From: Candidatus Poribacteria bacterium
GTDB lineage: Bacteria; Poribacteria; WGA-4E; PCPOR2b
Length of the DNA: 64,000 nt
Assembly (NCBI GenBank): GCA_022826645.1
Contig: JAJDUM010000092.1
Span: 1 to 64,000, forward strand
Direction of reading: 5' to 3'
Positions 1 through 64,000 of this stretch are shown here, piece by piece. Below the pieces are notes generated by a model. That model saw only the letters and a program-made list of their open reading frames with translations. It was not told the DNA's origin and made no database searches. How positions within the stretch are numbered: position 1 is the first letter of the stretch; each line of letters begins with the position of its first letter. The position numbers and the translations under genes were made by a program.

Positions 1-2
1 CA

Positions 3-119
3 AATGGTCTAATCACCCAACGTTTACCACGCGCTATTCATGCCGTTACTGCCGCTGGGTTTGAGATTAAGGTTGTTTTGTTTCTCATTGCTACCATGAT
101 TACACTCATCATTAAATAA
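3..119 (+). CDS. C-terminal fragment of an unidentified protein (possible transposase tail)
   Basis: An open frame enters from the left edge and ends at TAA 117-119, giving 38 residues that finish in a hydrophobic stretch (VVLFLIATMITLII) and a terminal Lys. The tail, with a basic segment followed by a hydrophobic helix, looks like the C-terminus of some IS4-type transposases, but it is too short to assign. A repeat motif shared with other intergenic regions (ACTAGCAACTTGCGTTA, 123-139) follows at once. The upstream part of the gene lies outside the window. Confidence 0.35.
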   Translation, partial: NGLITQRLPRAIHAVTAAGFEIKVVLFLIATMITLIIK

Positions 120-195
120 AACACTAGCAACTTGCGTTATCCTACCACAATTATTCAGGGTTAATCAGCTGCACAACCGCAAGACGCTTTGATCC

Positions 196-1197
196 TTAAT
201 GCAAGTGGTTTGGCAGGTTACGCACTGCTTCAATGATTCGATCCTCCAGATCATCAGCGTCGCTGTCCGGCACACGGTTGTGTTTGTCCATCCAAGCGAT
301 ATTGTCGGCAACGCTCTCCACAGGGGGCGTTTCTGGCTGGAATTCGGGGATATCTCCCGCGAGTTTTGTACCGGTATAGATCTGCGTATGACCGAAGTTT
401 CCGCGTAACCCTTGGAACCGTTCTGATGCGATGGCGATGAGTGTCTCTTGGGGGACATGCACGATTTCGGCTTCGACGCCCAACGCTTGGGCGACGGTGT
501 GGTGCCATTCGTCCCATGTCCGTGCTTGTGGATGGACGATGTTGTAGACTTGACCAAGACACTCCGATCTGCCGAGTGCTTCTGCGAATCCTACCCCCGC
601 GTCCCTCGATGAAAGGAACTGGAAGTAGTTCAGGCCGTCCCCCGCTGAGAGGATCGGCTTGCCTTTACGCAGGCGGTCGATCCAACTCCCGTCGCCCCCG
701 ACCTGTCGATGTACCTGCATTCCGGGACCGTGTGTGTAGGAGGGTTTGAAGATTGTTACGGGAAAACCGTCTTCGGCATGTGCCTCCAAGAGTAGTTTGT
801 CTGCTGCGATTTTACCGCGCCCGTAATCAGAAGTTCCGTTCAGGGGTGCGGTTTCAGGGATGTTAACGCCGCTAAACGGGAACGGCGGTCCGTAGGTCAT
901 GACCGTTGAACAGTGTATAAATGCGTCCACCCGTCCACGAAATGCTCGCAGCGCAGAGGTAGCATCGTCAGCGTTATAGGAGATCATGTCGATGACGGCG
1001 TCAAACTTTTCGCTGTGCATCCTACTCTCGAAAGCGTCACGGTCACGTCGATCCCCGTGGATGATCTGTATATCCGGTGGTGGTGGATCTGGATGCTGCC
1101 CACGATTGAACATCACCACTTCGTGATTCCGGTTGAGCAGCGCTGCCACAATTCCACGGCTGATATTTCCGGTGCCACCAATAATCAATACTTTCAT
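196..1197 (-). CDS. NAD-dependent epimerase/dehydratase family protein
   Basis: Extended short-chain dehydrogenase/reductase of 333 residues. The N-terminus carries the Rossmann nucleotide-binding motif GGTGNISRG (residues 7-15) after a beta strand, and a YGRGK segment fits the catalytic YxxxK pair. The residue pattern suggests a nucleotide-sugar or isoflavone-reductase-like epimerase of the atypical SDR type; the substrate cannot be read from sequence. ATG 1197 is preceded by AAGGGGAA. The gene lies 18 bp downstream of a second SDR gene on the same strand (1216-1995), so the two probably form an operon and may act on the same substrate class. Confidence 0.85.
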   Translation of the reverse strand: MKVLIIGGTGNISRGIVAALLNRNHEVVMFNRGQHPDPPPPDIQIIHGDRRDRDAFESRMHSEKFDAVIDMISYNADDATSALRAFRGRVDAFIHCSTVMTYGPPFPFSGVNIPETAPLNGTSDYGRGKIAADKLLLEAHAEDGFPVTIFKPSYTHGPGMQVHRQVGGDGSWIDRLRKGKPILSAGDGLNYFQFLSSRDAGVGFAEALGRSECLGQVYNIVHPQARTWDEWHHTVAQALGVEAEIVHVPQETLIAIASERFQGLRGNFGHTQIYTGTKLAGDIPEFQPETPPVESVADNIAWMDKHNRVPDSDADDLEDRIIEAVRNLPNHLH

Positions 1198-1215
1198 GAT
1201 TTTAACACTTTCCCC

Positions 1216-1995
1216 TTAACCGCTGTTCTCTGGGATTTCGGGCCAATTGTGTTCCGGGCGATAACCGAGTTCTTCGGCAGTCTGCTTCCAGTCGAATCGG
1301 GAATCCTCGCGCCCTGCGACCACATTGTAAGAACCGTACATCACGTCTTGGGTTTCGATTGCCAGTTCGACTGCCTGTGCGACATCGCGTGGGTCAACAT
1401 ACACAAACCACGGTTCGGTTGGCCCGGCTTGGTCTAAATTGTCCGGTGCTTTGGGACCGGGGTTATGTCCATCGCCTTCAATAACACCGGGACGCAGATG
1501 GATGATGCTGAACCCGTGCGCTTGATAGTAAGCTTCTCCGACCTGTTCGCCTAAGTATTTCGCAAGTGCATAGTACAGTCCACCCGAACTGAACTGGAAC
1601 GGTTCACCGACCCGGTAAGGCAGTTCGCTCTCCGGAAGCGGCGTACAGGCGGATATACTCGAAATGTTGACGAGTCTTTGTACACCACCCACCGCACAGG
1701 CTTCGGCAACATTCCACGTCCCCTTGACCATTACATCGGCGAATAGCCATGCTGGCTTGTCGAAACGCTCGCGCACCAACGCCACAAGGTGGACAACGGC
1801 ATCGTGGTCTTCACAAACCTTTTCAATCTCTGCGTAGTTCGTTATGTCAGCCTGCATAAAGGGCAGATCTTTGAATTCCGATTTTGGCTCGACCCTATCG
1901 GTGAGCGTGAGTTCATATTTGGATCGGAGTCGCTCGATGATGAAGCCGGCGAGATAGCCCGCTGCGCCGGTGATGAGAATTTTCCTGATTTTCAT
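1216..1995 (-). CDS. NAD-dependent epimerase/dehydratase family protein
   Basis: A 259-residue extended SDR. It starts with a Rossmann strand and the glycine motif GAAGYLAG, has the acidic residue region for cofactor binding (MQADITN) and the catalytic YYALAK (YxxxK). It is shorter than typical UDP-sugar epimerases (300-340 residues), which suggests a reduced C-terminal substrate domain. It is the first gene of a likely two-gene operon with the SDR at 196-1197. A GGGAGG stretch lies about 14 bases before ATG 1995, rather far for an SD. The substrate is unknown. Confidence 0.85.
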   Translation of the reverse strand: MKIRKILITGAAGYLAGFIIERLRSKYELTLTDRVEPKSEFKDLPFMQADITNYAEIEKVCEDHDAVVHLVALVRERFDKPAWLFADVMVKGTWNVAEACAVGGVQRLVNISSISACTPLPESELPYRVGEPFQFSSGGLYYALAKYLGEQVGEAYYQAHGFSIIHLRPGVIEGDGHNPGPKAPDNLDQAGPTEPWFVYVDPRDVAQAVELAIETQDVMYGSYNVVAGREDSRFDWKQTAEELGYRPEHNWPEIPENSG

Positions 1996-2493
1996 GCGTT
2001 AATTTTTTCCTCCCTAGCAGAATAGGGGTTTTATGGTAGATTTCATAATTATAGCGGACCTTAGAATTAACGTAAGTTGTTAGTTATCTGATGGAGGGTT
2101 ACAAGACCTGTCCCTACAGCGATCCATCACCCACCCTACACGCGTATTTTGCCAAAAGTTAGCTAATGTTAGGTTTTGTGAGTTATTGTCGATAATTACC
2201 AAAGTCACCGGCAGTGATGCAAACCACATGTCGCCCCGCTGGGGCTTGGGGCATTGGTCTATCAATGTGCTATAAACATGTCGCCCCGCTGGGGCTAAAG
2301 ACGACGCTGTTACGTACTTGACTATGGCGAATTCTACAATTAATTATACACCTTCGACGTACAACTAATTATACACCTTCGACGTACAACTAACCCCCTA
2401 AATCCCACCCCCGATGAATCGGGACAGGCGGGGCAGGCTAAGTCGGCACCGGTGCGGTTGGAAACCGCACCTACCGGAGGCAAAAGTGTCTAT
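1996..2493. repeat. Intergenic region built of several palindromic and tandem repeats
   Basis: No credible gene is present. Visible elements: a motif resembling the MITE terminus found at 35479-35638 (TATGGTAGATTT at 2032-2043 and CTTAGAATTAAC near 2060-2071); AACGTAAGTTGTTAG just after it; two copies of TGTCGCCCCGCTGGGGCT (2229-2246 and 2279-2296), each a short GC hairpin; a perfect 25-bp tandem duplication at 2341-2365 and 2366-2390; a CCGATGAATCGGG palindrome near 2411; and the hairpin GGTGCGGTT-GGA-AACCGCACC at 2451-2471. The same motifs recur in other intergenic regions of the window. Confidence 0.8.
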
Positions 2494-2514
2494 TTATTTT
2501 TCGATTTCACCATA
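2451..2514. repeat. Partial MITE-like element overlapping the 3' end of the oxidoreductase gene
   Basis: The GC hairpin GGTGCGGTT/AACCGCACC (2451-2471, followed by TACCGG) is succeeded by AGTGTCTATTTATTTTTCGA and then TTTCACCATA, the reverse complement of a terminus that also borders the elements at 35479-35638 and 49472-49580. The terminus supplies the stop codon of the gene ending at 2494. No matching left terminus is obvious close by, so the copy may be partial. Confidence 0.6.
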
Positions 2515-3507
2515 ATCAACCTTTACAAAGCCGCCGGTGTCTTGACTTGTGACGGCTGCTTCAACTAATGCGAGGGTGTGCAGCGCGTCCCCAAAGTCTG
2601 AACGGATTAGCGAACGATCGCCTGTTTCGATGGCGCGAAGCCACGCATGATACTTATCAAGACCAAGGCTATTTTCAGTGGGCACCGGTTCATTAAATTC
2701 GTTTCCGTGCAGATGGCCGACGATTCGGTCACCGTTGCGACCTCCCTGAGCATCTGCCCGAAGGCGTAGGTGCGGACCAATAACCTCTAACTCGAAACCG
2801 TTTCCTTTCGTGCCGCAGTGGTTCATGTGCGTACCGAAGACACCGTTGTCGAGTTCGTACATCATCTGGAGGGCGTTTTCAGCGTCAAACTCGGTTCGGT
2901 CTGGCGCCATATTTTTCGCACCGATTGCGTGCGCTTGAACCGGCTTGGTGTTTCCCATGACAAAGCGAGCACAATCGAGGATATGAATCGCTTGTTCAGC
3001 GATAGGACCTCCGCTGATTTGGCGCTGTAGGAACCACGGTGACATCCGAAAGCTGAGGTAATAGTCGACGGTACAGACTGTGTGAACGAGATGCACCGTT
3101 TCAGCCGCCAATAACTCTCGGAGTCGTTCATAGATGGAGCCGTAGCGTAGCTGAAAGCTTACCGCAGCAATCACCCCCGCGCTCTCGATCTGGGCAAGGC
3201 ACGCACGTCCCTCAGCCATGTTTAAGGCGGGCGGTTTTTCAATCATCAGGTGGATACCACGTTCACAAGCCCTCCGTACCGGCTCAAGTCGCACAGGGGG
3301 CGGTGTGGTGATGACCAATCCATCCATTTCAACATCAAAGAACCGATCAAGGTCATCCGTCGCGATTTTCGCGCCCCCTTTCGTCGCAAGTTCCTGTGCC
3401 GCCGGTAGATGGACATCGTGAACTGCAACAACTTCTGCGCGGTAGTCAGCAATTCTCTCTTGATGGCGGTTTCCCATCACTCCGGCACCGGTGATTCCAA
3501 TTTTCAT
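2494..3507 (-). CDS. Gfo/Idh/MocA family oxidoreductase
   Basis: NAD(P)-dependent oxidoreductase of 337 residues from the second of two adjacent Met codons, which sits 7-8 bases after the SD AGGAGGG. The N-terminal Rossmann domain has GITGAGVMG; the family signature EKPPAL follows the strand ending in LMI and contains the catalytic-site Lys. The C-terminal alpha/beta domain begins around residue 125. The family oxidises or reduces sugars, inositols and related alcohols; the substrate here is unknown. The last codons and stop (YGEIEK then TAA) lie inside a repeat terminus (2485-2514) shared with MITE-like elements, so the C-terminal tail may have been rewritten by an insertion. Confidence 0.88.
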   Translation of the reverse strand: MKIGITGAGVMGNRHQERIADYRAEVVAVHDVHLPAAQELATKGGAKIATDDLDRFFDVEMDGLVITTPPPVRLEPVRRACERGIHLMIEKPPALNMAEGRACLAQIESAGVIAAVSFQLRYGSIYERLRELLAAETVHLVHTVCTVDYYLSFRMSPWFLQRQISGGPIAEQAIHILDCARFVMGNTKPVQAHAIGAKNMAPDRTEFDAENALQMMYELDNGVFGTHMNHCGTKGNGFELEVIGPHLRLRADAQGGRNGDRIVGHLHGNEFNEPVPTENSLGLDKYHAWLRAIETGDRSLIRSDFGDALHTLALVEAAVTSQDTGGFVKVDYGEIEK

Positions 3508-3553
3508 CATGTTCCCTCCTCGTACCTCGTGCCAAAGGACATCCTTTAGGACT

Positions 3554-3617
3554 TATAGTGGATCTTAGAATTAATGAGATACTCCAAACCGGTGCGGTTA
3601 GAAACCGCACCTACCGG
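3554..3617. repeat. MITE-like terminus plus GC-hairpin core
   Basis: The terminus TATAGTGGATCTTAGAATTA starting at 3554 leads into the hairpin core GGTGCGGTTAGAAACCGCAC (3591-3610) and CTACCGG. It is followed by several CCCCGATxxATC palindromic units (about 3620-3670) before the next gene. The arrangement matches one end of the elements at 35479-35638 and 49472-49580; the opposite terminus is not visible here. Confidence 0.6.
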
Positions 3618-3726
3618 TCCCGATACATCCCCGATACATCCCCGATGAATCCCCGATAAATCGGGACAGGCGGGACTCCGACAAGCCGAGAGCAGGCAGG
3701 CGGGCAACTACAAGATGTGGTGGTTC

Positions 3727-4917
3727 TTACAGCCATCCGGCAACTTCCCAGATTACGCTCGATCGGCTGAAGGGTGCATCCTTGAGCGCTTCGACTCCCG
3801 AAATCGGATGTCCCCCATATTTACGCTCATACGCTTCATGGATCTGGCGTTCGAGACCTGTCATTTCCTCAATTGGTAACGTTACCCATGCGCTCCCGCG
3901 TCTGGCGCTCTCTCTAATAGCAATCCACAATTCGAGATCTCGCCGGGCATTGATCGGTCCGTATGCAGGCTCAATACCCTCCGTCACAGCGCGATACATA
4001 CTGTGGAGGATGCTCGCTTTGGCAACGTCGTCCGATGCAGAGATTTTATATTTTGCAAATGGATTTGACCATACGATCGGCGGAGAGGTGTCTATCCGAA
4101 CATGGTCTAACACCCCTTCGCCGTCAACCTCTGTATAGACATCTTCAATTTGGTAACTTCCGCCATCGTTGTAAAGGGTCAGCTGGTCCCCGGAGAGATG
4201 CCCATCCATGCCCTCAATCTCCCAGTGGCTGCCACGTGCTCCCGGCGGTGGCATCTCGTAGAGGCAGGTGATCCCTCCGGGAAACTCAACGATACCGGAC
4301 TCCCACCACCGTGTCGTCATTGCTTCGTCGCCGTAGCCGGTGTAGGGGTGTGTCGGTGCTTCGGCTGCGTATCCCAAGGCACGTATCGGCTCGCAGCCGA
4401 GGATCATGCGAACCGCGTTGATGCCGTGATAGCTGCCGGATGCGTACCAGAGCCGCGCATGTCGAATCTTTCCGAGTAGCCCTGCTCGGACAATCTTCTG
4501 TTTCAACTGTTCACGGGGCCAATGCCAGACGTTCTCGGCGATTTCGTATTTGACGCCGTTTTCCTGGCACGCCTCGGTTATGGCGTCCGCAATCGGCAAC
4601 GAGACAGCGATGGGAATTTCGGTGATGACGTTGATACGATGTTTGGCGACCGTCATCGCCATAACGTTGAGTGAATCGGTTGGTGTCAGACAAAAGACTA
4701 CATCCGGTTTTTCGGACTGAATCATGTCCTCAACATCTGTGTATTGTGCTGGAATGTCGTAGGTTTCGGCTGCCGCACGGCACGCCTCGGCATTTCTGTC
4801 GCAGATAGCGCAGAACGTATAGAGGTCGGTCAGTTTCTTAATGACCGCTTGATAGCCGCGCGAGCGGGAGGTTTCGTAAGCCCCCGCACCGATTACAGCG
4901 ATTCGTAAAGGGTTCAT
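3727..4917 (-). CDS. Gfo/Idh/MocA family oxidoreductase
   Basis: A 396-residue dinucleotide-dependent oxidoreductase. ATG 4917 was chosen over the upstream TTG because GGAGA lies 7 bases before it. The Rossmann motif VIGAGAYETSRSRG is slightly unusual, with extra residues after the glycine motif as in a subset of this family. The family signature appears as TEIPIAVSLP, with Ile-Pro where EKP is usual, so the canonical catalytic-site Lys is absent or displaced. The C-terminal half contains a YASGSYHGINAVR segment with a possible catalytic His. It may be a diverged member or have another activity. It is a separate unit from the oxidoreductase at 2494-3507. Confidence 0.8.
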   Translation of the reverse strand: MNPLRIAVIGAGAYETSRSRGYQAVIKKLTDLYTFCAICDRNAEACRAAAETYDIPAQYTDVEDMIQSEKPDVVFCLTPTDSLNVMAMTVAKHRINVITEIPIAVSLPIADAITEACQENGVKYEIAENVWHWPREQLKQKIVRAGLLGKIRHARLWYASGSYHGINAVRMILGCEPIRALGYAAEAPTHPYTGYGDEAMTTRWWESGIVEFPGGITCLYEMPPPGARGSHWEIEGMDGHLSGDQLTLYNDGGSYQIEDVYTEVDGEGVLDHVRIDTSPPIVWSNPFAKYKISASDDVAKASILHSMYRAVTEGIEPAYGPINARRDLELWIAIRESARRGSAWVTLPIEEMTGLERQIHEAYERKYGGHPISGVEALKDAPFSRSSVIWEVAGWL

Positions 4918-5024
4918 CAATCGTTCTCCGAATGAGTGAAATTATTGAAGCAAGTTGGGATTTCGAGAGGATAAGTCTTCATGGTTTAATCGCGTAATGC
5001 GTAATACGTAAGGAGGTTATTTTT

Positions 5025-6020
5025 TTAACGATTCCTTCCGGACAGCGTTTGGATCAACCACGGCAGTGATTGTTCCCCTGAAAAGAGGTGTCCGGCATCA
5101 AATTCTTGGAGTGTGATCTGATCGTTGGCATTCGCAGCACGGTAGATCCGCTGTGTCATCCCAAAGGCGGGGTGTACCGGGCGGCTAACGTCCTCTGTCC
5201 CCCATTCCACAAAGATTGGGCGCGGCGCGATGAGTCCCGCGATATCGGGCATCTCACAAAGTTCGCCGATGCCTTTCGGGTGATGGCAGACACAGTGTCC
5301 AAACCATGAGGTCTGTGCAAAGGTAGTAAAATAGCCACTCAACACCGCTGCCTGAACCCGCTCATCCAGTGCGGCGTGGACGATGCCGAGCCAGCACCCG
5401 CCGGACAAGCCTGCAATCCCGATCCGCGTTTTGTCTACCTCCGGCAGGCTTTGGAGATAGTCCACACCCCGCATTAGATCGTAGACCCGATAGCCTGTCA
5501 GATCGTATCCGAGATAGTTCAGGCGTCGCCAGAGGAAGTCACAACCGCCCGACGGGTGAGCGCGTTCGCCCATACCAGCGTTATCGGGACACAGTGTGAT
5601 AACACCCTGCTCCGCGAGATCTCGACCGTAGGGGGAACCGAACTCTCCATCACCGGAGATGACACTCTCTTTGCCGTCCGGCACATGTCCGTGGATGCAG
5701 AGAACAGCTGGCGTCTTTGCCGTCGCGCCCTTAGGGATTGATAGATAAGCGGGGATCGGCGTGTCCGCTCGCGAATGGTAGATCACTTTGTGGATCGTAA
5801 TCTTATCGGACGATTCAGTAGCGACGATCCGCGGATTTAGGGGAACCGCTTCGTCCGGGAAAGGTCCAAGCTGCTCTCGCAGTTCGGGGAGCAGTTGGGC
5901 TCGCCAATCCTGCCACGCATCAACCGTATCCCCATCAAACGATAAACGGGGGCTGTGGTTTGGGAAATTGTGATCGAGTAACTCTGCCGATGAAAGCTGT
6001 ATTTCAGATGGTGGAGACAT
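5025..6020 (-). CDS. Alpha/beta hydrolase (acetyl xylan esterase-like dienelactone hydrolase family)
   Basis: A 331-residue serine hydrolase without a signal peptide, so probably cytoplasmic. Visible features: CIHGH oxyanion-hole region around residue 111, nucleophile elbow GLSGG near residue 206, an acidic residue after WGTEDVSRP, and the catalytic His in DAGHLF near the C-terminus. This order and the long N-terminal cap match the Abhydrolase_7/acetyl-xylan-esterase-like group, which acts on ester bonds of plant or algal polymers; the exact substrate is unknown. It is flanked by repeat DNA at 6044-6178 upstream and runs in the same direction as the oxidoreductase genes. Confidence 0.8.
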   Translation of the reverse strand: MSPPSEIQLSSAELLDHNFPNHSPRLSFDGDTVDAWQDWRAQLLPELREQLGPFPDEAVPLNPRIVATESSDKITIHKVIYHSRADTPIPAYLSIPKGATAKTPAVLCIHGHVPDGKESVISGDGEFGSPYGRDLAEQGVITLCPDNAGMGERAHPSGGCDFLWRRLNYLGYDLTGYRVYDLMRGVDYLQSLPEVDKTRIGIAGLSGGCWLGIVHAALDERVQAAVLSGYFTTFAQTSWFGHCVCHHPKGIGELCEMPDIAGLIAPRPIFVEWGTEDVSRPVHPAFGMTQRIYRAANANDQITLQEFDAGHLFSGEQSLPWLIQTLSGRNR

Positions 6021-6043
6021 GGCTTAAATTTCTTTCTATATAG

Positions 6044-6178
6044 AACGTAAGTTGCTAGAGAATCTGTAGATTCTGTACACCTGTCGGCCCACTGGGGCTA
6101 TGGGTCGGGCAAGATGCCCGACCTACAAGGTATAGGGATCAATTTTATCGTGCCGCACATTACCAGCAACTTAGATTA
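6044..6178. repeat. Palindromic intergenic repeat unit with AAGTTGCTAG ends
   Basis: Opposed motifs AACGTAAGTTGCTAGAG (6044-6060) and CAGCAACTTAG (6164-6174) bracket two variants of repeats found elsewhere: CTGTCGGCCCACTGGGGCT (compare 2229-2246) and GTCGGGCAAGATGCCCGAC (compare 20416-20440). The stop of the DUF5916 gene abuts the right end. Similar AAGTTGCTAG ends occur near 123-139, 2067, 11580, 31385 and 56405. Confidence 0.65.
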
Positions 6179-8434
6179 CTAGAGATTCCAGAGATAAGAA
6201 ACTTTGAACACCACGACTCTATCGCCTAACTGTAACTCCCCTTTATTGGTGCGCCAATCCTCATTATACGCAAGGAAGATATGGCTTTTAGGGCTATATT
6301 CCCAACCGAAGAGGGTACTGACTAGATAGTTCTCATGGGTTTGAATCTGATAAAAAGCGGTGCGCTCACGCCCCGCTTGCGTAAATACCCTAAGAAACAG
6401 ATCCCGTGTAAACAGATAGGTGACGCGCAGAGAACTTGTGAAATACCGTCCATCGATGACATCAGCCTGCGTCAAACTCAGGGCATACCCACTTTCAAGG
6501 TCAATGGTGAAATTGCTCTGCGGACGGATAGTGGTTGAGAGGGCAAGCAGCCGTTGTTTCCCCACCGCTTGCCGTGAGAAATTGAAGTAGTTTCCTATCC
6601 CCCCATCCAAGCCAACGGAAACGGGTCGCGAAGTGTTTGTTAGAATCGAAAATTCATATCCGTCTGTCGTAAATACCTCCGTCAGTTCGACCTCGCGACT
6701 GCGTCCATAAAACACGCCAATGACCTCCCAGAAGGATTCAGTGGGTCTCCAATCCGCCGAAGTTCTGAAGTTCCAACTGATTGAATCTTCATCAAATTCC
6801 GGTGAAAGGGTTAGACCCGGATTGTCCCATTTCCAATCGTCAAAATATTTATCAGTGAACAGTCCCTGAGAAACCCTGCCGCTGACACCGAAGGAAGCAC
6901 GATGCGGTCCGAACCGAGGGATATAGGTCCCCATGAAATTCATCTGCTGCCAACCGCGGTATCTCTCTTTCCGGAGGAATCCCGTTTCATTTGCTTCAAA
7001 TAGGGGATCAATTCGTTCCATCCGCACTCTGGCGTTCCAGAGGTAGTTGCTTTGAGCAAGTTCGACGAGGTACGCTTTATTGTTTGCGTTTTCGCTGACA
7101 TTCTCTGGATCTTCGCTGGGATTAAAACTCATCGCATATTGTCCCGACAACCGATAGGTTTTCAGAAAGAACAGATCGGTGTCGAATCCTCCCACTCGAC
7201 CGTAGCCATTTTCCTCCTCAAGATGCTCTTTGTTGGCGAAGATCAGACCAACGCTGGAGCGTTGCAGGATATCCTTCTTCAGCCGGACCGTCGAATATAA
7301 CGCCTCCTCCTTGGCTTGGGACTCTTGGCCAATTTCCAGCGCCCCGAAGCTGCCTGTTTGGCTGCCGAGGATACCGAGGGAATAGCTGCCGACCTTGCCG
7401 GTCATTTTACTACCCCAAAGGATATCACCCCGACTGCCGATCCGCCGACTGTAAAAGAGTTCTAACGGTGTCTCAAAAAAGCTGTTTCCCTCGACAAAGA
7501 AAGGACGGCGCTCCGGGAAACGGGTTGGAAAGCGAGTCAGGTTAATCTCCAGCTGATCCGCCTCTACTTGTGCAAAATCTGGGTTAACGGTGACGTTTGT
7601 CTTGAGTGTACTTGTCAGATTATACTGAACATCGAGTCCTGTTCCTAATTGACCGTCGAGTGATTCCTTGTCGGACACTCCGCTTAAGGCATAGGGCGAA
7701 ATTTCAAAGGGCTTACTACCGCCGATGTCCTTCAGTCCCACCATAAGCCCGAGATCGGACATCCGTGTGGTCGCTCCGGCTTGGGTCATCTGCTTCCAAA
7801 CGGTGACCTCATCTTTTCTGCGATGCACCCGTTCAACGTCGAATCCCCATACCTGTTCCGATTTATTGGGGAAACGAAAATTTGCGAACGGGATCTTGAA
7901 TTCAGCGACCCACCCTTGTTCATCAATGCCTGTTTCTAGCCACCAGATACCTCTCCAGCTGGAGTCGGAGCGGATGTCGTCGAAACGGTAGGCATCGCTC
8001 TGGACGCCGCCGGGTGTGGTCGCAAACTTATAGCCGGTGCGATGATCATGATGCGGGTCCATGAAAAAGGATATTACGTCTGAGTCGTAGATGTTTCCAC
8101 CCCGTCGGACAATGCGGTTGACAACCTTATCAGGTGATGCATCATAGCACCGGAAGGCGACGTAGAGGTGGTGCGGGTCGTAAGCGATGTAAAACGCTGT
8201 ATCATCGGTGGCGGGTTTGCCCCGATCTGGCACGAGTTGGATGAAGCCGCTTACAGGCTTTGCCTTTTGCCACGCAGGGTCATCGAGTTTTCCGTCGATC
8301 TTCGGGGCAGGGACTCCGGGTTCAAGCCGGTAGGCTTCTACAACGTATTTTGCCGATCCGGTCTCGTGTGCACACAATGTCCCGGCGAAAAGAATGAGAA
8401 GTACAACAATATTAACAAAGATCCATCTGGGCAT
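6179..8434 (-). CDS. CBM9-like / DUF5916 outer-membrane beta-barrel protein
   Basis: A 751-residue exported protein. An N-terminal signal peptide (hydrophobic residues 6-20 ending CAHE) is followed by a CBM9-like immunoglobulin-fold domain (about 30-215; PKIDGKLDDPAWQKAK is the typical entry motif) and then a long DUF5916 region rich in alternating aromatic beta strands (about 230-751) ending in a C-terminal strand with Trp-Asn-Leu, as in outer-membrane barrels. FFVEGNSFFETP is the plug-like motif typical of DUF5916. The likely role is binding or uptake of carbohydrate at the outer membrane, by family analogy only. SD AAGGAG lies 8 bases before ATG 8434. Confidence 0.88.
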   Translation of the reverse strand: MPRWIFVNIVVLLILFAGTLCAHETGSAKYVVEAYRLEPGVPAPKIDGKLDDPAWQKAKPVSGFIQLVPDRGKPATDDTAFYIAYDPHHLYVAFRCYDASPDKVVNRIVRRGGNIYDSDVISFFMDPHHDHRTGYKFATTPGGVQSDAYRFDDIRSDSSWRGIWWLETGIDEQGWVAEFKIPFANFRFPNKSEQVWGFDVERVHRRKDEVTVWKQMTQAGATTRMSDLGLMVGLKDIGGSKPFEISPYALSGVSDKESLDGQLGTGLDVQYNLTSTLKTNVTVNPDFAQVEADQLEINLTRFPTRFPERRPFFVEGNSFFETPLELFYSRRIGSRGDILWGSKMTGKVGSYSLGILGSQTGSFGALEIGQESQAKEEALYSTVRLKKDILQRSSVGLIFANKEHLEEENGYGRVGGFDTDLFFLKTYRLSGQYAMSFNPSEDPENVSENANNKAYLVELAQSNYLWNARVRMERIDPLFEANETGFLRKERYRGWQQMNFMGTYIPRFGPHRASFGVSGRVSQGLFTDKYFDDWKWDNPGLTLSPEFDEDSISWNFRTSADWRPTESFWEVIGVFYGRSREVELTEVFTTDGYEFSILTNTSRPVSVGLDGGIGNYFNFSRQAVGKQRLLALSTTIRPQSNFTIDLESGYALSLTQADVIDGRYFTSSLRVTYLFTRDLFLRVFTQAGRERTAFYQIQTHENYLVSTLFGWEYSPKSHIFLAYNEDWRTNKGELQLGDRVVVFKVSYLWNL

Positions 8435-8510
8435 TAATCACGCTCCTTAGACTGTATTTTGGTCTGCAACCTTTTGCATAATTATAACCTAACAACCATA
8501 ATTCAGTCTT

Positions 8511-10237
8511 CTAGTCATCCGCATTACTCCAGTTAATTACTTGTTCACCATCTGAAAGATCAAGCCTTGCAGCAGCTGCTTCTTGCGGAAGTTCCTCAAC
8601 TCCACGCAAATTACGCTCCATTGCTCGCGTTCGGACCCCCGTTTCATCAATAGTCTTGGCTGCTGTGTTCAATTGACGTTTCAACTTATCCATGACACCA
8701 CCAAATTTACCAAACTCCGTCTTAACAGCAGCAAGAACCTCCCAAACCTCGCTGGAACGCTTCTCAATTGCCAAAGTCCGAAAGCCCATGCGAAGGCTGC
8801 TCAGAATAGCAGCGAGAGTAGTCGGACCCGCTACAACAATCCGGTAGCGTTGTAGCAGTTCTGTAGCGAGACCTGGTGCACGAAGTGCCTCCGCATAAAG
8901 TCCTTCAGTCGGTAAAAACATAATAGCAAAATCCGTCGTCTTTGGAGGAGAAATGTACTTATCCTGAATCTTTTTTGCTTCGGTTCGCACTGTTCGTATA
9001 AACGCTTGGGTGGCTTCTTGTACAGCTGCCGAATCAGAATCAGCAGTAGCATCAACCAATCTGTCGTAATCTGCAAGTGGAAATTTGGAATCAATTGGCA
9101 ACCAGACACACGAATCTGGTCCGTCGTTACTTCCCGGCAAACGAATAGCGTATTCAACCTCTTCACGTGAATCCTCATGAAGTTGTAAATTCGTATCATA
9201 TTGATCCGACGTGAGAACTTCTTCAAGAAGTAATCCAAGCTGAACTTCCCCCCATGTTCCCCTCGCTTTAACATTCGTTAGGACTTGCTTGAGATCACCA
9301 ACGTCTGTAGCAAGGTTCCGCATCTCACCGAGGCCACGCTGCACGTCTTCCAAACGCTTACTAACAATGTTAAAAGATTCCCCAAGGCGCTTTTCCAATG
9401 TCGATTGGAGTTGTTCGTCAACTGTTTTACGCATCTGGTCAAGCTTTTCTTCATTGCTAGTCTGCATAGTTTCAAGTCTGTCGTGAACTGTTTTCCTAAC
9501 ATTCTCAAGTTGAGTGTCTTGGGATTTGCCGAGTTCTCCAACAGTATTCACGAGAGTGTCGGCGGTACTTTGAAGTTGATTAGTAACAGTCTTGTGCATC
9601 TGTTCCGACTTTTCCTCATTGCTAGTTTGCGCAGCTTCAAGCCTGTCGTGAACTGTTTTCCTAATATTCTCAAGTTGAGTGTCTTGGGATTTACCGAGTT
9701 CTCCAACAGTATTCACGAGAGTATCGGCAGTGCTTTGGAGTTGCCCAGTGACCGTCTTATACATCTGTTCTGACTTTTCCTCACTGCTAGTTTGCATGGA
9801 TTCAAGCCTGTCATGAACCGTTTTCCTAATATTCTCAAGTTGAGTGTCCTGAGATTTACCGAGTTCTCCAACAGTATTTACAAGGGTGTCAACAGTGCTT
9901 TGGAGTTGTTCGGTAACTGTTTGGCGTATCTGCTCCAACTTATTGTCGTTACTCTGCTGCAACCCCTGAAACCTTTCATTAACCGTGCCTCTCATTCCTT
10001 CGACTTGAGCGGTAAGAGTTTTGCTAAATTCGCCAATATTCATCACAAGTGTGTTGACCATCGTCTCTTGACTTGCCCTAATTTCATTTCTGATTTCCCG
10101 TTCTGACCTAGATACTTCCTCGCGAAGAGATCTGTTGTGTCCTTTTTTATGAATGCCAACCGCTTCAATACTATAGCAAGAAGCACCAGATTGAGTACCG
10201 ACAGACCTACAACAACCCATGTCACGATTTGAATCAT
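8511..10237 (-). CDS. rmuC: DNA recombination protein RmuC, split by an apparent -1 frameshift
   Basis: Coiled-coil protein with a PD-(D/E)XK-like nuclease core implicated in limiting DNA rearrangements. The true start is ATG 10237 with a strong AGGAGGG SD; it encodes an N-terminal membrane helix (WVVVGLSVLNLVLLAIVL). That frame ends after 64 codons, while the rest of RmuC (coiled coil, then ARGTWGEVQLG and the nuclease core, stop at 8511) is in the -1 frame. The frames meet at A-AAA-AAG (10142-10148 on the complement), a classic slippery heptamer. A single-base indel or sequencing error in the six-A run is equally possible. The alternative start in the second frame (10220) has no SD and a nonsensical N-terminus. 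The middle holds three 55-residue repeats. Confidence 0.85.
9426..9920 (-). repeat. Three in-frame 165-bp tandem repeats within rmuC
   Basis: Units 9756-9920, 9591-9755 and 9426-9590 each encode 55 residues of coiled coil (TVxxQLQSTxDTLVNTVGEL, then GKSQDTQLEN, then KTVHDRLE). The marker TTTTCCTAA appears at 9491, 9656 and 9821, exactly 165 bp apart. Copies differ by only a few residues, indicating recent amplification that lengthens the RmuC stalk without breaking frame. Confidence 0.9.
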
Positions 10238-10474
10238 TTCTCTTTCCCTCCTTTATTTAACTAATGAAAAAGTTTATATCGGCAAGGTTTGCCGAAACAC
10301 TAAAACAAACGCAAGTCTCGCCTGCAATGCAAGCAACTTATTGGACAGTGAAGCCTTGAATGAACTTGGCTATTGACGATGGAATAAGAACAACAAAACC
10401 ATCTTTTTGTAGACCTTCAAAATGAAAACAGTTTTAGACACTCGACTATCCTAATTGACTTCCTAAACATACCC

Positions 10475-11560
10475 TTAGAGACGATAAAATTCCCGCGCAT
10501 TTTCGGACAAAATCTTGCGTGCCAGCGATGTGGGCAGCTTTGCGGGGAAAGCCTCTTCGGGAGAATCGAAGTGCCAGTGAGGATAGTCGGTTGAAAACAT
10601 CAGAAAGTCCTCCGAGTCGAGTTGACCGATAATCTGAAGCAGTTGCTCCGCGGTTGGCGGTCCATCGATTGGCTGGAGTGTCATGCGCATGTGTTCGCGG
10701 ATATACGCGGACGGTAACCGTTTGACCCACGGTGTGAGGTGTCGCAGCCCACGCCACTCCTTATCAAATCGCCACATGAGCGACGGCATCCAGGTAAATC
10801 CCGCTTCGATGAGTGCAATTCGTAGGGACGGAAACAGGTCAAAAATCCCTTCTGACACCAGACTGAGCACCTGCGCCTGGAACACCTGAGACATACCGAC
10901 GTATTCCTCCAGATATGTTGAGGGCCAACCTACCGATGTGGGTGGAAGTCCCGGTGCTCCGCCGTAATGGATGCCAATCACCAGATCGTGTCGCCCCGCA
11001 GCCGCGTAGATTGGATGATAGCGTCGATTCCCGTAAGGCGCCTGTGAACGTACTGGCAGCATCACTTGGACAAATCCCGGATGGTCTCCCAAACGTTCAA
11101 TTTCTCTCGCTGCGAGTTCGGGGTTTTGGCTCGGTACAATCAGTGACCCCCGCAGGCGCGGTTCAGGATCCAGCCAATGCTCGATCTGCCAGTCATTGAC
11201 TGCCGAGGCGAGTGCTGCCGCCAAGTCTTCGTTATGGACGCTCTGCACACGATAGGCGCAGGTCAATATGCCGCACTCGACCCCCCAAGGATCGAGCACG
11301 TGTTCGCGCATCAGCCCCAGATCCGATCGGGGCCGATCTTCTGACGGTTCTATAATCTCTGGTCGCGTTGAAGTCGGTGCCCCCTCTGGATAGTCGTTCG
11401 CATCGGGCCCGAAAAAGCCGGATTCTTCGCAGTGATCGCACCAGTAGTCCGGCAGATACGGGTAGAGCATTTCGAGCGGTGGGATTCGATTGTGGAGATC
11501 GCAATCAATTACTGGTAAGCCTGCGGTCACGAAACTCAATTTTTCATTCTCCATTCCCAT
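10475..11560 (-). CDS. Amidohydrolase family protein (amidohydrolase_2 type)
   Basis: A 361-residue TIM-barrel metal-dependent hydrolase or decarboxylase. The N-terminal DCDLHNR corresponds to the metal-binding DxH motif; IHYGG (around 198) contributes another His, and FSTDYPHWHFD near the C-terminus carries the metal Asp. These fit the PF04909 group, which includes aminocarboxymuconate-semialdehyde and gamma-resorcylate decarboxylases as well as lactonases. There is no signal peptide. Met3 is an alternative start; the SD is not clear for either. It stands alone between rmuC and the divergent gene at 11861. Confidence 0.82.
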   Translation of the reverse strand: MGMENEKLSFVTAGLPVIDCDLHNRIPPLEMLYPYLPDYWCDHCEESGFFGPDANDYPEGAPTSTRPEIIEPSEDRPRSDLGLMREHVLDPWGVECGILTCAYRVQSVHNEDLAAALASAVNDWQIEHWLDPEPRLRGSLIVPSQNPELAAREIERLGDHPGFVQVMLPVRSQAPYGNRRYHPIYAAAGRHDLVIGIHYGGAPGLPPTSVGWPSTYLEEYVGMSQVFQAQVLSLVSEGIFDLFPSLRIALIEAGFTWMPSLMWRFDKEWRGLRHLTPWVKRLPSAYIREHMRMTLQPIDGPPTAEQLLQIIGQLDSEDFLMFSTDYPHWHFDSPEEAFPAKLPTSLARKILSENAREFYRL

Positions 11561-11717
11561 TTCTTTTGCTCTTTTCGCTGATAAGTTGCTAAATCATCCT
11601 GCAGCTATTCAATCAGTTTGTAGGATACCAGTTTGCCACCCGTATGTCAACATGAAACAGGGTTGAAATGGCGAGGCGGAAGTGGATATCGTGCTCCTAT
11701 TTGCAGAGGAAAAAGTG

Positions 11718-11746
11718 TTGACGGTTCTCTTGGATTCTGCTATCTT
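11718..11746 (+). promoter_or_regulatory. Candidate sigma70 promoter upstream of the 576-residue unknown protein
   Basis: TTGACG (11718-11723), a 17-base spacer, then TATCTT (11741-11746; 4 of 6 consensus bases). It lies about 115 bp before ATG 11861 in the divergent intergenic region and points towards that gene. The match is moderate. The rest of 11561-11860 shows no gene; a repeat-like AAGTTGCTAA occurs near 11583. Confidence 0.4.
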
Positions 11747-11860
11747 ATACTTTGCCACAGAGAGGTGCTGAGATGGATAACGGTTCTAGTAATATCAGAT
11801 AGGAAATGATGTAGGATATACGCCAAGTAATTCATCGACAAACGGGTGCAAAGATGAGTC

Positions 11861-13591
11861 ATGGCACTTATTGAAGCAGAAATTGAATATCTACGCCAGA
11901 GGGCACAAATTCCGGGGCGTGTGCGGCAGCAACTTGACCAGATGGTGAAGGTGGGAGAGCACCGCATTCCGCGGCGTGCAGCCGTGTTAGCGTCGGAAAT
12001 AGAGCGCCTTCGATCTGAGGGTGAACTCGACGATGACACCGATGCGGTGTTTAGCTATTGGTTCGACGAGCTTGTGGCGGGCCGACTCACTGAGGAACAG
12101 GCGAGGGCGATTCCGGGGCAGTTGGTGGCTGCCAGAGATCTAATATTATCCGCATTCGCTGAGATAGAACGGGGACCGGAGGTTAATAGGGGTAATGTTC
12201 ACGACCTGCTTGCCTTCGTCTTCAAATCGAGCGATATTCCGGGGGCTGCGCGGCTCGTTATTCGAGTGTATCAACTCGGACTCAGGATCGATATAGACCA
12301 GATCCAGACGTTTCTGACACCCTTCATCCATTGTAACTCGATCGACGAGATCTTGCGCCGACTGGATGGACTTGGACAGTGGATGACGCAGTTTGAAGGT
12401 CGAAACTACGAGGGGGCGATGTTCACCCCGGTGGTGACCCGTTATCTGGCAGAACATTCAGATTTTGAGGCAGCCTTGGCAGAGTTTGACCGGCTCCGAG
12501 CGAAAACTCTGGAGGGGCAATTCTGTCTGGACGACGAGCTTCAGAGGGATCTGGAATTCCTCCGGTTCGCTCACTTGGAGGCAAATCTTAATGGAGGGCA
12601 GAGAGGCAGCGACGAGCAGTACGCGACCTTCAAGGCGCTGCCGGTGCTGCCGCCACCTCGTCAGGAGACAGTCGAACTGACAGACCAACATCTCGCTCAA
12701 GCAAAACGTTACGGATACCAAGCCGCCTGTTTTCTGCAATTCCTGAGACACTTCAAGGACAGTACCCCACGACCAATCGTGGTGGTCGGAAATGACCGCT
12801 ATGGCAGACAGTGGGTTGTTGAACCCCTCTATGACTATCTGAAAGATGACTTTACGCTCCGATCCGACCGCGTTCGATCCCACGCATCGTTCAGGCTTAG
12901 GGTGCCCCACGAAGTCGAGAGCAAGGCGCGGGCAGGCTTTCCTCAAGATTTTGTCAGAGAACTGAGCGGGGAGATGCCGCACGTGGTGATCGTTGATGCC
13001 CGTAATCCAGTTAGGGGACCTGGCATGATGAAGATGTCGCGAGGAGCGCGCGACTATGTGAACTGGTTCATGGTTTTTAACGACCTCCGGGCGGAGGGGG
13101 ACATGTCCAAGTATGCGCATGAAGGCGCGGTGCCCCACCTATCGGAACTAAGGAGGTGGTACGAATTTGACCTCGTGAGGCGATTGATAAAGCCGTGGGT
13201 GCAACCCGGTCCAACGTACAAGATTACCCATTGGGCGCCAGAGTTGAAGGAGTTCGTGATGCTTGGGGACTTCGCTATGCGAGCAGAGCACCCCGACCCG
13301 GAGTTCGATAAGCCGCAGGTCGTCATATCAAATGCCGATATCTACAGAACCGAGGGCGATGACATCTACGAGACGCTCCGGGGGACGGACCCATACTACT
13401 TCGATGGACCGGAGAGACATGTGAAAGAGACAGTGGAATTTGGGTTTGGAGAGTATGGCTTAGAAACCCGCGTGAAAGGACCTACGACTGATGAGTTCGT
13501 TGCGAGGGTGCAGCAGGAGATTACCGCTGAGGTTGGGAGGCTATTGCAAAGCAAGGCAATACCCGCGGACGGGGTGATAGAGCGACCGTAG
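11861..13591 (+). CDS. Unrecognised 576-residue cytoplasmic protein
   Basis: I do not recognise a family. There is no signal peptide or membrane helix. Residues 1-290 are mainly alpha-helical and charged, with a helical-repeat look. Residues 300-400 have an alpha/beta character: RPIVVVGNDRYGRQWVVEPL, then a second strand PHVVIVDARNPVRGPGM followed by MKMSRGARDYVN. This loosely recalls a Rossmann-like or phosphoribosyltransferase-like fold but lacks a clear signature. The C-terminal third contains several acidic aromatic segments (GDDIYETLRGTDPYYFDG). The reading frame is long, intact and has coding character, so the gene is real. It stands alone, with its own possible promoter, before the dehydrogenase operon. 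Confidence 0.75.
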   Translation: MALIEAEIEYLRQRAQIPGRVRQQLDQMVKVGEHRIPRRAAVLASEIERLRSEGELDDDTDAVFSYWFDELVAGRLTEEQARAIPGQLVAARDLILSAFAEIERGPEVNRGNVHDLLAFVFKSSDIPGAARLVIRVYQLGLRIDIDQIQTFLTPFIHCNSIDEILRRLDGLGQWMTQFEGRNYEGAMFTPVVTRYLAEHSDFEAALAEFDRLRAKTLEGQFCLDDELQRDLEFLRFAHLEANLNGGQRGSDEQYATFKALPVLPPPRQETVELTDQHLAQAKRYGYQAACFLQFLRHFKDSTPRPIVVVGNDRYGRQWVVEPLYDYLKDDFTLRSDRVRSHASFRLRVPHEVESKARAGFPQDFVRELSGEMPHVVIVDARNPVRGPGMMKMSRGARDYVNWFMVFNDLRAEGDMSKYAHEGAVPHLSELRRWYEFDLVRRLIKPWVQPGPTYKITHWAPELKEFVMLGDFAMRAEHPDPEFDKPQVVISNADIYRTEGDDIYETLRGTDPYYFDGPERHVKETVEFGFGEYGLETRVKGPTTDEFVARVQQEITAEVGRLLQSKAIPADGVIERP

Positions 13592-13713
13592 TCATAGAAT
13601 GCCTGGCGGAAACAATATGAAGCTGCTACACGAGTAAATCCCGCTGTTTTTTTAGAAACAGTACGAATAATAACCCCGAACATAGTGATCGTACCGGTTT
13701 TTCCCGCAACGAT

Positions 13714-13742
13714 TTGCTTAATTCAGTGCGGTTCGGTATAAT
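13714..13742 (+). promoter_or_regulatory. Promoter of the 2-oxoacid dehydrogenase operon
   Basis: TTGCTT (13714-13719), a 17-base spacer and a perfect TATAAT (13737-13742), about 80 bases before the start codon at 13824. Position, spacing and a consensus -10 box make it a good sigma70 promoter for the three-gene operon that follows. Confidence 0.6.
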
Positions 13743-13823
13743 AGGAGTTCAGATGATGCTAAACCGTACAATTTGTAGCGCGTAATATACATCACAACTT
13801 AATTGATCCGAGGAGACTTATTT

Positions 13824-14828
13824 ATGGCCCTGTCACCTGAATTGTGTAAGAAGATGTACACAGATATGTGGCGCATCCGGCTCTTTGAGGAAGAGGCGAA
13901 TCGCCAAACAAGTCTTGGCTCCGTGGTCGGTGCCCTTCACATGTACTGTGGGGAAGAGGCGGTCGCCGTCGGCGTCTGTTCTAACCTACGAGATGACGAT
14001 TATGTCTTGGGTACGCACCGTAGCCATGGGCACTGTTTAGCCAAAGGCGCTGAGTCACACCGTATGATGGCAGAACTTTTCGGTAAAGCCACAGGAACGT
14101 GCGGTGGAAAAGGCGGTTCGATGCACATCGCTGATTTCTCGCTCAATATGCTCGGTGCGAACGGTATTGTCGGTGCTGGTATTGCGCCCGCTACCGGTGC
14201 CGCGCTCGCTAGCAAGTTACGTGGGACAGATCAGGTATCGGTTTGCTTCTTCGGTGACGGTGCCGCCGCACGTGGTACTTTTCACGAAGGGATCGGACTT
14301 GGGGCTTTGTGGAAGCTCCCTGTTGTCTATGTCTGTGAGAACAATCAGTATCAGCAGTGGGTGCCTCGCATGAATGTGGCGGTGCTTGATTCAGTCGCTG
14401 ATATGGCGGGATCCTATGCGATCCCCGGTGTGTCGGTCGACGGCCAGAACCTCGTCGAGGTCCACGAGGTTGCGGGTGAGGCGGTCGAGCGCGCTCGCAA
14501 GGGTGGAGGACCTACATTGATTGAGGCGCGAACCTATCGCTTCTACGGACACAGCTTAGGTGATGAAGAACAGTACAGATCCTCTGAAGAGGTCGACGAG
14601 ATGAGGACCAACCACGACCCGATCCAGACTTTCCTATTGACGATGATGGAGCAGGACTGGTTGACTGAAGAGGAGGACATGGAGATCCAGAACCAAGTCA
14701 AAGATGAGATCGCTGAAGCGGTGAAATTTGCTGAGGAGAGTCCGTACCCGACGCCTGATAACGTCACCACAGATGTCCTCGCACCCGAGCAGTCCGATAA
14801 ATCGAGACCAGGAGAGGTGGCACGATGA
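13824..14828 (+). CDS. pdhA: Pyruvate/2-oxoacid dehydrogenase E1 component, alpha subunit
   Basis: Thiamine-diphosphate-dependent E1 alpha subunit of 334 residues from ATG 13824, which has SD AGGAG eight bases upstream; the upstream TTG at 13803 is less likely. The ThDP/Mg motif runs from GDGAAARGTFHEG to CENNQY, and the phosphorylation-loop-like YRFYGHSLGD is present. The enzyme decarboxylates a 2-oxo acid and passes the acyl group to the lipoyl domain of E2. Pyruvate is the usual substrate, but an acetoin dehydrogenase cannot be excluded. The stop overlaps the start of E1 beta (ATGA). The C-terminal tail SDKSRPG is encoded by a CCGATAAATCGA unit resembling an intergenic palindrome. Confidence 0.9.
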   Translation: MALSPELCKKMYTDMWRIRLFEEEANRQTSLGSVVGALHMYCGEEAVAVGVCSNLRDDDYVLGTHRSHGHCLAKGAESHRMMAELFGKATGTCGGKGGSMHIADFSLNMLGANGIVGAGIAPATGAALASKLRGTDQVSVCFFGDGAAARGTFHEGIGLGALWKLPVVYVCENNQYQQWVPRMNVAVLDSVADMAGSYAIPGVSVDGQNLVEVHEVAGEAVERARKGGGPTLIEARTYRFYGHSLGDEEQYRSSEEVDEMRTNHDPIQTFLLTMMEQDWLTEEEDMEIQNQVKDEIAEAVKFAEESPYPTPDNVTTDVLAPEQSDKSRPGEVAR

Positions 14829-15796
14829 GAACACTAACTTTCAGTGAGGCATTACGAGAGGCACTGCACGAGGAGATGGAGCGCGACGAGACGATATTCG
14901 TCATCGGCGAAGATGTGATTACGCACGGCGGACCTTACAAGGTGACGGATGGCATTGCGGAACGTTTCCCGGAACGAATCTTTGAAACACCGATCGCAGA
15001 GGCAGGGATTATGGGCGTGGGGGTTGGCGCCGCAATGGCGGGGATGAACCCCGTGGTTGAAATTATGTATATGGATTTCGTGACCTGTGCCATGGACGAA
15101 GTGGTCAACCAAGCGGCAAAGATGCGCTACATGACCGGGGGGCAAGCCAGCGTGCCGATGGTGATTCGCCTACCGTGCGGTGTGGGTCGATTGTTAGCCG
15201 CGCAACATTCCCAGATTATGGAATCGTGGTTCATGCACGTTCCGGGCTTACAGGTTGTTGTTCCTTCGACGCCTGGTGACGCTAAGGGACTGCTCAAGAC
15301 CGCAATACGCAGTCCGGATCCAGTGCTATTTTTCGAGTACAAACGGATTTATACCTCTACTGGCGAGGTTCCAGATGGAGATCATACCATACCCCTCGGT
15401 CAAGCCAAAATCTGTCGTGAGGGAGAGGACGCAACCGTTGTTGCTATCGGTCCAATGGTGCAGAAGTCACTGGAAGCGGCAGTGCTATTAGAAGACGACG
15501 GCTACGACGTAGAGGTCGTTGATGCAAGAAGCCTTTCGCCGTTGGATACCGAGACGATTTGTGAGTCAGTAAGCCGGACGGGTCATGCTGTGGTCTGCGG
15601 GGAGGACTCCAGTTTCGCTGGGGCGGCCTCCGAGATAGCAGCGGTCATCGGTGAGAACTGTTTTAGAGACCTCAAGGGACCGGTCGTTCGTGTTGGCAGC
15701 CCACATGTGCCAATGCCATTCAGTTCCGAACTCGTCAAACATGTTGTACCTGAGGTTCCTGATATCACTGAAGCGGTCAGTCGCGTAATGATGTAG
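14825..15796 (+). CDS. pdhB: Pyruvate/2-oxoacid dehydrogenase E1 component, beta subunit
   Basis: Transketolase-type E1 beta subunit of 323 residues, normal length for the family. Features: VIGEDVITHGGPYKVT near the N-terminus, ETPIAEAGIMGVGVGAAMAG, the pyrimidine-binding region and the C-terminal domain starting around 195 (DGDHTIPLGQAKICREG). It pairs with E1 alpha in a heterotetramer. Start ATG 14825 overlaps the E1 alpha stop (ATGA), implying translational coupling; an AGGAGAGG stretch precedes it. Confidence 0.92.
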   Translation: MRTLTFSEALREALHEEMERDETIFVIGEDVITHGGPYKVTDGIAERFPERIFETPIAEAGIMGVGVGAAMAGMNPVVEIMYMDFVTCAMDEVVNQAAKMRYMTGGQASVPMVIRLPCGVGRLLAAQHSQIMESWFMHVPGLQVVVPSTPGDAKGLLKTAIRSPDPVLFFEYKRIYTSTGEVPDGDHTIPLGQAKICREGEDATVVAIGPMVQKSLEAAVLLEDDGYDVEVVDARSLSPLDTETICESVSRTGHAVVCGEDSSFAGAASEIAAVIGENCFRDLKGPVVRVGSPHVPMPFSSELVKHVVPEVPDITEAVSRVMM

Positions 15797-15818
15797 AGCA
15801 AGGAGAAAGGGAGAATTC

Positions 15819-17237
15819 ATGGCAATACAGTTCCGTTTAGCGGCTCTCGGTCATACCATGGAGACGGGCCGCGTTGTTGAGTGGCACATCGCCGAAGGCA
15901 GCAAAATTGAGGAGGGGCAGCTGCTGGTATCGATTGAAACGGACAAGGCCGTCGCTGACATTGAGTCGCCGGTCAGTGGTGTCTTGTTGCGTATCGTGGG
16001 TCAGATTGATGGTGTGTACGACGTTGGTGCAACCCTCGCTTGGATTGGAGAAGAAGGGGAAGAGGTGCCGGAGGAGTCCGCAGCACAGCCACAGGCTCCC
16101 GCTGCGAACCAGGCTACCGAATCACGAGCGACCCCTGTTGCCTTGAGGTTGGCGCAACGGCACGGCGTCGATGCCGAAGCGTTGGAGGGCACCGGTCCGG
16201 GCGGACGAATCACTAAGGAAGATGTGCAGCGCGCTATTGATGACGGCACTGCCACGCCGTTAGAAGCAGTCAGTGAGGCACCAGCATCTAGCGCTGCGGC
16301 GCAGCCCGAAGCCTCGGCTGCGGAACCCCCAGCGAGATCACGGGTGACTCCTGTCGCCCAACGACTTGCACAGCGACACGGTGTAGACGCTGAAGCGTTA
16401 CAGGGTACAGGTCCGGGTGGACGAATCACTAAGGAAGATGTGCAGCGTGCTATCGATGATGGAACTGCCACCCCGCTAAAAGTAGCCGACGACACTCCTC
16501 AAAAAACAACCGATGTTGCTCCGGCTGTCCGTTCCGAGACCAGGACGGGTGTTGAAGTAATTCCGCTTGCTGGCATCCGTCGCACCACTGCCGAGCGTTT
16601 GGGGGCGATCTGGTCTCAGGCACCACATGTCACGGAAGGGATTGAGGTCGATTTCACCCCACTCCAAGCTGCACGCACCGCAAATGCGGATGCATGGCGG
16701 AATACTTACGGTATTGCACCGACGCTTAACGACTTTGTATTGAAAGCAACTGCTGAGGCGTTGAAGGCGCACCCTCAACTGAACTCAGCATTGATTGATG
16801 ATGCAATACACCAGTATAGTGATATTAATTTAGGCGTTGCCATCGACATTGAATCGGGATTGGTTGTGCCGGTTGTTCGCGGAGTTGACACGCTTGGCGT
16901 GGTTGCACTCGCAACCAAAGTCAGGGAACTCGCAGACCGCGCTCGAAACGGAAAGCTGGGGCTTGATGATTTTTCGGATGGTACGTTCACGGTGACGAAT
17001 CTCGGTGGTCTCGGCGTGGATTGGTTTACCCCGGTTCTCAACCCACCGCAGTGCGCGATTCTGGGAGTAGGACGGGTCCGCCAGGCCGCGGCGGTGGCAG
17101 ATCGATCCATTCAGTTCCGAGATGTGGCAACGCTGGTTCTCACCTTTGATCACCGAGCGATCGACGGCGCCCCTTGTGCCCGCTTCCTTGCGGATTTGCG
17201 TGCACGCATCGAGGATCCAAGTCAGCTACTGCCTTAA
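15819..17237 (+). CDS. Dihydrolipoamide acyltransferase (E2) with duplicated subunit-binding domain
   Basis: E2 core of the 2-oxoacid dehydrogenase complex, 472 residues. Order of domains: lipoyl domain (1-78; the lipoylated Lys is K43 in ETDKA), an Ala/Pro-rich linker, two nearly identical peripheral-subunit-binding domains (about 103-141 and 175-213, each with TPVAxRLAQRHGVDAEAL and GTGPGGRITKEDVQRAI), another linker, and the catalytic acyltransferase domain (about 245-472) with the HRAIDG motif. Most E2 proteins have one binding domain, so this one may bind extra E1 or E3. SD GGGAG precedes ATG 15819. No dihydrolipoamide dehydrogenase gene lies nearby, so E3 must be encoded elsewhere. Confidence 0.92.
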   Translation: MAIQFRLAALGHTMETGRVVEWHIAEGSKIEEGQLLVSIETDKAVADIESPVSGVLLRIVGQIDGVYDVGATLAWIGEEGEEVPEESAAQPQAPAANQATESRATPVALRLAQRHGVDAEALEGTGPGGRITKEDVQRAIDDGTATPLEAVSEAPASSAAAQPEASAAEPPARSRVTPVAQRLAQRHGVDAEALQGTGPGGRITKEDVQRAIDDGTATPLKVADDTPQKTTDVAPAVRSETRTGVEVIPLAGIRRTTAERLGAIWSQAPHVTEGIEVDFTPLQAARTANADAWRNTYGIAPTLNDFVLKATAEALKAHPQLNSALIDDAIHQYSDINLGVAIDIESGLVVPVVRGVDTLGVVALATKVRELADRARNGKLGLDDFSDGTFTVTNLGGLGVDWFTPVLNPPQCAILGVGRVRQAAAVADRSIQFRDVATLVLTFDHRAIDGAPCARFLADLRARIEDPSQLLP

Positions 17238-17258
17238 GATCAAGTGCGAAGCCAACGA

Positions 17259-18743
17259 CTACTCAACTGCTCTGATTCTTGCCACTGGAGGAGTGCGTCT
17301 TGGAAGTTCGCGGTCTCTCAAACGATGTTCGGGGATATAACCGGAATAGTCTGAGATTCCGCCGTGCGTCAGGGCGTAGATTGCGACGTTCGTCAAGAAC
17401 CGATAGACGGCAGGAGTGTAGTGGGGAGCAAACCCAGGTACACTGACGGTTCTCATCGCGCACAGATAGTCTCGACGACTGATCAGAACAGATAGTTTGC
17501 CACCAACAGAGATGCCTTCGAGAAAATTCCGTTTCACTGGTTGCTCACCCCACCAATAGATATCGAAGCCGATCGGCGGACCACCTACCGTATGAAAATT
17601 GCGGTAAATTGCGTGATTGTTTGGGATACGCTCAATATGGTATTCCGGCATTGCACGCCGCATCTGAGCGAGGAATATTCGGGTCATTGCTTGTGCGGGT
17701 GCATTGACACCGCAATCGTCGAAGATGAGAAATCCACCCTTTTCGACGAGGTATTTTCGCAAGGCAATTATCTCTGTTTCCGAAAGTTTGCTATCCAACC
17801 TCCCACCGCCGTATTGACTGCCCATGAGATTTTTGCCACGGACCAGTGCCGGATCATGTCCCGTCATGAAAATAAGCGGGGCCTTCATGAGGTTCGCATC
17901 CGTCAATTTCGGCGTCCCACCTGCAACATTCAGGTCCGTCTTAATTTTTGTGCGCTCGCTTAACCATTTGGCTAGACTGTTAAGCGCAGACGGATTCGTC
18001 CACCAATCCGAGAGACCGTGCCGCACGCGAGTAAATCGGAGAACGCCGCGAATATCTTTGCCTCTACCGATGACTCTGCCGCCCGGCTCACCAGGCGGTA
18101 AGGGCGGGATATCTTCATTCCCAAGTGTTATCTCCTCAACTACCTCCGTCAACGCATCGCGGACCGCCCCAACATGCTCAACCATGGAGAGTCCGGCGGG
18201 ATGTCCAAAGTCTGGCTTGAGTCTGACGATACTGCTCCGCCCACGATCCATGGGCATTACGATCCGTTTAGTCGCGGGTGTTACTGTTGGCTTTGAGACT
18301 ATCAGTGCGTTAGGAGCATCGGAAAGGAAGAGGGCGGTGTGCGAGGTATCCGATGGAGGTGGTGTTATCGGGTGAGCTACTCTTGGAAGGTTTATCGGGA
18401 GATAGCTACCGATCACACAGAAATTACTACTAGCGAATTCAAGGATTATTTGAGGACGGACCCTCCGTTCTAAATCTCTGGCAGCTATCCGCCTCGTTCG
18501 TCTGTGCCCATTTGCTGCCACGATGTACCTATCTGATGTCGGGCTGGGTCGAACGACTGGCTTGATCACCGGTCGGCTTCCGCTTCTAGGTGGTGGAGGC
18601 GGTGCTGGTGGCAGTAGTTCTACCTCCATGAATTCCTTGAATCTTGGCATTTGACTCAAAAGGTAGACGCTACCGATTCCTATGATCAGTGCGTGACATA
18701 CTAATGCAACTATCAAGGCGTGTGAAATTCGCTTGAGGTTCAT
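17259..18743 (-). CDS. DUF4159 domain protein with TonB-like N-terminus
   Basis: A 494-residue protein. Residues 8-30 form one membrane helix, followed by a short acidic segment and a proline-rich stretch (LLPPAPPPPPRSGSRP), as in TonB proteins. The C-terminal half (about 245-460) is a DUF4159 domain (FMTGHD, then GGFLIFDDCGVNAP, EGISVGGKLSVLISRRDY), related to class I amidotransferase-like folds. TonB-like N-termini occur in energy-transducing systems of Gram-negative bacteria, but no TonB C-terminal domain is visible. The role is unknown. The gene is convergent with the E2 gene. Confidence 0.75.
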   Translation of the reverse strand: MNLKRISHALIVALVCHALIIGIGSVYLLSQMPRFKEFMEVELLPPAPPPPPRSGSRPVIKPVVRPSPTSDRYIVAANGHRRTRRIAARDLERRVRPQIILEFASSNFCVIGSYLPINLPRVAHPITPPPSDTSHTALFLSDAPNALIVSKPTVTPATKRIVMPMDRGRSSIVRLKPDFGHPAGLSMVEHVGAVRDALTEVVEEITLGNEDIPPLPPGEPGGRVIGRGKDIRGVLRFTRVRHGLSDWWTNPSALNSLAKWLSERTKIKTDLNVAGGTPKLTDANLMKAPLIFMTGHDPALVRGKNLMGSQYGGGRLDSKLSETEIIALRKYLVEKGGFLIFDDCGVNAPAQAMTRIFLAQMRRAMPEYHIERIPNNHAIYRNFHTVGGPPIGFDIYWWGEQPVKRNFLEGISVGGKLSVLISRRDYLCAMRTVSVPGFAPHYTPAVYRFLTNVAIYALTHGGISDYSGYIPEHRLRDRELPRRTPPVARIRAVE

Positions 18744-19064
18744 CCTGCCGCTCCATCGGTGCTCCTGAAAATCTCATAGTTTTCATCGTTTGTTCTTCAA
18801 TTCTAATGGATTGAAAACCTATGATTCGTCAAGGGGCAACTTTCGTGCCATCAGGAATAGCCTACTCGTATCATAAATAGAAACCGACTAGCTCCCTTGG
18901 ATGCACAAAACATGGCGGAGATTTCGTTCAAGCTGCCCTGTTTGGTGCAAGACTGAACTCAAGGAGAAATCGATAAGTTTTCAGCAGGGATTTTGGACCG
19001 ACGACCGAGGGGGAAATCTCTGACGAGAAACTAGGCCTTTGTATATGAACTCGCCGTAATTTCG
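18744..19064. other. Intergenic region without recognisable features
   Basis: About 320 bases between two leftward genes. I see no gene, tRNA or convincing repeat. The stretch must hold the promoter of the DUF4159 gene, but no strong -35/-10 pair on the minus strand stands out. Confidence 0.5.
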
Positions 19065-20273
19065 TCAAGATTTATCGAGTTCCGGCAGATAATCTCGGAA
19101 ACTGGTCATCGCGTCCTCGTTGTCGCGGTAGGTGATCGGTTTGGGAGAAAGCCATTCAATTATGGGCTTTTTAATCGAGTGAGCAAAGAAATGGTTGCCG
19201 GTGGGACTATAGTGTCCGATGTGATAACGTGCCATGTAATCCTCTAGAGACAGGTTGAAGCATCTGTAATCTTCGGCATGGACGAGGTTCATGTCGAAAT
19301 AAAGGATCTGATTGTCACGGAGGTAATCTACGATGGGCTGATCGTAGCGCCTGCCGGTGGAGATGAGTTGCCGGGTGACCTGTGGACAGTAGAGCGCGAT
19401 CATCAGCTTTTTGTCCCTGCGATGGGTAAATGTTAGGGCTTGCTCGATGATGTAGCGGGTACCGGCAAAGGCGTAGGTGTGGCGTAAATTCTCGATCCAT
19501 CGTCGTTGCTGTTCGGGCTGGTCCGGAGGGTCGGGAGAAAGGCCAAGTATCTCCGCGAGAACAGTAAGAGGTTTAATGTCAATCTCCTGGATCAGGTTGC
19601 GGCAGAATAGGGTCATCTGCAGCATAAGATCATCCTTCAGTGCCTCATACATGAAATCAGGATCGGTCATATTGTAGAGGGATTCGGGGTTTTGCAACAG
19701 CGCCTCCTCTTCGACGAGATGTCCTTTCTCCATGTCCATTTTTAGGTGTGCCCAGAAGTTGCCTTCAAACATCGCTGGAACCGGAGATCTTTGGAGGGGA
19801 TAGCTGACGCGTCGGCAATGAAGAAAGCTTCTGTGGTGGTCATCACCCCAGATATAGAGGATCACGTACTCGGCACCCTCATCGGTCTCTTCGGCGCGTA
19901 TCAGTCTGCGATAAGCCTGATATACTCCGAAGCCGCCCACACCATAGTTGCTGATGGGTTCACCTATGTGTGCCGCCAAGTACTCCTGCCAAGTCTCTTC
20001 GTCGCTTACTTGGGCACCTTGGGTGAAACTGTTGCCATAGGTGTTGATGCGGCAGGGACGATCCGCGTATAGGGCTGCGCCGCGGGTTCCGTTTTTGTGC
20101 ACGGTGTTGATGGTAGAACTGTTGTCGATGCCGTCTTGGGGCAGAAAATTGCCGAGGATATACCCGACTTCCGGATCGAATTGAGCCCATGAGAGTTTTT
20201 CCGGATCGAGGAAGTGATCGATTTCTTCCTTAGTAGGAGTTCTTGCCCGAACATGCTGCTCGAAAGTCGTCAT
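19065..20273 (-). CDS. SGNH/GDSL-like hydrolase family protein
   Basis: A 402-residue protein from ATG 20273, chosen over GTG 20291 because GAGGA lies about 11 bases before it and overlaps the GTG. Motifs resemble the SGNH blocks: NTYGNSFTQGA near residue 80 (block I, catalytic Ser), NYGVGGFGVYQA near 115 (block II Gly), a central insertion, and HYSPTGNHFFAHSI near the C-terminus (block V with catalytic His). No signal peptide is seen. The family acts on esters, often sugar O-acetyl groups; the substrate is unknown. Confidence 0.7.
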   Translation of the reverse strand: MTTFEQHVRARTPTKEEIDHFLDPEKLSWAQFDPEVGYILGNFLPQDGIDNSSTINTVHKNGTRGAALYADRPCRINTYGNSFTQGAQVSDEETWQEYLAAHIGEPISNYGVGGFGVYQAYRRLIRAEETDEGAEYVILYIWGDDHHRSFLHCRRVSYPLQRSPVPAMFEGNFWAHLKMDMEKGHLVEEEALLQNPESLYNMTDPDFMYEALKDDLMLQMTLFCRNLIQEIDIKPLTVLAEILGLSPDPPDQPEQQRRWIENLRHTYAFAGTRYIIEQALTFTHRRDKKLMIALYCPQVTRQLISTGRRYDQPIVDYLRDNQILYFDMNLVHAEDYRCFNLSLEDYMARYHIGHYSPTGNHFFAHSIKKPIIEWLSPKPITYRDNEDAMTSFRDYLPELDKS

Positions 20274-20415
20274 GTTTGAAGTTTTCCTCACGCATTAAAG
20301 CGATTTTCTTATTTCTCTACCCTTCAAGAATTCTCGCGCGAAAGTCTCCGTCCTCTCAGCCTGTTCAGTCAGGACTTACCCAGTAGGAGAGAATCCGATT
20401 CCTGACAAAAATATT

Positions 20416-20440
20416 GCGGGGCAAGATGCCCCGCCTACAG
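20416..20440. repeat. Dispersed palindromic repeat (GCGGGGCAAGATGCCCCGC)
   Basis: The palindrome GCGGGGCAAGATGCCCCGC followed by CTACAG sits between two leftward genes. The same unit occurs at 22275-22300 and 22759-22785, and a variant (GTCGGGCAAGATGCCCGAC) near 6105. Each has an AAGTCCTA motif nearby (about 20484, 22311 and 22793). Confidence 0.8.
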
Positions 20441-20546
20441 TTGGTTTGATAAGAGGAAACTCCGATTTCCAACTTAAGTGCATAAGTCCTATCAGTTTTC
20501 AATTTCTCGCAAGAATAATAAAAAAAGAGTGGTGTCCTACCGCTCG

Positions 20547-22223
20547 TCACTGCTTGGGAATAACTGGAAGCAGGATATGCGACGGATATTGACTTGTGTG
20601 AAAAACCGTTTGCTGTGCTGAACGCACCTCTGCATCGACCCCTAACGTGTTTCCGGTATTTAGGTTCCTGTCGAAACGTGGGAAGTTAGAGGAAGAGATT
20701 TCTACGCGGACGCAATGCCCTTTTCGGAAAACATTCCCGGTGACCGCAACGTCGATTTCGTACTCATAAACCGTGTTCGGTTCGAGGAGCGTTGGGTCGG
20801 TGAAACCTTCGCGGTACCGAGCACGAATAATCCCATCGCACAGGTTCATCGCGTAACCTGTTGGTGAAACATCTACAAGTTTCGCTGTCCAGTCGGTGTC
20901 CAGCCCGTCAGTAGCGGCGTAAAGGACAACCTTAATTGGTCCCGTTACCTCCATGTCTTCCGCCATTGGTTCACTGGTATAGCAGAGGACGTCGCCACGC
21001 ATCTCAGCGGGACGTTGATCGTAGGGACCCCACGGAACGATATGGGGTGAACAGCAGTTGTTGCCGCCTATCGTTTGGACAGGATAGCGCGGGTCGTAAA
21101 CGAAGTGGTCTGTTGGCTCATGCGCCGGTGACTCGTTGGACAGTTCCCCATCGCCGAGTACAGAGTTTGCTTTACCGTTTGAGTGGAAATACCATTTCTG
21201 CCACTGTGTCCGTGCGAGGGGCCACTCATGTTCATCACGCCACTCGTTGATTCCCATGATGAATAACCGCAATGGGGGTTCGTCAACGATCCCGTTATCA
21301 ATGCCTTTAAGCCAGTAGTCGAACCAGCGAAGTTCCTCCCCGTCTAAATCGACCATCGAAGGCGCACCGAAGTCAACATCACCCGTATGGGTGGAGGCAC
21401 TTAGGGAATGAGGCCACGGTCCGACGATGAGTTTGCTTTGCCGGGATTCAGGAGTCCGTCCGCCCTGACGCAAGCCGTTGAAATTGATAAAGGTGTGCTG
21501 TGCGTAGAGGTCATACCAGCCGCCCATATTAAACGCAGGGGCATCAATCTCGCCCCATTTGGTTTCAACGTTGATTTCGTCCCAATAGTCATCATAGGCT
21601 GCGTGTTCAACCCAATCTTTCCAGAACTGGAGTTTGCGTCCGGCGAGTTCGTCCATCTCAACGATCGGCAGTTTTCGGAACGCTTCTGTCCAGTGGTGGT
21701 ATTCAATGCTTTGGGCAGTCCGTCCGTTGGTACGCATCCCCCAAGTCATGAGTACATTGAGTTGGAATGCGCCACCGGGATAGACCAATCCGCTATAAAA
21801 ATCGTTGCAGATGACGCGAGGCACCATGCAGGTCAGAAATTCGCTGCGGTGGGGTGCGCTTTGCCACTGCACCAATCCCACATACGACCCACCCGCCATA
21901 CCGATTTTTCCGTTACACCACTCCTGCTGACCAATCCACTCCTGAGTATCGTAACCGTCCGGACCGTGATTCATAAAAGGATAGTGCTCGCCATCTGAGT
22001 CCCACCGACCTCTTACATCCTGGATTACGCAGGCGTAACCGTTGTTTGCCAGTTGACGTGCTTTTTCGATCATTGTGTCCATGTTGTTACTGTAGGGTGT
22101 GCGCATCAACACCGTTGGAAACTTCCCCTGCGCTTTCGGGAGATAGATATCTGATGAGAGGTTGACTCCATCGCGCATCGGTGTCTTTATGTTTAAACGC
22201 ATTTCCACATCGTAATTCGACAT
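20547..22223 (-). CDS. CocE/NonD family hydrolase (X-Pro dipeptidyl-peptidase S15 type)
   Basis: A 558-residue alpha/beta hydrolase. Start ATG 22223 has SD GGAGG 6-7 bases upstream; the longer frame lacks one. The N-terminal catalytic domain begins with MRDGVNLSSDIYLP, carries YACVIQDVRGRWDSDG and the nucleophile elbow GMAGGSYVGLVQW (Ser about residue 124); the Asp and His follow in the cap and later strands. The C-terminal jelly-roll domain (about 325-555) is the X-Pro/CocE-type PepX_C domain (VRVEISSSNFPRFDRN). Family members include cocaine esterase, glutaryl-7-ACA acylase and alpha-amino-acid ester hydrolases. There is no signal peptide, so it is probably cytoplasmic. Confidence 0.9.
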   Translation of the reverse strand: MSNYDVEMRLNIKTPMRDGVNLSSDIYLPKAQGKFPTVLMRTPYSNNMDTMIEKARQLANNGYACVIQDVRGRWDSDGEHYPFMNHGPDGYDTQEWIGQQEWCNGKIGMAGGSYVGLVQWQSAPHRSEFLTCMVPRVICNDFYSGLVYPGGAFQLNVLMTWGMRTNGRTAQSIEYHHWTEAFRKLPIVEMDELAGRKLQFWKDWVEHAAYDDYWDEINVETKWGEIDAPAFNMGGWYDLYAQHTFINFNGLRQGGRTPESRQSKLIVGPWPHSLSASTHTGDVDFGAPSMVDLDGEELRWFDYWLKGIDNGIVDEPPLRLFIMGINEWRDEHEWPLARTQWQKWYFHSNGKANSVLGDGELSNESPAHEPTDHFVYDPRYPVQTIGGNNCCSPHIVPWGPYDQRPAEMRGDVLCYTSEPMAEDMEVTGPIKVVLYAATDGLDTDWTAKLVDVSPTGYAMNLCDGIIRARYREGFTDPTLLEPNTVYEYEIDVAVTGNVFRKGHCVRVEISSSNFPRFDRNLNTGNTLGVDAEVRSAQQTVFHTSQYPSHILLPVIPKQ

Positions 22224-22274
22224 ATTTTTCCTCCTGTTTTTTACATAGCACTTACACATTTCAGCACAGTTAGT

Positions 22275-22785
22275 GCGGGGCAAGATGCCCCGCCTACAGT
22301 TGGCTGCGCAAGTCCTATTATATTCACGTTTTGCGCCTCAGTTGCCTAGTGCTCTGTCAAATAAATTATGATAAGCACCTTCATTGCGATGGCCGGTGCG
22401 GTTACAAACCGCACCTACCGGGCCTGGGGAAGATAGAGAATTACCGATTTATGTTCTGAAACCTTATACAGTTTGTGCTACATTTTTCTGACAATGTACT
22501 AGATTGAGCATAAGTAAGTAGGTGCTGTTGACACCTGGGGTGTCGAGAGATACATCTCGACCTATAGCCTATCTGCCAGTATTGGACCGAGCGGACGGGT
22601 ATGGTGTTGGGTTTCACTTTACCCATCCTATAAAAGGATATTGTTGAAAAGCGTAGCTCTTATTGTGTTTGATAGGGATTCGATTTTATCGTTCAACCCA
22701 ACCTACATGTTGTCAAGTTGTCAACACACCCTAGGGAACGCAGATCCGCACAGTTGGCGCGGGGCAAGATGCCCCGCCTACAGTT
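22275..22785. repeat. Repeat-rich intergenic region with two GCGGGGCAAGATGCCCCGC copies
   Basis: Between the CocE-type gene and the CBM9-like gene there is no credible gene. It holds palindromes at 22275-22300 and 22759-22785, each followed by a TGCGCAAGTCCTA motif, the MITE at 22346-22502, and an inverted pair GTTGGGTTTCACTTTACCC (about 22609) and TTCAACCCAACCTACATG (about 22692) that recurs near 56346-56385. Confidence 0.7.
22346..22502. mobile_element. MITE-like element with CTAGT-type inverted termini
   Basis: Left terminus CTAGTGCTCTGTCAAATAAA (22346-22365) and right terminus reading inward as CTAGTACATTGTCAGAAAAA. Ends closely match those of the element at 63885-63980. Insertion at CTAG with a TA duplication would fit IS630/Tc1-type transposition. 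The 157-bp interior carries the hairpin GGTGCGGTTACAAACCGCAC (22395-22414) and no coding frame. Confidence 0.65.
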
Positions 22786-22798
22786 AGCTGCGCAAGTC

Positions 22799-23506
22799 CT
22801 ACGGTTTTTCAATGAATCGCAGAGAACCGAAATGCTGTGGGCGGTGATAATCAATCTTCTGGGTTGGTGACCATGCGGTGTATTCGTCCTCGGCTTCCGT
22901 TTTCCCGCGATCAATCCGATACAGGTTCATGCGCCAGACATCTCCCGCTTTCGGCGGAATATTTGGGGCTGTTAGCAGGTCCTTGAATGGAACGGCGATT
23001 TCGCAGGACCAGGATGTATCCGGCGGGTTGGCGGAAGCAGCTCTGTCAGTCGAGGAACTCGTTTTTGCTGTACCATCAACGGAGACAGCGTGTTGCAATG
23101 TCTCACTATCCCAATCGCGCAGCACGTGCATTTCCTGTCCAAGCGACTTGCCGTTAACGACAAAGGCATCGAATAACGTATTGAGAGGACTTACTTCAAG
23201 CTCGATGTACGTCCGGAGATCGCAGTCTGGATCGAGAAAGACCTCGACGACCTCTTCGTTATAGATGTCCCCATCACGCTCGTGGATTGTCCCCCAGATG
23301 TCTCGGTCATAACACAGAAAACCGACGTAGAGATATTCGGTATTCCAGAGCAGCCGAACCTCTGTCGGTTGACGCGGTTTTTCGCCGGTATCCGTCGTCA
23401 ACAATTCAATGACCGTGGCTGATTCCCACGCAGCATCTGTGAGCTTCCCATCAACCTTTATTTGACCATCGATCCGAACACAGTCGTATTGCGGCAATTC
23501 TGTCAT
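22799..23506 (-). CDS. CBM9-like carbohydrate-binding domain protein
   Basis: A single-domain protein of 235 residues from ATG 23506 (SD AAGGAGA). It begins with the CBM9/DUF1083 pattern IDGQIKVDGKLTDAAWESA, followed by RLLWNTEYLYVGFLCYD and EEVVEVFLDPD, and closes with SWSCEIAVPFKDL and WRMNLYRIDRG. There is no signal peptide, unlike the DUF5916 protein at 6179-8434, so it appears intracellular. It lies just downstream of the racemase/enolase family gene in transcription order, which suggests shared sugar-acid metabolism. Confidence 0.85.
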   Translation of the reverse strand: MTELPQYDCVRIDGQIKVDGKLTDAAWESATVIELLTTDTGEKPRQPTEVRLLWNTEYLYVGFLCYDRDIWGTIHERDGDIYNEEVVEVFLDPDCDLRTYIELEVSPLNTLFDAFVVNGKSLGQEMHVLRDWDSETLQHAVSVDGTAKTSSSTDRAASANPPDTSWSCEIAVPFKDLLTAPNIPPKAGDVWRMNLYRIDRGKTEAEDEYTAWSPTQKIDYHRPQHFGSLRFIEKP

Positions 23507-23539
23507 CGGTTTCTCCTTCACTAAGCGATGTCGTGCGTT

Positions 23540-24622
23540 TTACGTTTCGCGTATCACGAGATCGATTCCCAAACCGGGGCGATCGGAAAGTTCGATATAT
23601 CCGGCAACTACCTGCTCTGGCGGGTTGAGGAGTTCCGCACGCCATTCCACCTCACCCCATGCGAACTCCAGAATCGCGAAATTTGGCACAGTTGCCATGC
23701 ACTGAACGCTTGCTGCGGCTGCGACGGGACCGCTTGGGTTATGTGGTGTCATCATCACGTCCGCTGCTTCCGCCATCGCCGCGATTTTTTTCAGCTCCAA
23801 GATGCCGCCGACATGTTTTACGTCTGGCAGGATGTAGTCGGCAGCGCGCTTTTCCAAAAGCCTGTGAAATTCGGCTTTGGTTCGTAACTGCTCGCCGGTT
23901 GCGATCGGCATTGAGGTAGATTGGTTGACGTGCGAAAGGGCATCCAGATTTGTCATAGGAATCGGATCTTCGAGCCAGAAGAGATGCAGGTCGTCGAGGG
24001 CTTTCGCTGTCTGGACGATCAAGCCCGGATTGAAACGGCTATGACAATCGACCATCAGATCAATGTCAGGTCCGATAGTTTCGCGGATGCGGCGGATCCG
24101 TTCAACCCCTGTCCGAATTGCGGGTGTCAAGGTGCCGCGCGCTATATCTCGCGTGGAAACATCGTCGAAGGGGGCACACTTAACCGCTGTGAACCCCTCC
24201 TCGACCGCTTTTTGTGCATTTTGCGCGAAGCCTTCGGGGGTGCGATCCACAGTCGCACGGTTGATGTTGGCATACAGACGGATTTTCTCGCGACACTTGC
24301 CGCCCAAGAGTTGATAGATGGGTGCGTCCAACGCCTTGCCGACAAGATCCCAGAGTGCGTGTTCTATTCCACTGACTGCCGTGTGATAGGGTCGTCCTTC
24401 GGATTCATTATATAGCCGGTGGTGGAAGTCCTCAATTTGGAAGACCTCCTGACCGATGAGATCGGAACTGAGCCCCTCGATAATTTGAGCCACGCGTCCG
24501 TCTTGACCCTGAGAGGCTTCGCCGATACCTGTTGACCCATCTTCGGCATGGACTTTGACAAAGACCCAATTCCCGCGATGGTTAACATCCACAGTGTGGG
24601 TTTCAATCGCTTTAATTTTCAT
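23540..24622 (-). CDS. Mandelate racemase/muconate lactonizing enzyme family protein
   Basis: Enolase-superfamily protein of 360 residues, standard length. The capping domain (1-125) precedes the barrel, which shows VDLMVDCHSRF (metal Asp), WLEDPIP (metal Glu), ATGEQL (metal Glu), DVKHVGG and MTPHNPSG near the C-terminus. Such enzymes dehydrate sugar acids or racemise hydroxy acids or amino acids; which one cannot be told from sequence. ATG 24622 overlaps the end of the DCC-family gene by 11 bp, so the two are probably co-transcribed. Confidence 0.88.
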   Translation of the reverse strand: MKIKAIETHTVDVNHRGNWVFVKVHAEDGSTGIGEASQGQDGRVAQIIEGLSSDLIGQEVFQIEDFHHRLYNESEGRPYHTAVSGIEHALWDLVGKALDAPIYQLLGGKCREKIRLYANINRATVDRTPEGFAQNAQKAVEEGFTAVKCAPFDDVSTRDIARGTLTPAIRTGVERIRRIRETIGPDIDLMVDCHSRFNPGLIVQTAKALDDLHLFWLEDPIPMTNLDALSHVNQSTSMPIATGEQLRTKAEFHRLLEKRAADYILPDVKHVGGILELKKIAAMAEAADVMMTPHNPSGPVAAAASVQCMATVPNFAILEFAWGEVEWRAELLNPPEQVVAGYIELSDRPGLGIDLVIRET

Positions 24623-25034
24623 TTAATCCTCGTTCAACAGAGCAGGTTTCAGATTCACAGTCCAGTTTACTTAAACGCGACCGATTCTTCGCGATGATTA
24701 GGTACGCCCCCTTCATCAGAGTCCGAACGATAGGCACAAGGTAGAGCCATGTAATATAGCGATACTTACCGAGCCTTTTATAGATCTGGTAGATGGTATC
24801 CGCGCCACAATAGGTCTTTCCGCTTGCGTCGATGAATCGCATCCCTTCCTTCGATTCGAGGGCTTCAAGTTGTGGATAATGTTCGTAGAGATCGGGGGTC
24901 TGTTTGGGGGTATAGATAAATTGATCCGCTTGATCCTTGTTTTGGATGCGGTGGATACCGTTCAAGCAGAAATTACACTCACCATCGTAGATGATAACGG
25001 GTTTGGTTGGTTTTGTTGTGTTGTCTGTTTGCAT
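24612..25034 (-). CDS. DCC-family thiol-disulfide oxidoreductase-like protein (DUF393)
   Basis: A 140-residue protein. YDGECNFCLNGI carries the DxxCxxC-type motif that names the family; the C-terminal part has the usual Arg/Tyr-rich helix (LGKYRYITWLYLVPIV). The start ATG 25034 has its own SD (AAGGAGA). The frame is open further upstream into a fragment of another gene, making a chimeric frame of 239 codons, but the internal start is the expected DCC start. DCC proteins are often neighbours of HTTM proteins; one is encoded at 28879-30306 on the same strand. Confidence 0.85.
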   Translation of the reverse strand: MQTDNTTKPTKPVIIYDGECNFCLNGIHRIQNKDQADQFIYTPKQTPDLYEHYPQLEALESKEGMRFIDASGKTYCGADTIYQIYKRLGKYRYITWLYLVPIVRTLMKGAYLIIAKNRSRLSKLDCESETCSVERGLNEN

Positions 25035-25280
25035 GGAATAGATTCTCCTTAAAGCATATTGATACTGTTGAGCAAAGACTGACAGGAAATCTCCAGCTTC
25101 ATGAAATACTCCCGGATCGTGCCTAGGATGTGAGAGAATGTCCGAGTTAATATCGACAGGCACTTGCCGGATACCCAGAGATTGATGCCGTTCAATCAGC
25201 AACGTTGCGACGGTTTGCTTCTGCTGACTATCGGCAACCAAGACAATCAGATCCTTCCGCTCTTGATCTATTGTCTTCAT
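25035..25280 (-). pseudogene. 5' fragment of an ATPase-partner gene, fused in frame to the DCC gene
   Basis: ATG 25280 overlaps the ATPase stop (ATGA). About 80 residues follow (KDLIVLVADSQQKQTVATLL, then ERHQSL and HPRHDPG, then DFLSVFAQQYQYAL). From memory, this matches the N-terminus of a conserved partner encoded immediately after AAA_21-type ATPases, where the text continues with a short acidic/glycine segment; here it instead runs into the DCC SD and start. The C-terminal part appears to have been removed by a deletion ending near 25050. The partner is thus truncated and probably inactive. Confidence 0.6.
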
Positions 25281-26540
25281 TCTAAAACTCCCGCTGCGTA
25301 TAGCGTTCCCAAATCTACCTGTCCCCGCCAATCCTTTAACTTTGGATGTTCGCTCCCACGCACGATTGAAGTAGCACCGGAGGTGTTTTTAGCAAAACAG
25401 AGAATTTGTTCCCGCTTGGTGAGTCCAACAATCAATGGGGAATGGGTCGCCAGCAAGACCTGACCGTCGTATACCGATGAAAGCGATTCAAAAACCGCCT
25501 CAATAGTGCGGGGATGTATCCCGTTTTCCACCTCTTCGATTAAATATACCTCCTGATGTTGTGGCAAGTATGCCAACAGAGTGAGAGCGAATAAACGGAG
25601 CGTCCCGTCAGACAACAACCACGAAGGGACAGGATGTTCTAAGTTTGAATAATGCACAGCGAGATAGAGATAGCCGTCTTCTGGGCGTTCAACCACATCA
25701 ATTGTTTGCAGGTCCGGCAATACGGTGCGGAGATGTTCCAACCAGTCTTTGAAATCCTTCTTATGATGGTTACGCAAATCTCTGACAACAAGTGGAAGAT
25801 TTGAACCGTCGGTGCAAAATCTGTGCAGGAGGGAAGGACGCGAAGGGCGACGCATAGCAGCACTGTTAAGTGCCAATACATGGATACCCTCCATAAGTAT
25901 ATTCCGTACCCGCAAGGTGATAGGAAAAAGTGTTTCATATAGACGTAAATCAGTTAGTGCAGCTCTACGAGGATCGACTCGCCGGCTACTTCCCCTCCCT
26001 CCTTCGGTTTCCGAAATGAAACTATGGTAACCGCTTTTTGTCTTACCGATGACCCTATGCCACCCTTTTTTACCGCGCTTTGTGAACACACTTACTGGTG
26101 GAGCAGATTCATTAGGAAAAGGTGAGGCTTGAGAGGTAGTGTGTACCCGCGGTTTTGGACGGAGCCATAGTGCTTCGTTGATAATTGTTAATTCATCTTC
26201 CGATTGCAATCTCATATCGCGCAATTTGATAACGATTGTGCGCTTTAGTGCGTAATTTGTCGGGAATCTCCAACTCAATTGCCAACTCAAACCGGTCCGC
26301 TATCTGATTGAAGATGAGTTCATCCACATGCCTAGCTCTGCCAATTGATTGAACGAGGCCTTCATGTGAAAGGATCGTATCATTAAGTCCTCTTGTGAGG
26401 AAATCACGAATTAACCCCACGACATCAAGAAAAGTGCTTTTCCCCGATGTGTTCGGACCAACAAGTACGTGGAAATGTCCTAATTGTTGACTGACGTAGT
26501 GCAGACAACGGTAGTTCAAGGCTTCAATGCGTCGAATCAT
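25277..26540 (-). pseudogene. AAA-family ATPase (AAA_21/AAA_15 type), frameshifted
   Basis: The ATPase starts at ATG 26540 with Walker A GPNTSGKST (residues 28-36). The frame ends at TGA 26193-26195, but the protein continues in the +1 frame: signature-like LSDGTLRLFALTLLAYLP, Walker B VYLIEEVENGIHP and the H-loop LLATHSP, ending at 25277. Removing one A from GGAAGATG near 26197-26201 restores a single ORF of about 420 residues. This could be a real mutation or a base-call error. The class includes defence and anti-phage ATPases that act with a downstream nuclease-like partner, here truncated. Confidence 0.75.
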
Positions 26541-26599
26541 ATTTATCCATCTCCCCGCTGAATCAACGGATCGACTGACATCTTACCACATTTCACGTC

Positions 26600-28366
26600 T
26601 TACATCTCCTCAAGCGTCTCGATCCCCAACAAGGCTAAGGCTTTTTTGATAACAGCTGCTGATGCGTTTATCAGTGCCAATCGCGCTTTTACCAACGACG
26701 GACTTTCGGCGGCAAGCACGGGGTGCTTGTGGTAGAATTGATTAACGGTTTGCGCGACTGTGAAGAGATGATTACAGATACGAGCAGGGGAGAGATCCCG
26801 CGCTGCTTCTTCTACAACTTCAGGGAACTGGATCAGCGCGCGGATCAGCTGCAATTCTTCCTCGTTTCCGAGTAGCGAAAAATCGGGTTCAACCAAGGCG
26901 AGATCTTCGGTTTCTGCCCTCCGAAGGATGCTGGCACAGCGCGCGTAAGCGTACTGACAGTAGGGACCGGTAAAGCCGTCGAAGGAGATAGATTCTTTCG
27001 GATCGAAGTTGATGGTGAGTTCAGGACGGACACGCAGCAGATAGAATTTAATGGCTGCCATCCCGATTGCAAAGGCACGTTTCTGAACTTCCGCGTCCGA
27101 CAACCTACTCTCCGAATCTCGTTCCCGAATTTCGTCCGCTGCAAGCTGGAACATCTCCTCAATTAGATCATCGGCATCAATCACTGTCCCTTCACGCGAT
27201 TTCATTCTACCTTCTGGAAGATTCACCATGCCGTAGGACAGGTGATAGCATCCCGACGCCCATTCAAAACCGAGCATATCGAGCAGTTTGAATAAGCACT
27301 GGAAATGGTAGTTCTGTTCTGAACCGACGACATAGATGGAGCGATCGAGTTGATGCTGGTCAAATTTCATTTTTGCTGTGCCGAGGTCCTGTGTTATGTA
27401 CACACTCGTGCCATCGCCACGGAGCAGGGTCTCCACCTTTTGATTCCCATCCCTTTGTGTACCAAACTCATCGACAGGCAATTCGGCTATCACCGCACCG
27501 TCTTCAGCCACGACGAAGGCACCCTTATCCAAACCGGTTTGGATGAGATCTTTGCCGAGATTGTAGGTCTGAGATTCATAGTAGAAGGCGTCGAATTCCA
27601 GACCCAGTTTTTGATAGGTTTCGGCAAATCCACCGTAGACCCACTCGTTCATCATCTTCCAGAGTTTGAGTGTTTCCGGATCGTCGGATTCCCACTTCCG
27701 AAGCATTGTCTGTGTCTCTTGTTCCAGATCCGGCTGTTTCTCTTCCTCTTGCGCGTAACGGACATACCAATCTCCAACAAAGTGGTCGCCCTTCGTGCTG
27801 GTTGTCTCAGGTGTCTCGCCATCTCCCCATTTCAGCCAAGCAAGCATTGATTTGCAGATATGAACACCGCGATCATTTACCAGATTAGCTTTAACCACTG
27901 TATGCCCTGTCGCTTCAAGTAGCCTCGACACTCCCATTCCGAGGACCCCGTTGCGGATATGACCTAAGTGCAACGGTTTATTGGTGTTGGGAGACAGATA
28001 CTCGACCATGACGCGTTGGCCCTGACCTATATCGGTGCTTCCCAGGCACTCTCCCTGTCCCACAATTTCGTTACATACACCGCCGAACAAGAAGTGATTA
28101 TGAATTTTAACATTCAAGTAGGGTCCAACCGCCCTTACTGATTGGATGGATCCGCTCGGCTCAATTTCGGAGGCGATCGCTTGAGCAATCTGGGCTGGAT
28201 TTTGCCGAAACTGTTTTGCCAACGGGAAACATTCCACGGTGAAGTCGCCCAACTTGACCTCCGGTGGATAACCTAATTTGAGGGCTTCCGGTTGTTGACC
28301 AAATTGCTCTTGGCAGGCAGCCTTTACTGCGGTTAAGATTTCAGTTTTAATACTGGCAGTCAACAT
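26600..28366 (-). CDS. argS: Arginyl-tRNA synthetase
   Basis: Class I aminoacyl-tRNA synthetase of 588 residues. The HIGH motif appears as HLGHIRN after YLSPNTNKPL, the KMSKS-like motif as GRMKSREG, and the C-terminal anticodon-binding domain begins near 465 (YCQYAYARC). The N-terminal additional domain for tRNA D-loop recognition spans about 1-105. It charges tRNA-Arg for translation. SD AGGAGGG lies close to ATG 28366. It follows rsfS by 9 bp in the same direction. Confidence 0.97.
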   Translation of the reverse strand: MLTASIKTEILTAVKAACQEQFGQQPEALKLGYPPEVKLGDFTVECFPLAKQFRQNPAQIAQAIASEIEPSGSIQSVRAVGPYLNVKIHNHFLFGGVCNEIVGQGECLGSTDIGQGQRVMVEYLSPNTNKPLHLGHIRNGVLGMGVSRLLEATGHTVVKANLVNDRGVHICKSMLAWLKWGDGETPETTSTKGDHFVGDWYVRYAQEEEKQPDLEQETQTMLRKWESDDPETLKLWKMMNEWVYGGFAETYQKLGLEFDAFYYESQTYNLGKDLIQTGLDKGAFVVAEDGAVIAELPVDEFGTQRDGNQKVETLLRGDGTSVYITQDLGTAKMKFDQHQLDRSIYVVGSEQNYHFQCLFKLLDMLGFEWASGCYHLSYGMVNLPEGRMKSREGTVIDADDLIEEMFQLAADEIRERDSESRLSDAEVQKRAFAIGMAAIKFYLLRVRPELTINFDPKESISFDGFTGPYCQYAYARCASILRRAETEDLALVEPDFSLLGNEEELQLIRALIQFPEVVEEAARDLSPARICNHLFTVAQTVNQFYHKHPVLAAESPSLVKARLALINASAAVIKKALALLGIETLEEM

Positions 28367-28375
28367 TCTTCCCTC

Positions 28376-28837
28376 CTATTTTTCTTCGTCAGAATCGGAG
28401 GGGAAAAGGCTTTCGTCATCAATTTCATAATCTTCAAGTTCATCATATTCTTCTTCGTCTTCCTCATACTCGGCGATAACTTCCACGTTGGGGACTTCGA
28501 TCTGTGGAGCGTCCGCCCAAAGGCGTTCTAGATTATAGTATTCTCGCTTCTCTTCGAGAAAAATATGCACCACAAAATCAACATAGTCTAGCAAGACCCA
28601 ATCTGCATCACGTCCCCCTTCTCGATGCCAGGGCCGTTCGTCCCAGTTGTCTTCTAATTCATCTCGCACAGCATCAGATATGCCTTCGACCTGTGTATCT
28701 GAGGCACCACTACAGATAACGAAAAAGTTTGTAAACGACGGTAATTGTCTTAGATCGAGGATAACCGCATTGCGTGCCCTTCGACTCAAGGCGGTCGCAG
28801 CGGCGGCTTGTACTATTTCTAGCGTGTTCTCTTGCAT
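28376..28837 (-). CDS. rsfS: Ribosome silencing factor RsfS
   Basis: A 153-residue protein that binds ribosomal protein L14 and blocks subunit joining, as known for the family. The core (1-115) shows ILDLRQLPSFTNFFVICSG, the WHREGGRDADWVLLDYVD region and VVHIFLEEKREYYNLERLW, all diagnostic. The C-terminus has an acidic extension (about 118-153, EDEEEYDELEDYE and so on), longer than in most homologues. SD AAGGAGG precedes ATG 28837. It is commonly linked with nadD and yqeK, as here. Confidence 0.95.
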   Translation of the reverse strand: MQENTLEIVQAAAATALSRRARNAVILDLRQLPSFTNFFVICSGASDTQVEGISDAVRDELEDNWDERPWHREGGRDADWVLLDYVDFVVHIFLEEKREYYNLERLWADAPQIEVPNVEVIAEYEEDEEEYDELEDYEIDDESLFPSDSDEEK

Positions 28838-28878
28838 GTTATTCCTCCTTCTCGTCGTGGCTGGATTTTCTGATAGAG

Positions 28879-30306
28879 CTATTCACAGGTATAACTTAAC
28901 AGTAACTCTTTTTTAGGCTGAGACACCCGTTGATTTCGATAATTGGTTTCATGGAGATAGTAAATGTCGAGTGATGTGAGCTGTTTCTGACCCGTGTACG
29001 TTTCATTCCAACGCTGGCAAAGATAACGTGCGTAATCCTCTTTAAACCAGAAATGTCTGAAATATCTGCGCCATCGATGGTTCTCGTGGATTGCAATTAC
29101 AAGTTCTGGCTTTTCCCAACTCACTATTCTATCCGGGTTGAGGAGATTGACCTTGGTTCCATCTTGAAGTTCACCGACGATTACATGCCATCCATCTTTT
29201 CTTGACGGTCCCCTAAACAATCCCCACCACTGATCTAATCTCAGAGTATACCCAATTGACTGCGCAGCCTTGGGCAAGGAAAGCGATGGACTGACTGTCC
29301 TTAGATTCCATATCAGAATGTAAATCAAAAAAAATACAGCGAGTACATTCTTCCAAATTGCCTGATCCCGGATTGGGGAATCAACCTCCTGAAATGGAGT
29401 TTTGAATTTTCTTAAGAGCTGGTCCCAAAACCAACTCGGAATAAATAATAACCAACTTGCTATACAGATGTAAGTAAACAGCCACAACTCCAGCGCAAGC
29501 CCCATACTAAAATGAAAGATCATAAAACTGAGGATGACAAGGCACCGCACCGGACCCGAAAAAAATGGTGAGAAAGCAAGCAGCGGTCCGAATGCTTCAA
29601 TTCCCATCGTAGCATAGGTAAGAAACTTCAACAACAGCGGATGGGATTCGAGCAGTAACTTTCCGAAGTTTGTAACGTATCGGTCAAGCATCAGCGCGTA
29701 ATAAACACCGGTGCCGCTGATTAGCCAGTTCTTGGTTGATTTTAATGCGACCGAAAACCAATATACAAAACATATCTGTAGTAAAGCAGCGACCGTACCT
29801 CCTGAGAATATTACGTTAGATCCTTGGAACTGGTGCGGGTTTCTTAAATGGTCGATAGAGTAACGCGCTCCAAGCGGTAAAAACATACTCCAAAAGAGCA
29901 ATAAACACAGTATATAATCGCCGCCCTGCATTAGGAGCCAATTTCGAGAATTCAAGGAAATTGTCAGGAACCAAACGACAGGTGTTACGAAACGGGTATG
30001 GTAACCTAAGAGCAACCCGATTGCAAACAACCCAGCAATGATGAACAGAGCGGCTTGGAACTCTATTGAGCCGTTCAGGAGATGCACAGATAAACGCCAC
30101 TTTGGGGAATGCTCAAGGACCGTATCTATCGGTAGGACACCACGATCTGTATAATGCGATTCTAAGTCGGTAGCGCGTGTGATGAGATCTACGATGACTA
30201 TAAGCGCAACGCTGATACGAAAGATCGCTAATGAACGCAGATCGATTCCAAATAGTTCCTGTGCTCTTAACTTCCAGTGATGAAGTCGAGATTGATTACG
30301 GGACAT
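28879..30306 (-). CDS. HTTM-domain membrane protein (vitamin-K-dependent carboxylase-like)
   Basis: Polytopic membrane protein of 475 residues from ATG 30306. The N-terminus has LRSLAIFRISVALIVIVDLI, the typical first helix of the HTTM domain, followed by about ten hydrophobic segments to residue 335 and a soluble C-terminal part (about 350-475). HTTM proteins are related to gamma-carboxylase but usually of unknown function. SD support is weak and an upstream start at 30342 is possible. The gene sits within the nadD-yacG-yqeK-rsfS-argS block. Confidence 0.82.
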   Translation of the reverse strand: MSRNQSRLHHWKLRAQELFGIDLRSLAIFRISVALIVIVDLITRATDLESHYTDRGVLPIDTVLEHSPKWRLSVHLLNGSIEFQAALFIIAGLFAIGLLLGYHTRFVTPVVWFLTISLNSRNWLLMQGGDYILCLLLFWSMFLPLGARYSIDHLRNPHQFQGSNVIFSGGTVAALLQICFVYWFSVALKSTKNWLISGTGVYYALMLDRYVTNFGKLLLESHPLLLKFLTYATMGIEAFGPLLAFSPFFSGPVRCLVILSFMIFHFSMGLALELWLFTYICIASWLLFIPSWFWDQLLRKFKTPFQEVDSPIRDQAIWKNVLAVFFLIYILIWNLRTVSPSLSLPKAAQSIGYTLRLDQWWGLFRGPSRKDGWHVIVGELQDGTKVNLLNPDRIVSWEKPELVIAIHENHRWRRYFRHFWFKEDYARYLCQRWNETYTGQKQLTSLDIYYLHETNYRNQRVSQPKKELLLSYTCE

Positions 30307-30438
30307 ATTCGACTCTTCGCATATTTGAACCGATAAGACCACCGTCTATCAATTTTAGAATTACCAGATAGGAGAGCGCAATTCCCACATCAATTGAACT
30401 CAATTGACCTCCATTCATCAGATTAAACTTAACGAACA

Positions 30439-31062
30439 CTACTTTGGTTCACCGATTTCTTGGAGGGCGCTGTTATAGGCATCAATTGTGTATGGGTGAA
30501 TGAGGACCCCTTTAGCGAGGAGGTGCTCAATTTTGTAACGACTGACTTCAAAAACAGCTTTTATTAGATCTTGATAGGCAAGTTCACGCACGGCATCTGC
30601 TGCTGCGTAGTTGCGCTTCGGTTCGGAAAAGTCTGCAACATATAGGATTTTATCGGTAAGCGTCATCTTGCCAAATCCAGTTGTGTGGATTCGGATGGCG
30701 TTGAGGATTTCCGGGTCATCAACACCGAAATGCGAAACAGCGAGCATTGCTCCAATTGGCGCGTGCACGAGCGATGGGTTATGACGCTCAATTTCATCGA
30801 GTTGAATTCGATGGTCCGCTGCTGTTTTATACAACTCTGAAGTCCCCATCCATTTCGCGCAATCGTGTAAAAGGACAGCGAGGTTTACTTTCCGCAGGTC
30901 CGCAGCATGTTTCTCCGCCAAGTCAAGCGCCAATTCTCGTACAGATAGGACGTGCGCATACCGCTCTGGCGTCAGTTTAGATTTGAGATATTTCTCAATC
31001 TCAACGGCTTTTGGTTCCGTAAGCAGGGCGGCTTTTTCGATATCCTCCTTATTCTTCTTCAT
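30439..31062 (-). CDS. yqeK: YqeK-type HD phosphohydrolase (diadenosine tetraphosphatase)
   Basis: HD-domain protein of 207 residues; YqeK proteins hydrolyse Ap4A symmetrically to two ADP. Features: ERYAHVLSVRELALDLAEKH with the first metal His, the HD motif LLHDCAKW, HNPSLVHAPIGA and IRIHTTGF, then DKILYVADF. ATG 31062 overlaps the 3' end of yacG by 14 bp; the frame is open upstream to 31125, but that would overlap yacG more deeply. It stands in the usual nadD-yqeK-rsfS neighbourhood. Confidence 0.9.
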   Translation of the reverse strand: MKKNKEDIEKAALLTEPKAVEIEKYLKSKLTPERYAHVLSVRELALDLAEKHAADLRKVNLAVLLHDCAKWMGTSELYKTAADHRIQLDEIERHNPSLVHAPIGAMLAVSHFGVDDPEILNAIRIHTTGFGKMTLTDKILYVADFSEPKRNYAAADAVRELAYQDLIKAVFEVSRYKIEHLLAKGVLIHPYTIDAYNSALQEIGEPK

Positions 31063-31303
31063 CTGTAATTTCGTCCACTTCTCCCGTCTCAAGTAAAAAC
31101 TCTGCGAGCGCTTCTTTTTCTTCATCTGCCATTAGGTCGGCATTCGGCAGCGGCGCGCTGATCTTATATTCCTCGCCAAACCACTTGCCGAGATCTACCG
31201 CCCTACACCGCGCACTACAGAAGGGAAAGTTTGGCGGTAGTTTTCCACCGGGTTTGTAATCAAATTCGGAAATTGTTCCGCAGACACTACATTTATGTTT
31301 CAC
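31049..31303 (-). CDS. yacG: YacG-like zinc-ribbon protein (DNA gyrase inhibitor family)
   Basis: An 84-residue protein with a four-Cys zinc ribbon: CSVC near the N-terminus and FCSARCRAVDLGKWFGEEY, the YacG signature. The tail is acidic (ETGEVDEITDEEE). In E. coli YacG inhibits gyrase; that function here is by family analogy. It overlaps yqeK and lies downstream of nadD on the same strand. Confidence 0.88.
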   Translation of the reverse strand: MKHKCSVCGTISEFDYKPGGKLPPNFPFCSARCRAVDLGKWFGEEYKISAPLPNADLMADEEKEALAEFLLETGEVDEITDEEE

Positions 31304-31656
31304 TGTGAGATCACCTGTCTTGTGCGTAAAGGAGCGGCCTCTCCATTCATTTCTTTGGAGAAGCCGACGTTTTCATATAATCATCTAAGTTGCTACATAG
31401 CGTGAGCCTATTAACAATTCACACCCACAATCCATGAGATGTAAAAGTAATACATCTGGCTGCACATATCGCCCCGCTGGGGCTTTAGGATTGGCTTTAC
31501 CGTGTTTTCTATATACATGTCGTCCCGCTGGGGCTTTGAGAATCGGGTTAGGAAACCCGATCTGCAAATCATAGAGATAGAAAACTGAGGCGCTTTCGAT
31601 AACTAGCATCTTTTGCGACGATGGTTTTCAGGGGAACAAAAAGATGGTTCTCCGGT
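31304..31656. repeat. Intergenic region with GC-hairpin repeats and an inverted repeat
   Basis: No gene is seen. An imperfect inverted repeat GGCCTCTCCA (31336-31345) / TGGAGAAGCC (31356-31365) could form a hairpin before yacG, without a clear U-run on either strand. Further on, an AAGTTGCTAC motif lies near 31388, and two variants of the TGTCGCCCCGCTGGGGCT repeat end at 31484 and 31535. The remainder up to the nadD stop shows nothing recognisable. Confidence 0.6.
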
Positions 31657-32238
31657 TTACTTGTATAGTTGGTGACGTTCGATATACTCCGAAACGGGTA
31701 CTGGGACGAGGTATCGAATGGACAGTCCGGATCGGATGCGTTCACGAATCTCAGTTGCGGAGATGTCAACTCCTGTGATCGAGAAGTATTGCACACGGTC
31801 TCGAAGATCCAAGGGAACTTTGTCCAAGCAGTAGTTAGGGCGAGTGGTTGCGATGAAGCGACAGATGTCGAGGATCTCATCGTAATCCTTCCAGATCTTG
31901 AAGTCGATTAGCGAATCAGCACCGATAATAAATGCGAGATCACATCCCTCTCCGTAGAAGGCTTGTAGCTCTTTGATAGTCTGAATAGTAAAGGAGGGAC
32001 CTACACGATCCAACTCGATCCGCGACACCTCAAAATTAGCGTTATCCGATGTTGCAAGGAGGGTCATCTGATACCGATGCTCCGGATCGATGATGTCCCG
32101 CGAATCCTTATGAGGTGGACGGGCAGACGGGATAAAGAGGATCTTATCGTAGCCCAAGCCATCACGCACCTCCTCCGCACTCAACAGATGGGCATAGTGA
32201 ATAGGGTTGAAGGTGCCACCCATAATGGCAATTTTCAT
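31657..32238 (-). CDS. nadD: Nicotinate-nucleotide adenylyltransferase
   Basis: NAD biosynthesis enzyme joining nicotinate mononucleotide and ATP to deamido-NAD. The 193 residues are typical. The nucleotidyltransferase motif GGTFNPIHYAHL is at the N-terminus, followed by PSARPPHKD, FIIGADSLIDFKIWKDY and the C-terminal ISATEIRERIRSG (SxTxxR motif). ATG 32238 has GGGGGC upstream as SD. It is the first gene of a leftward block yacG-yqeK-HTTM-rsfS-argS. Confidence 0.96.
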   Translation of the reverse strand: MKIAIMGGTFNPIHYAHLLSAEEVRDGLGYDKILFIPSARPPHKDSRDIIDPEHRYQMTLLATSDNANFEVSRIELDRVGPSFTIQTIKELQAFYGEGCDLAFIIGADSLIDFKIWKDYDEILDICRFIATTRPNYCLDKVPLDLRDRVQYFSITGVDISATEIRERIRSGLSIRYLVPVPVSEYIERHQLYK

Positions 32239-32305
32239 CTTTGCCCCCTACTTTTATCAACGTCAGTGATTCGGATATAGTTACCCTTCGCGTTCCAATT
32301 TATCT

Positions 32306-33796
32306 TTACAATAGCATGCACTTCGATAGATTCTTTCTGAATCGGTTTATCGGTCCCAGCAGGTATTCTTTTTCGCCCTTTGAAAAGAAACCTGTACCCC
32401 AGAGCATTAGAGGATACCCCAAAAAGAACAACAACTTTAGAGCTACGCTAATCTCCACAGCCCTGTTGTTGACGAGGAGCAGAGCCAATCCGTAAAGCCC
32501 GAATCCAATTCCTGTGATATGTAACAATCTCCCAACCTCGAAGCGGAGGTCATAGAACTTTGCCGAATAGTATGCTTTTAGGACATTCCACACAATGTAG
32601 GATAGCATGGTGGCGAACGCAGCCCCTAACATGCCCCATTGGGGAACAAAGAGAAAGTTCAAGCCAATATTCGCCAACGCTGCTGCCAAAACTGTTCCCG
32701 AAATGTGGAACGATTTTTTCATCAATCCCATCCCCCAACCGACGAAATTACCCAACCCATGCTGAACGTAGGAGTAGGTGATGATTGGAACGATGACCCA
32801 AGCCCCCCAGAACGCTTCTTTTCTGGCAAAAAGCATCAGAATTTCGCGACTGAAAAGCGAAATTAGAAGACAAGCAGCACAACCGATTAGATAGAAGCAG
32901 GTGGCACCTATCTTCAGGAAATGCCTTACGGCTTCCGGATCCTCTTCCTGTTTGAGGACAATGGGTTGAAGTGCCTGTTTAATTGGAGTTACCAGAGCGG
33001 TCTGAAGGATTCCAGCGATCTGATACCCAAAAGAGTAGACCCCCACCATGCTAACAGATCCGAAGATCCTCAGAACATACCGATCTCCGGATTGAATGAA
33101 CAGATTTGAATACTCTGACAACAACAGCGGATAAGCATATTTCAGCGGTGGAATAAGCACCGTATGAGACAATCTAAATGTCGCCCTGTTGATAAAAACG
33201 GGGAGTATCATGATTACCGTGACTATCAGACTCAGCAAGTTTCCGACGATAAGTGAGAGGACTCCCTTCTTCAAAACAGTGAGCAGATACAGCGTCAAGC
33301 CAGCAGAGATTAACAGACTTGATATAGATGTGAAAACGGAATATTTCGCCTTCTCCAGCATGCGAAGTAGACAGAGAAACAGGGACGAAATTGGTTGTAG
33401 AAATAGTATCAACGCATATATTTCGAGGAGGTAAGCCAAGTTCCTATCTTGTAGAAGGATCCCAGCGAGGTATTCACTGATACCCCAAAATATAGCTGCA
33501 CAACAGGCGATCGTCAACAACGCCCATAAAAATAGGTTGAAAAGCAGAATACCGTTTTTTTCTCTATACTCCGGTGCGTAGTAAAATCGAGTAAAGGCGC
33601 TGTTTATAGGTGCTGACACGAACCGAGTCAACAGGCTGACTGTAATAGACATCAGCCCAATAATGCCAAAATCTTGGGGAGCCAGAAACGAGGTGTAGAT
33701 CGGGAAGAGTAGAACGAACAACGCACCTTGAGATATGCTGCCGATGCTGTAGACAGTTCCCAGTTGTACCGTTCTTTTGAGATGATCTATTATCAT
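32306..33796 (-). CDS. Oligosaccharide flippase family protein (Wzx-like)
   Basis: A 496-residue MOP-superfamily transporter with roughly 12-14 hydrophobic segments beginning with VQLGTVYSIGSISQGALFVLLFP and a repeat-like second half. Such proteins flip lipid-linked oligosaccharide units across the inner membrane. The start overlaps the preceding membrane protein by 4 bp (ATGA), indicating coupled expression. It is the last gene of the glycan cluster in transcription order. No Wzy polymerase is obvious unless the adjacent membrane protein serves that role. Confidence 0.88.
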   Translation of the reverse strand: MIIDHLKRTVQLGTVYSIGSISQGALFVLLFPIYTSFLAPQDFGIIGLMSITVSLLTRFVSAPINSAFTRFYYAPEYREKNGILLFNLFLWALLTIACCAAIFWGISEYLAGILLQDRNLAYLLEIYALILFLQPISSLFLCLLRMLEKAKYSVFTSISSLLISAGLTLYLLTVLKKGVLSLIVGNLLSLIVTVIMILPVFINRATFRLSHTVLIPPLKYAYPLLLSEYSNLFIQSGDRYVLRIFGSVSMVGVYSFGYQIAGILQTALVTPIKQALQPIVLKQEEDPEAVRHFLKIGATCFYLIGCAACLLISLFSREILMLFARKEAFWGAWVIVPIITYSYVQHGLGNFVGWGMGLMKKSFHISGTVLAAALANIGLNFLFVPQWGMLGAAFATMLSYIVWNVLKAYYSAKFYDLRFEVGRLLHITGIGFGLYGLALLLVNNRAVEISVALKLLFFLGYPLMLWGTGFFSKGEKEYLLGPINRFRKNLSKCMLL

Positions 33797-35373
33797 ACCC
33801 TATATACCGCATAACCCTCATTGTCGTACAGCAGTTCCAGCGAGTTTAAAGGGTATTCAATCCCTCGTTTCGCCGCCAGTTCTACCTCTCGTTTCTGAGT
33901 CACCAGTGTATTGACCCCATATCGGACACGAAAATGGTCAAAGTCTGGCTTCATCAAATAGAGGTACGCATGGTCTTCACCCATATACTTCATCCCGCGC
34001 CCCGGTTCGGACATCGAAGGGTAGTAAAAACGCGAATCACTTTCGGCCATGCTTCCCGCCAAAGTATAACCGAACTTCGTCGGGATGGTAATTATATTTT
34101 GTCCATTTCTCCCGTTCAAGAATGCGATCACATCTTCAAGCGCCTTCTCTTTAGCGGGCCACAGGTTGTTTTTAATTCTAATCGAACTTAGATACAGAAA
34201 ATTCACCAAAACGAACCCGATATGAATCAGGATGATTATATAGATTATTTCGTCTGAATGTTCGGAGACGATGCAATACCTAACAAAAATCAGATGGAGA
34301 AAGGCTACCGAATACTCAAGATATCTTTCTGCCTCACCTAAGAAGAGGGCAAACTTGATAGATGTAATAATAAATGCGATGAAGCTTGCGAGGATAAGCC
34401 CAGTTACATACCAGATTACGTTGTCAGAAAAGAGTTCCGTGAACGTGTCAGGTGAGGAGACCCACCAGTATAAGAGAATCGGAATAATTGGGATCGAATA
34501 GACGACAATGATCGGTGTCGCCTTGGTAAAAACTGTTCTGCAAAATTCCCTTGGTCGAGTAAACAGGTAAACCGGTAGAACGACAAAATCTCTTAAACTA
34601 TTCCTTTCTGCTATTGGGGTTGTGCCCTCTTTGATAGCGGTGAAATACCATTTATAGTGTGCCCACTTACGGGCAAGTAGCTGCCTGCCACCGAGTTGCG
34701 GGATGAGCAAACAGAGCCCGAAGGTTCCCAACAGCGGTAATAAGGGAACAAAGTCTCGGTAAAAACAGGACAGTACAACTGAATTCACTACCAACACTTG
34801 CATTCCAAACTGGGAAGAGAGCAGTGTCAGTGTTCCGAAGAGCAGACAAGACAGGTAGAGGTAGGGGATCTCAAGTAGATAGCCAACACCAAAAAAAGTA
34901 AAATAGAGTAGGACTAAAAGATTGCCTAGCGTTCGACCTCCTATCGCTTGTAATCGGGCCGTTACCGGATGCAGTTTTGGGCTAGTAGCGTAGAGAAGCG
35001 TTACCGCACCCGCAGCGGAGATGAATTGTCCAGAACCGATCTGCCAGACATGCTGGAACAGCAGGTGTGCCATAAGATAAACGAGCAGAATACTTGCTAA
35101 ATCAAAGGCAAGGTTGGTTATCCTACCAACGAGCACCCAATGCTCCGGATTGATCCGTGCGATAATCGCATGTGGCAGCGGGGGATACCCCCTAATTCCG
35201 GGGACAAGCGAGTTCTTCACATGGTGCCTACCGATCCCCTTCAGCCCCCCGAGGTCGCGCCGCAGCTTCGTGAGCCAAAGATGTGCGTCAAGGTCGCTGC
35301 CTGCGTGTAGCAGAAAAATCAGACGTGTCACAAGACCCAAGAGACTGATACCTACAACTTCAATGTAAAGCAT
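33793..35373 (-). CDS. Polytopic membrane protein of a glycan cluster (GT-C- or Wzy-like)
   Basis: A 526-residue membrane protein with around 10-12 hydrophobic segments. The first helix is followed by HAGSDLDAHLWLTKLRRD, acidic residues in the first loop as in GT-C glycosyltransferases, and by RGYPPLPHAI. A soluble C-terminal part (about 430-526) follows the last helix. This layout suits a GT-C glycosyltransferase or an O-unit polymerase; I cannot decide between them. Its stop overlaps the flippase start, so it very probably works with it. Confidence 0.65.
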   Translation of the reverse strand: MLYIEVVGISLLGLVTRLIFLLHAGSDLDAHLWLTKLRRDLGGLKGIGRHHVKNSLVPGIRGYPPLPHAIIARINPEHWVLVGRITNLAFDLASILLVYLMAHLLFQHVWQIGSGQFISAAGAVTLLYATSPKLHPVTARLQAIGGRTLGNLLVLLYFTFFGVGYLLEIPYLYLSCLLFGTLTLLSSQFGMQVLVVNSVVLSCFYRDFVPLLPLLGTFGLCLLIPQLGGRQLLARKWAHYKWYFTAIKEGTTPIAERNSLRDFVVLPVYLFTRPREFCRTVFTKATPIIVVYSIPIIPILLYWWVSSPDTFTELFSDNVIWYVTGLILASFIAFIITSIKFALFLGEAERYLEYSVAFLHLIFVRYCIVSEHSDEIIYIIILIHIGFVLVNFLYLSSIRIKNNLWPAKEKALEDVIAFLNGRNGQNIITIPTKFGYTLAGSMAESDSRFYYPSMSEPGRGMKYMGEDHAYLYLMKPDFDHFRVRYGVNTLVTQKREVELAAKRGIEYPLNSLELLYDNEGYAVYRV

Positions 35374-35478
35374 TTCGAAATTTTCCTAGTTTCCCAACAA
35401 CTGACCTCCTAAAATGAGGGGTCCAGCGGTTCGCATCTGCAGAGACATTTAACATTAAATTTAGGAACCGGGACCTTT

Positions 35479-35638
35479 TATAGTGAACCATAAAAACAAC
35501 TAGACACCTTCGCCCCCGTGTATGGTAGGCGCTGTTCCCGATTTATCCTGATTCATCGGGATGCGGTGCGGTTAGAAACCGCACCTACCGAGCCTAGGGG
35601 GCAATGCGGTGTCTCATTAATTCTAAAATCTACCATAG
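35479..35638. mobile_element. MITE-like element overlapping the sulfotransferase stop codon
   Basis: About 160 bp, with a left terminus TATAGTGAACCATAA (from 35479) leading to TAGACACC and a right terminus GTGTCTCATTAATTCTAAAA then TCTACCATA (35609-35635), imperfect inverted repeats of each other. The interior contains a CCGATTTATCCTGATTCATCGG palindrome-like section and the hairpin GGTGCGGTTAGAAACCGCAC (35565-35584). No coding frame. The right terminus supplies the last codons and stop of the sulfotransferase gene. Confidence 0.65.
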
Positions 35639-36465
35639 TATAACACACGAGCCATCATATCGCCTGCAATCCGATCGAATGCGTTTTGTTGTTCTGCTGT
35701 CCAATCAGACCAGCGAGGAAACTTATCGGATAAGCCTGCCCGCTCCTGCAATGAGTTGATACGTGCGCTTATCATCTCTCCTATCTGATCGGCGTTGAAT
35801 CCGTCTAACCCTAAAAAGTCGAAAATCTCTCCCATCTTTGGTCGATCCAATGATTTCATATCTACCTGAAGCCAACGTTGATGATCGAGTTGAGAGAGCA
35901 ACTCCAATGCTGTTCTATTGAAATTAGCCCAGTGCCAAGCACACTTTTCAAAGCGTGAGAGTTGTTGCCATTCCTCAAAATATGGATCGCCGGGGTTGGG
36001 CCGTAAACGACTGTAATCCCACCAATCCTGTTCAGGCGAATCAACGGGTGAATCGGGATTGTCCTCTTTCATTGCGAAGACGCCGCTATGTGAAAATCTC
36101 TGACGATAGAAGTCGTGCCAATCCATCAAAGAACGTACAACCTCGCGCCCATCTCGCACTGGAAAGAGAAAATTACAGTCCCATAGTTCGGCGATATATG
36201 GGATAAACGGTAGATAGTTTGGATTTTTGTCTCCATACTTTAGACCACCAGACAACACTTTTTGGATTGGCTCGGACTTTGCTTCCCTAATAGTCTGCTT
36301 CGGATCTGTTAATATGCCCCGATATAAATCCCGTGCTTCGATACACAGACTCGGTTTCTGTTCCACGAAGACAGTTGCGTTCTGCGAACTGTTTAGCATT
36401 TTCACCAGTGCTGTTGTACCACTTCGCGCGCAACCGATGATGAAGAAAATATCTGCCATAGCCAT
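35623..36465 (-). CDS. Sulfotransferase family protein
   Basis: A PAPS-dependent sulfotransferase-like protein of 280 residues. The 5'-phosphosulfate-binding loop is GCARSGTTALVKML near the N-terminus and the 3'-phosphate-binding segment is FPVRDGREVVRSL around residue 106. It may sulfate the exported glycan or a small acceptor. Met3 (ATG 36459) is an alternative start. The final residues YYGRF and the stop TAG are encoded by the terminus of a MITE-like element, so the original C-terminus may have been longer or different. Confidence 0.85.
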   Translation of the reverse strand: MAMADIFFIIGCARSGTTALVKMLNSSQNATVFVEQKPSLCIEARDLYRGILTDPKQTIREAKSEPIQKVLSGGLKYGDKNPNYLPFIPYIAELWDCNFLFPVRDGREVVRSLMDWHDFYRQRFSHSGVFAMKEDNPDSPVDSPEQDWWDYSRLRPNPGDPYFEEWQQLSRFEKCAWHWANFNRTALELLSQLDHQRWLQVDMKSLDRPKMGEIFDFLGLDGFNADQIGEMISARINSLQERAGLSDKFPRWSDWTAEQQNAFDRIAGDMMARVLYYGRF

Positions 36466-36535
36466 TTCCAGACGGAGAGCTAAATGTATTGGATGAGGTC
36501 CTGAGAAGGTTTAACGAAAACTCCTTTATGTATTT

Positions 36536-37306
36536 TTACGGCTTACGGGCGATCACTTCAAATACATTAACGAGTCCCATATATGTCCCACCGTAATTTG
36601 GCGATGGAGAGAGGGTTTGGTCATCACCAATTGCCAAAGTCCCTTCTGCGCCCAACGCAGCAACCTCGAATCCGGATTTGTGCAAGGTGCGCCTGGTAGT
36701 ACTGGGAGTCATTACCCGAGCGCCGGTGCGAGGCGAAAGTCCGTTCCTTTTACGAATCAATGTGTTCCAGAACGTTTGAAGACCGTACCACCTTGGGCAA
36801 AAGTCTATGGAGGGATTGGGATTTGCAATAATATTATAGAGATACCAACCGGGACCGTTGGTACAGATGTAAAGGTCTCCCCCTTTTTTAAGGATGCGAA
36901 AGAACTCCTTAAACACCTTGTGGTAGTCCGTCAGATACACAACGCTATAACAGAAAATAGCATCGAACGTTTCTTCAGGATAAGGAACCTTTTCCAAGGT
37001 TGCTTGGCGAAATTCTACATTTTTAAAGCCATTTATTGAGGCGAGTTGGAGGGCAACAGATACGCGTTCTGAATTAATGTCGATACCGATGGCTTGCTTT
37101 GACGTCTGTGCCATTGCAAGTGTCCATTGCCCAAATCCGCAGCCTGCATCCAGAATCCTTTGCTTCTCAACAAAGCCGATACGGGTCAAGTGTTTTTTAT
37201 ATTTATCCAAGCCACCGGAATAGACCCGCCGCAAGAATCCGGTATCATTTACACCTAAATGGTTCAGTAGCTGATCTGGAATTTCTATTTCGTTCGTCTC
37301 AGACAT
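36536..37306 (-). CDS. Class I SAM-dependent methyltransferase
   Basis: A 256-residue methyltransferase. Motif I is ILDAGCGFGQWTLAMA, followed by GIDINSERV (acidic ribose contact), FDAIFCYSVVYL and an ILKKGGDLYI strand typical of methyltransf_11/25. The target is not evident; in this cluster it could methylate a sugar or the lipid-linked glycan. It is transcribed together with the 359-residue unknown and asnB, with 14 bp before the next start. Confidence 0.88.
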   Translation of the reverse strand: MSETNEIEIPDQLLNHLGVNDTGFLRRVYSGGLDKYKKHLTRIGFVEKQRILDAGCGFGQWTLAMAQTSKQAIGIDINSERVSVALQLASINGFKNVEFRQATLEKVPYPEETFDAIFCYSVVYLTDYHKVFKEFFRILKKGGDLYICTNGPGWYLYNIIANPNPSIDFCPRWYGLQTFWNTLIRKRNGLSPRTGARVMTPSTTRRTLHKSGFEVAALGAEGTLAIGDDQTLSPSPNYGGTYMGLVNVFEVIARKP

Positions 37307-37320
37307 TGGACACTGAGTTT

Positions 37321-38400
37321 CTAGGATGTTCGTGCATATTTGCGTGAGGTGTCAAACCCCATGGCGAGTGGGAGGTCGCGCAAAACCTTTTTTTCTGTCT
37401 CAATTGGATTAAGTCCCGCGCGGCGCGTCCGCGCCATTGCTTCTCCGACCTTCAGTCCAGCGGTATGCAGGGCGATAACCGGTTTAGGTCCCAAGTAATC
37501 GGTCGTAACACTCATGTGACCGGGTGCGGCCGATTCCCGGGGAACACACGGAATGGCAGCGTTATTAATCTCTTCCCGATTTATATTTCCAGCGATGTGG
37601 ACAATCGACAGATGGGGACTCAACATCAATAATTCATCGACGGTTATTTGTCCTCCGCTACCGATTAAGCAAACTGGACTATGATGTTCTGTCAGGACGA
37701 CGAGATCGGCATCGCGAAGTGTAGATTTAGCCGATTCAGCCTCCAAGGAGTTACCTGATGTAGACAGGTCGATATACTTTATATCAGCCTCCAGCTTATC
37801 AAATGCACTGACACAGCTTTCGCCAAAAACACCGCTTCCAACAATCACGACCTTCGATCTATATACTTCAATCTCCAATTCAAACGTCAGTTTGACCGCC
37901 AAATATCCGACATAGGTAAAAAGGTTTAGCCTCGGCTCCCGCTCATTTGTACCTAGAACCGTAATTCCCGCCCGCCGACATTCCGAGAGATCCAGATCGG
38001 CTTCACGATATTCCCACGGTTCCCACATCAACGGGAGGACAGCGGTTGGTTTTAGGTGGGCGATCATGCTTCTATCAATTGGACGTACAAACCCAAGATT
38101 CGTTACGATATCAACTTGTGACAGTATCGCTGGACTTTTATCAGAAACCACCTCAATCCGATCTTCCACTCCCCACCTTTGTGCCAGTTCAAGTGTGAAA
38201 TTTCGGATAGCTGCTGCTTTACCATATTTCGAGTCCCGCGTGATAGCAAAAACTCGATCCGAACCAGCCAACGCCGCAATCAAGGGGGTCACGACATAGT
38301 TTCCACTTGCCGCCTCTGTGAAGACAGTTAGGCCTGATAGGTCTAGGTCGTAAGTGTTTATTGCGTCTCCAATGAGTTTCTCAATGCGTTCGATATTCAT
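37321..38400 (-). CDS. Unidentified NAD(P)-binding-like protein of the glycan cluster
   Basis: A 359-residue protein from ATG 38400, which overlaps the asnB stop as ATGA and therefore is favoured over an upstream start. The first half resembles a Rossmann-like substrate domain (GSDRVFAITRDSKYGKAAAI); the second half contains SKVVIVGSGVFGESCVSAF, a dinucleotide-binding motif, and DADLVVLTEHHSP. The arrangement recalls two-domain dehydrogenases such as adenosylhomocysteinase or 2-hydroxyacid dehydrogenases, but no catalytic signature is recognised. Tight coupling to asnB suggests that it modifies or uses the AsnB product. Confidence 0.7.
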   Translation of the reverse strand: MNIERIEKLIGDAINTYDLDLSGLTVFTEAASGNYVVTPLIAALAGSDRVFAITRDSKYGKAAAIRNFTLELAQRWGVEDRIEVVSDKSPAILSQVDIVTNLGFVRPIDRSMIAHLKPTAVLPLMWEPWEYREADLDLSECRRAGITVLGTNEREPRLNLFTYVGYLAVKLTFELEIEVYRSKVVIVGSGVFGESCVSAFDKLEADIKYIDLSTSGNSLEAESAKSTLRDADLVVLTEHHSPVCLIGSGGQITVDELLMLSPHLSIVHIAGNINREEINNAAIPCVPRESAAPGHMSVTTDYLGPKPVIALHTAGLKVGEAMARTRRAGLNPIETEKKVLRDLPLAMGFDTSRKYARTS

Positions 38401-40442
38401 GTCACAAACTGCTTTAACCACCACTCAAAACTCAACAGCGACCAGATCAGGAGTCGCTTGTTCTCTGCACCGGAGCAGTGGGTTTCGATGACCTGCTTCA
38501 CATATTCAGGATTGAGATATTCATTAATTCGCGCCGTATCATCCAGCAAAAGGTCTCGCACATACTTTTCACTGCTACCGCGGAACCACGATTCATCAGG
38601 CGCACTGAAACCCTGTTTCTTGGCTTGCGTGATTGCCTTGGGGATAATCCGGTCCATCGTTTTTCGCAGAATGTCTTTGCCGACCTCTGTCCGCTCTAAC
38701 CTAACCTGCCCGGTGCGTGGAATATTCTGATCAAACACTTTCCAGTCATGCAAGTCGGCAATCTTATGGCGGATGGGGATCTGACAAGCAAGATCAACCA
38801 AATCATTATCCAGCAGTGGCACCCTCGTTTCCAGTGAATGTGCCATCGAAATTTTGTCTTCAACTACAAGCAACCCGTGCAGAAAGGTTTTGCATTCAAA
38901 GTAGAGTGAATGGTTGATCTGTTCCTCCCGGCTATCGCACCGAATGCCTTCTGGGTAGACATCTTGGAATTCCCTCCAAGTGTGATTTTCTAGGGGAGTT
39001 ATCCCATCCACATCCATTTTGTGCAGCTGATTTGTAACCTCTGGGTTGAAAAGCAGGGACTTCTCTTTATTATATACCAATCTCTGCCAGTAGCGGTAAT
39101 AATTGTCCTTATAACTCTCGGCGCTATTTCCAATCGCTGCGGCATATCGCCAAGGATAACCGCCGAATAATTCATCGCCCCCTGTTCCGGACATAACTAC
39201 TTTGACAAATTGGCTCGCCAACTGAGCTGCATAGTAGTTCGGATAGCACTGCCCGACGCGCAAATCTTCCAAGTGCCAGATGAGATCTTCCATAGCAGCT
39301 TCCATATCGCCAGAACACAGCACATTTTCGTGATGCTCCGTCTGAAACAGGTTCGCCGTATATTTAGCTGACTCGCATTCGTCGAAATGCAATTCATGGT
39401 CCGCGGCTTCCGACAGGTCAAAACCTACCGTAAATGTGGAGATCCCTCCAAAGACAGAAGCGGTGATAGCAGCTACAGTCCCTGAATCCATACCGCCACT
39501 CAAGTAGCTACCGACAGGAACATCGCTGACACACTGCCGCTCAACAGCCTGTGTTAATCGGTGGTAAAGCTGCTCCTCAAATTCGGTTGAGGAGACATTC
39601 ATCTCCTGTCCAAAATCAAAATCCCAGTATTTGGTCTTGGATTTTTTTTGCCCCATAAGATTGGAATTCAAATCGATCCGCGACAAATCGAGTTCCAGGT
39701 AGTGTCCGGGTGGAAGCAGCTTAATCCCAGAAAAGAGGGTGCGGTCACTAAAAATGTTTTGGAATGAGAAGTATTCGTTTAACGCTGCGAGGTCTACGTC
39801 CGGTGTTTCGGGCAGGTATTCCAGAATGGATTTGATTTCGGATCCAAACAGGAAAGTCCCTTCATGGGTAAGGGTATAGTAGAGCGGCTTGACGCCGTAG
39901 CGGTCACGAGCGAGCCAGACTTTTTGATTACGACTGTCATATAGCGCGAGAGCGAACATCCCGTTGAATCGGTGAATACAGTTCGTCCCCCACTCGTGGT
40001 AGGCGTGGATGATAACCTCGGTGTCAGAAGCACTCGAAAAATGGTAACCAAGCGCTCTCAGTTCCTGACGTATTTCCCTAAAATTGTAGATTTCGCCGTT
40101 GTAGACAAGCCAGATCGCACGTGACCTATCGCACATCGGTTGGTGCCCACGGGGCGAGAGATCAATAATCGATAACCTTCGGTGTCCGAAGAACAGATCC
40201 CAGTTTTCTGAACGCAATCTGTTCTGTCCGGAAGGCGAGTCAATCACGGGGAGCAGTGGGCAAACGTCTTGAAATTGGCTATCTGTAAAATCTTGACCGA
40301 ATGGGTGAGGCGCCGCTGTCTGCCAGACCAGATAACCTGCGTCGTCCGGTCCTCTGTGGGCGATGACATCTACCATCGGTTTCAGACGTTCCACTTGGAG
40401 GGGCTCACGATTGAGGGATATTGCTCCTGCAATGCCACACAT
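38397..40442 (-). CDS. asnB: Asparagine synthase (glutamine-hydrolyzing)
   Basis: A 681-residue class II amidotransferase. The N-terminal glutaminase domain starts MCGIAGAIS with the nucleophile Cys2 and HRGPDDAGY; the C-terminal synthetase domain has the PP-loop SGGMDS and VVEDKISMAHSLETRVPLLD. In glycan clusters such proteins often amidate uronic-acid sugars rather than make free asparagine. That role here is inference from the surrounding genes. It overlaps the downstream unknown gene (ATGA) and follows the aminotransferase gene by 3 bp. Confidence 0.93.
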   Translation of the reverse strand: MCGIAGAISLNREPLQVERLKPMVDVIAHRGPDDAGYLVWQTAAPHPFGQDFTDSQFQDVCPLLPVIDSPSGQNRLRSENWDLFFGHRRLSIIDLSPRGHQPMCDRSRAIWLVYNGEIYNFREIRQELRALGYHFSSASDTEVIIHAYHEWGTNCIHRFNGMFALALYDSRNQKVWLARDRYGVKPLYYTLTHEGTFLFGSEIKSILEYLPETPDVDLAALNEYFSFQNIFSDRTLFSGIKLLPPGHYLELDLSRIDLNSNLMGQKKSKTKYWDFDFGQEMNVSSTEFEEQLYHRLTQAVERQCVSDVPVGSYLSGGMDSGTVAAITASVFGGISTFTVGFDLSEAADHELHFDECESAKYTANLFQTEHHENVLCSGDMEAAMEDLIWHLEDLRVGQCYPNYYAAQLASQFVKVVMSGTGGDELFGGYPWRYAAAIGNSAESYKDNYYRYWQRLVYNKEKSLLFNPEVTNQLHKMDVDGITPLENHTWREFQDVYPEGIRCDSREEQINHSLYFECKTFLHGLLVVEDKISMAHSLETRVPLLDNDLVDLACQIPIRHKIADLHDWKVFDQNIPRTGQVRLERTEVGKDILRKTMDRIIPKAITQAKKQGFSAPDESWFRGSSEKYVRDLLLDDTARINEYLNPEYVKQVIETHCSGAENKRLLIWSLLSFEWWLKQFVT

Positions 40443-40445
40443 AAT

Positions 40446-41660
40446 TTAACTCTTTGCCTGCTGTAGACTCTGACATACCAACGCCTGTTCAGCTTCGGTC
40501 ATCTGTGCATAGAGCGGGAGCGTCAATCCCAGCCGATCTGCCAAATAAGCGTTGGGAAACTGCTCAGTTCGTAGTGCGTATTTTTTGGTATAGTAGCCTT
40601 GAAGGACTGGTGCGTGAGTTCCTTGGCGGGTCGCAATTCCTTTTGCTTCCAGCTGCATCATTAGTTCGTTACGCTGTCGATGGAGTCGATCCACGTTGTT
40701 CATGGCAGGCTCTTCAGGGCGAAACAGACAAACATAAGCCTGATATCCGTGGACAAAGCCGTGGGGGACTCTGGGTGTTTCTAACCATTCTACTCCGGTC
40801 AGTAGGCGATTATAGCGGTCAGCAAGTTGCGATCGTGTTTTCAGGATCCATGAAGCCCGATCCATCTGTGCACAACCGAGTGCGCCTTGGATGTCTGTCA
40901 TGCGGTAGTTATAGCCGAGATGATTGTACTCGGATAACAGAAACCCGGCTTCACCTGTATGGCGTGAGAGATCGGAGCGCGAAGCGCCATGATCTCGTAA
41001 GGTACGCGCCAGTCGGTCGAAGTCCTCGCGCTGCGTTATGATCATGCCACCTTCGCCGGTGGTGATAGATTTGCGCGGGTGGAAGCTGAAACAACCCATC
41101 CCACCAAATGTCCCTGCGTGTTTTCCGTGATACCGAGCACCGAACCCACACGCAGCATCCTCCACAACCCATATGCCATGTTTTCGGGCGATCTCCAGGA
41201 TTGGCTGCATCTCCGCGCAAAGTCCGAACAGATGGACCGGGATGATGCCGACCGTTCTGGGTGTAATCAGCTCTTCAATCCCCGCCACATCTATATTGAA
41301 TGTGGATAGGTCAATATCGCAGAAGACCGGTTTTGCGCCCATGTATTCTACCACATTGGCGGTGGAAATCCATGTGAAAGCAGGTACAATTACTTCGTCA
41401 CCGGGCTGCAATCCTAACGCAGCGACGGCAATATGCAGCGCCGTTGTGCAGGAACTGGTCGCAATCGAAAAGGGGGATTCTGTGAAGGCTGAAAACCTTT
41501 CCTCAAATTCTTTGACAAATGGTCCTTGAACCACCCATCCACTGTGCAAGGGAGCGCGGATCGCAGCCTCCTCCTCTGGACCGAAAAACGGCTTGGTGAT
41601 CGGTATCTTTTGAGGTGTTGCCTCATCCTTCAACGGTAGCACCACCTTTTTTATCGGCAT
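40446..41660 (-). CDS. DegT/DnrJ/EryC1/StrS family aminotransferase
   Basis: PLP-dependent sugar aminotransferase of 404 residues. The PLP Lys is K197 in SFHPRKSITTGEGG; EDAACGFGARY supplies the ring-stacking Asp region, and TSSCTTALH the phosphate contact. With the acyltransferase at 42740 and the oxidoreductase at 43364 it could form the WbpE/WlbC step that aminates C3 of a UDP-N-acetylglucosamine-uronic acid. The start overlaps the epimerase gene by 38 bp. A GGCGGG stretch right before ATG is a poor SD, so translation may rely on coupling. Confidence 0.9.
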   Translation of the reverse strand: MPIKKVVLPLKDEATPQKIPITKPFFGPEEEAAIRAPLHSGWVVQGPFVKEFEERFSAFTESPFSIATSSCTTALHIAVAALGLQPGDEVIVPAFTWISTANVVEYMGAKPVFCDIDLSTFNIDVAGIEELITPRTVGIIPVHLFGLCAEMQPILEIARKHGIWVVEDAACGFGARYHGKHAGTFGGMGCFSFHPRKSITTGEGGMIITQREDFDRLARTLRDHGASRSDLSRHTGEAGFLLSEYNHLGYNYRMTDIQGALGCAQMDRASWILKTRSQLADRYNRLLTGVEWLETPRVPHGFVHGYQAYVCLFRPEEPAMNNVDRLHRQRNELMMQLEAKGIATRQGTHAPVLQGYYTKKYALRTEQFPNAYLADRLGLTLPLYAQMTEAEQALVCQSLQQAKS

Positions 41661-42603
41661 CCCGCCAAGCTATCAATCGGCGCATTCCATCCTCTATATC
41701 GACCTGCCACTGGAAGCCTAAATCCTGTTCAGCAGCCCGGGTAGAACCGATCCGATTCGTTACAAAGGTTTGACCGGCGGGTTCATATTGAATCTCAAGA
41801 TCGCTATCTGTCAACCGTAGCAACAACTCCGTCAACGCTTTGATTGATGTACCGATACCCCGTCCAACATTGTAGTTTTTGCCGGTCACATCAGCCTGCA
41901 TGGCGCGAGCATTCGCACGGGCGATATCGCTCACGTAGATGAAATCGTACTGCTGGCCCCCATCCCCGTAGACAATCGGAGGCAATCCCTGATCAATGCG
42001 ATCGAGAATCTTCATCATGACAGCGGTATAAGCTCCCTTATAATCTTGGCGGGGACCGTAGGCGTTCATATACCGCAACCCCACCCAATCCAGATCGTAA
42101 CGATGCCCTAACGCCTTAAACATCTGCTCACCGGCGATCTTGGTTGCTCCGTAAAAGGTGTAGTTGTTATAGGGATGCTCCTCCGTCATAGGTAGCTCGA
42201 CAGCATCACCGTATACCGATGCGGAGGAGGAATAGACCACGCGCTCTACTCCCTGTCTAATTGCCGCTTCAAGCACGTTGAAGGTGCCTCCAACGTTGAC
42301 TTCAAAGGCGGAGCGGGGATATTCATGGCAATGTAACAGCCAAAGCGCTGCCAGATGAAATACGCCGTGAATTCCTTCCATGGCAGACTCTAATATGTCA
42401 CGGTGTAGTATATCTCCGCCGTGGGGATATACTGAAACTCTGGGGTCTCTCAACGCCTCACGCAAATTTTCTTGGATCCCTCGCGTGAAATTATCATACA
42501 CAATAATCTCAGCAACGTCTGTCTCGATTAACCGATCGACGAGATGGCTCCCGATAAAACCGGCTCCACCAATAACCAAGATACGTTTATCTTTTAGCTC
42601 CAT
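41623..42603 (-). CDS. NAD-dependent sugar epimerase (UDP-glucose 4-epimerase-like)
   Basis: Extended SDR of 326 residues from ATG 42603 (MELKDKRILVIGGAGFIGS); an upstream in-frame start (42684) would add a non-family N-terminus. The Rossmann GGAGFIGSH is canonical, SSSASVYGD supplies the catalytic Ser, and YGATK the YxxxK pair. It probably epimerises a UDP- or GDP-linked sugar of the glycan. A repeated sequence (CCGCAGAGACACAGAGAACG, 42610-42629) lies just upstream. Confidence 0.9.
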   Translation of the reverse strand: MELKDKRILVIGGAGFIGSHLVDRLIETDVAEIIVYDNFTRGIQENLREALRDPRVSVYPHGGDILHRDILESAMEGIHGVFHLAALWLLHCHEYPRSAFEVNVGGTFNVLEAAIRQGVERVVYSSSASVYGDAVELPMTEEHPYNNYTFYGATKIAGEQMFKALGHRYDLDWVGLRYMNAYGPRQDYKGAYTAVMMKILDRIDQGLPPIVYGDGGQQYDFIYVSDIARANARAMQADVTGKNYNVGRGIGTSIKALTELLLRLTDSDLEIQYEPAGQTFVTNRIGSTRAAEQDLGFQWQVDIEDGMRRLIAWRDADKKGGATVEG

Positions 42604-42739
42604 AATGAATTTACCGCAGAGACACAGAGAACGCAGAGGTAAAACGTGAACGCTCATGTAAAGAAATCGTGCAACAGGAACCAAGTTTTCAAGAAAAAAC
42701 TCGGTTTCTCTGTGCTTTCTGCACCTCGGAGGTGATTTT

Positions 42740-43321
42740 TCAATAATCGGGAAATGTAAGTCGATTATCGTGGTACTGATATTTTCGCTGACAGTAATCG
42801 CACTGAGCGAAATTGTCTGTTAGTTCTAAACGGGTTCCACATTGGCACATCCAACCGTGCTGTCTCGCCGGATTACCGTAGACTAAGGCGTAGTCTGGCA
42901 CATCCCGCGTTACCACGGACCCTGCACCGATGAAGGCATATTCACCAATAGTAACGCCGCAGACAACCGTCGCATTGGCACCAACTGTTGCGCCACGTTT
43001 TACCAACGTGGAATCATATTCGTCAATCGTTCTGGGGATAGCACTTCTTGGATTGATGACGTTTGTGAAGACCACAGAGGGACCGCAAAAGACATCATCT
43101 TCGATGGTGACTTTTTTGTAGACAGAAACGTTGTTTTGGATCTTGACACTGTTTCCGACACATACACCGCTATCGATATTAACGTTCTGCCCGAGTGTAC
43201 AATTGCGCCCGATTTGGCTGTCCCTCATAATATGGCAGAAATGCCAAATCTTAGTGCCATCACCAATCGAAACCGGTTCATCGATATAAGAGGATTCATG
43301 AACAAAATAGGATTTTTCCAT
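42740..43321 (-). CDS. WlbB/WbpD-type sugar N-acyltransferase with C-terminal zinc ribbon
   Basis: Left-handed beta-helix acyltransferase of 193 residues from ATG 43321 (SD AAAGGGGA). Hexapeptide repeats run through [52 protein letters not shown] and [19 protein letters not shown], as in WbpD/WlbB, which N-acetylates the 3-amino group of a UDP-2-acetamido-3-amino uronate. The C-terminal 40 residues add CQCG and CDYC pairs, forming a zinc ribbon not present in the classic enzyme. The gene follows the WlbA-like oxidoreductase by 42 bp. Confidence 0.88.
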
Positions 43322-43363
43322 ATAGTTCCCCTTTCTCGATGAAGCAAACGCCACGATTAGACA

Positions 43364-44386
43364 TCACATTCTGATGTCTACCGGTTCACCGTTTCGGTTA
43401 CGCGATTGCTGTGCTGCTTGTAGCACACGCACAACGCGAAGTCCATCCCTGCCGTCGCTTCTGGGCTTGCGATGGTTCATAATACAATCAAGAAAGTGTT
43501 GACATTCCAGCTTGAGCGGCTCAGTCATTTTGATATATGGTATTGTAACATCACCAAATCGTGGACTCAAAGCCTCGCCGTAGGAGGTATAACCCGCGCT
43601 ATGATCGACCCCTTTATTGTAAATTTTGACCATTTCCGCGGTTTCCATGTCGTCAAAAACGACCATTTTTTCACTGCCAACAATTGTTGTTAAGCGGAGT
43701 TTATGGGGGTCTAACCAACTTAATTGGATATGAGCCATTACCCCACCAGGAAATTGAAGGTTAACGAAGACAACATCATCAATCCCCTCTTGTAGATAGG
43801 CTGCCCCGCGCGCGGATACGTTTTCCGGCTCGGCATCAAGCAGGTACATGGCGACGGAGAAATCGTGAGGAGCGAGGCTCCACATCGCGTTTTCGTCGTG
43901 GCGGATGCGTCCCAGGTTGACCCGCTGCGCATAGAGATAATGGATCTGTCCCAGTTCCCCCGACTGGATAAGGTCCTTCAGTTTTTCAATTGCCGGATGG
44001 TATTCCATTAGGTGACCAACCATCAGGACTCGATCCGTATCCTCAGAAAGTTCGACCAATTCGACAGCGTGTTGGACCTCCAATGTCAACGGCTTTTCGA
44101 TGAAAAGGTGCTTGCCATGCTGAAGCGCTTTAAGGGCAAAAGTGTAATGTGTGGGTGCGGGCGTTGCGATGACAATCGCGTCAAGATCGGGGTCGTCCAA
44201 CAGGTCGTCATAGTTATCAGTGGTCCTAAGATACGGATATTGCTGTTGTGCCTGAGCGAGCCGAGTGGCATCAAGGTCACAGCAAACTCTGACGCAACAA
44301 TCGGGTAGTTGATCGAAGTTCCGAAGCAGATTTGGTCCCCAGTATCCTAAGCCAACCATTCCAAGGGAGATTTCGGATCTTTTCAT
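43364..44386 (-). CDS. Gfo/Idh/MocA oxidoreductase, WlbA/WbpB-like
   Basis: A 340-residue oxidoreductase. The Rossmann motif is GLGYWGPNLLRNF; FIEKPLT contains the catalytic Lys; RVNLGRIRHDENAMWSLAPH matches the WlbA segment that precedes the active-site His; LSWLDPHK is also WlbA-like. WlbA/WbpB oxidises the C3 hydroxyl of UDP-N-acetylglucosaminuronate using NAD and 2-oxoglutarate. With the acyltransferase and aminotransferase genes it completes three steps of the route to a 2,3-diamino uronic acid sugar. The 6-dehydrogenase (WbpA) is not in this window. Confidence 0.88.
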   Translation of the reverse strand: MKRSEISLGMVGLGYWGPNLLRNFDQLPDCCVRVCCDLDATRLAQAQQQYPYLRTTDNYDDLLDDPDLDAIVIATPAPTHYTFALKALQHGKHLFIEKPLTLEVQHAVELVELSEDTDRVLMVGHLMEYHPAIEKLKDLIQSGELGQIHYLYAQRVNLGRIRHDENAMWSLAPHDFSVAMYLLDAEPENVSARGAAYLQEGIDDVVFVNLQFPGGVMAHIQLSWLDPHKLRLTTIVGSEKMVVFDDMETAEMVKIYNKGVDHSAGYTSYGEALSPRFGDVTIPYIKMTEPLKLECQHFLDCIMNHRKPRSDGRDGLRVVRVLQAAQQSRNRNGEPVDIRM

Positions 44387-44631
44387 ACCGTCAATTTAAT
44401 CCGTGCTTTGCGGTAAGTATTTTGGGCAACCACAAGTTTCTTAATCCCGATTTATCGGGGGGTTGCCCCTACATTAGGTCAATACCTGTAGGAGTTAGGG
44501 TTCCCAACCCATTGGGCGCGGGAACCTCGCCCCTACGATTACAAACACAACTCACATAAATGTCAGCACGTCCTAATTCTTAGCGAAAACTCCTTTAGGT
44601 CTAAGCCCCAAACATTAGCCTTGGGAGTACG
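44387..44631. repeat. Intergenic palindromic repeats
   Basis: The region holds GGGCAACCACAAG (from about 44428), a CCGATTTATCGG palindrome with GGGGTTGCCCCTAC (44447-44473), and an inverted pair TAGGGTTCCCAACCC / GCGGGAACCTCGCCCCTACG (about 44496-44538). The GGGCAACCACAAG and GTTGCCCCTAC parts recur at about 56271-56296. No gene is seen. Confidence 0.7.
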
Positions 44632-45579
44632 TCAATACCCTTTTTGCTTGTTCACGACATTTTCTAACGGTTCACCCTTGACAAATCGGTGTAAGTTGTC
44701 AACGAACAGGCGCATGGCACGCGCACGGATGTGCTGCGATGCCCCCGCACTATGGCCGGTCAAGATTACGTTAGGTTCGGTCCATAGTGGGCTTTCCGGC
44801 GGACACGGCTCCGTGTAGGTTACGTCCAACCCTGCTGCTGCCAATTTACCGCTCCGAAGCGCGGCGATTAAGGCTTCTTCATCAATAATCCTCCCGCGAC
44901 TGACGTTGACGAGGTAACTTCCATCAGGTAGTCGATTAAACTGCTCGTGCGATAGGAGTTTATGCGTTTCGGGAGTGCTTGGACAACAAACCATCACCAC
45001 GTTGGATTGCGTCATGAATTCGGGCAGCCAATCCAACTTCCCAAGCTGGGTCACCGTATCTGGCTTTTCAATAGGCTCTGGATCAACAGCAATCACATTC
45101 AACTCGAATGCTTTTGCTCTCGCGGCGACTGCGCGACCAATGCCACCAAGTCCCAAGATCCCCATTGTCATCCCCGCCAATTCGATACAGGGCACACGTT
45201 CCCAGTGCTTGAGTTTCATAAACTCCAGTTGCGCTGGGATACTGCGGGTGAGTGAGAGCAAGAGCGCAAAGGCGTGCTCAGAAATCTGTTGTCCGTACAA
45301 CCTTCGACAATTCGTTAACACTACATCGCTCGCTTTGAAAGCGGGGTACATGAAGCCTTCAACGCCTGCATGTGGCTGATGCACCCATTGCAATGAGCTG
45401 GCTTTCGGAAAATCTGCTTCGCCGATTGACCCATAAATGATCTCAATTTCGGTGAGGTGTTCACCAAGTTGCTCTCCCTGTGGCAGGAAGTGTATTTCGA
45501 CCTCCGACGGTGCATCGTTAAGCATCGCTTCAACTTCTGGTGTTTGACGGCTTGCAATGAGTACTTTTGGGTTGGGCAT
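44632..45579 (-). CDS. D-2-hydroxyacid dehydrogenase family protein
   Basis: NAD-dependent dehydrogenase of 315 residues from ATG 45579 (SD AAAGGA). The nucleotide-binding motif GLGGIGRAVAARAK, the region VNVSRGRIIDEEALIAAL with the catalytic Arg, GLDVTYTEPCPPESPLW with the catalytic Glu, and GHSAGAS with the catalytic His are all visible. Related enzymes reduce glyoxylate, hydroxypyruvate or other 2-oxo acids; specificity is unknown. It is probably an independent unit, separated from queC by 146 bp. Confidence 0.9.
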   Translation of the reverse strand: MPNPKVLIASRQTPEVEAMLNDAPSEVEIHFLPQGEQLGEHLTEIEIIYGSIGEADFPKASSLQWVHQPHAGVEGFMYPAFKASDVVLTNCRRLYGQQISEHAFALLLSLTRSIPAQLEFMKLKHWERVPCIELAGMTMGILGLGGIGRAVAARAKAFELNVIAVDPEPIEKPDTVTQLGKLDWLPEFMTQSNVVMVCCPSTPETHKLLSHEQFNRLPDGSYLVNVSRGRIIDEEALIAALRSGKLAAAGLDVTYTEPCPPESPLWTEPNVILTGHSAGASQHIRARAMRLFVDNLHRFVKGEPLENVVNKQKGY

Positions 45580-45725
45580 TACAATTCCTTTCGTAGGTTG
45601 GATGGGACATGGTGGGGAAAACAGATTGAGAACCTTCAACGTGGAGTGTACAAAAATCCTCGGAGGATTGGGTAAAAGTGAAAAACTTATTATTTCTTGT
45701 CAGCGTCATTCAATCTTTGTATACC

Positions 45726-46415
45726 TCAAGTTCCGTAAATCGTTGGATCTGGGACACCCGCCTCTTCAAACCCCTTTATCCGTAACAAGCAACTATCACA
45801 AGTGCCACACGCTCTACCTTCCGGATCGGGATCGTAGCAGCTAAGGGTGAGTCCATAGTCAACGCCAAGTTTCGTGCCCTTCTGTATAATTTGGGCTTTA
45901 GTCATTGAGATGAGCGGGGTGTGAACCTTTAGCTGCGTTGTGCCTTCAATCCCTGCCTTTGTTGCCAGATTTGCCATCCCCTGATATGCTTCAATATACT
46001 CTGGTCTACAGTCAGGATATCCACTGTAATCAAGTGCATTGACACCGATGAAAATTGTATCGATCTCTAACGTTTCTGCCCAAGCGAGTGCAAAAGAGAG
46101 GAATATCGTATTTCGTGCGGGAACGTAGGTGATTGGGATACCCGTGCCGATTTCCTGATCTGATCGCTCTTTGGGCACCTCAATATCATCTGTCAATGCA
46201 GATCCACCGAACGCACGCAAATCTATATCGACAACGACATGCTTTTTTGCTCCCATCTTCTCTGAGATCTGCTTTGCGCTATTGAGCTCCACGACGTGTC
46301 GCTGACCGTACCGGAAACTCATGGTATATACATCATACCCTTGGGATTGTGCGATAGCGAGTATCGTGGCGGAATCAAGGCCTCCGCTCAGAAGCACCAC
46401 CGCTTTTTTGCTCAA
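45726..46415 (-). CDS. queC: 7-cyano-7-deazaguanine synthase
   Basis: QueC converts 7-carboxy-7-deazaguanine to preQ0 in queuosine/archaeosine-type base synthesis using ATP and ammonia. The 229 residues show the N-type PP-loop [24 protein letters not shown] and the zinc-binding C-terminal cluster [20 protein letters not shown]. No other queuosine genes are adjacent. Confidence 0.96.
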
Positions 46416-46607
46416 TCTGAACTCCTCCTCTGCTTATAAAAGAATCGAGATTTGCTTCCCCAACGACTAGAACCATCAGCACTGATTTAAGCATTTGATT
46501 ATAGCCAAACATCAGAAAATCCTCAAGTGAAAATGGCTTGGCTCTCGCCGTATAGTCAATCGCATCCCAACTGAAGACCAGAATCTTTTCGACCGCCATG
46601 TTTGATG

Positions 46608-47906
46608 TTAGTTCGGGCAAACTTCAGTCGCGAACGCTTCTATTAGCCTGACAGCGGTTGTCAAACCATCTTCCATCTCAATTTTTTGCATCAATATCTT
46701 TGCTTTCTCCGCCATCGATCGAGAAGAGATAACTTGGTTAATACGCTCTGCCAACCGTTTGGGGGTCATGTCTTGGCGATGGAGCGGCTTAGGAGCAACA
46801 CCGATTTTGCGTAAGGTCCATCCCCAATAGGGCTGATCCGCCCAGTGGGGAACAGTAATGGAGGGTACGCCAGCTCGACATGCTGCGGCAGTCGTACCCG
46901 CCCCGCCGTGATGGATGACACAACACCCCTGGCGAAACAGGAAATTGTGAGGGGCATATCCGACAAGACAGATATTTTCAGGTGGACTCTCCAACCCAAG
47001 ATGCCCCCAACCTGTCTGAATGATTGCACGCTGACCGGCGCGTTCCACCGCTTCGACGAGGATGTTTGTGGTCTCCATATTTCTACTTCCGCCTACCGAA
47101 CCGAAGGTGATGACAATTGGCGATGATCCTTGATCCAGAAATTCCTGAAGCACCGGAGAGATCTCGTAATCAGGTTCATCAAGAAACCATGCGCCTGTAA
47201 ATTTATGGTTACTAGGTAGATCGGGCGAGGGTTTGGTGACACTCGGCGACGCCGCGATCAGATTCAACTCCGGAGAATACATACCCTCTAAACCGATGCA
47301 CTCCCGTTTCCTGCCGCCGATGGATCGAATAAAACCGTTGAACAGCGGATCGACCTGCTTTCGCATCAATCGATCGGCTATTTTCCAAAATAGTATATTT
47401 GACGGTGCGCCAAGGTTCAGTATCGGGAATGGAGGCTCATAGCGGGTCTTAATGAAGCCGGGCCAATAGCTGACCGTGATCCACGGTAGATTGTGTCGGA
47501 TTGCTGCTTCCTGACCCGGTACATCTGCCGCATGGCAGATTGCAAGGTCATACCCTTCCATGCCTCTGAGGCAGTCTTCGTACCATTTGTCCGCTTTGTA
47601 GAGAAGACCTTCCTTCGCAATGGAGATTGTTGACTTTAGTGGATTCTTGATCTGAACGATCGTATCCATCGCTTGATTCATACGATCTGAATCAAAAGGA
47701 GCACCGACAGGGTAAAAATCAACGCTGCATTTGGCAAATCGATCTCGATAGATTTCTGATGTGCAAACACGAACTTCGTATCCCTCTTTTGATAATCGAT
47801 TGGAGAGCGCAAGAAAAGGTTGGACATCACCGGTCGTTCCCCATGTGCTCAGTACGATTCGGAGTTTCGTAGTATCCTCTTTAGATTGTCGATGGTCCAT
47901 CGGCAT
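46608..47906 (-). CDS. GT1-like glycosyltransferase (sterol/macrolide UGT type)
   Basis: A 432-residue glycosyltransferase. The N-terminal acceptor domain begins VLSTWGTTGDVQPFLALSNRL; the C-terminal donor domain has ITFGSVGGSRN and VIHHGGAGTTAAACRAGVPSITVPHWADQPYWG, the UGT-like donor signature (HHGGAGT and DQxxxG). Related enzymes glycosylate sterols, polyketides or lipids. It is separated from the glycan cluster by queC and the dehydrogenase, so a link is uncertain. Confidence 0.9.
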   Translation of the reverse strand: MPMDHRQSKEDTTKLRIVLSTWGTTGDVQPFLALSNRLSKEGYEVRVCTSEIYRDRFAKCSVDFYPVGAPFDSDRMNQAMDTIVQIKNPLKSTISIAKEGLLYKADKWYEDCLRGMEGYDLAICHAADVPGQEAAIRHNLPWITVSYWPGFIKTRYEPPFPILNLGAPSNILFWKIADRLMRKQVDPLFNGFIRSIGGRKRECIGLEGMYSPELNLIAASPSVTKPSPDLPSNHKFTGAWFLDEPDYEISPVLQEFLDQGSSPIVITFGSVGGSRNMETTNILVEAVERAGQRAIIQTGWGHLGLESPPENICLVGYAPHNFLFRQGCCVIHHGGAGTTAAACRAGVPSITVPHWADQPYWGWTLRKIGVAPKPLHRQDMTPKRLAERINQVISSRSMAEKAKILMQKIEMEDGLTTAVRLIEAFATEVCPN

Positions 47907-47921
47907 GGTTGCATATTTTTA

Positions 47922-49397
47922 TTACTTGGTCGGCGCGTAAAACTGAATTTGGCTACCTTCTTGACTGCGGAGGCAAATGATCAACTCGGTCAGATCATCA
48001 TTGTCAGCATCGGCAATTTTCATATCCACGATTTGCCCATCAAGCAACGGACTTCTCCAGCCCTCCACATACAAATCCCCTTTTTGCTCAAGGATGATAA
48101 ACTGATCTGAGAACTCAAGGGTGCTCGGAAGATTTTTCACTGTTCCAACAATCTCCGGCGTACCATCCCCGTTCAGATCTCCGATTGCAATTCCTTCACC
48201 GAAGACAGGCGGCGTTTGCCATGAGAGTCGTGTCGTGTTGTTGTCCATGTGATAGACTTGGAGATGTCCGTCTAAATCGACGATAGCAACTTCGCTTGTC
48301 GATCGATCTATCGCTATCGCCCGCGTGGCTATGGAATGGTAATCGACAGGCAAGGGACACGGGTGTTTCAAGTGGATCTTCCCCATACGCCACACCCAAC
48401 AGCTTGTCAACGATCCACGATACGCCAGTTGATTGAAATCAGTTTCCCCAAAGATTAGCCGTTCTCCACCTTGGGCGAGAAATATCGAGTCCTCTGCAAA
48501 AGTTGTTACTTCCGTATCCTCGCCCCATTCAACCCGCCGCGTTAGATTCGGCGGGATACCGATATAAATCTCATCCCGGTCATCCCCATCCCGGTCCGCG
48601 GCAAGCATGATCCGCCGAGATTGGGCTAACATCGGCGTCCCACCAATGTCATATTGGGCATCCGAAAGGTTTACGTGTTTCCAGAGATCCACCCCACTCC
48701 ATTTCAACACTTTCACCTGCTTTTCGTCCGCAACCAGCACCTCGTTAAAACCATCTCCATCAGGATCTGAAACCGCAATTGCCAGCGCGAAGTAGCCCGC
48801 GTCCGGCAAGCTTTGCCATTTGAGCAAGTAGGGTTGAAGTTTCACAGCAGATGCGGTCGTATAGAGTGCCATCAGTGCAGCAACAGGAGATAGCTGGCGA
48901 TTGGCAACATATTGGAGATATCCTGTTTTCACATCCCAGAGAAAAAGATTGAGATTGACCACTAAATCGAGTTTTTTGATCTGTCCTGTGATTAGCCATC
49001 GACATGCCAAGGATTTGCCATACTGCTTCACCTGCTCAGGAGTTAACAGACTACCATCTGTGGGGTATTGACGCCAATCTAAATTTCCCGGATCAATAAG
49101 TGCCTCGCCGATCGCCTCCGCCAACTGAGAAGCGAGCAGACCTGTCATAACACGGCTCACTGTTTTTAGTTCCGGTTCTGTCGCGCTTAGGGGGATCAGC
49201 GCAATTCTATCCTCGCTGGACTTCTTCGGAATTTTCGCGATAACCTCATCTGTAATACCCACTATTGCGAGGTTCAGGTCCTGCTCCGGCGCAGCAAAGG
49301 CTATGGTCATGCAATACCAAAAAAGGATAAGAATGGTCAGAGGCAGGCCAGCTTTGATCTTAAGGGAATCGTGAGTCTTTGTAGTATTTTGCGTCAT
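47922..49397 (-). CDS. Exported protein with FG-GAP/VCBS-type repeats
   Basis: A 491-residue protein with an N-terminal export signal (LTILILFWYCMTIAFAAPE) and SD AGGAGT before ATG 49397. Residues 40-170 form an alpha/beta domain of unknown type. The rest resembles a beta-propeller with calcium-loop repeats DPDGDGFNEV, DRDGDDRDEI, DLNGDGTPEI and DADNDDLTEL. It is presumably periplasmic or outer-surface located; its ligand is unknown. The gene stands 16 bp upstream of the glycosyltransferase gene on the same strand. Confidence 0.75.
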   Translation of the reverse strand: MTQNTTKTHDSLKIKAGLPLTILILFWYCMTIAFAAPEQDLNLAIVGITDEVIAKIPKKSSEDRIALIPLSATEPELKTVSRVMTGLLASQLAEAIGEALIDPGNLDWRQYPTDGSLLTPEQVKQYGKSLACRWLITGQIKKLDLVVNLNLFLWDVKTGYLQYVANRQLSPVAALMALYTTASAVKLQPYLLKWQSLPDAGYFALAIAVSDPDGDGFNEVLVADEKQVKVLKWSGVDLWKHVNLSDAQYDIGGTPMLAQSRRIMLAADRDGDDRDEIYIGIPPNLTRRVEWGEDTEVTTFAEDSIFLAQGGERLIFGETDFNQLAYRGSLTSCWVWRMGKIHLKHPCPLPVDYHSIATRAIAIDRSTSEVAIVDLDGHLQVYHMDNNTTRLSWQTPPVFGEGIAIGDLNGDGTPEIVGTVKNLPSTLEFSDQFIILEQKGDLYVEGWRSPLLDGQIVDMKIADADNDDLTELIICLRSQEGSQIQFYAPTK

Positions 49398-49471
49398 TCG
49401 TTACTCCTAAATGCTTTACACATCACCTTTCAGTGAGATGTCGGGATTCGGAGATCCCTCCTACAGTAAAA

Positions 49472-49580
49472 CTATAATAAAGTTTAGAATTAATTGGACA
49501 CTCTGTACCGGCGCAGTTGGAAACAGCGCCTACCAAACATGGGGAGCGGAAGTGTCCATTTATTTATATAATCCACCATA
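49472..49580. mobile_element. MITE-like element
   Basis: A 109-bp unit with left terminus CTATAATAAAGTTTAGAATT (49472-49491) and right terminus AGTGTCCATTTATTTATATA then ATCCACCATA, which are imperfect inverted repeats of each other. The centre holds the hairpin GGCGCAGTTGGAAACAGCGC, a variant of the GGTGCGGTT core found in the other copies. No coding frame. Confidence 0.65.
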
Positions 49581-49609
49581 AATGACCCTACTTTCAGTTA
49601 AAGTTTCAC

Positions 49610-49639
49610 TTGACAAAACAAAGCTGCGTGTGGGATTAT
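49610..49639 (+). promoter_or_regulatory. Candidate promoter of the DnaJ-domain gene
   Basis: A perfect -35 TTGACA (49610-49615), an 18-base spacer and GATTAT (4 of 6 bases of TATAAT), 45 bases before ATG 49684. The -10 box is weak but no better alternative lies in this short region. Confidence 0.4.
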
Positions 49640-49683
49640 AGAGTGTTGTTATATTTACTATCAATTGCACACCACCAAACCAG

Positions 49684-50499
49684 ATGCAAATTCCAGATTA
49701 CTACCACACATTAGAAATAGATCGCCGCGCAACAGCAGAGGATATTAAACAGGCTTATCGCAAGCAGGTGAAGCGGCACCACCCGGATAAAAACCCGGGA
49801 AAGGAGAAGTATGCCGAGCGCATGTTTCGCCGCATCTGTATCGCCTACGAGATCCTTAGCGATCCCCAACGGAAATTGAAGTATGACCTCACACTTCAGT
49901 CGGTAGATATAGAACATGCATGGCAGCCGCGCCTTTTTGAAGGTTTGCGAAAGTCGAATCAAACTCGGCATAAATACCAACTGATGTTTCAGGAGTTACT
50001 GAACGAAAACATAAAAGCGGGCATTGAAATTTACGAGCAGTTGCAGCGCGAGAAGAGAAAGGGCTGCATTGACGACTTTTTAGGCTATGCAGATAGCCGC
50101 GATTGCGAATTTCTCATCGCAGAAGCCTACCAGACACTTGGGAATTATCGAACAGCTATGGGACTTTATGAATCGTTAATCGAGTCTGAAAGGCAGCGAC
50201 CGTGTTTTCACCACTTCATCGATGAAATCAAGGAGCGGTTGAAGCGAGTCTATTTCTACGTCCTCACAAACCCTCAGAACTTTGAAGACATCCCGACCGA
50301 TTTGGAAAAGATTCGCACCTTGAACCTATCGAAACGAGAGACGGCATGGATTTATAAAAGGTTATCCGAGTGCTACATTGATATTAACCAGATTAACCGA
50401 GCGAAAGAGATGTTAAGCATGGCGTTTGAAGTTTACCCAGGTATGGCAGGTGCAAAAAAGATCTGTCAGCAGCTGAACATGGAGCACCTGCTATTGTGA
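49684..50499 (+). CDS. DnaJ-domain protein with helical C-terminus
   Basis: A 271-residue J-domain protein. The J domain (1-70) has the HPD motif in KRHHPDKNPG, so it can activate a DnaK partner. There is no Gly/Phe region or zinc domain. Residues 80-271 are predicted helical with TPR-like pairs (AEAYQTLGNYRTAMGLYESL and YKRLSECYIDINQINRAKEM). It is probably a specialised co-chaperone that brings clients to DnaK. A promoter-like pair lies upstream. Confidence 0.85.
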   Translation: MQIPDYYHTLEIDRRATAEDIKQAYRKQVKRHHPDKNPGKEKYAERMFRRICIAYEILSDPQRKLKYDLTLQSVDIEHAWQPRLFEGLRKSNQTRHKYQLMFQELLNENIKAGIEIYEQLQREKRKGCIDDFLGYADSRDCEFLIAEAYQTLGNYRTAMGLYESLIESERQRPCFHHFIDEIKERLKRVYFYVLTNPQNFEDIPTDLEKIRTLNLSKRETAWIYKRLSECYIDINQINRAKEMLSMAFEVYPGMAGAKKICQQLNMEHLLL

Positions 50500-50749
50500 A
50501 GCATCAGACAGTAGTAAGCGGATCTCAATAGCCACTTCGGTGAATCACCTTATCAGAAGCTGTGGATAGTATAGTATCACAAAACGCTTGTGTTTTTCTA
50601 TTCATAGTGCACTCGGTTAATGGTCCTCTGAAAGAAAAAATTGGTTTAAATAGGTATTCGATTCAAGGCTCAACCGCTAAGTTTCTGTCACGCCTCCAGC
50701 CATCTGTTTGTACCGTTCTTCCGATTCATCGGGAATTCATGTCTCTGCT

Positions 50750-52018
50750 ATGCTCCAACAAATAAAGCCAACCCTAAAAGTCAGAGGAAATCTGGTTGTC
50801 GGACAAGCTGGAAACCTATCGGCAGTGTTCAATGCCTGCCTCCACGGAATAATCCAAGAGGCGAAGCAACACCCTGACATCCAAAACATCTATGGTATGA
50901 TGGGTGGTGTGGAGGGGTTGCTGAAAGGTGACCTGATTGATTTGGGACAGCAGAACCCGGCGATCCTCCAAAACCTGAAAAACGCTTCTTCCCCCGTACT
51001 CTCTTCCACATACGACCTCCTTGCGGACGAGGATTACCATCGTGCTCTGGAAATCTGCAAAAAATATAGGATCCGTTTTGTTATCTACATGGGCGATAAA
51101 GGGGCGATGTTTACAGCCAACCAACTTGCAGAAGTTGCTGAGGTCGCAGGTTACTCGCTCTGTTGTATAGGGATTCCGCATTCTGTGGAGAATACGCTCG
51201 GTTTCACAGATCACTGTTTTGGCTACGGCACCGCTGCACGAGCAAACGCTATTGTGATACGAAATATCGGGCATGATGCTAAAGCAATGGGGACCACAGC
51301 AGATGTAAAAATCATTGAGATGGAGGGACGCAATTCCGGTTGGCTTGCCGCAGCGACCGCCTTGGCGAAAGATTCTGATGATAGCCCACCACATCTGATC
51401 TATCTCCCGGAAAGCGGATTAGATCCGGCGCAATTCCTCGCCGATGTGGAGACGGTGTACCGGCGGTTAGGCTATTGTCTGATCGTTGTCAGTGAGGGGG
51501 TGAAGGATAGGGAGGGATGCACGCTTCCGCCGAGTGGGAGTATAGGGGAATATTTGTGTGACCTTCTCGCTGAGAAACTCAAACTCAAAGCAAGTTGGGA
51601 TAGACTTGAAGACCTCTCTCGATTCGCAATGCAGTCCGCTTCAGTGGTTGATTCAGGCGAAGCATTGATGGCGGGCGAAGCGGCTGTTCGCCGTGCTGTT
51701 GATGGAATGAACGGCTTTATGATTACCATTGCTCGGCACTTGGACCCCAACAAGCCTTATAGCTCTTTAATCGGCATGGTGCGTCTCAGACTTGGGGCGC
51801 ATTCTGAGAAAGAGGTGCCAGAGGCTTTCATCAATGAAGCGGGTAACTTTATCACTGAGGCGTTTGAACAGTATGCGGTGCCGTTGATAGGAGGAAGGCT
51901 GCCGGCTACTTTAGAACCGGATCCCATCGGGGAAGAGGTGCGGTTGGAGCCAATTCCTGTCCCGATACATCGGGACGAATCAGAAAAGGGTGTTTCTTAC
52001 AATGAGCATGTTTCGTGA
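50750..52018 (+). CDS. 6-phosphofructokinase family protein with altered active-site motifs
   Basis: PFK-family fold, 422 residues if started at ATG 50750; the SD is unclear and an upstream TTG is possible. Alignable blocks include NIYGMMGGVEGLLKGDLIDL, EMEGRNSGWLAAATALA and TDHCFGYGTAAR. The motifs expected in active enzymes are changed: the phosphate loop is VGQAGNLSAV rather than a GG(D/P)xPG type, GGND becomes MGDKGAM, and the catalytic TxDND region reads GIPHSVENTLG. It may be a pseudoenzyme or use another substrate. The C-terminal residues PIPVPIHRDES are encoded by a CCGATACATCGG palindrome. It overlaps the next gene by 17 bp. Confidence 0.8.
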   Translation: MLQQIKPTLKVRGNLVVGQAGNLSAVFNACLHGIIQEAKQHPDIQNIYGMMGGVEGLLKGDLIDLGQQNPAILQNLKNASSPVLSSTYDLLADEDYHRALEICKKYRIRFVIYMGDKGAMFTANQLAEVAEVAGYSLCCIGIPHSVENTLGFTDHCFGYGTAARANAIVIRNIGHDAKAMGTTADVKIIEMEGRNSGWLAAATALAKDSDDSPPHLIYLPESGLDPAQFLADVETVYRRLGYCLIVVSEGVKDREGCTLPPSGSIGEYLCDLLAEKLKLKASWDRLEDLSRFAMQSASVVDSGEALMAGEAAVRRAVDGMNGFMITIARHLDPNKPYSSLIGMVRLRLGAHSEKEVPEAFINEAGNFITEAFEQYAVPLIGGRLPATLEPDPIGEEVRLEPIPVPIHRDESEKGVSYNEHVS

Positions 52019-52580
52019 ACATTGGATCGGCGGACTGGTTACCTACAGCTTTTTTTTCGCGATTTCATTTGGGGCAGCCCTTGCCGGTGTGTTCGTTTTC
52101 CAACAACCAACCGACTGGAATCCAACGGTTTCCCTCGATCCACTGAAGATCGCTGCATGCTTTATTATCGCTGTCCTTTCAGGCTTGTGGCCCGATGTGG
52201 ATACCAAGAGTAAAAGCCAACAGATCTTCTATCGACTCTTCCTCATCTCTAACGTTATATTGATTTATAAGGGGTATTACGCCACATCGGCATTTTTCGG
52301 TTTATTCGCTATGTTTCCTCTCATCGGTAACCATCGGGGTTGGACGCATTCTAAACTGACGATGCTACTATTGCCCGCGGTTTTCCTGATCGTGCCGATT
52401 TATTTTCAACGCGATCAATTGGACCGACATGAGTTGTTGGCAGCACAGAATCTGGTTCTGCTCAAAGCCGGCTTGCCTTTCTACACAGCGAGCTTAATCG
52501 GGTATGCGACGCACCTGCACTTGGACGGCATTCTATTACGGTCTCGCAAGGCGCAAAGGCGTCAGGCGAGGGCTGGTTAA
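52002..52580 (+). CDS. DUF457-like inner-membrane metal-dependent hydrolase family protein
   Basis: A 192-residue protein from ATG 52002 (Met3 is an alternative). Four to five hydrophobic segments carry the family motifs LWPDVDTKSKSQ, HRGWTHS and GYATHLHLDGI, which group conserved Asp and His residues near the membrane as in YdjM/DUF457 proteins. The function is unknown. The start lies inside the end of the PFK-family gene, so the two are translationally coupled. Confidence 0.8.
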   Translation: MSMFREHWIGGLVTYSFFFAISFGAALAGVFVFQQPTDWNPTVSLDPLKIAACFIIAVLSGLWPDVDTKSKSQQIFYRLFLISNVILIYKGYYATSAFFGLFAMFPLIGNHRGWTHSKLTMLLLPAVFLIVPIYFQRDQLDRHELLAAQNLVLLKAGLPFYTASLIGYATHLHLDGILLRSRKAQRRQARAG

Positions 52581-52990
52581 AGCGATTCATTTTTCCTCAT
52601 TTTGCTGTTTTTTCGCTGGCAGCGCCTATGTTGGAATCTTGCGATAGAAATTTCACGAGGCTGCCACGATTATGTAACATTTCTCCGGTATACTTTCTTG
52701 TTTTTCAAGGATACGTGGTTTTCAATAGATGGGACTTACGCACTTCAGTTCTAACAGCAAATAGGGACGCGGATTTCGCTGATTGAAGTTTATCCCGATA
52801 CATCGGAGCAGATAAAAAGAGAAAAAACGAAAAAAATTGTGTTCAGCCGCATCTATTAGCATTATTTGAATTTTCACATTCAGATGGGATTGACTTCATC
52901 TAGTGCTTGCGGCGATAAATCGCCGAACTACAGGTGTTTGAGTGTTCAACTGCATAAGTCCTAAGAATTGAGACAGAAGGAGAAAGATTG
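52581..52990. other. Intergenic region with repeat motifs only
   Basis: About 400 bases without a convincing gene. Motifs shared with other gaps: GGGACTTACGCAC (about 52733), ATCCCGATACATCGG (52793-52807), GCGGCGATAAATCGCCG (52909-52925) followed by CTACAGG, and TGCATAAGTCCTAAG near 52952. The promoter for the metallophosphoesterase gene is presumably in this region, but no good pair is seen. Confidence 0.5.
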
Positions 52991-54733
52991 ATGGATTGCA
53001 AACAGATTTTGAAAATTTTTGCTGTGCTGCTCGTATGCCTTGCAATTACTGGCAGTGCCGCAGCACAAGCTCCGGATTTCCCGGACCGGATACCAATTGT
53101 TGAACGACCGTTTTCAGAGGATCCGGACAAATTCAGCTTCGCAATTATTGGTGATAAAACAGGTGGAGGGCTCGATAAGTGGCACGTGTTTGACCGCGCG
53201 ATCAGCGAAATTAATTCGCTGCAACCTGACTTTGCCATCATGGTTGGCGACCTGATACAGGGAGTTACGACCGATATAGCACAACTTGATGCGGAATGGG
53301 AGGAATTTTGGCAACATGAATCGCCTCTGACTGTCCCATTTTTAGCGCTGCCGGGGAACCACGACATTACCAATCGGGTGATGTATGACTATTGGGTCGA
53401 GCATATCGGACGGACCTATTCGGCTTTTATCTATAAAGATTGCCTGTTTATCATACTTAACACGGAGGAGAGACACGGGTTGCCTCAAGGCGTGGAAAAT
53501 TGGTTTGGAGAGGCACAGATCCGTTATGCAGCAGAAAAATTGGGACAACACCCGGATGTGCGGCACACCTTTGTATTGTTGCACAAACCCGCATGGTCGC
53601 ATGAAGAATCCGGTTGGAGTCAGATCGAGGAAATGCTTGGGAACCGAGCATACACGGTTTTCGCGGGGCACTATCACAACCTGACCCTGCACACGCGCAA
53701 TGACCGCCGGTACTTCGTTCTCAGCGCGACGGGTGGCGGACTGACTCCCCGCGATGTGAAGGAGTTTGGCGCATTTGACCACTATAGCATCGTGACAGTG
53801 GGCGGCGATGATGTCGCTGTTGCGATTATCGAACCGGGGAGTATCCATCCGGCAGACATCTCGACTACAGCGTTCAAAGAGAAGTTTGGAGATTTGCTCA
53901 CCGTTCAACCGGACTTTGAGGTTGACCGAACAGAGCCAGTTGCCAGCGGACAACTTGGAATCGAGTTAAAAAACAGTTTTGAAAAACTGGTTAAGGTTGA
54001 AATTGCGTTTGACCCAAGCGATAATTGGCAGATAACCCCAAATCAGCTTACTTTTGAATTAAAGCCGGGACAAGAAACACAGAGTGCGGTAACGTTTTTA
54101 GGCGCGTCTGATGCGCTGCTTCCCTTGCCCACGTACCACTACTCCATCCTGTATGGTGGGGAACAGTTGTATAACCGGAGCGAGAAGGTTAAGTATGTGG
54201 ATGAAGCAGATCTATACGCGCTCAAAGACTGGCAGATTCTCGGTCCCTTTGACCTCGGTATCACCGAGCGACCGACCGACCCAGAAACTGCACCACCTCA
54301 GTTTATAGCTGAACAGCTGCCGGAGGAAGGGTTAAGTGATAAAACCTATTCGGGCAAAAATGGGGAAATCCGCTGGCAGGAGTATCGCGCTGACAGCGAG
54401 GTTATCAACTTAAATAAGGTGTTAGGAGATCCGGATTGGGCAATCGCTTACGCGGTAACGCATATCAAGAGCCCTGACGACCGGACAATTTTCGCTCAAA
54501 TCCGATGGGGAAGCGAGTTAGGACGCGTTTTTGTCAACGGTGTTGAAATTCAGGAAGCGTCCGTACCGGAAGCGGATCTGTTTTTCAGTTGGGCTTACGT
54601 CGAGCTCCCGTTGAAGGCAGGTTGGAACAGTGTCACAGTCAAATCCGCGGATTATACGGGTGGATGGCACTATCGGATGTGGGTTGAAAACCGGATGGAG
54701 GCGCTTCTGTTTTCCCATCAGATGCCGCACTAA
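52991..54733 (+). CDS. Secreted metallophosphoesterase
   Basis: A 580-residue exported protein. A signal peptide (IFAVLLVCLAITGSAAAQ) is followed by a calcineurin-like phosphoesterase domain (about 45-300): FAIIGDKTGGG (motif I with Lys-Thr where Asp-x-His is usual), VGDLIQG, LPGNHDI, LLHKPAW and FAGHYHNL. The C-terminal 280 residues are beta-rich with an IgG-like middle and a jelly-roll-like end (FAQIRWGSELGRVFVNGVEI). SD AAGGAG lies eight bases before ATG 52991. The substrate is unknown. Confidence 0.85.
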   Translation: MDCKQILKIFAVLLVCLAITGSAAAQAPDFPDRIPIVERPFSEDPDKFSFAIIGDKTGGGLDKWHVFDRAISEINSLQPDFAIMVGDLIQGVTTDIAQLDAEWEEFWQHESPLTVPFLALPGNHDITNRVMYDYWVEHIGRTYSAFIYKDCLFIILNTEERHGLPQGVENWFGEAQIRYAAEKLGQHPDVRHTFVLLHKPAWSHEESGWSQIEEMLGNRAYTVFAGHYHNLTLHTRNDRRYFVLSATGGGLTPRDVKEFGAFDHYSIVTVGGDDVAVAIIEPGSIHPADISTTAFKEKFGDLLTVQPDFEVDRTEPVASGQLGIELKNSFEKLVKVEIAFDPSDNWQITPNQLTFELKPGQETQSAVTFLGASDALLPLPTYHYSILYGGEQLYNRSEKVKYVDEADLYALKDWQILGPFDLGITERPTDPETAPPQFIAEQLPEEGLSDKTYSGKNGEIRWQEYRADSEVINLNKVLGDPDWAIAYAVTHIKSPDDRTIFAQIRWGSELGRVFVNGVEIQEASVPEADLFFSWAYVELPLKAGWNSVTVKSADYTGGWHYRMWVENRMEALLFSHQMPH

Positions 54734-54874
54734 TTTCTATTTCAGGATTTTCGCGTAGGGGAGCGAGGGCCTCAATCGAACCGTTTCGCAGGATTTGAGG
54801 GGGACACCCTCGTTCCTATTGTCACGGTAAAATTGGACTGTTCATGGATAGGTTAAACAGTGAGGACACCAATC
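54734..54874. repeat. Short palindromic repeat between the phosphoesterase and PhyH genes
   Basis: The arms GGGGAGCGAGGG (54759-54770) and CACCCTCGTTCC (54807-54818) form an imperfect hairpin with a long loop. Similar sequence types appear near 44496-44538. The SD GAGGA before ATG 54875 follows it. No terminator-like T-run is present. Confidence 0.5.
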
Positions 54875-55672
54875 ATGTCGAATTACTTAGAACCGACACA
54901 TCACAAAGACTGGCAAAATAACAATTACCTAAAGATTTCCAGTTTCTTCTCAGATGAAGAGGTAACGGCGCTGCAAGGGTGGGTCAAGGACATTGAGGAT
55001 CGGGAACCGACTCATGACAAATGGCTGCACCATTTTGAAGCTACGCCAGATGGGACCCGACTCTCCCGCTCAGAAAATTTTGTGCCGTATCACGCAGGCA
55101 TGGAAAAGCTGCTGACGGGCGGCAAGGTGTTGCAGGTTGTTTCAGAATTGATGGATGAGCAGGCTGTCCTCTACAAAGAGAAGATCAATTACAAGTATCC
55201 CGGCGGTGGTGGTTACGCCCCACATCAGGACGCGCCCGCCTACGAGTTTGTTACATTTCATATTACCTGCTTGATTTCCGTTGATCCTGCGACACCGGAG
55301 AGCGGTTGCCTCTCTTTCTCACCGGGGCAATACGAGAAAGGTTTTATCGCACTCGACGACAAGGGCTGTATTGCGGAGGAGGTTGCTTCGGAGATGGAAT
55401 GGGTCGAGGTGCCAACGGAGCCGGGGGACATCCTGCTTTTCGGATCTTATATCCCACATAAGAGCGGCACAAACAGCTCTAATCAGCCGCGACGCATCAT
55501 TTATGTGACTTACAATGCCCTCTCTGAAGGTGATTGGCGTGAGCAGTACTATGCGGATAAACGACAGACCTTTTTGGAATACCAAAAAGATAGTTCAACA
55601 CAAGCAAGTCAGATCAGTAAAATTGGACATTTTCGGGGAAGGACGGTGCTGAACCATGAACAGTCGGATTGA
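54875..55672 (+). CDS. Phytanoyl-CoA dioxygenase (PhyH) family protein, possibly PhnY/TmpA-like
   Basis: Fe(II)/2-oxoglutarate-dependent dioxygenase of 265 residues from ATG 54875 (SD GAGGA). The double-stranded beta helix carries HQDAPAYEF (HxD metal pair), SGCLSFSPGQ and HKSGTNSSNQPRRIIYVTYN with the distal His and the 2-oxoglutarate Arg. The gene overlaps an HD-domain gene by 17 bp. The same pair is known from PhnY/PhnZ and TmpA/TmpB, which hydroxylate and then cleave organophosphonates; that role is inferred from the pairing, not shown by sequence. Confidence 0.88.
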   Translation: MSNYLEPTHHKDWQNNNYLKISSFFSDEEVTALQGWVKDIEDREPTHDKWLHHFEATPDGTRLSRSENFVPYHAGMEKLLTGGKVLQVVSELMDEQAVLYKEKINYKYPGGGGYAPHQDAPAYEFVTFHITCLISVDPATPESGCLSFSPGQYEKGFIALDDKGCIAEEVASEMEWVEVPTEPGDILLFGSYIPHKSGTNSSNQPRRIIYVTYNALSEGDWREQYYADKRQTFLEYQKDSSTQASQISKIGHFRGRTVLNHEQSD

Positions 55673-56252
55673 TCAAACGCTCGCAGAGCAGATGACGGAT
55701 ATGACACCAGCGGAGAAGGTTGCCACGCTCTTTGATTATATGGAACGCAAAGGGCAGTCGTTTTATGATGAATCGGTGACGCAACTACAACACGCGTGTC
55801 AATGTGCGAATCAGGCGCGGCTACACGACGCAAGCACGACGCAGATCGCGGGTGCTCTGTTGCATGATATTGGACATTTTCTGTTAGACGAACACAATGC
55901 CGAGAGCGATTTCTTGGAGGAAGATCAGAATCATGAGGAGGTCGGTGCAGACTATATGGAACCGTTCTTCGTAGAAGCGGTCATAACCCCAATCCGATTG
56001 CATGTGCCAGCGAAACGGTATCTGTGTACAACTGATGCATCGTACTACGACGACTTATCTGAAGCGTCGAAAAGGAGTTTTCAGGTTCAGGGCGGGGTCC
56101 TGTCGGACGACGAACGGGCAGCGTTTGAACGCATCCCACATTATCAAGATGCGCTGCAGCTGCGGCGGTGGGATGACCTTGCCAAGGTGAAAGGTTTGGA
56201 GACGCCAACAATTGATACTTACCGCGAGATTGTGCAGGCGTGCCTGAAATAG
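55656..56252 (+). CDS. HD-domain protein, possibly a PhnZ/TmpB-like mixed-valent di-iron oxygenase
   Basis: A 198-residue HD-domain protein. QLQHACQCA supplies the first His, LLHDIGHFLLDE the HD motif and HEEVGADYM further metal ligands; HVPAKRYL and LRRWDDLAKVKGL are C-terminal blocks that I recall from PhnZ-type proteins. Such enzymes cleave the C-P bond of 2-hydroxylated phosphonates with O2. Start ATG 55656 lies inside the PhyH gene, with GAAGGA about ten bases upstream. Alternatively it could be an ordinary HD phosphohydrolase. Confidence 0.8.
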   Translation: MNSRIDQTLAEQMTDMTPAEKVATLFDYMERKGQSFYDESVTQLQHACQCANQARLHDASTTQIAGALLHDIGHFLLDEHNAESDFLEEDQNHEEVGADYMEPFFVEAVITPIRLHVPAKRYLCTTDASYYDDLSEASKRSFQVQGGVLSDDERAAFERIPHYQDALQLRRWDDLAKVKGLETPTIDTYREIVQACLK

Positions 56253-56266
56253 CCTAAGCTAGGAGT

Positions 56267-56400
56267 ACTTTGGGCAACCACAAGGGTTGCCCCTACATTG
56301 AGTTGACTGCTGTAGGGGTTGGGAAATCCAATCTCTACCAGTTATTGTTGGGTTTCACTATCGTTCAACCCAACCTACGTGCTGTCAAGTATCAACTCGT
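56267..56400. repeat. Palindromic repeats before the tRNA cluster
   Basis: GGGCAACCACAAGGGTTGCC (56271-56290) followed by CCTAC forms a hairpin, as at 44428-44473. An inverted pair TTGGGTTTCACTATCG (about 56348) and TTCAACCCAACCTACG (about 56367) matches the unit near 22609-22715. TGAGCAACTTGCGTTA (56402-56417) is the AAGTTGCTAG-type motif again. Confidence 0.65.
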
Positions 56401-56454
56401 CTGAGCAACTTGCGTTAAAATAGTGCGGAAATTCCAAGTGCATTCATTATCTCC

Positions 56455-56483
56455 TTGACAAAATGCGGATCATCGTCTAAAAT
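56455..56483 (+). promoter_or_regulatory. Sigma70 promoter of the tRNA cluster
   Basis: Perfect -35 TTGACA (56455-56460), a 17-base spacer and TAAAAT (56478-56483, 5 of 6). Transcription would begin near 56490, a few bases before the first tRNA. It is the best promoter in the window. Confidence 0.8.
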
Positions 56484-56495
56484 ATATGCCCTGTC

Positions 56496-56574
56496 GGACC
56501 CGTAGTGTAGCCTGGCTTAACACATCTGCCTGTCACGCAGAAGATCGCGAGTTCAAATCTCGTCGGGTCCGCCA
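56496..56574 (+). tRNA. tRNA-Asp (GTC), copy 1
   Basis: Acceptor stem GGACCCG / CGGGTCC pairs perfectly. D stem GTGT/ACAC, anticodon stem TCTGC/GCAGA with loop CTGTCAC (anticodon GTC), T arm GCGAG TTCAAAT CTCGT, discriminator G, and an encoded CCA. Identical to the third tRNA gene of the cluster. Confidence 0.97.
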
Positions 56575-56599
56575 CCTATTCATCTGTTTCATTTAGTAT

Positions 56600-56673
56600 G
56601 GGCGGGTAGCTCAGTTGGCTAGAGCGACGGCCTTACAAGCCGTAGGTCACAGGTTCAAGTCCTGTTCCGCCTA
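56600..56673 (+). tRNA. tRNA-Val (TAC)
   Basis: Acceptor GGGCGGG / TCCGCCT (two G-U pairs), D arm GCTC/GAGC, anticodon stem ACGGC/GCCGT with loop CTTACAA (anticodon TAC), T arm ACAGG TTCAAGT CCTGT and discriminator A. CCA is not encoded, unlike in the flanking tRNA-Asp genes. Confidence 0.95.
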
Positions 56674-56782
56674 TGCCGATTTATTCTCGATTTATCGGGA
56701 TCATTTCTACGATTGCTCCCCGATAAGATCGGGACAACCCGATCATGAAACGTCGGGACCAGAACTAAAAATACCCCTTGTC

Positions 56783-56861
56783 GGACCCGTAGTGTAGCCT
56801 GGCTTAACACATCTGCCTGTCACGCAGAAGATCGCGAGTTCAAATCTCGTCGGGTCCGCCA
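56783..56861 (+). tRNA. tRNA-Asp (GTC), copy 2
   Basis: Identical in sequence to the tRNA-Asp at 56496-56574, including the encoded CCA and a few upstream bases (TGTCGGACCC). The spacer between tRNA-Val and this gene holds two CCGATxxATCGG-like palindromes. A terminator follows seven bases after CCA. Confidence 0.97.
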
Positions 56862-56867
56862 GTTATT

Positions 56868-56904
56868 AAAGCCACAGATTGTTATCAACAGTCTGTGGCT
56901 TTTT
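56868..56904 (+). terminator. Rho-independent terminator of the tRNA cluster
   Basis: Stem AAGCCACAGA / TCTGTGGCTT with a 12-base loop followed by TTTT. It ends the tRNA transcript and lies 41 bp before the serS start. Confidence 0.85.
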
Positions 56905-56944
56905 CATATCTATAGACCGAAGATACGGGAAGGAGGATGTTCTT

Positions 56945-58243
56945 TTGTTAGATCTCAGATTTATCCGCGATAACCCCGATGCGGTGCGAGCGATGTTAGC
57001 GGCTCGCCGGATGACAGCACCGTTGGAGGAACTTATTGAAGCAGACCGCAAATGGCGCGAACTATTGGGGGAGGCAGAATCACTCAGAAGTCACCAGAAC
57101 ACCGTCTCGAAAGAGATTGCACAAATCAAGAGGAACAAACAGGACGCCTCCGAGCAGATTGCTGAGATGCGGACGGTGTCTCAGAAAATTAAGACGTTGA
57201 ACGATCAAGCGCAGGGCTATAAAACCGAGGTCGATAAGATTTTAGGGCTTATCCCAAACATGCCGGATGCCAGCACGCCGATCGGGGATAGCGAAGCGGA
57301 TAATCCCGAGATTAGTCGCTGGGGAAAGATCCGAAACTTCGATTTTGAGCCGAAGCCGCACTGGGAACTTGCAGAGGCGTTGGACATCGTCGATTTTCAG
57401 CGGGGGGCGAAGGTCGCCGGCAGCAACTTTGTGTTATACAAAGGGTTAGGGGCGAAATTGGAGCGTGCGTTGATTAACTTTATGCTCGATCTGCATGTCT
57501 CTCAGCACGGGTATACAGAGGTTTCCCCGCCTTTTGTCGCCAACCGTCCAACGATGACGGGCACCGGGCAGCTGCCGAAATTTGAGTCGGATATGTATCG
57601 GTGCGATCGCGACGAAGAGAACGAGGAGATGGATCTCTTTCTCATCCCGACCGCGGAGGTGCCGGTTACCAATATTTTTGCCGAGGAGATTTTGAATGGC
57701 GAGGATCTGCCGATCTACTATACCGCATACACCCCCTGTTTCCGACGAGAAGCGGGTTCTTACGGTCGGGAGACACGCGGATTGCAACGGCTCCACCAGT
57801 TTGATAAGGTCGAGATGGTGAAATTCACCCTACCAGAGACCTCCTACGATGAGCATGAATCGTTGCTGCGTAATGGCGAAGCGGTTTTGCAAGCACTCGA
57901 TCTGCCCTATCGTGTGATCACTCTTTGTACAGCGGACCTCGGATTTAATGCGTCCAAATGTTACGACATTGAATTATGGGCACCGGTTGACGAAAAGTTT
58001 AACTTGGAAATATCTTCGTGCAGTAATTTTGAGGATTTTCAGGCGCGTCGGGCGAATATCCGTTTCCGTCGTGAGCCGGGTGCGAAACCTGAATTGGTGC
58101 ATACCCTGAACGCCTCCGGGACGGCGCTGCCACGATTGGTTATCGCAATCCTCGAAACGTATCAGCAGGAGGATGGGAGCATTCGGATTCCAGAGGCTAT
58201 CGTGCCTTATATGGGTGGAGTTGAGGTGATTGAATTGGCGTGA
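56945..58243 (+). CDS. serS: Seryl-tRNA synthetase
   Basis: Class II aminoacyl-tRNA synthetase of 432 residues, start TTG 56945. AGGAGG lies eight bases upstream and the resulting N-terminus (M)[17 protein letters not shown] is canonical. An out-of-frame ATG directly abuts the SD and would stop after four codons. The N-terminal coiled-coil arm (about 30-105) binds tRNA-Ser; motif 2 contains [20 protein letters not shown] and motif 3 [19 protein letters not shown]. Motif 3 has Ala-Ser-Gly-Thr-Ala-Leu-Pro where most SerRS have GxSGxAxGR-like text, a small deviation. Confidence 0.96.
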
Positions 58244-58614
58244 TGGGTGGAAAATTTTGTTAGAGTCTGTTTTTGAATGCTCAAGGGAATTGCATCTATA
58301 TTGCCCCGATGCTGCATCGGGATTCAAAGCAATCTGAATCACAGATCCAACGGATTGAGCGGAGAACACGGATAAGACTGAAAACCTCCTGTCGGGGCAG
58401 GTCTTGTGTTTGTCCAAAGGCAATCAGTGATGAGCAAGTTCGTAAAGATGCTAAGGCACTGACCATCAAATGGCACTCACCGGCATATAACTCATCGAAC
58501 ATTAAGACTTACAATGGTCAGCAACTCAAAGTTGTGAACCTAGGTGAACGCGGTGACTTATGTGTGGCTCTAATGATGTAAAAGAAAAATGCTCCCAGAT
58601 TATGGAGGTAAACG
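58244..58614. other. Intergenic region between serS and the accessory island
   Basis: About 370 bases with a palindrome CCCGATGCTGCATCGGG (58305-58321) and a stretch GATCCAACGGATTGAGCGGA. A 102-codon frame (58273-58581) crosses the repeats and has no SD, so I do not call it. The DNA becomes visibly more AT-rich towards the next gene. Confidence 0.5.
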
Positions 58615-59193
58615 ATGACTAATCAGAGCATTCAGGCTTACGTTTGTGAGATTCAAGATACATTGACAGAGTTTGCATCACTTCCCGAAACACAGCAAAA
58701 ATTGGCTGATGCTAGAGCTGATATTGACTACCATTATAGGTATTGGACAAGTGGAGTAATTCGTCGGATAGGTTATATAGGCGAGGAGAAACGTTTTGAA
58801 GTGCATTCAACATTTCATTACAAAGAAAGACTTTATGATCTCTGCTGGGTCGAAAAAGATGAAGGACTCACGAAAAGCCTACCGCTAGCCCTAGAGTGTG
58901 AGTGGGATCACTCCGGCAACATCAGTAGATACCGCTCCGAAATTGAATACGACTTTGAAAAACTGCTATGGTCATGTGCAGCGCTCCGCGTGATGATCTT
59001 TGAGTGTTGGTATCCAAATGATCCTGCCGATACCGTAAAACAGAAAGCGAAAGAGGAAATAGAAAATCTCATCCGTCGTATTGAAGCCTTCATATCTGCC
59101 CAGTCCGCGGCTAACTACCTTTTTTGTGTCGGCTGCACTTATAAAGAAGGTAATGAGTTCATTTTCTGTCGTTATCCCGCCGAAGAAAGTTAG
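58615..59193 (+). CDS. Putative PD-(D/E)XK nuclease-like protein of the accessory island
   Basis: A 192-residue protein; SD TGGAGG precedes ATG. The central part reads LALECEWDHSG (Glu94, Glu96) followed by IEYDFEKLLWSCAALRVMIFE. A conserved acidic pair, then a D-F-x-K-L helix and a hydrophobic strand, is a pattern I associate with PD-(D/E)XK-fold proteins in restriction neighbourhoods. No exact family is recognised. It is the first gene of a plus-strand island with DUF262 and HNH genes, supporting a defence role by context. Confidence 0.6.
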   Translation: MTNQSIQAYVCEIQDTLTEFASLPETQQKLADARADIDYHYRYWTSGVIRRIGYIGEEKRFEVHSTFHYKERLYDLCWVEKDEGLTKSLPLALECEWDHSGNISRYRSEIEYDFEKLLWSCAALRVMIFECWYPNDPADTVKQKAKEEIENLIRRIEAFISAQSAANYLFCVGCTYKEGNEFIFCRYPAEES

Positions 59194-59304
59194 AGGAACA
59201 CATTATAGATTTTTATTATGGTTGCTGAATTATACCATAATACCGCGTTACAAAGCGCTGAGCATTCAACTGTGTAACTCTTACCTGTAAAGGAGAAAAC
59301 AAAC

Positions 59305-60816
59305 ATGACTGATATAATCCATCAAGATATTGAATTAGATGGTGCGGACGAAGGAGATTGGGAAGGACTTACTAGCAAGGAGAGGGTTGTTCCTATCCCT
59401 ATTGATCGCACTTTAGCCGATTGGAAGCGTTTATCTGATGATGGTGACATACTCGATACGGATTGGCAACGCGAAGACGTTGTATGGGATGATAAAAGAG
59501 CCTCACGTCTCATTGAGTCGTTTCTGATAGACCTACCAGTTCCTGCCATCTACTTAGCTCGGAATGATAATCAGGAGTTTGAGGTTATTGATGGATTGCA
59601 GCGATTAACTTCTGTATTTAGATTTCTTGAGGGTAAACTTAAATTAAAAGGGTTAGAAGCAAGAGCGGATCTCAATGGTTGCTATTTTAATAATTTGGAA
59701 AAAGGTCTACGAAAGAAATTACTCAACTCTGTCCTCCGAACCATTGAATTATATCAACCATCTGATGGAAACTTAAAATATGTGATGTTTCAACGGTTGA
59801 ATACCGGCGGGGTTGCTCTCAATGATATGGAAATCAGAAACTGTGTATATCAAGGGGAGTTAAACAATTTGATTAAGGAGTTAGCACAAAACCAAGACTT
59901 CAAAGACAGCGTGAATCAAACAAACCTTGGTAGAAGAATGAGAGATCGCAGGCTTGTTCTAGGGTTTCTGGCTTTCTACGAAAGGACGTATACCAAAGCC
60001 ACGAAGGGGTTGAAGGCATTTTTTAACGAGTTTTGTGAAATCTATAGAAACCCAACACCAGAAAAATTAGAGGAGTTTAGGAATAAGTTTAATTTTGCAA
60101 TGAAAGCCACACGCACAATCTTTGGAGAGAGCGTGTTTAGATCTACACCCAAAAGCAGGAGTGTCAATGCGCCGATTTTCCAAGTGATATGTGTTTCTTT
60201 CACTAACTATGATCAGGAGGCACTTATTCACGCTGCTGCTGATATTCGTGCAGCATATCATGACCTGATTAAGAATGACAGCCATTGGGTAAATTGTGTT
60301 AGCACATCTACAGGGACCTGGGACCGTATCTCATATACTTTTGAAACTTGGAACGAGAGATTAAAGCAAGTTATGGAGAATGTTGAACCCCAATTGGAGC
60401 ATCGTCATTACAATGCTATACGCTCGAAGGGTGAAACACCTCCCCCAACCGATCAGAAGCGTCCAAGAACAAAACCAACGGTAATGACATTTAACGGTCA
60501 TCGAGATGATACGGTTAAGAAGTGGTCTCAGTGTTTAACAAAATTGTGTGATGCCTTGTTTGAACTTCACCCAGGACGATTTTCAGAGGTATTAGAACTT
60601 AAGTTTCAAGGAAAAAAGGTTCTTCGCGCTTCAAAAAATCGCGGGGATCTTATAAACGAGGTAGATCCTAAAACTCATACAAGAGTTCATTTTATACCTC
60701 AAGCAGGTATTTATATTTATAAGGACCTCAGTCAGAAGGATGTAAAATGGGCTATGAAGTGTCTTGCTACGCACTTTGGACATAGCGAGCCTGAAATAGA
60801 GGAGAGGAGTGTTTGA
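59305..60816 (+). CDS. DUF262-domain (GmrS/ParB-like) protein with restriction-associated C-terminal domain
   Basis: A 503-residue protein with SD AAAGGAG. The N-terminal DUF262 domain (about 30-250) shows DWQREDVVWDDKRASRLIES and VIDGLQRLTSVFRF (DGLQR 96-100, usually DGQQR), the ParB/Srx-like NTPase site; MFQRLNTGGVALNDMEIRNC follows. A central helical region (250-400) is typical. The last 100 residues (WSQCLTKLCDALFELHPGRF to GIYIYKDLSQKDVK) resemble a small module seen in some restriction-linked proteins. GmrSD enzymes cut modified DNA using a DUF1524 nuclease; here the partner nuclease seems to be the separate HNH protein. Confidence 0.85.
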   Translation: MTDIIHQDIELDGADEGDWEGLTSKERVVPIPIDRTLADWKRLSDDGDILDTDWQREDVVWDDKRASRLIESFLIDLPVPAIYLARNDNQEFEVIDGLQRLTSVFRFLEGKLKLKGLEARADLNGCYFNNLEKGLRKKLLNSVLRTIELYQPSDGNLKYVMFQRLNTGGVALNDMEIRNCVYQGELNNLIKELAQNQDFKDSVNQTNLGRRMRDRRLVLGFLAFYERTYTKATKGLKAFFNEFCEIYRNPTPEKLEEFRNKFNFAMKATRTIFGESVFRSTPKSRSVNAPIFQVICVSFTNYDQEALIHAAADIRAAYHDLIKNDSHWVNCVSTSTGTWDRISYTFETWNERLKQVMENVEPQLEHRHYNAIRSKGETPPPTDQKRPRTKPTVMTFNGHRDDTVKKWSQCLTKLCDALFELHPGRFSEVLELKFQGKKVLRASKNRGDLINEVDPKTHTRVHFIPQAGIYIYKDLSQKDVKWAMKCLATHFGHSEPEIEERSV

Positions 60817-60881
60817 GGTAAAAGTAAAGGCAGACTTACTGGTTATTCCTGCGCTGTGGCGGAAATACAAGGAATGGCGAT

Positions 60882-61322
60882 TTGAGCCAGATTAAAAAGA
60901 CAATGACTTTGCCAGTTTGGGTAATACAACGTATGTTGAATAAAAAGTCCTTACCAGATCGGATGATACGACGCATTCTGATCGCTGAGTTCGGTGCCCG
61001 GTGTTGGGGCTGTGGTTTTGTGCCTCCCGCTGGCTTTAGTGTATTGGGATTTGCCTTTACAATGCCTGATGATCGATACCTTGAACTCGACCATATATAT
61101 CCAGATTCACACGGAGGATCGGGAGATCTTCATAATCGAGCGTTATTGTGCACTCCTTGTAACCGAATGAAGTCAAACTCTCTTACCTTATTTGAATTAC
61201 AGGAAAGAAATAGATGGGATGGTTTCGTAAAACAAGAGCCACTTATTAACCTTCAGCAAGCGTATCAATGGTTGGAGGGCTTTAAGCCATATCAACTAGA
61301 GTTACTTGAAAACCTCCGATAA
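60882..61322 (+). CDS. HNH endonuclease
   Basis: A 146-residue HNH nuclease. Zinc-binding CWGC (41-44) and CTPC (90-93) flank the catalytic LELDHIYPDSHGG (Asp70-His71) and NRALL/CNRMKS (Asn85, Asn94). The likely start is TTG 60882 with AAGGA eight bases upstream; ATG 60903 has no SD. It lies 65 bp after the DUF262 gene on the same strand. A 28-codon frame (GTG 60809 to TAA 60895) bridges the two genes but is not supported otherwise. Together with DUF262 it may form a split GmrSD-like modification-dependent system. Confidence 0.9.
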   Translation: MSQIKKTMTLPVWVIQRMLNKKSLPDRMIRRILIAEFGARCWGCGFVPPAGFSVLGFAFTMPDDRYLELDHIYPDSHGGSGDLHNRALLCTPCNRMKSNSLTLFELQERNRWDGFVKQEPLINLQQAYQWLEGFKPYQLELLENLR

Positions 61323-61374
61323 CAACCCTTATCGGACATCGTTGTGAAAGAACAGTCGCAAAAAGCGATAAAAG

Positions 61375-61444
61375 CCCCAAGGCAGACACACATCCCAATG
61401 CCTCCCTTGGGGGTGAAACTTCAGAGGTGGGGATTTGAAAGGAG
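61375..61444 (+). promoter_or_regulatory. Structured leader of the 78-residue small protein, repeated at 62352-62395
   Basis: A hairpin CCCCAAGG (61375-61382) / CCTTGGGG (61405-61412) leads into GAAACTTCAGAGGTGGGGAT and TTGAAAGGAG, the SD of the next gene. A nearly identical 44-base segment (CCTCCCTTG, GAAACTTCA, GGGGATTTGAAAGGAG) precedes the gene at 62403. The function is unknown; it could be a common translation-control leader or simply a duplicated upstream region. Confidence 0.5.
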
Positions 61445-61453
61445 ATAAGAGTA

Positions 61454-61690
61454 ATGAATACTCTTGATGAACTTCGCAGTAATATCCAAGCTGTAAAAGT
61501 GGCACTACGACAGGTAGAGGATACTCTCGACACAGGTTTTGAATTAAAACATCGGGAAGCTGTTCTTGACTTTGAGGCAGAAACCCGCATCCTACTCGGC
61601 AGACTAAAAGCAAGCTTCCACGACGCAATCAAGCCCATCACAGAAGAAGATATAAAAACGTGCATGGCGAAGATTGAAGAGAACTATTGA
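61454..61690 (+). CDS. Small helical protein of the accessory island
   Basis: A 78-residue protein with the SD AAGGAGA. The sequence is almost entirely helical and charged (LRSNIQAVKVALRQVEDTLDT, then HREAVLDFEAETRILLGRLK), a likely coiled coil. No family is recognised. It lies 131 bp after the HNH gene and shares a leader with the gene at 62403. Confidence 0.6.
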   Translation: MNTLDELRSNIQAVKVALRQVEDTLDTGFELKHREAVLDFEAETRILLGRLKASFHDAIKPITEEDIKTCMAKIEENY

Positions 61691-61794
61691 CAAGACTAAA
61701 GCAGCGCTTCACAACTGCCTTGAAAAAGGGGCTGAAACATATCTGATAATTGCGGTTATAGGACATTCACGACACTTACAAGCAGGAGGAATAT

Positions 61795-62322
61795 ATGCAA
61801 TTACGTTTTGACGAATCGCAAATCCGTTACTATGCAGAAAAGTATCTGGAAGACCATCCAGTTTACGACAATTCCGTAAAAAGCATTGTAGGTGAGGTAA
61901 AAGCAAGAGGGTATCTAACAAAATCCGACTTGATAGTACTCTCAGACTGGACAGGGGATCCTCGAAACAAGCTTCGCATCGAAAAGAACTCCAGCATCTC
62001 CATCGAAGATATTACACGAATCGCTCTAAGCCCGGACACGGCTGAACCCGACGGAATCAACAGCAGCCTACAGCTGTACGGTGCTGGCCCAACAATCGCT
62101 TCCGCAATCTTACACTGGTTTCACAAAGATTGTTACCCTATTTGGTCCAAACCTGCCAGGTACAGTGTTCACCTCAACGAAATTAGATACACATCAAAAC
62201 TCAAGCCCGAAGAGTGGGCAGTCTATGTCTCATTTTGTAGATGTTTAGCGAAGAAAAACAAAGTAAATATGCGAACTTTGGACAGAGCACTCTGGAAATA
62301 CGGGAAACACCGAGGAGCATAA
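61795..62322 (+). CDS. Helix-hairpin-helix-like protein of the accessory island
   Basis: A 175-residue protein. LQLYGAGPTIASAILHWFHK (92-111) followed by DCYPIWSKPA resembles the helix-hairpin-helix of HhH-GPD DNA glycosylases (xGxGxxxAxxIL), though the catalytic Lys/Asp segment is not obvious. An upstream AGGAGG precedes ATG. It could bind damaged or modified DNA. The setting next to DUF262 and HNH genes supports a DNA-related role; the exact function is unknown. Confidence 0.6.
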   Translation: MQLRFDESQIRYYAEKYLEDHPVYDNSVKSIVGEVKARGYLTKSDLIVLSDWTGDPRNKLRIEKNSSISIEDITRIALSPDTAEPDGINSSLQLYGAGPTIASAILHWFHKDCYPIWSKPARYSVHLNEIRYTSKLKPEEWAVYVSFCRCLAKKNKVNMRTLDRALWKYGKHRGA

Positions 62323-62332
62323 TTCGCCACGA

Positions 62333-62395
62333 AGGAGGACGCCTCCTCACACCTCCCTTGTGACGAAACTTCAAAAGATGGGGATTTGAAAGGAG
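62333..62395 (+). promoter_or_regulatory. Structured leader of the 84-residue small protein
   Basis: A tight hairpin AGGAGG-ACG-CCTCCT (62333-62347) sits before the copy of the repeated leader segment (62352-62395) ending in TTGAAAGGAG. The hairpin arms are SD and anti-SD-like, but the SD actually used (AAGGAG 62390-62395) is outside it. Confidence 0.45.
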
Positions 62396-62402
62396 TTGTA
62401 AA

Positions 62403-62657
62403 ATGGTAGAAGTAATTGTTTCAACAATAAAGCCTGACATGGGAAAGTTAAAGGACGAGAAAGCACTGCTGCGTACCGAAATAGAAAGCACACCTTGGGG
62501 TGGGACTGAAGAGTTGCTGTTGGAGTACGCGGACAAGTGCGAGGCTCTAGGGCACAGGTTCCGGCAAGAAGGCTATGAAAAGCGTGCAAAATATGAATTT
62601 GAAGAGGCAACTCAGGCTCGAAAGAACGCAGCGTTAAATTACCATAATGTCCGATAA
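62403..62657 (+). CDS. Small helical protein of the accessory island
   Basis: An 84-residue protein with SD AAGGAG. It is helical and charged (KLKDEKALLRTEIEST and CEALGHRFRQEGYEKRAKYE). No family is recognised; the C-terminal helix pair resembles a short TPR-like unit. It belongs to the same plus-strand series and shares its leader with the gene at 61454. Confidence 0.55.
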   Translation: MVEVIVSTIKPDMGKLKDEKALLRTEIESTPWGGTEELLLEYADKCEALGHRFRQEGYEKRAKYEFEEATQARKNAALNYHNVR

Positions 62658-62696
62658 CGTGAATTATCGGGCGTTGCTTTGAAAGGAGACTGTAAA

Positions 62697-62900
62697 ATGA
62701 ATTCTTATACAATAAAATCTAAAGGCATTACAAAGGCGATAGTGGATTTAGATGAGGTTCTGTCTGTGCATGCCGTGCCGGAGGCAGGGCGTCCTTTTAT
62801 TGAAATACAATTCAAAGGGGATAAGCGTCCCCTTCACGTTGATGTGGATCGGGACGAAATGACATACATAATGAATAATCTAAATGAGCGTTTGAAATGA
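62697..62900 (+). CDS. Small protein of the accessory island
   Basis: A 67-residue protein from ATG 62697 (SD AAAGGAG; the TTTGAAAGGAG and TGTAAAATG context is like that of the preceding gene). The pattern SKGITKAIVDLDEVLSVHAV then GRPFIEIQFKGDKRPLHVDV suggests a small beta-sheet protein. No family is recognised. The C-terminal Asp/Asn-rich helix (DEMTYIMNNLNERL) is typical of small domain ends. Confidence 0.55.
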   Translation: MNSYTIKSKGITKAIVDLDEVLSVHAVPEAGRPFIEIQFKGDKRPLHVDVDRDEMTYIMNNLNERLK

Positions 62901-62945
62901 AAACTCTGTTTGTATCGGATTAAATAATGAAGGGGGATTATTATC

Positions 62946-63074
62946 ATGGATAGCGAGAGAAAATCAGCTGAAATGCTAATGGAGTTGAGTTCGTTACATA
63001 GTCCTATTTCTGGACAGGTTGATGCTACAATTGATTCCGCCGGAGTTTTTATCGGGCTTCCGAGAACTTATTAA
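62946..63074 (+). CDS. Very small protein (42 residues) ending at the insertion site
   Basis: ATG 62946 with SD AAGGGGG; 42 residues ending in GVFIGLPRTY and TAA 63072-63074. The stop is immediately followed by CTAG, the insertion site of the IS element and, originally, the edge of the MITE. No family is recognised. It may be a genuine mini-gene or the truncated start of a longer one cut by the MITE. Confidence 0.4.
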   Translation: MDSERKSAEMLMELSSLHSPISGQVDATIDSAGVFIGLPRTY

Positions 63075-63078
63075 CTAG

Positions 63079-63884
63079 GTTCTGTTGACATTTCATCGTA
63101 ACCAGATAATGGTAGCCACGAAACTCAAAAATCCCATATACCGAACCGCTAACTTATCAAAACGAGCGGAAATACGTCGATACTGCTTCATTTTGTTGAT
63201 GAAACATTCGACTAAATGCCTCTCTTTATACAGATTCACATCATAAGTGCGTGAATCCCGACGGTTGGCACGTGGCGGTATCACCGGCACCGCACCCGTG
63301 TCGGTAATCGACTCAATGAATGCCATCGAGTCATATGATGTATCGGCTATCACATACGCACTGCTGTAACCGTCAATCAATGCTTCAGCACAAGTGATGT
63401 CGTGCCGTTGACCGGCTGTCAACATAAAACGTAAGGGATTGCCTAAGCCATCAACAGCGATATGAATCTTGGTTGAAAAGCCACCCCGGCTGCGTCCGAG
63501 TGCTTGACAGGCTTGACCGCCACTTGTGTTCAAAGCACCCCCAGCACAGGGGTGGGCACGAATAGTAGTGGTATCAATGATCAGCCACTCCAGGTCGGGG
63601 TCTTTGGCACAGTGTTGGTGCAACCGTTGAAAGATACCTTTATTACACCAGCGAGCGAATCGTTTATAGATGCTGTTCCAATTGCCATACTGTTTAGGTA
63701 ACAGACGCCATTGACTGCCGCTACGAGTTATCCAAAGCACCGCTTGGATAAACCGTTTTAAGCGAGTTTCCTGTCCGGTGTAGAGGTCGGGACAGGTGTT
63801 AAGGAATGCTACTATTTTTGACCATTGCGTATCGGATAAGGTAAGTGTAGACATACCCTTATTATACACAAATGTCAACACGCC
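63079..63884 (-). mobile_element. IS5-family insertion sequence (806 bp) flanked by CTAG duplications
   Basis: Imperfect inverted ends G-TTC-TGTTGACATTT (63079-63093) and, inward from the right, G-GCG-TGTTGACATTT (63870-63884). CTAG occurs on both sides (63075-63078 and 63885-63888), consistent with a 4-bp target duplication, although a 2-bp TA duplication cannot be excluded. Length and transposase fit IS5/IS427-type elements. The element appears intact. Confidence 0.85.
63093..63854 (-). CDS. IS5-family transposase
   Basis: DDE transposase of 253 residues from ATG 63854. The N-terminal helix-turn-helix-like segment (LSDTQWSKIVAFLN) is followed by WLIIDTTTIRAHPCAGGA (first Asp), GRSRGGFSTKIHIAVDGLGNP, YVIADTSYDSMAF (second Asp) and YKERHLVECFINKMKQYRRI, the Y-(2)-R-(3)-E signature with the catalytic Glu. 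It catalyses transposition of the element at 63079-63884. The stop codon lies at the edge of the left inverted repeat. Confidence 0.92.
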   Translation of the reverse strand: MSTLTLSDTQWSKIVAFLNTCPDLYTGQETRLKRFIQAVLWITRSGSQWRLLPKQYGNWNSIYKRFARWCNKGIFQRLHQHCAKDPDLEWLIIDTTTIRAHPCAGGALNTSGGQACQALGRSRGGFSTKIHIAVDGLGNPLRFMLTAGQRHDITCAEALIDGYSSAYVIADTSYDSMAFIESITDTGAVPVIPPRANRRDSRTYDVNLYKERHLVECFINKMKQYRRISARFDKLAVRYMGFLSFVATIIWLR

Positions 63885-63980
63885 CTAGTACACCGTCAGA
63901 TAAGTTTTGAAATTATTATATGTGCTATCGTTTGATTTCAATCAATATACACCAGCATAATTTATTGGACAGTGTACTAG
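63885..63980. mobile_element. MITE-like element with CTAGTACAC termini
   Basis: A 96-bp unit with inverted ends CTAGTACACCGTCAGATAAG (63885-63904) and, inward from the right, CTAGTACACTGTCCAATAAA; 16 of 20 bases match. The same family is at 22346-22502. The IS5-type element sits at its left CTAG, so the MITE was present first. It has no coding frame. Insertion at CTAG with TA duplication would suit an IS630/Tc1-type parent. Confidence 0.65.
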
Positions 63981-64000
63981 TATTCGATCGCTGATGATTG

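Follow-up and report, generated by a model that had tools for sequence, protein, structure and literature searches.

Within the 64,000-nucleotide stretch of Candidatus Poribacteria DNA analysed here (the window), a run of eight open reading frames (ORFs) behind serS raises the question of whether it encodes a defence system of new composition, as an earlier note had proposed for the run as a whole. Our analysis favors a narrower reading, to which we assign a probability of about 0.55: the opening trio of genes (58615-61322) is a GmrSD-like restriction-type defence cassette, located in a hotspot that is bordered by serS and a rhodanese gene, and the three products would act together. We read the novelty of this cassette as the presence of a SeqA-like reader module and an unfused nuclease in a GmrSD-like restriction system. 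Its computed basis consists of the domains, the hotspot, the grouping of the DUF262 core with DUF262-HNH fusions, and a twofold pairing of the 192-residue protein family with the SeqA-like domain.

An AT-rich gene run in a defence hotspot behind serS

ARAGORN located tRNA-Asp, tRNA-Val and tRNA-Asp at 56496-56861, followed by serS (56945..58243, plus strand), which forms the left edge of the hotspot and has full-length matches of 79-97% identity in five relatives (G015, G016, and G020-G022). The GC content of 58615-63074 is 0.422, the lowest value when compared with 536 overlapping stretches of the same length drawn in 100-base steps from bases 1-58000 (mean 0.496, sd 0.024, minimum 0.455), confirming the described shift to AT-rich DNA after the tRNA genes and serS. 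The described gene run ending at an insertion sequence was likewise found in place, with all ORFs on the plus strand (192, 503, 146, 78, 175, 84, 73, and 42 codons). Its right edge is an IS4/5-family transposase gene (63093..63881, minus strand; DUF4096, 6.1e-21; DDE_Tnp_1, 1.9e-17) with inverted repeats at 63074-63093 and 63870-63889.

The site behind serS, up to the rhodanese gene, is a defence hotspot. It is empty in G016, where the serS stop overlaps the rhodanese start, and it is filled with restriction-type genes in three relatives (G022, G020, and G021), in agreement with the restriction or defence character ascribed to it earlier. More specifically, these genes encode GIY-YIG-type, MTase-HNH and AlbA proteins, HSDR_N proteins with either DUF4268 or a SeqA-like domain, and a DUF262/DUF1524 pair; G022 carries the MTase-HNH gene at this site, as well as neighbouring HSDR_N paralogues whose C-terminus is either the SeqA-like domain or DUF4268. 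The window itself retains a C-terminal remnant of a GIY-YIG gene (58420..58560, plus strand), of a kind that occupies the same place in G022 (tblastn, 72% identity, E 5e-20) and, more distantly, in G020 (39%, 1.4e-6); the G022 counterpart matches Pfam GIY-YIG (8.7e-5), and the G020 counterpart lacks any Pfam match.

We regard the 78-, 175-, 84-, 73-, and 42-residue ORFs (61454..63074, plus strand) as same-site cargo outside the proposed system. The tiny ORFs are open and have no significant match in four libraries (Pfam only for the 42-residue ORF), nor does the 175-residue protein, earlier labelled "HhH-like," match any of the four. The family of the latter protein occurs in 36 of 84 genomes of the phylum; none of six neighbourhoods (about 5 kb each) contains a relative of any other island ORF, whether DUF262, 192-residue, HNH, or tiny, and, from two lists compared by eye, no DUF262 place other than the window lies within 20 kb of a 175-residue relative. 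Because this gene is dispersed in the phylum and these six neighbourhoods are devoid of the other island genes, the claim that the whole run is one eight-gene system is unsupported, and we rejected it. As a test, the earlier note had suggested looking for the same gene company in unrelated genomes; the full set did not turn up together among the 84 phylum genomes, 292 Cyanobacteria, plasmids, and phages. What recurs is smaller combinations: DUF262 together with HNH, the C-terminal domain joined to nuclease-type domains, and the 192-residue family next to a gene with the C-terminal domain. The exact trio of 192-residue, DUF262, and HNH proteins was seen once.

A DUF262 protein with a SeqA-like C-terminal domain

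The second gene (59305..60816, plus strand) encodes a 503-residue protein whose DUF262 identity is firm, given a Pfam GmrSD_N score (1.4e-22) above the curated cut-off. Its core (residues 41-358; 59425..60378) carries the nucleotide motif DGLQR at residue 96, and matches the PADLOC models NsnA (1.3e-82) and PD-T4-2_A (1.9e-40); by sequence, it belongs to the Menshen/PD-T4-2 group. In a 43-row DUF262 tree, the core grouped (100/100) with proteins of Candidatus Poribacteria (L092) and of Synechococcus sp. BO 8801 (L093), apart from a 22-row Menshen-like clade. Both are DUF262 proteins with a fused C-terminal HNH (Pfam HNH, 0.0035, in L093; by eye in L092), and no DUF262 core was found that is closer than theirs (59-60% and 51-53% identity, respectively). 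In the window protein, a SeqA-like domain occupies the place of the fused HNH, and an HNH is encoded by the next gene. A phmmer search of PDB with the DUF262 protein returned no match, and its structure prediction from three sequences reached a mean pLDDT of 35.9. In viral contigs, neither the DUF262 query nor an HSDR_N protein with the domain was confirmed. A separate scan of genome contigs is no census: it relied on a pair of narrow peptide patterns, and of 488 stretches only 2 were confirmed.

The C-terminal domain (residues 394-503; 60484..60816, plus strand) is recognized by a profile of 11 other members at 62.1 bits, compared with at most 9.3 for 2000 shuffled sequences. The domain family reaches 39.2 bits with SeqA, where none of 2000 shuffles exceeded 6.9. 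When the family profile was compared with PDB, SeqA chains made up matches 1-5 of 7, with 3sk7 on top (E 3.1e-5); an extended profile lowered the contrast, with 3sk7 still first (2.9e-5) and chance matches among the other SeqA chains. Pfam SeqA matches 4 of 8 domain members, with the scores shown lying under the curated cut-off. Tested singly, 7 of 12 members rank SeqA first, two of them narrowly, whereas the remaining 5 do not; the C-terminal stretch of the window protein alone fails to find SeqA, with shuffles ranking first. A tblastn search of 72,556 plasmid-collection records with one member gave a single match (E 4e-3) to an unannotated gene, which we read as seqA. By profile comparison, then, homology to the SeqA C-terminal domain holds at the level of the family, and the window copy is linked to SeqA transitively only.

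E. coli uses a SeqA domain related to that of the window to read methylation marks. The residues contacting hemimethylated GATC presumably lie in two loops, RxR and TNTN, for which a literature search found no paper. Judged by eye, RxR is kept in several domain members and changed in the window copy, and the TNTN loop is weakly kept.

HSDR_N, Mrr, and GmrSD proteins of Poribacteria and Cyanobacteria likewise terminate in this domain, and the earlier description of a restriction-associated C-terminal module is supported. In the phylum, the domain is patchy (11 of 84 genomes), and in 10 of its 15 places there the protein that it ends is HSDR_N or Mrr; at two genomic slots, differing domain-bearing proteins fill the same place in two species. 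Among ten cyanobacterial carriers, eight have the domain at the end of a GmrSD-type protein; the three of these that were scanned all contain GmrSD_N and GmrSD_C (HNH), and the other five, one of them from a 248-residue frame, were judged by eye. Since these proteins end with the domain, DUF262, HNH, and the SeqA-like domain recur in one chain. Among the papers listed in our literature searches, we found none naming a link between the SeqA-like domain and restriction enzymes; PMC10354927 contains both "SeqA-like" and "restriction endonuclease."

The HNH nuclease and the 192-residue protein

The HNH gene (60882..61322, plus strand; 146 residues, TTG start) begins 65 bases past the DUF262 stop, and encodes LDHIYP and two CxxC pairs. 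It firmly matches PF01844 (1.4e-8), also HNH_5 and HNH_4, and not PF07510 (DUF1524/GmrSD_C), so the earlier description of a separate HNH of a type other than DUF1524 holds. Residues 29-134 are 54, 53, and 49% identical to the HNH end of three MTase-HNH proteins (L081, L082, and L087, respectively). No methyltransferase match was obtained among the island proteins, and tblastn of 58000-64000 with four MTase-HNH proteins revealed no methyltransferase remnant, only the HNH part being matched and the rest at chance level. Plasmid records gave no match to the window HNH at E 1e-5. In G045, an HNH that had seemed to be "stand-alone" was recognized by eye as part of an MTase-HNH gene divided over different frames; a homing HNH reading was considered and rejected.

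The 192-residue protein (58615..59193, plus strand) may be a second, PD-(D/E)XK-type nuclease, judging from D75 and E94-x-E96 (a D..ExE type), which are kept in both family members found. Both are from this genome, the second lying on C42 (G000; 32-36% identity), and both adjoin a gene with a SeqA-like domain (2/2); LYD, LECEW, and EYDFxKLL are also conserved between them. The label "PD-(D/E)XK-like" derives from motifs and not from a family match; no family reached significance in four libraries, the best being JetA (E 0.082). The family profile had a single, chance-level match in PDB (E 0.92), and the structure predicted from single-sequence input was poor (mean pLDDT 41.8). The protein was detected in 0 of 72,556 plasmid records, 0 of 50,697 phage records, and 0 of 292 Cyanobacteria (the last searched without a positive control), and none was confirmed in two viral-contig scans.

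Known systems and competing explanations

GmrSD, BrxU, and SspE type IV systems share DUF262 and an HNH-type nuclease with the window, and some cyanobacterial GmrSD proteins also share its type of SeqA-like domain. In contrast, the window has a separately encoded nuclease of a type other than DUF1524, and a DUF262 of another subgroup; the composition differs from GmrSD, as had been suggested. The HNH gene does not match PF07510, and we rejected GmrSD proper. Menshen comprises NsnA-NsnB-NsnC. Despite the NsnA match, identity with Menshen was rejected, since the window DUF262 lies in another clade and is not accompanied by the OLD-type ATPase and third gene of that system, no ATPase being matched among the island proteins or seen between serS and rhodanese. 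PD-T4-2 likewise shares the DUF262 core, whereas its partner, according to a passage of PMC10952713, is a HEPN protein (HEPN is also the annotation at plasmid loci L067 and L071), where the window has HNH; no island protein matched HEPN in four libraries. The fusions L092 and L093 differ in carrying an HNH of another subtype within the DUF262 chain and in having no SeqA-like domain; moreover, L092 adjoins a DNA methyltransferase, and none was found in the island. A cognate methyltransferase beside the nuclease, as in type II restriction-modification, was likewise not found among the island proteins or, as a remnant, in 58000-64000. HSDR_N proteins with DUF4268 carry a C-terminal module in the same position, though of a different Pfam family. 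Relative to SeqA, the window protein has DUF262 replacing the N-terminal part, and appears to lack the presumed contact residues.

In the proposed cassette, the SeqA-like domain would bind DNA, with base modification probably determining its preference, the DUF262 core would serve as a switch that binds or hydrolyses nucleotide, and the separately encoded HNH nuclease would cut DNA; the 192-residue protein would assist the SeqA-like module as an accessory. The HNH could instead be independent cargo that stems from an MTase-HNH gene of this hotspot, because its nearest relatives are MTase-HNH fusions, a gene type also present in the hotspot (G022). The system would then consist of the DUF262-SeqA-like protein and the 192-residue protein as nuclease, a reading that we consider unlikely. 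It draws on the 2/2 pairing of the 192-residue family with the domain and on C42:1-8000, which lacks an HNH gene (ORF list by eye; no blastp match at E 0.1). Yet no methyltransferase part accompanies the window HNH, which closely follows the DUF262 gene and has its CxxC pairs and DH present, and an HNH is also part of both L092 and L093, the nearest relatives by DUF262.

A reading of the stretch as unrelated leftovers patched together at a hotspot, with no working system, appears quite improbable: the GIY-YIG remnant, the IS element, and the dispersed 175-residue gene would fit such an origin, but the reading frames of the three main genes are open and follow one another closely in one direction, and the motifs are in place. 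Far less credible still is a housekeeping role of the SeqA-like domain in replication or methylation. SeqA itself sequesters replication origins, but the domain is patchy, mostly ends HSDR_N or Mrr proteins in the phylum, and belongs to different proteins at the same slot in two species.

Beyond the preferred three-gene cassette, we tentatively, and with considerable doubt, entertain a broader reading, in which SeqA-like domains would be a widespread, interchangeable reader of restriction enzymes, the cassette a two-part DUF262/HNH system sensing adenine methylation, possibly hemimethylation, through this domain, and the 192-residue family a dedicated accessory acting on it. DUF262 systems have a common switch and different ways of picking DNA; a SeqA-like module found on HSDR_N, Mrr, and GmrSD proteins and on a Menshen-type DUF262 protein would, if this reading is true, represent a shared solution to target choice.

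Cargo behind serS

The genes described in the earlier note and the accompanying shift in base composition were both confirmed in the window, which covers the opening 64 kb of an 85.5-kb contig, C12, in its own genome. The AT-rich plus-strand run (58615-63074) lies between serS (56945..58243) and an IS4/5-family transposase gene (63093..63881, minus strand); as a rhodanese gene and ordinary genes return beyond the IS element, the foreign stretch amounts to ~5 kb. The IS element has inverted repeats at 63074-63093 and 63870-63889, with CTAG at each outer end.

We searched nine family genomes, the window's own among them, for serS, obtaining a match in seven (in G017 at 38% only), and compared the stretch following serS in five relatives. 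In G016, rhodanese follows serS directly, its start overlapping the serS stop. Between serS and rhodanese, G022 carries genes for GIY-YIG, MTase-HNH, a 90-aa AlbA, HSDR_N with a SeqA-like domain, and HSDR_N with DUF4268; in the corresponding stretch of G020, a gene resembling GIY-YIG lacks any Pfam hit and matches the window's GIY-YIG remnant at 39%, and with it stand genes for TPR-like (by eye), T5orf172 and AlbA-HSDR_N-DUF4268 proteins. In G021, serS is followed by a gene encoding an HTH protein and by paired DUF262 and DUF1524 genes, and the contig stops short of any rhodanese; different genes follow in G015, with rhodanese absent from the 7.5 kb examined. Cargo GC in G020-G022 was 0.43-0.46 versus 0.51-0.52 in the flanks, and the window retains the C-terminal portion of a G022-type GIY-YIG gene. 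From these sequence comparisons, we take the site behind serS as a defence hotspot.

The SeqA-like domain of the DUF262 protein

The 503-aa DUF262 protein (59305..60816) ends in a SeqA-like domain (residues 394-503), first noticed as a match, confined to residues 380-491, between this protein and two ORFs of its own genome. Across the phylum set, the domain occurs at 15 places in 11 of 84 genomes, behind HSDR_N (9), Mrr (1), DUF262 (1), a TPR-like region (1, by eye) or nothing recognised (3). Among Cyanobacteria, it was found in 10 of 292 genomes: in eight behind GmrSD-type proteins (GmrSD_N and GmrSD_C in all three scanned; the other five, including a 248-aa frame, typed by eye), and in two (L095 and L096) at the C-terminus of an ATPase-like protein, one with a weak AAA_22 hit (E 0.026) and the other without a Pfam hit. 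At G022 locus L155 (reversed, 4342-5325 and 5878-6969), adjacent HSDR_N paralogues share a 213-base stretch, 94% identical, near their starts and differ at their ends (SeqA-like domain versus DUF4268), a mark of modules having been swapped. Another slot, flanked by genes (names by eye) for a carbohydrate kinase and a sugar-isomerase-like protein, holds HSDR_N proteins with the SeqA-like domain that differ between two species (L049, contig C42 of the window's genome; L045, contig C31 of G021).

With the family profile, the first five of seven PDB hits were SeqA chains (3.1e-5, the rest 0.23-0.44). Pfam SeqA was matched by four of eight members at E 0.1, under the curated cut-off wherever bits were given. 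In a plasmid collection, the sole hit of one member was an unannotated Aeromonas gene (E 4e-3), which we read as seqA; against this single protein, HHalign gave a probability of 97.1, and the hmmsearch score was 39.2 bits, with no shuffle of 2000 above 6.9. When 12 members were tested singly, seven ranked SeqA first, two of them narrowly, and shuffles outranked SeqA for the window copy and four others. The window copy scored 62.1 bits against a profile of the other 11 members (best of 2000 shuffles, 9.3) and firmly belongs to the family. Since it does not alone rank SeqA first, the chain from window to family to SeqA is transitive. SeqA has loops that contact hemimethylated GATC; by eye, these appear not to be conserved in the window copy, which would weaken methylation reading but not DNA binding.

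Relatives and neighbours of the DUF262 protein

PADLOC assigned the DUF262 protein to NsnA (1.3e-82) and PD-T4-2_A (1.9e-40); PMC10952713 lists Menshen, PD-T4-2 and Dazbog among DUF262 systems that lack DUF1524. DUF262 matches occurred in 94 of 292 Cyanobacteria. Our tree contained 43 rows (window, L005-L008, L067-L073, L092, L093 and L106-L134). It excludes L105 (the L093 gene), the weaker loci of the phylum (L009-L022) and any match that had no locus. In one clade of 22 rows, an OLD-like ATPase comes next in 20 (called by text pattern); of the exceptions, L072 is annotated DUF3696 and the next-gene pick for L116 is an unrelated gene. The window grouped with L092 (Candidatus Poribacteria) and L093 (Synechococcus sp. 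BO 8801) at support 100/100; both relatives end in a C-terminal HNH, whereas the window has residues 394-503 there instead. Within L092:4897-7284, the DUF262-HNH fusion comes immediately after a DNA methyltransferase of type II-like character, and the two may form a compact restriction-modification pair.

The 146-aa HNH protein (60882..61322) had matches, many weak, in 56 of 84 genomes, the strong ones mostly in frames of 430-680 codons; among those read, MTase-HNH fusions were seen in L081 and a G022 protein (Pfam) and in L082 and L087 (by eye). No MTase portion was found in the island, so the HNH gene is separate, with its motifs present. We link it to DUF262 because the genes lie 65 bases apart and two clade relatives use HNH.

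The 192-aa family (58615..59193 in the window) is present in one of 84 phylum genomes, the window's own, at two places: 111 bases upstream of the DUF262 gene, and on C42, 99 bases downstream of an HSDR_N gene with the SeqA-like domain. The apparent C42-equivalent slot of G021, judged by flanking genes, holds another HSDR_N with the domain and no 192-aa relative. The motif LYD...LECEW...EYDFxKLL would fit a putative PD-(D/E)XK core of the ExE kind, as in BamHI.

The HhH-like 175-aa gene, which the earlier note had included in the system, is not counted here, as its family spans 36 of 84 genomes with varied surroundings in the six read; a relative (38%, 7e-13) lies on a Deinococcus plasmid. Leaders of ~57 bases (70% identical; 61388-61444 and 62339-62395), ending TGGGGATTTGAAAGGAG, precede the 78- and 84-aa ORFs; their 17-base core has three copies in the genome, the third (G000:C5:66133) by eye within the start of an 85-aa ORF. 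Similar stretches at 61315-61350 and 62650-62685, with the palindrome CCGATAA...TTATCGG and no T-run after, lie over the HNH and 84-aa ORF stop codons.

A proposed mechanism

The sequence itself shows a DUF262 switch carrying its nucleotide motif, an appended SeqA-like domain, and an HNH with its motifs. In GmrSD, BrxU and SspE, as described in PMC10952713 and PMC12707154, DUF262 uses nucleotides and governs an HNH-type nuclease directed at modified DNA. We propose, with a probability of roughly 0.55, that the SeqA-like domain would recruit the complex to DNA in a given modification state, the DUF262 switch would license cleavage, the HNH would cut, and the 192-aa protein may act as helper. 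That the cassette reads methylation state seems unlikely. Within the set of papers searched, we found none tying SeqA to GmrSD or HSDR_N; in the one paper with both SeqA and GmrSD (PMC12707154), SeqA features as a fluorescent reporter, and the extra GmrSD domains named in PMC4619093 are DUF4268, DUF4357 and DNA_binding_1. A defence role of some kind is quite probable for this cassette, whose parts are already known and whose combination differs from every family tested.
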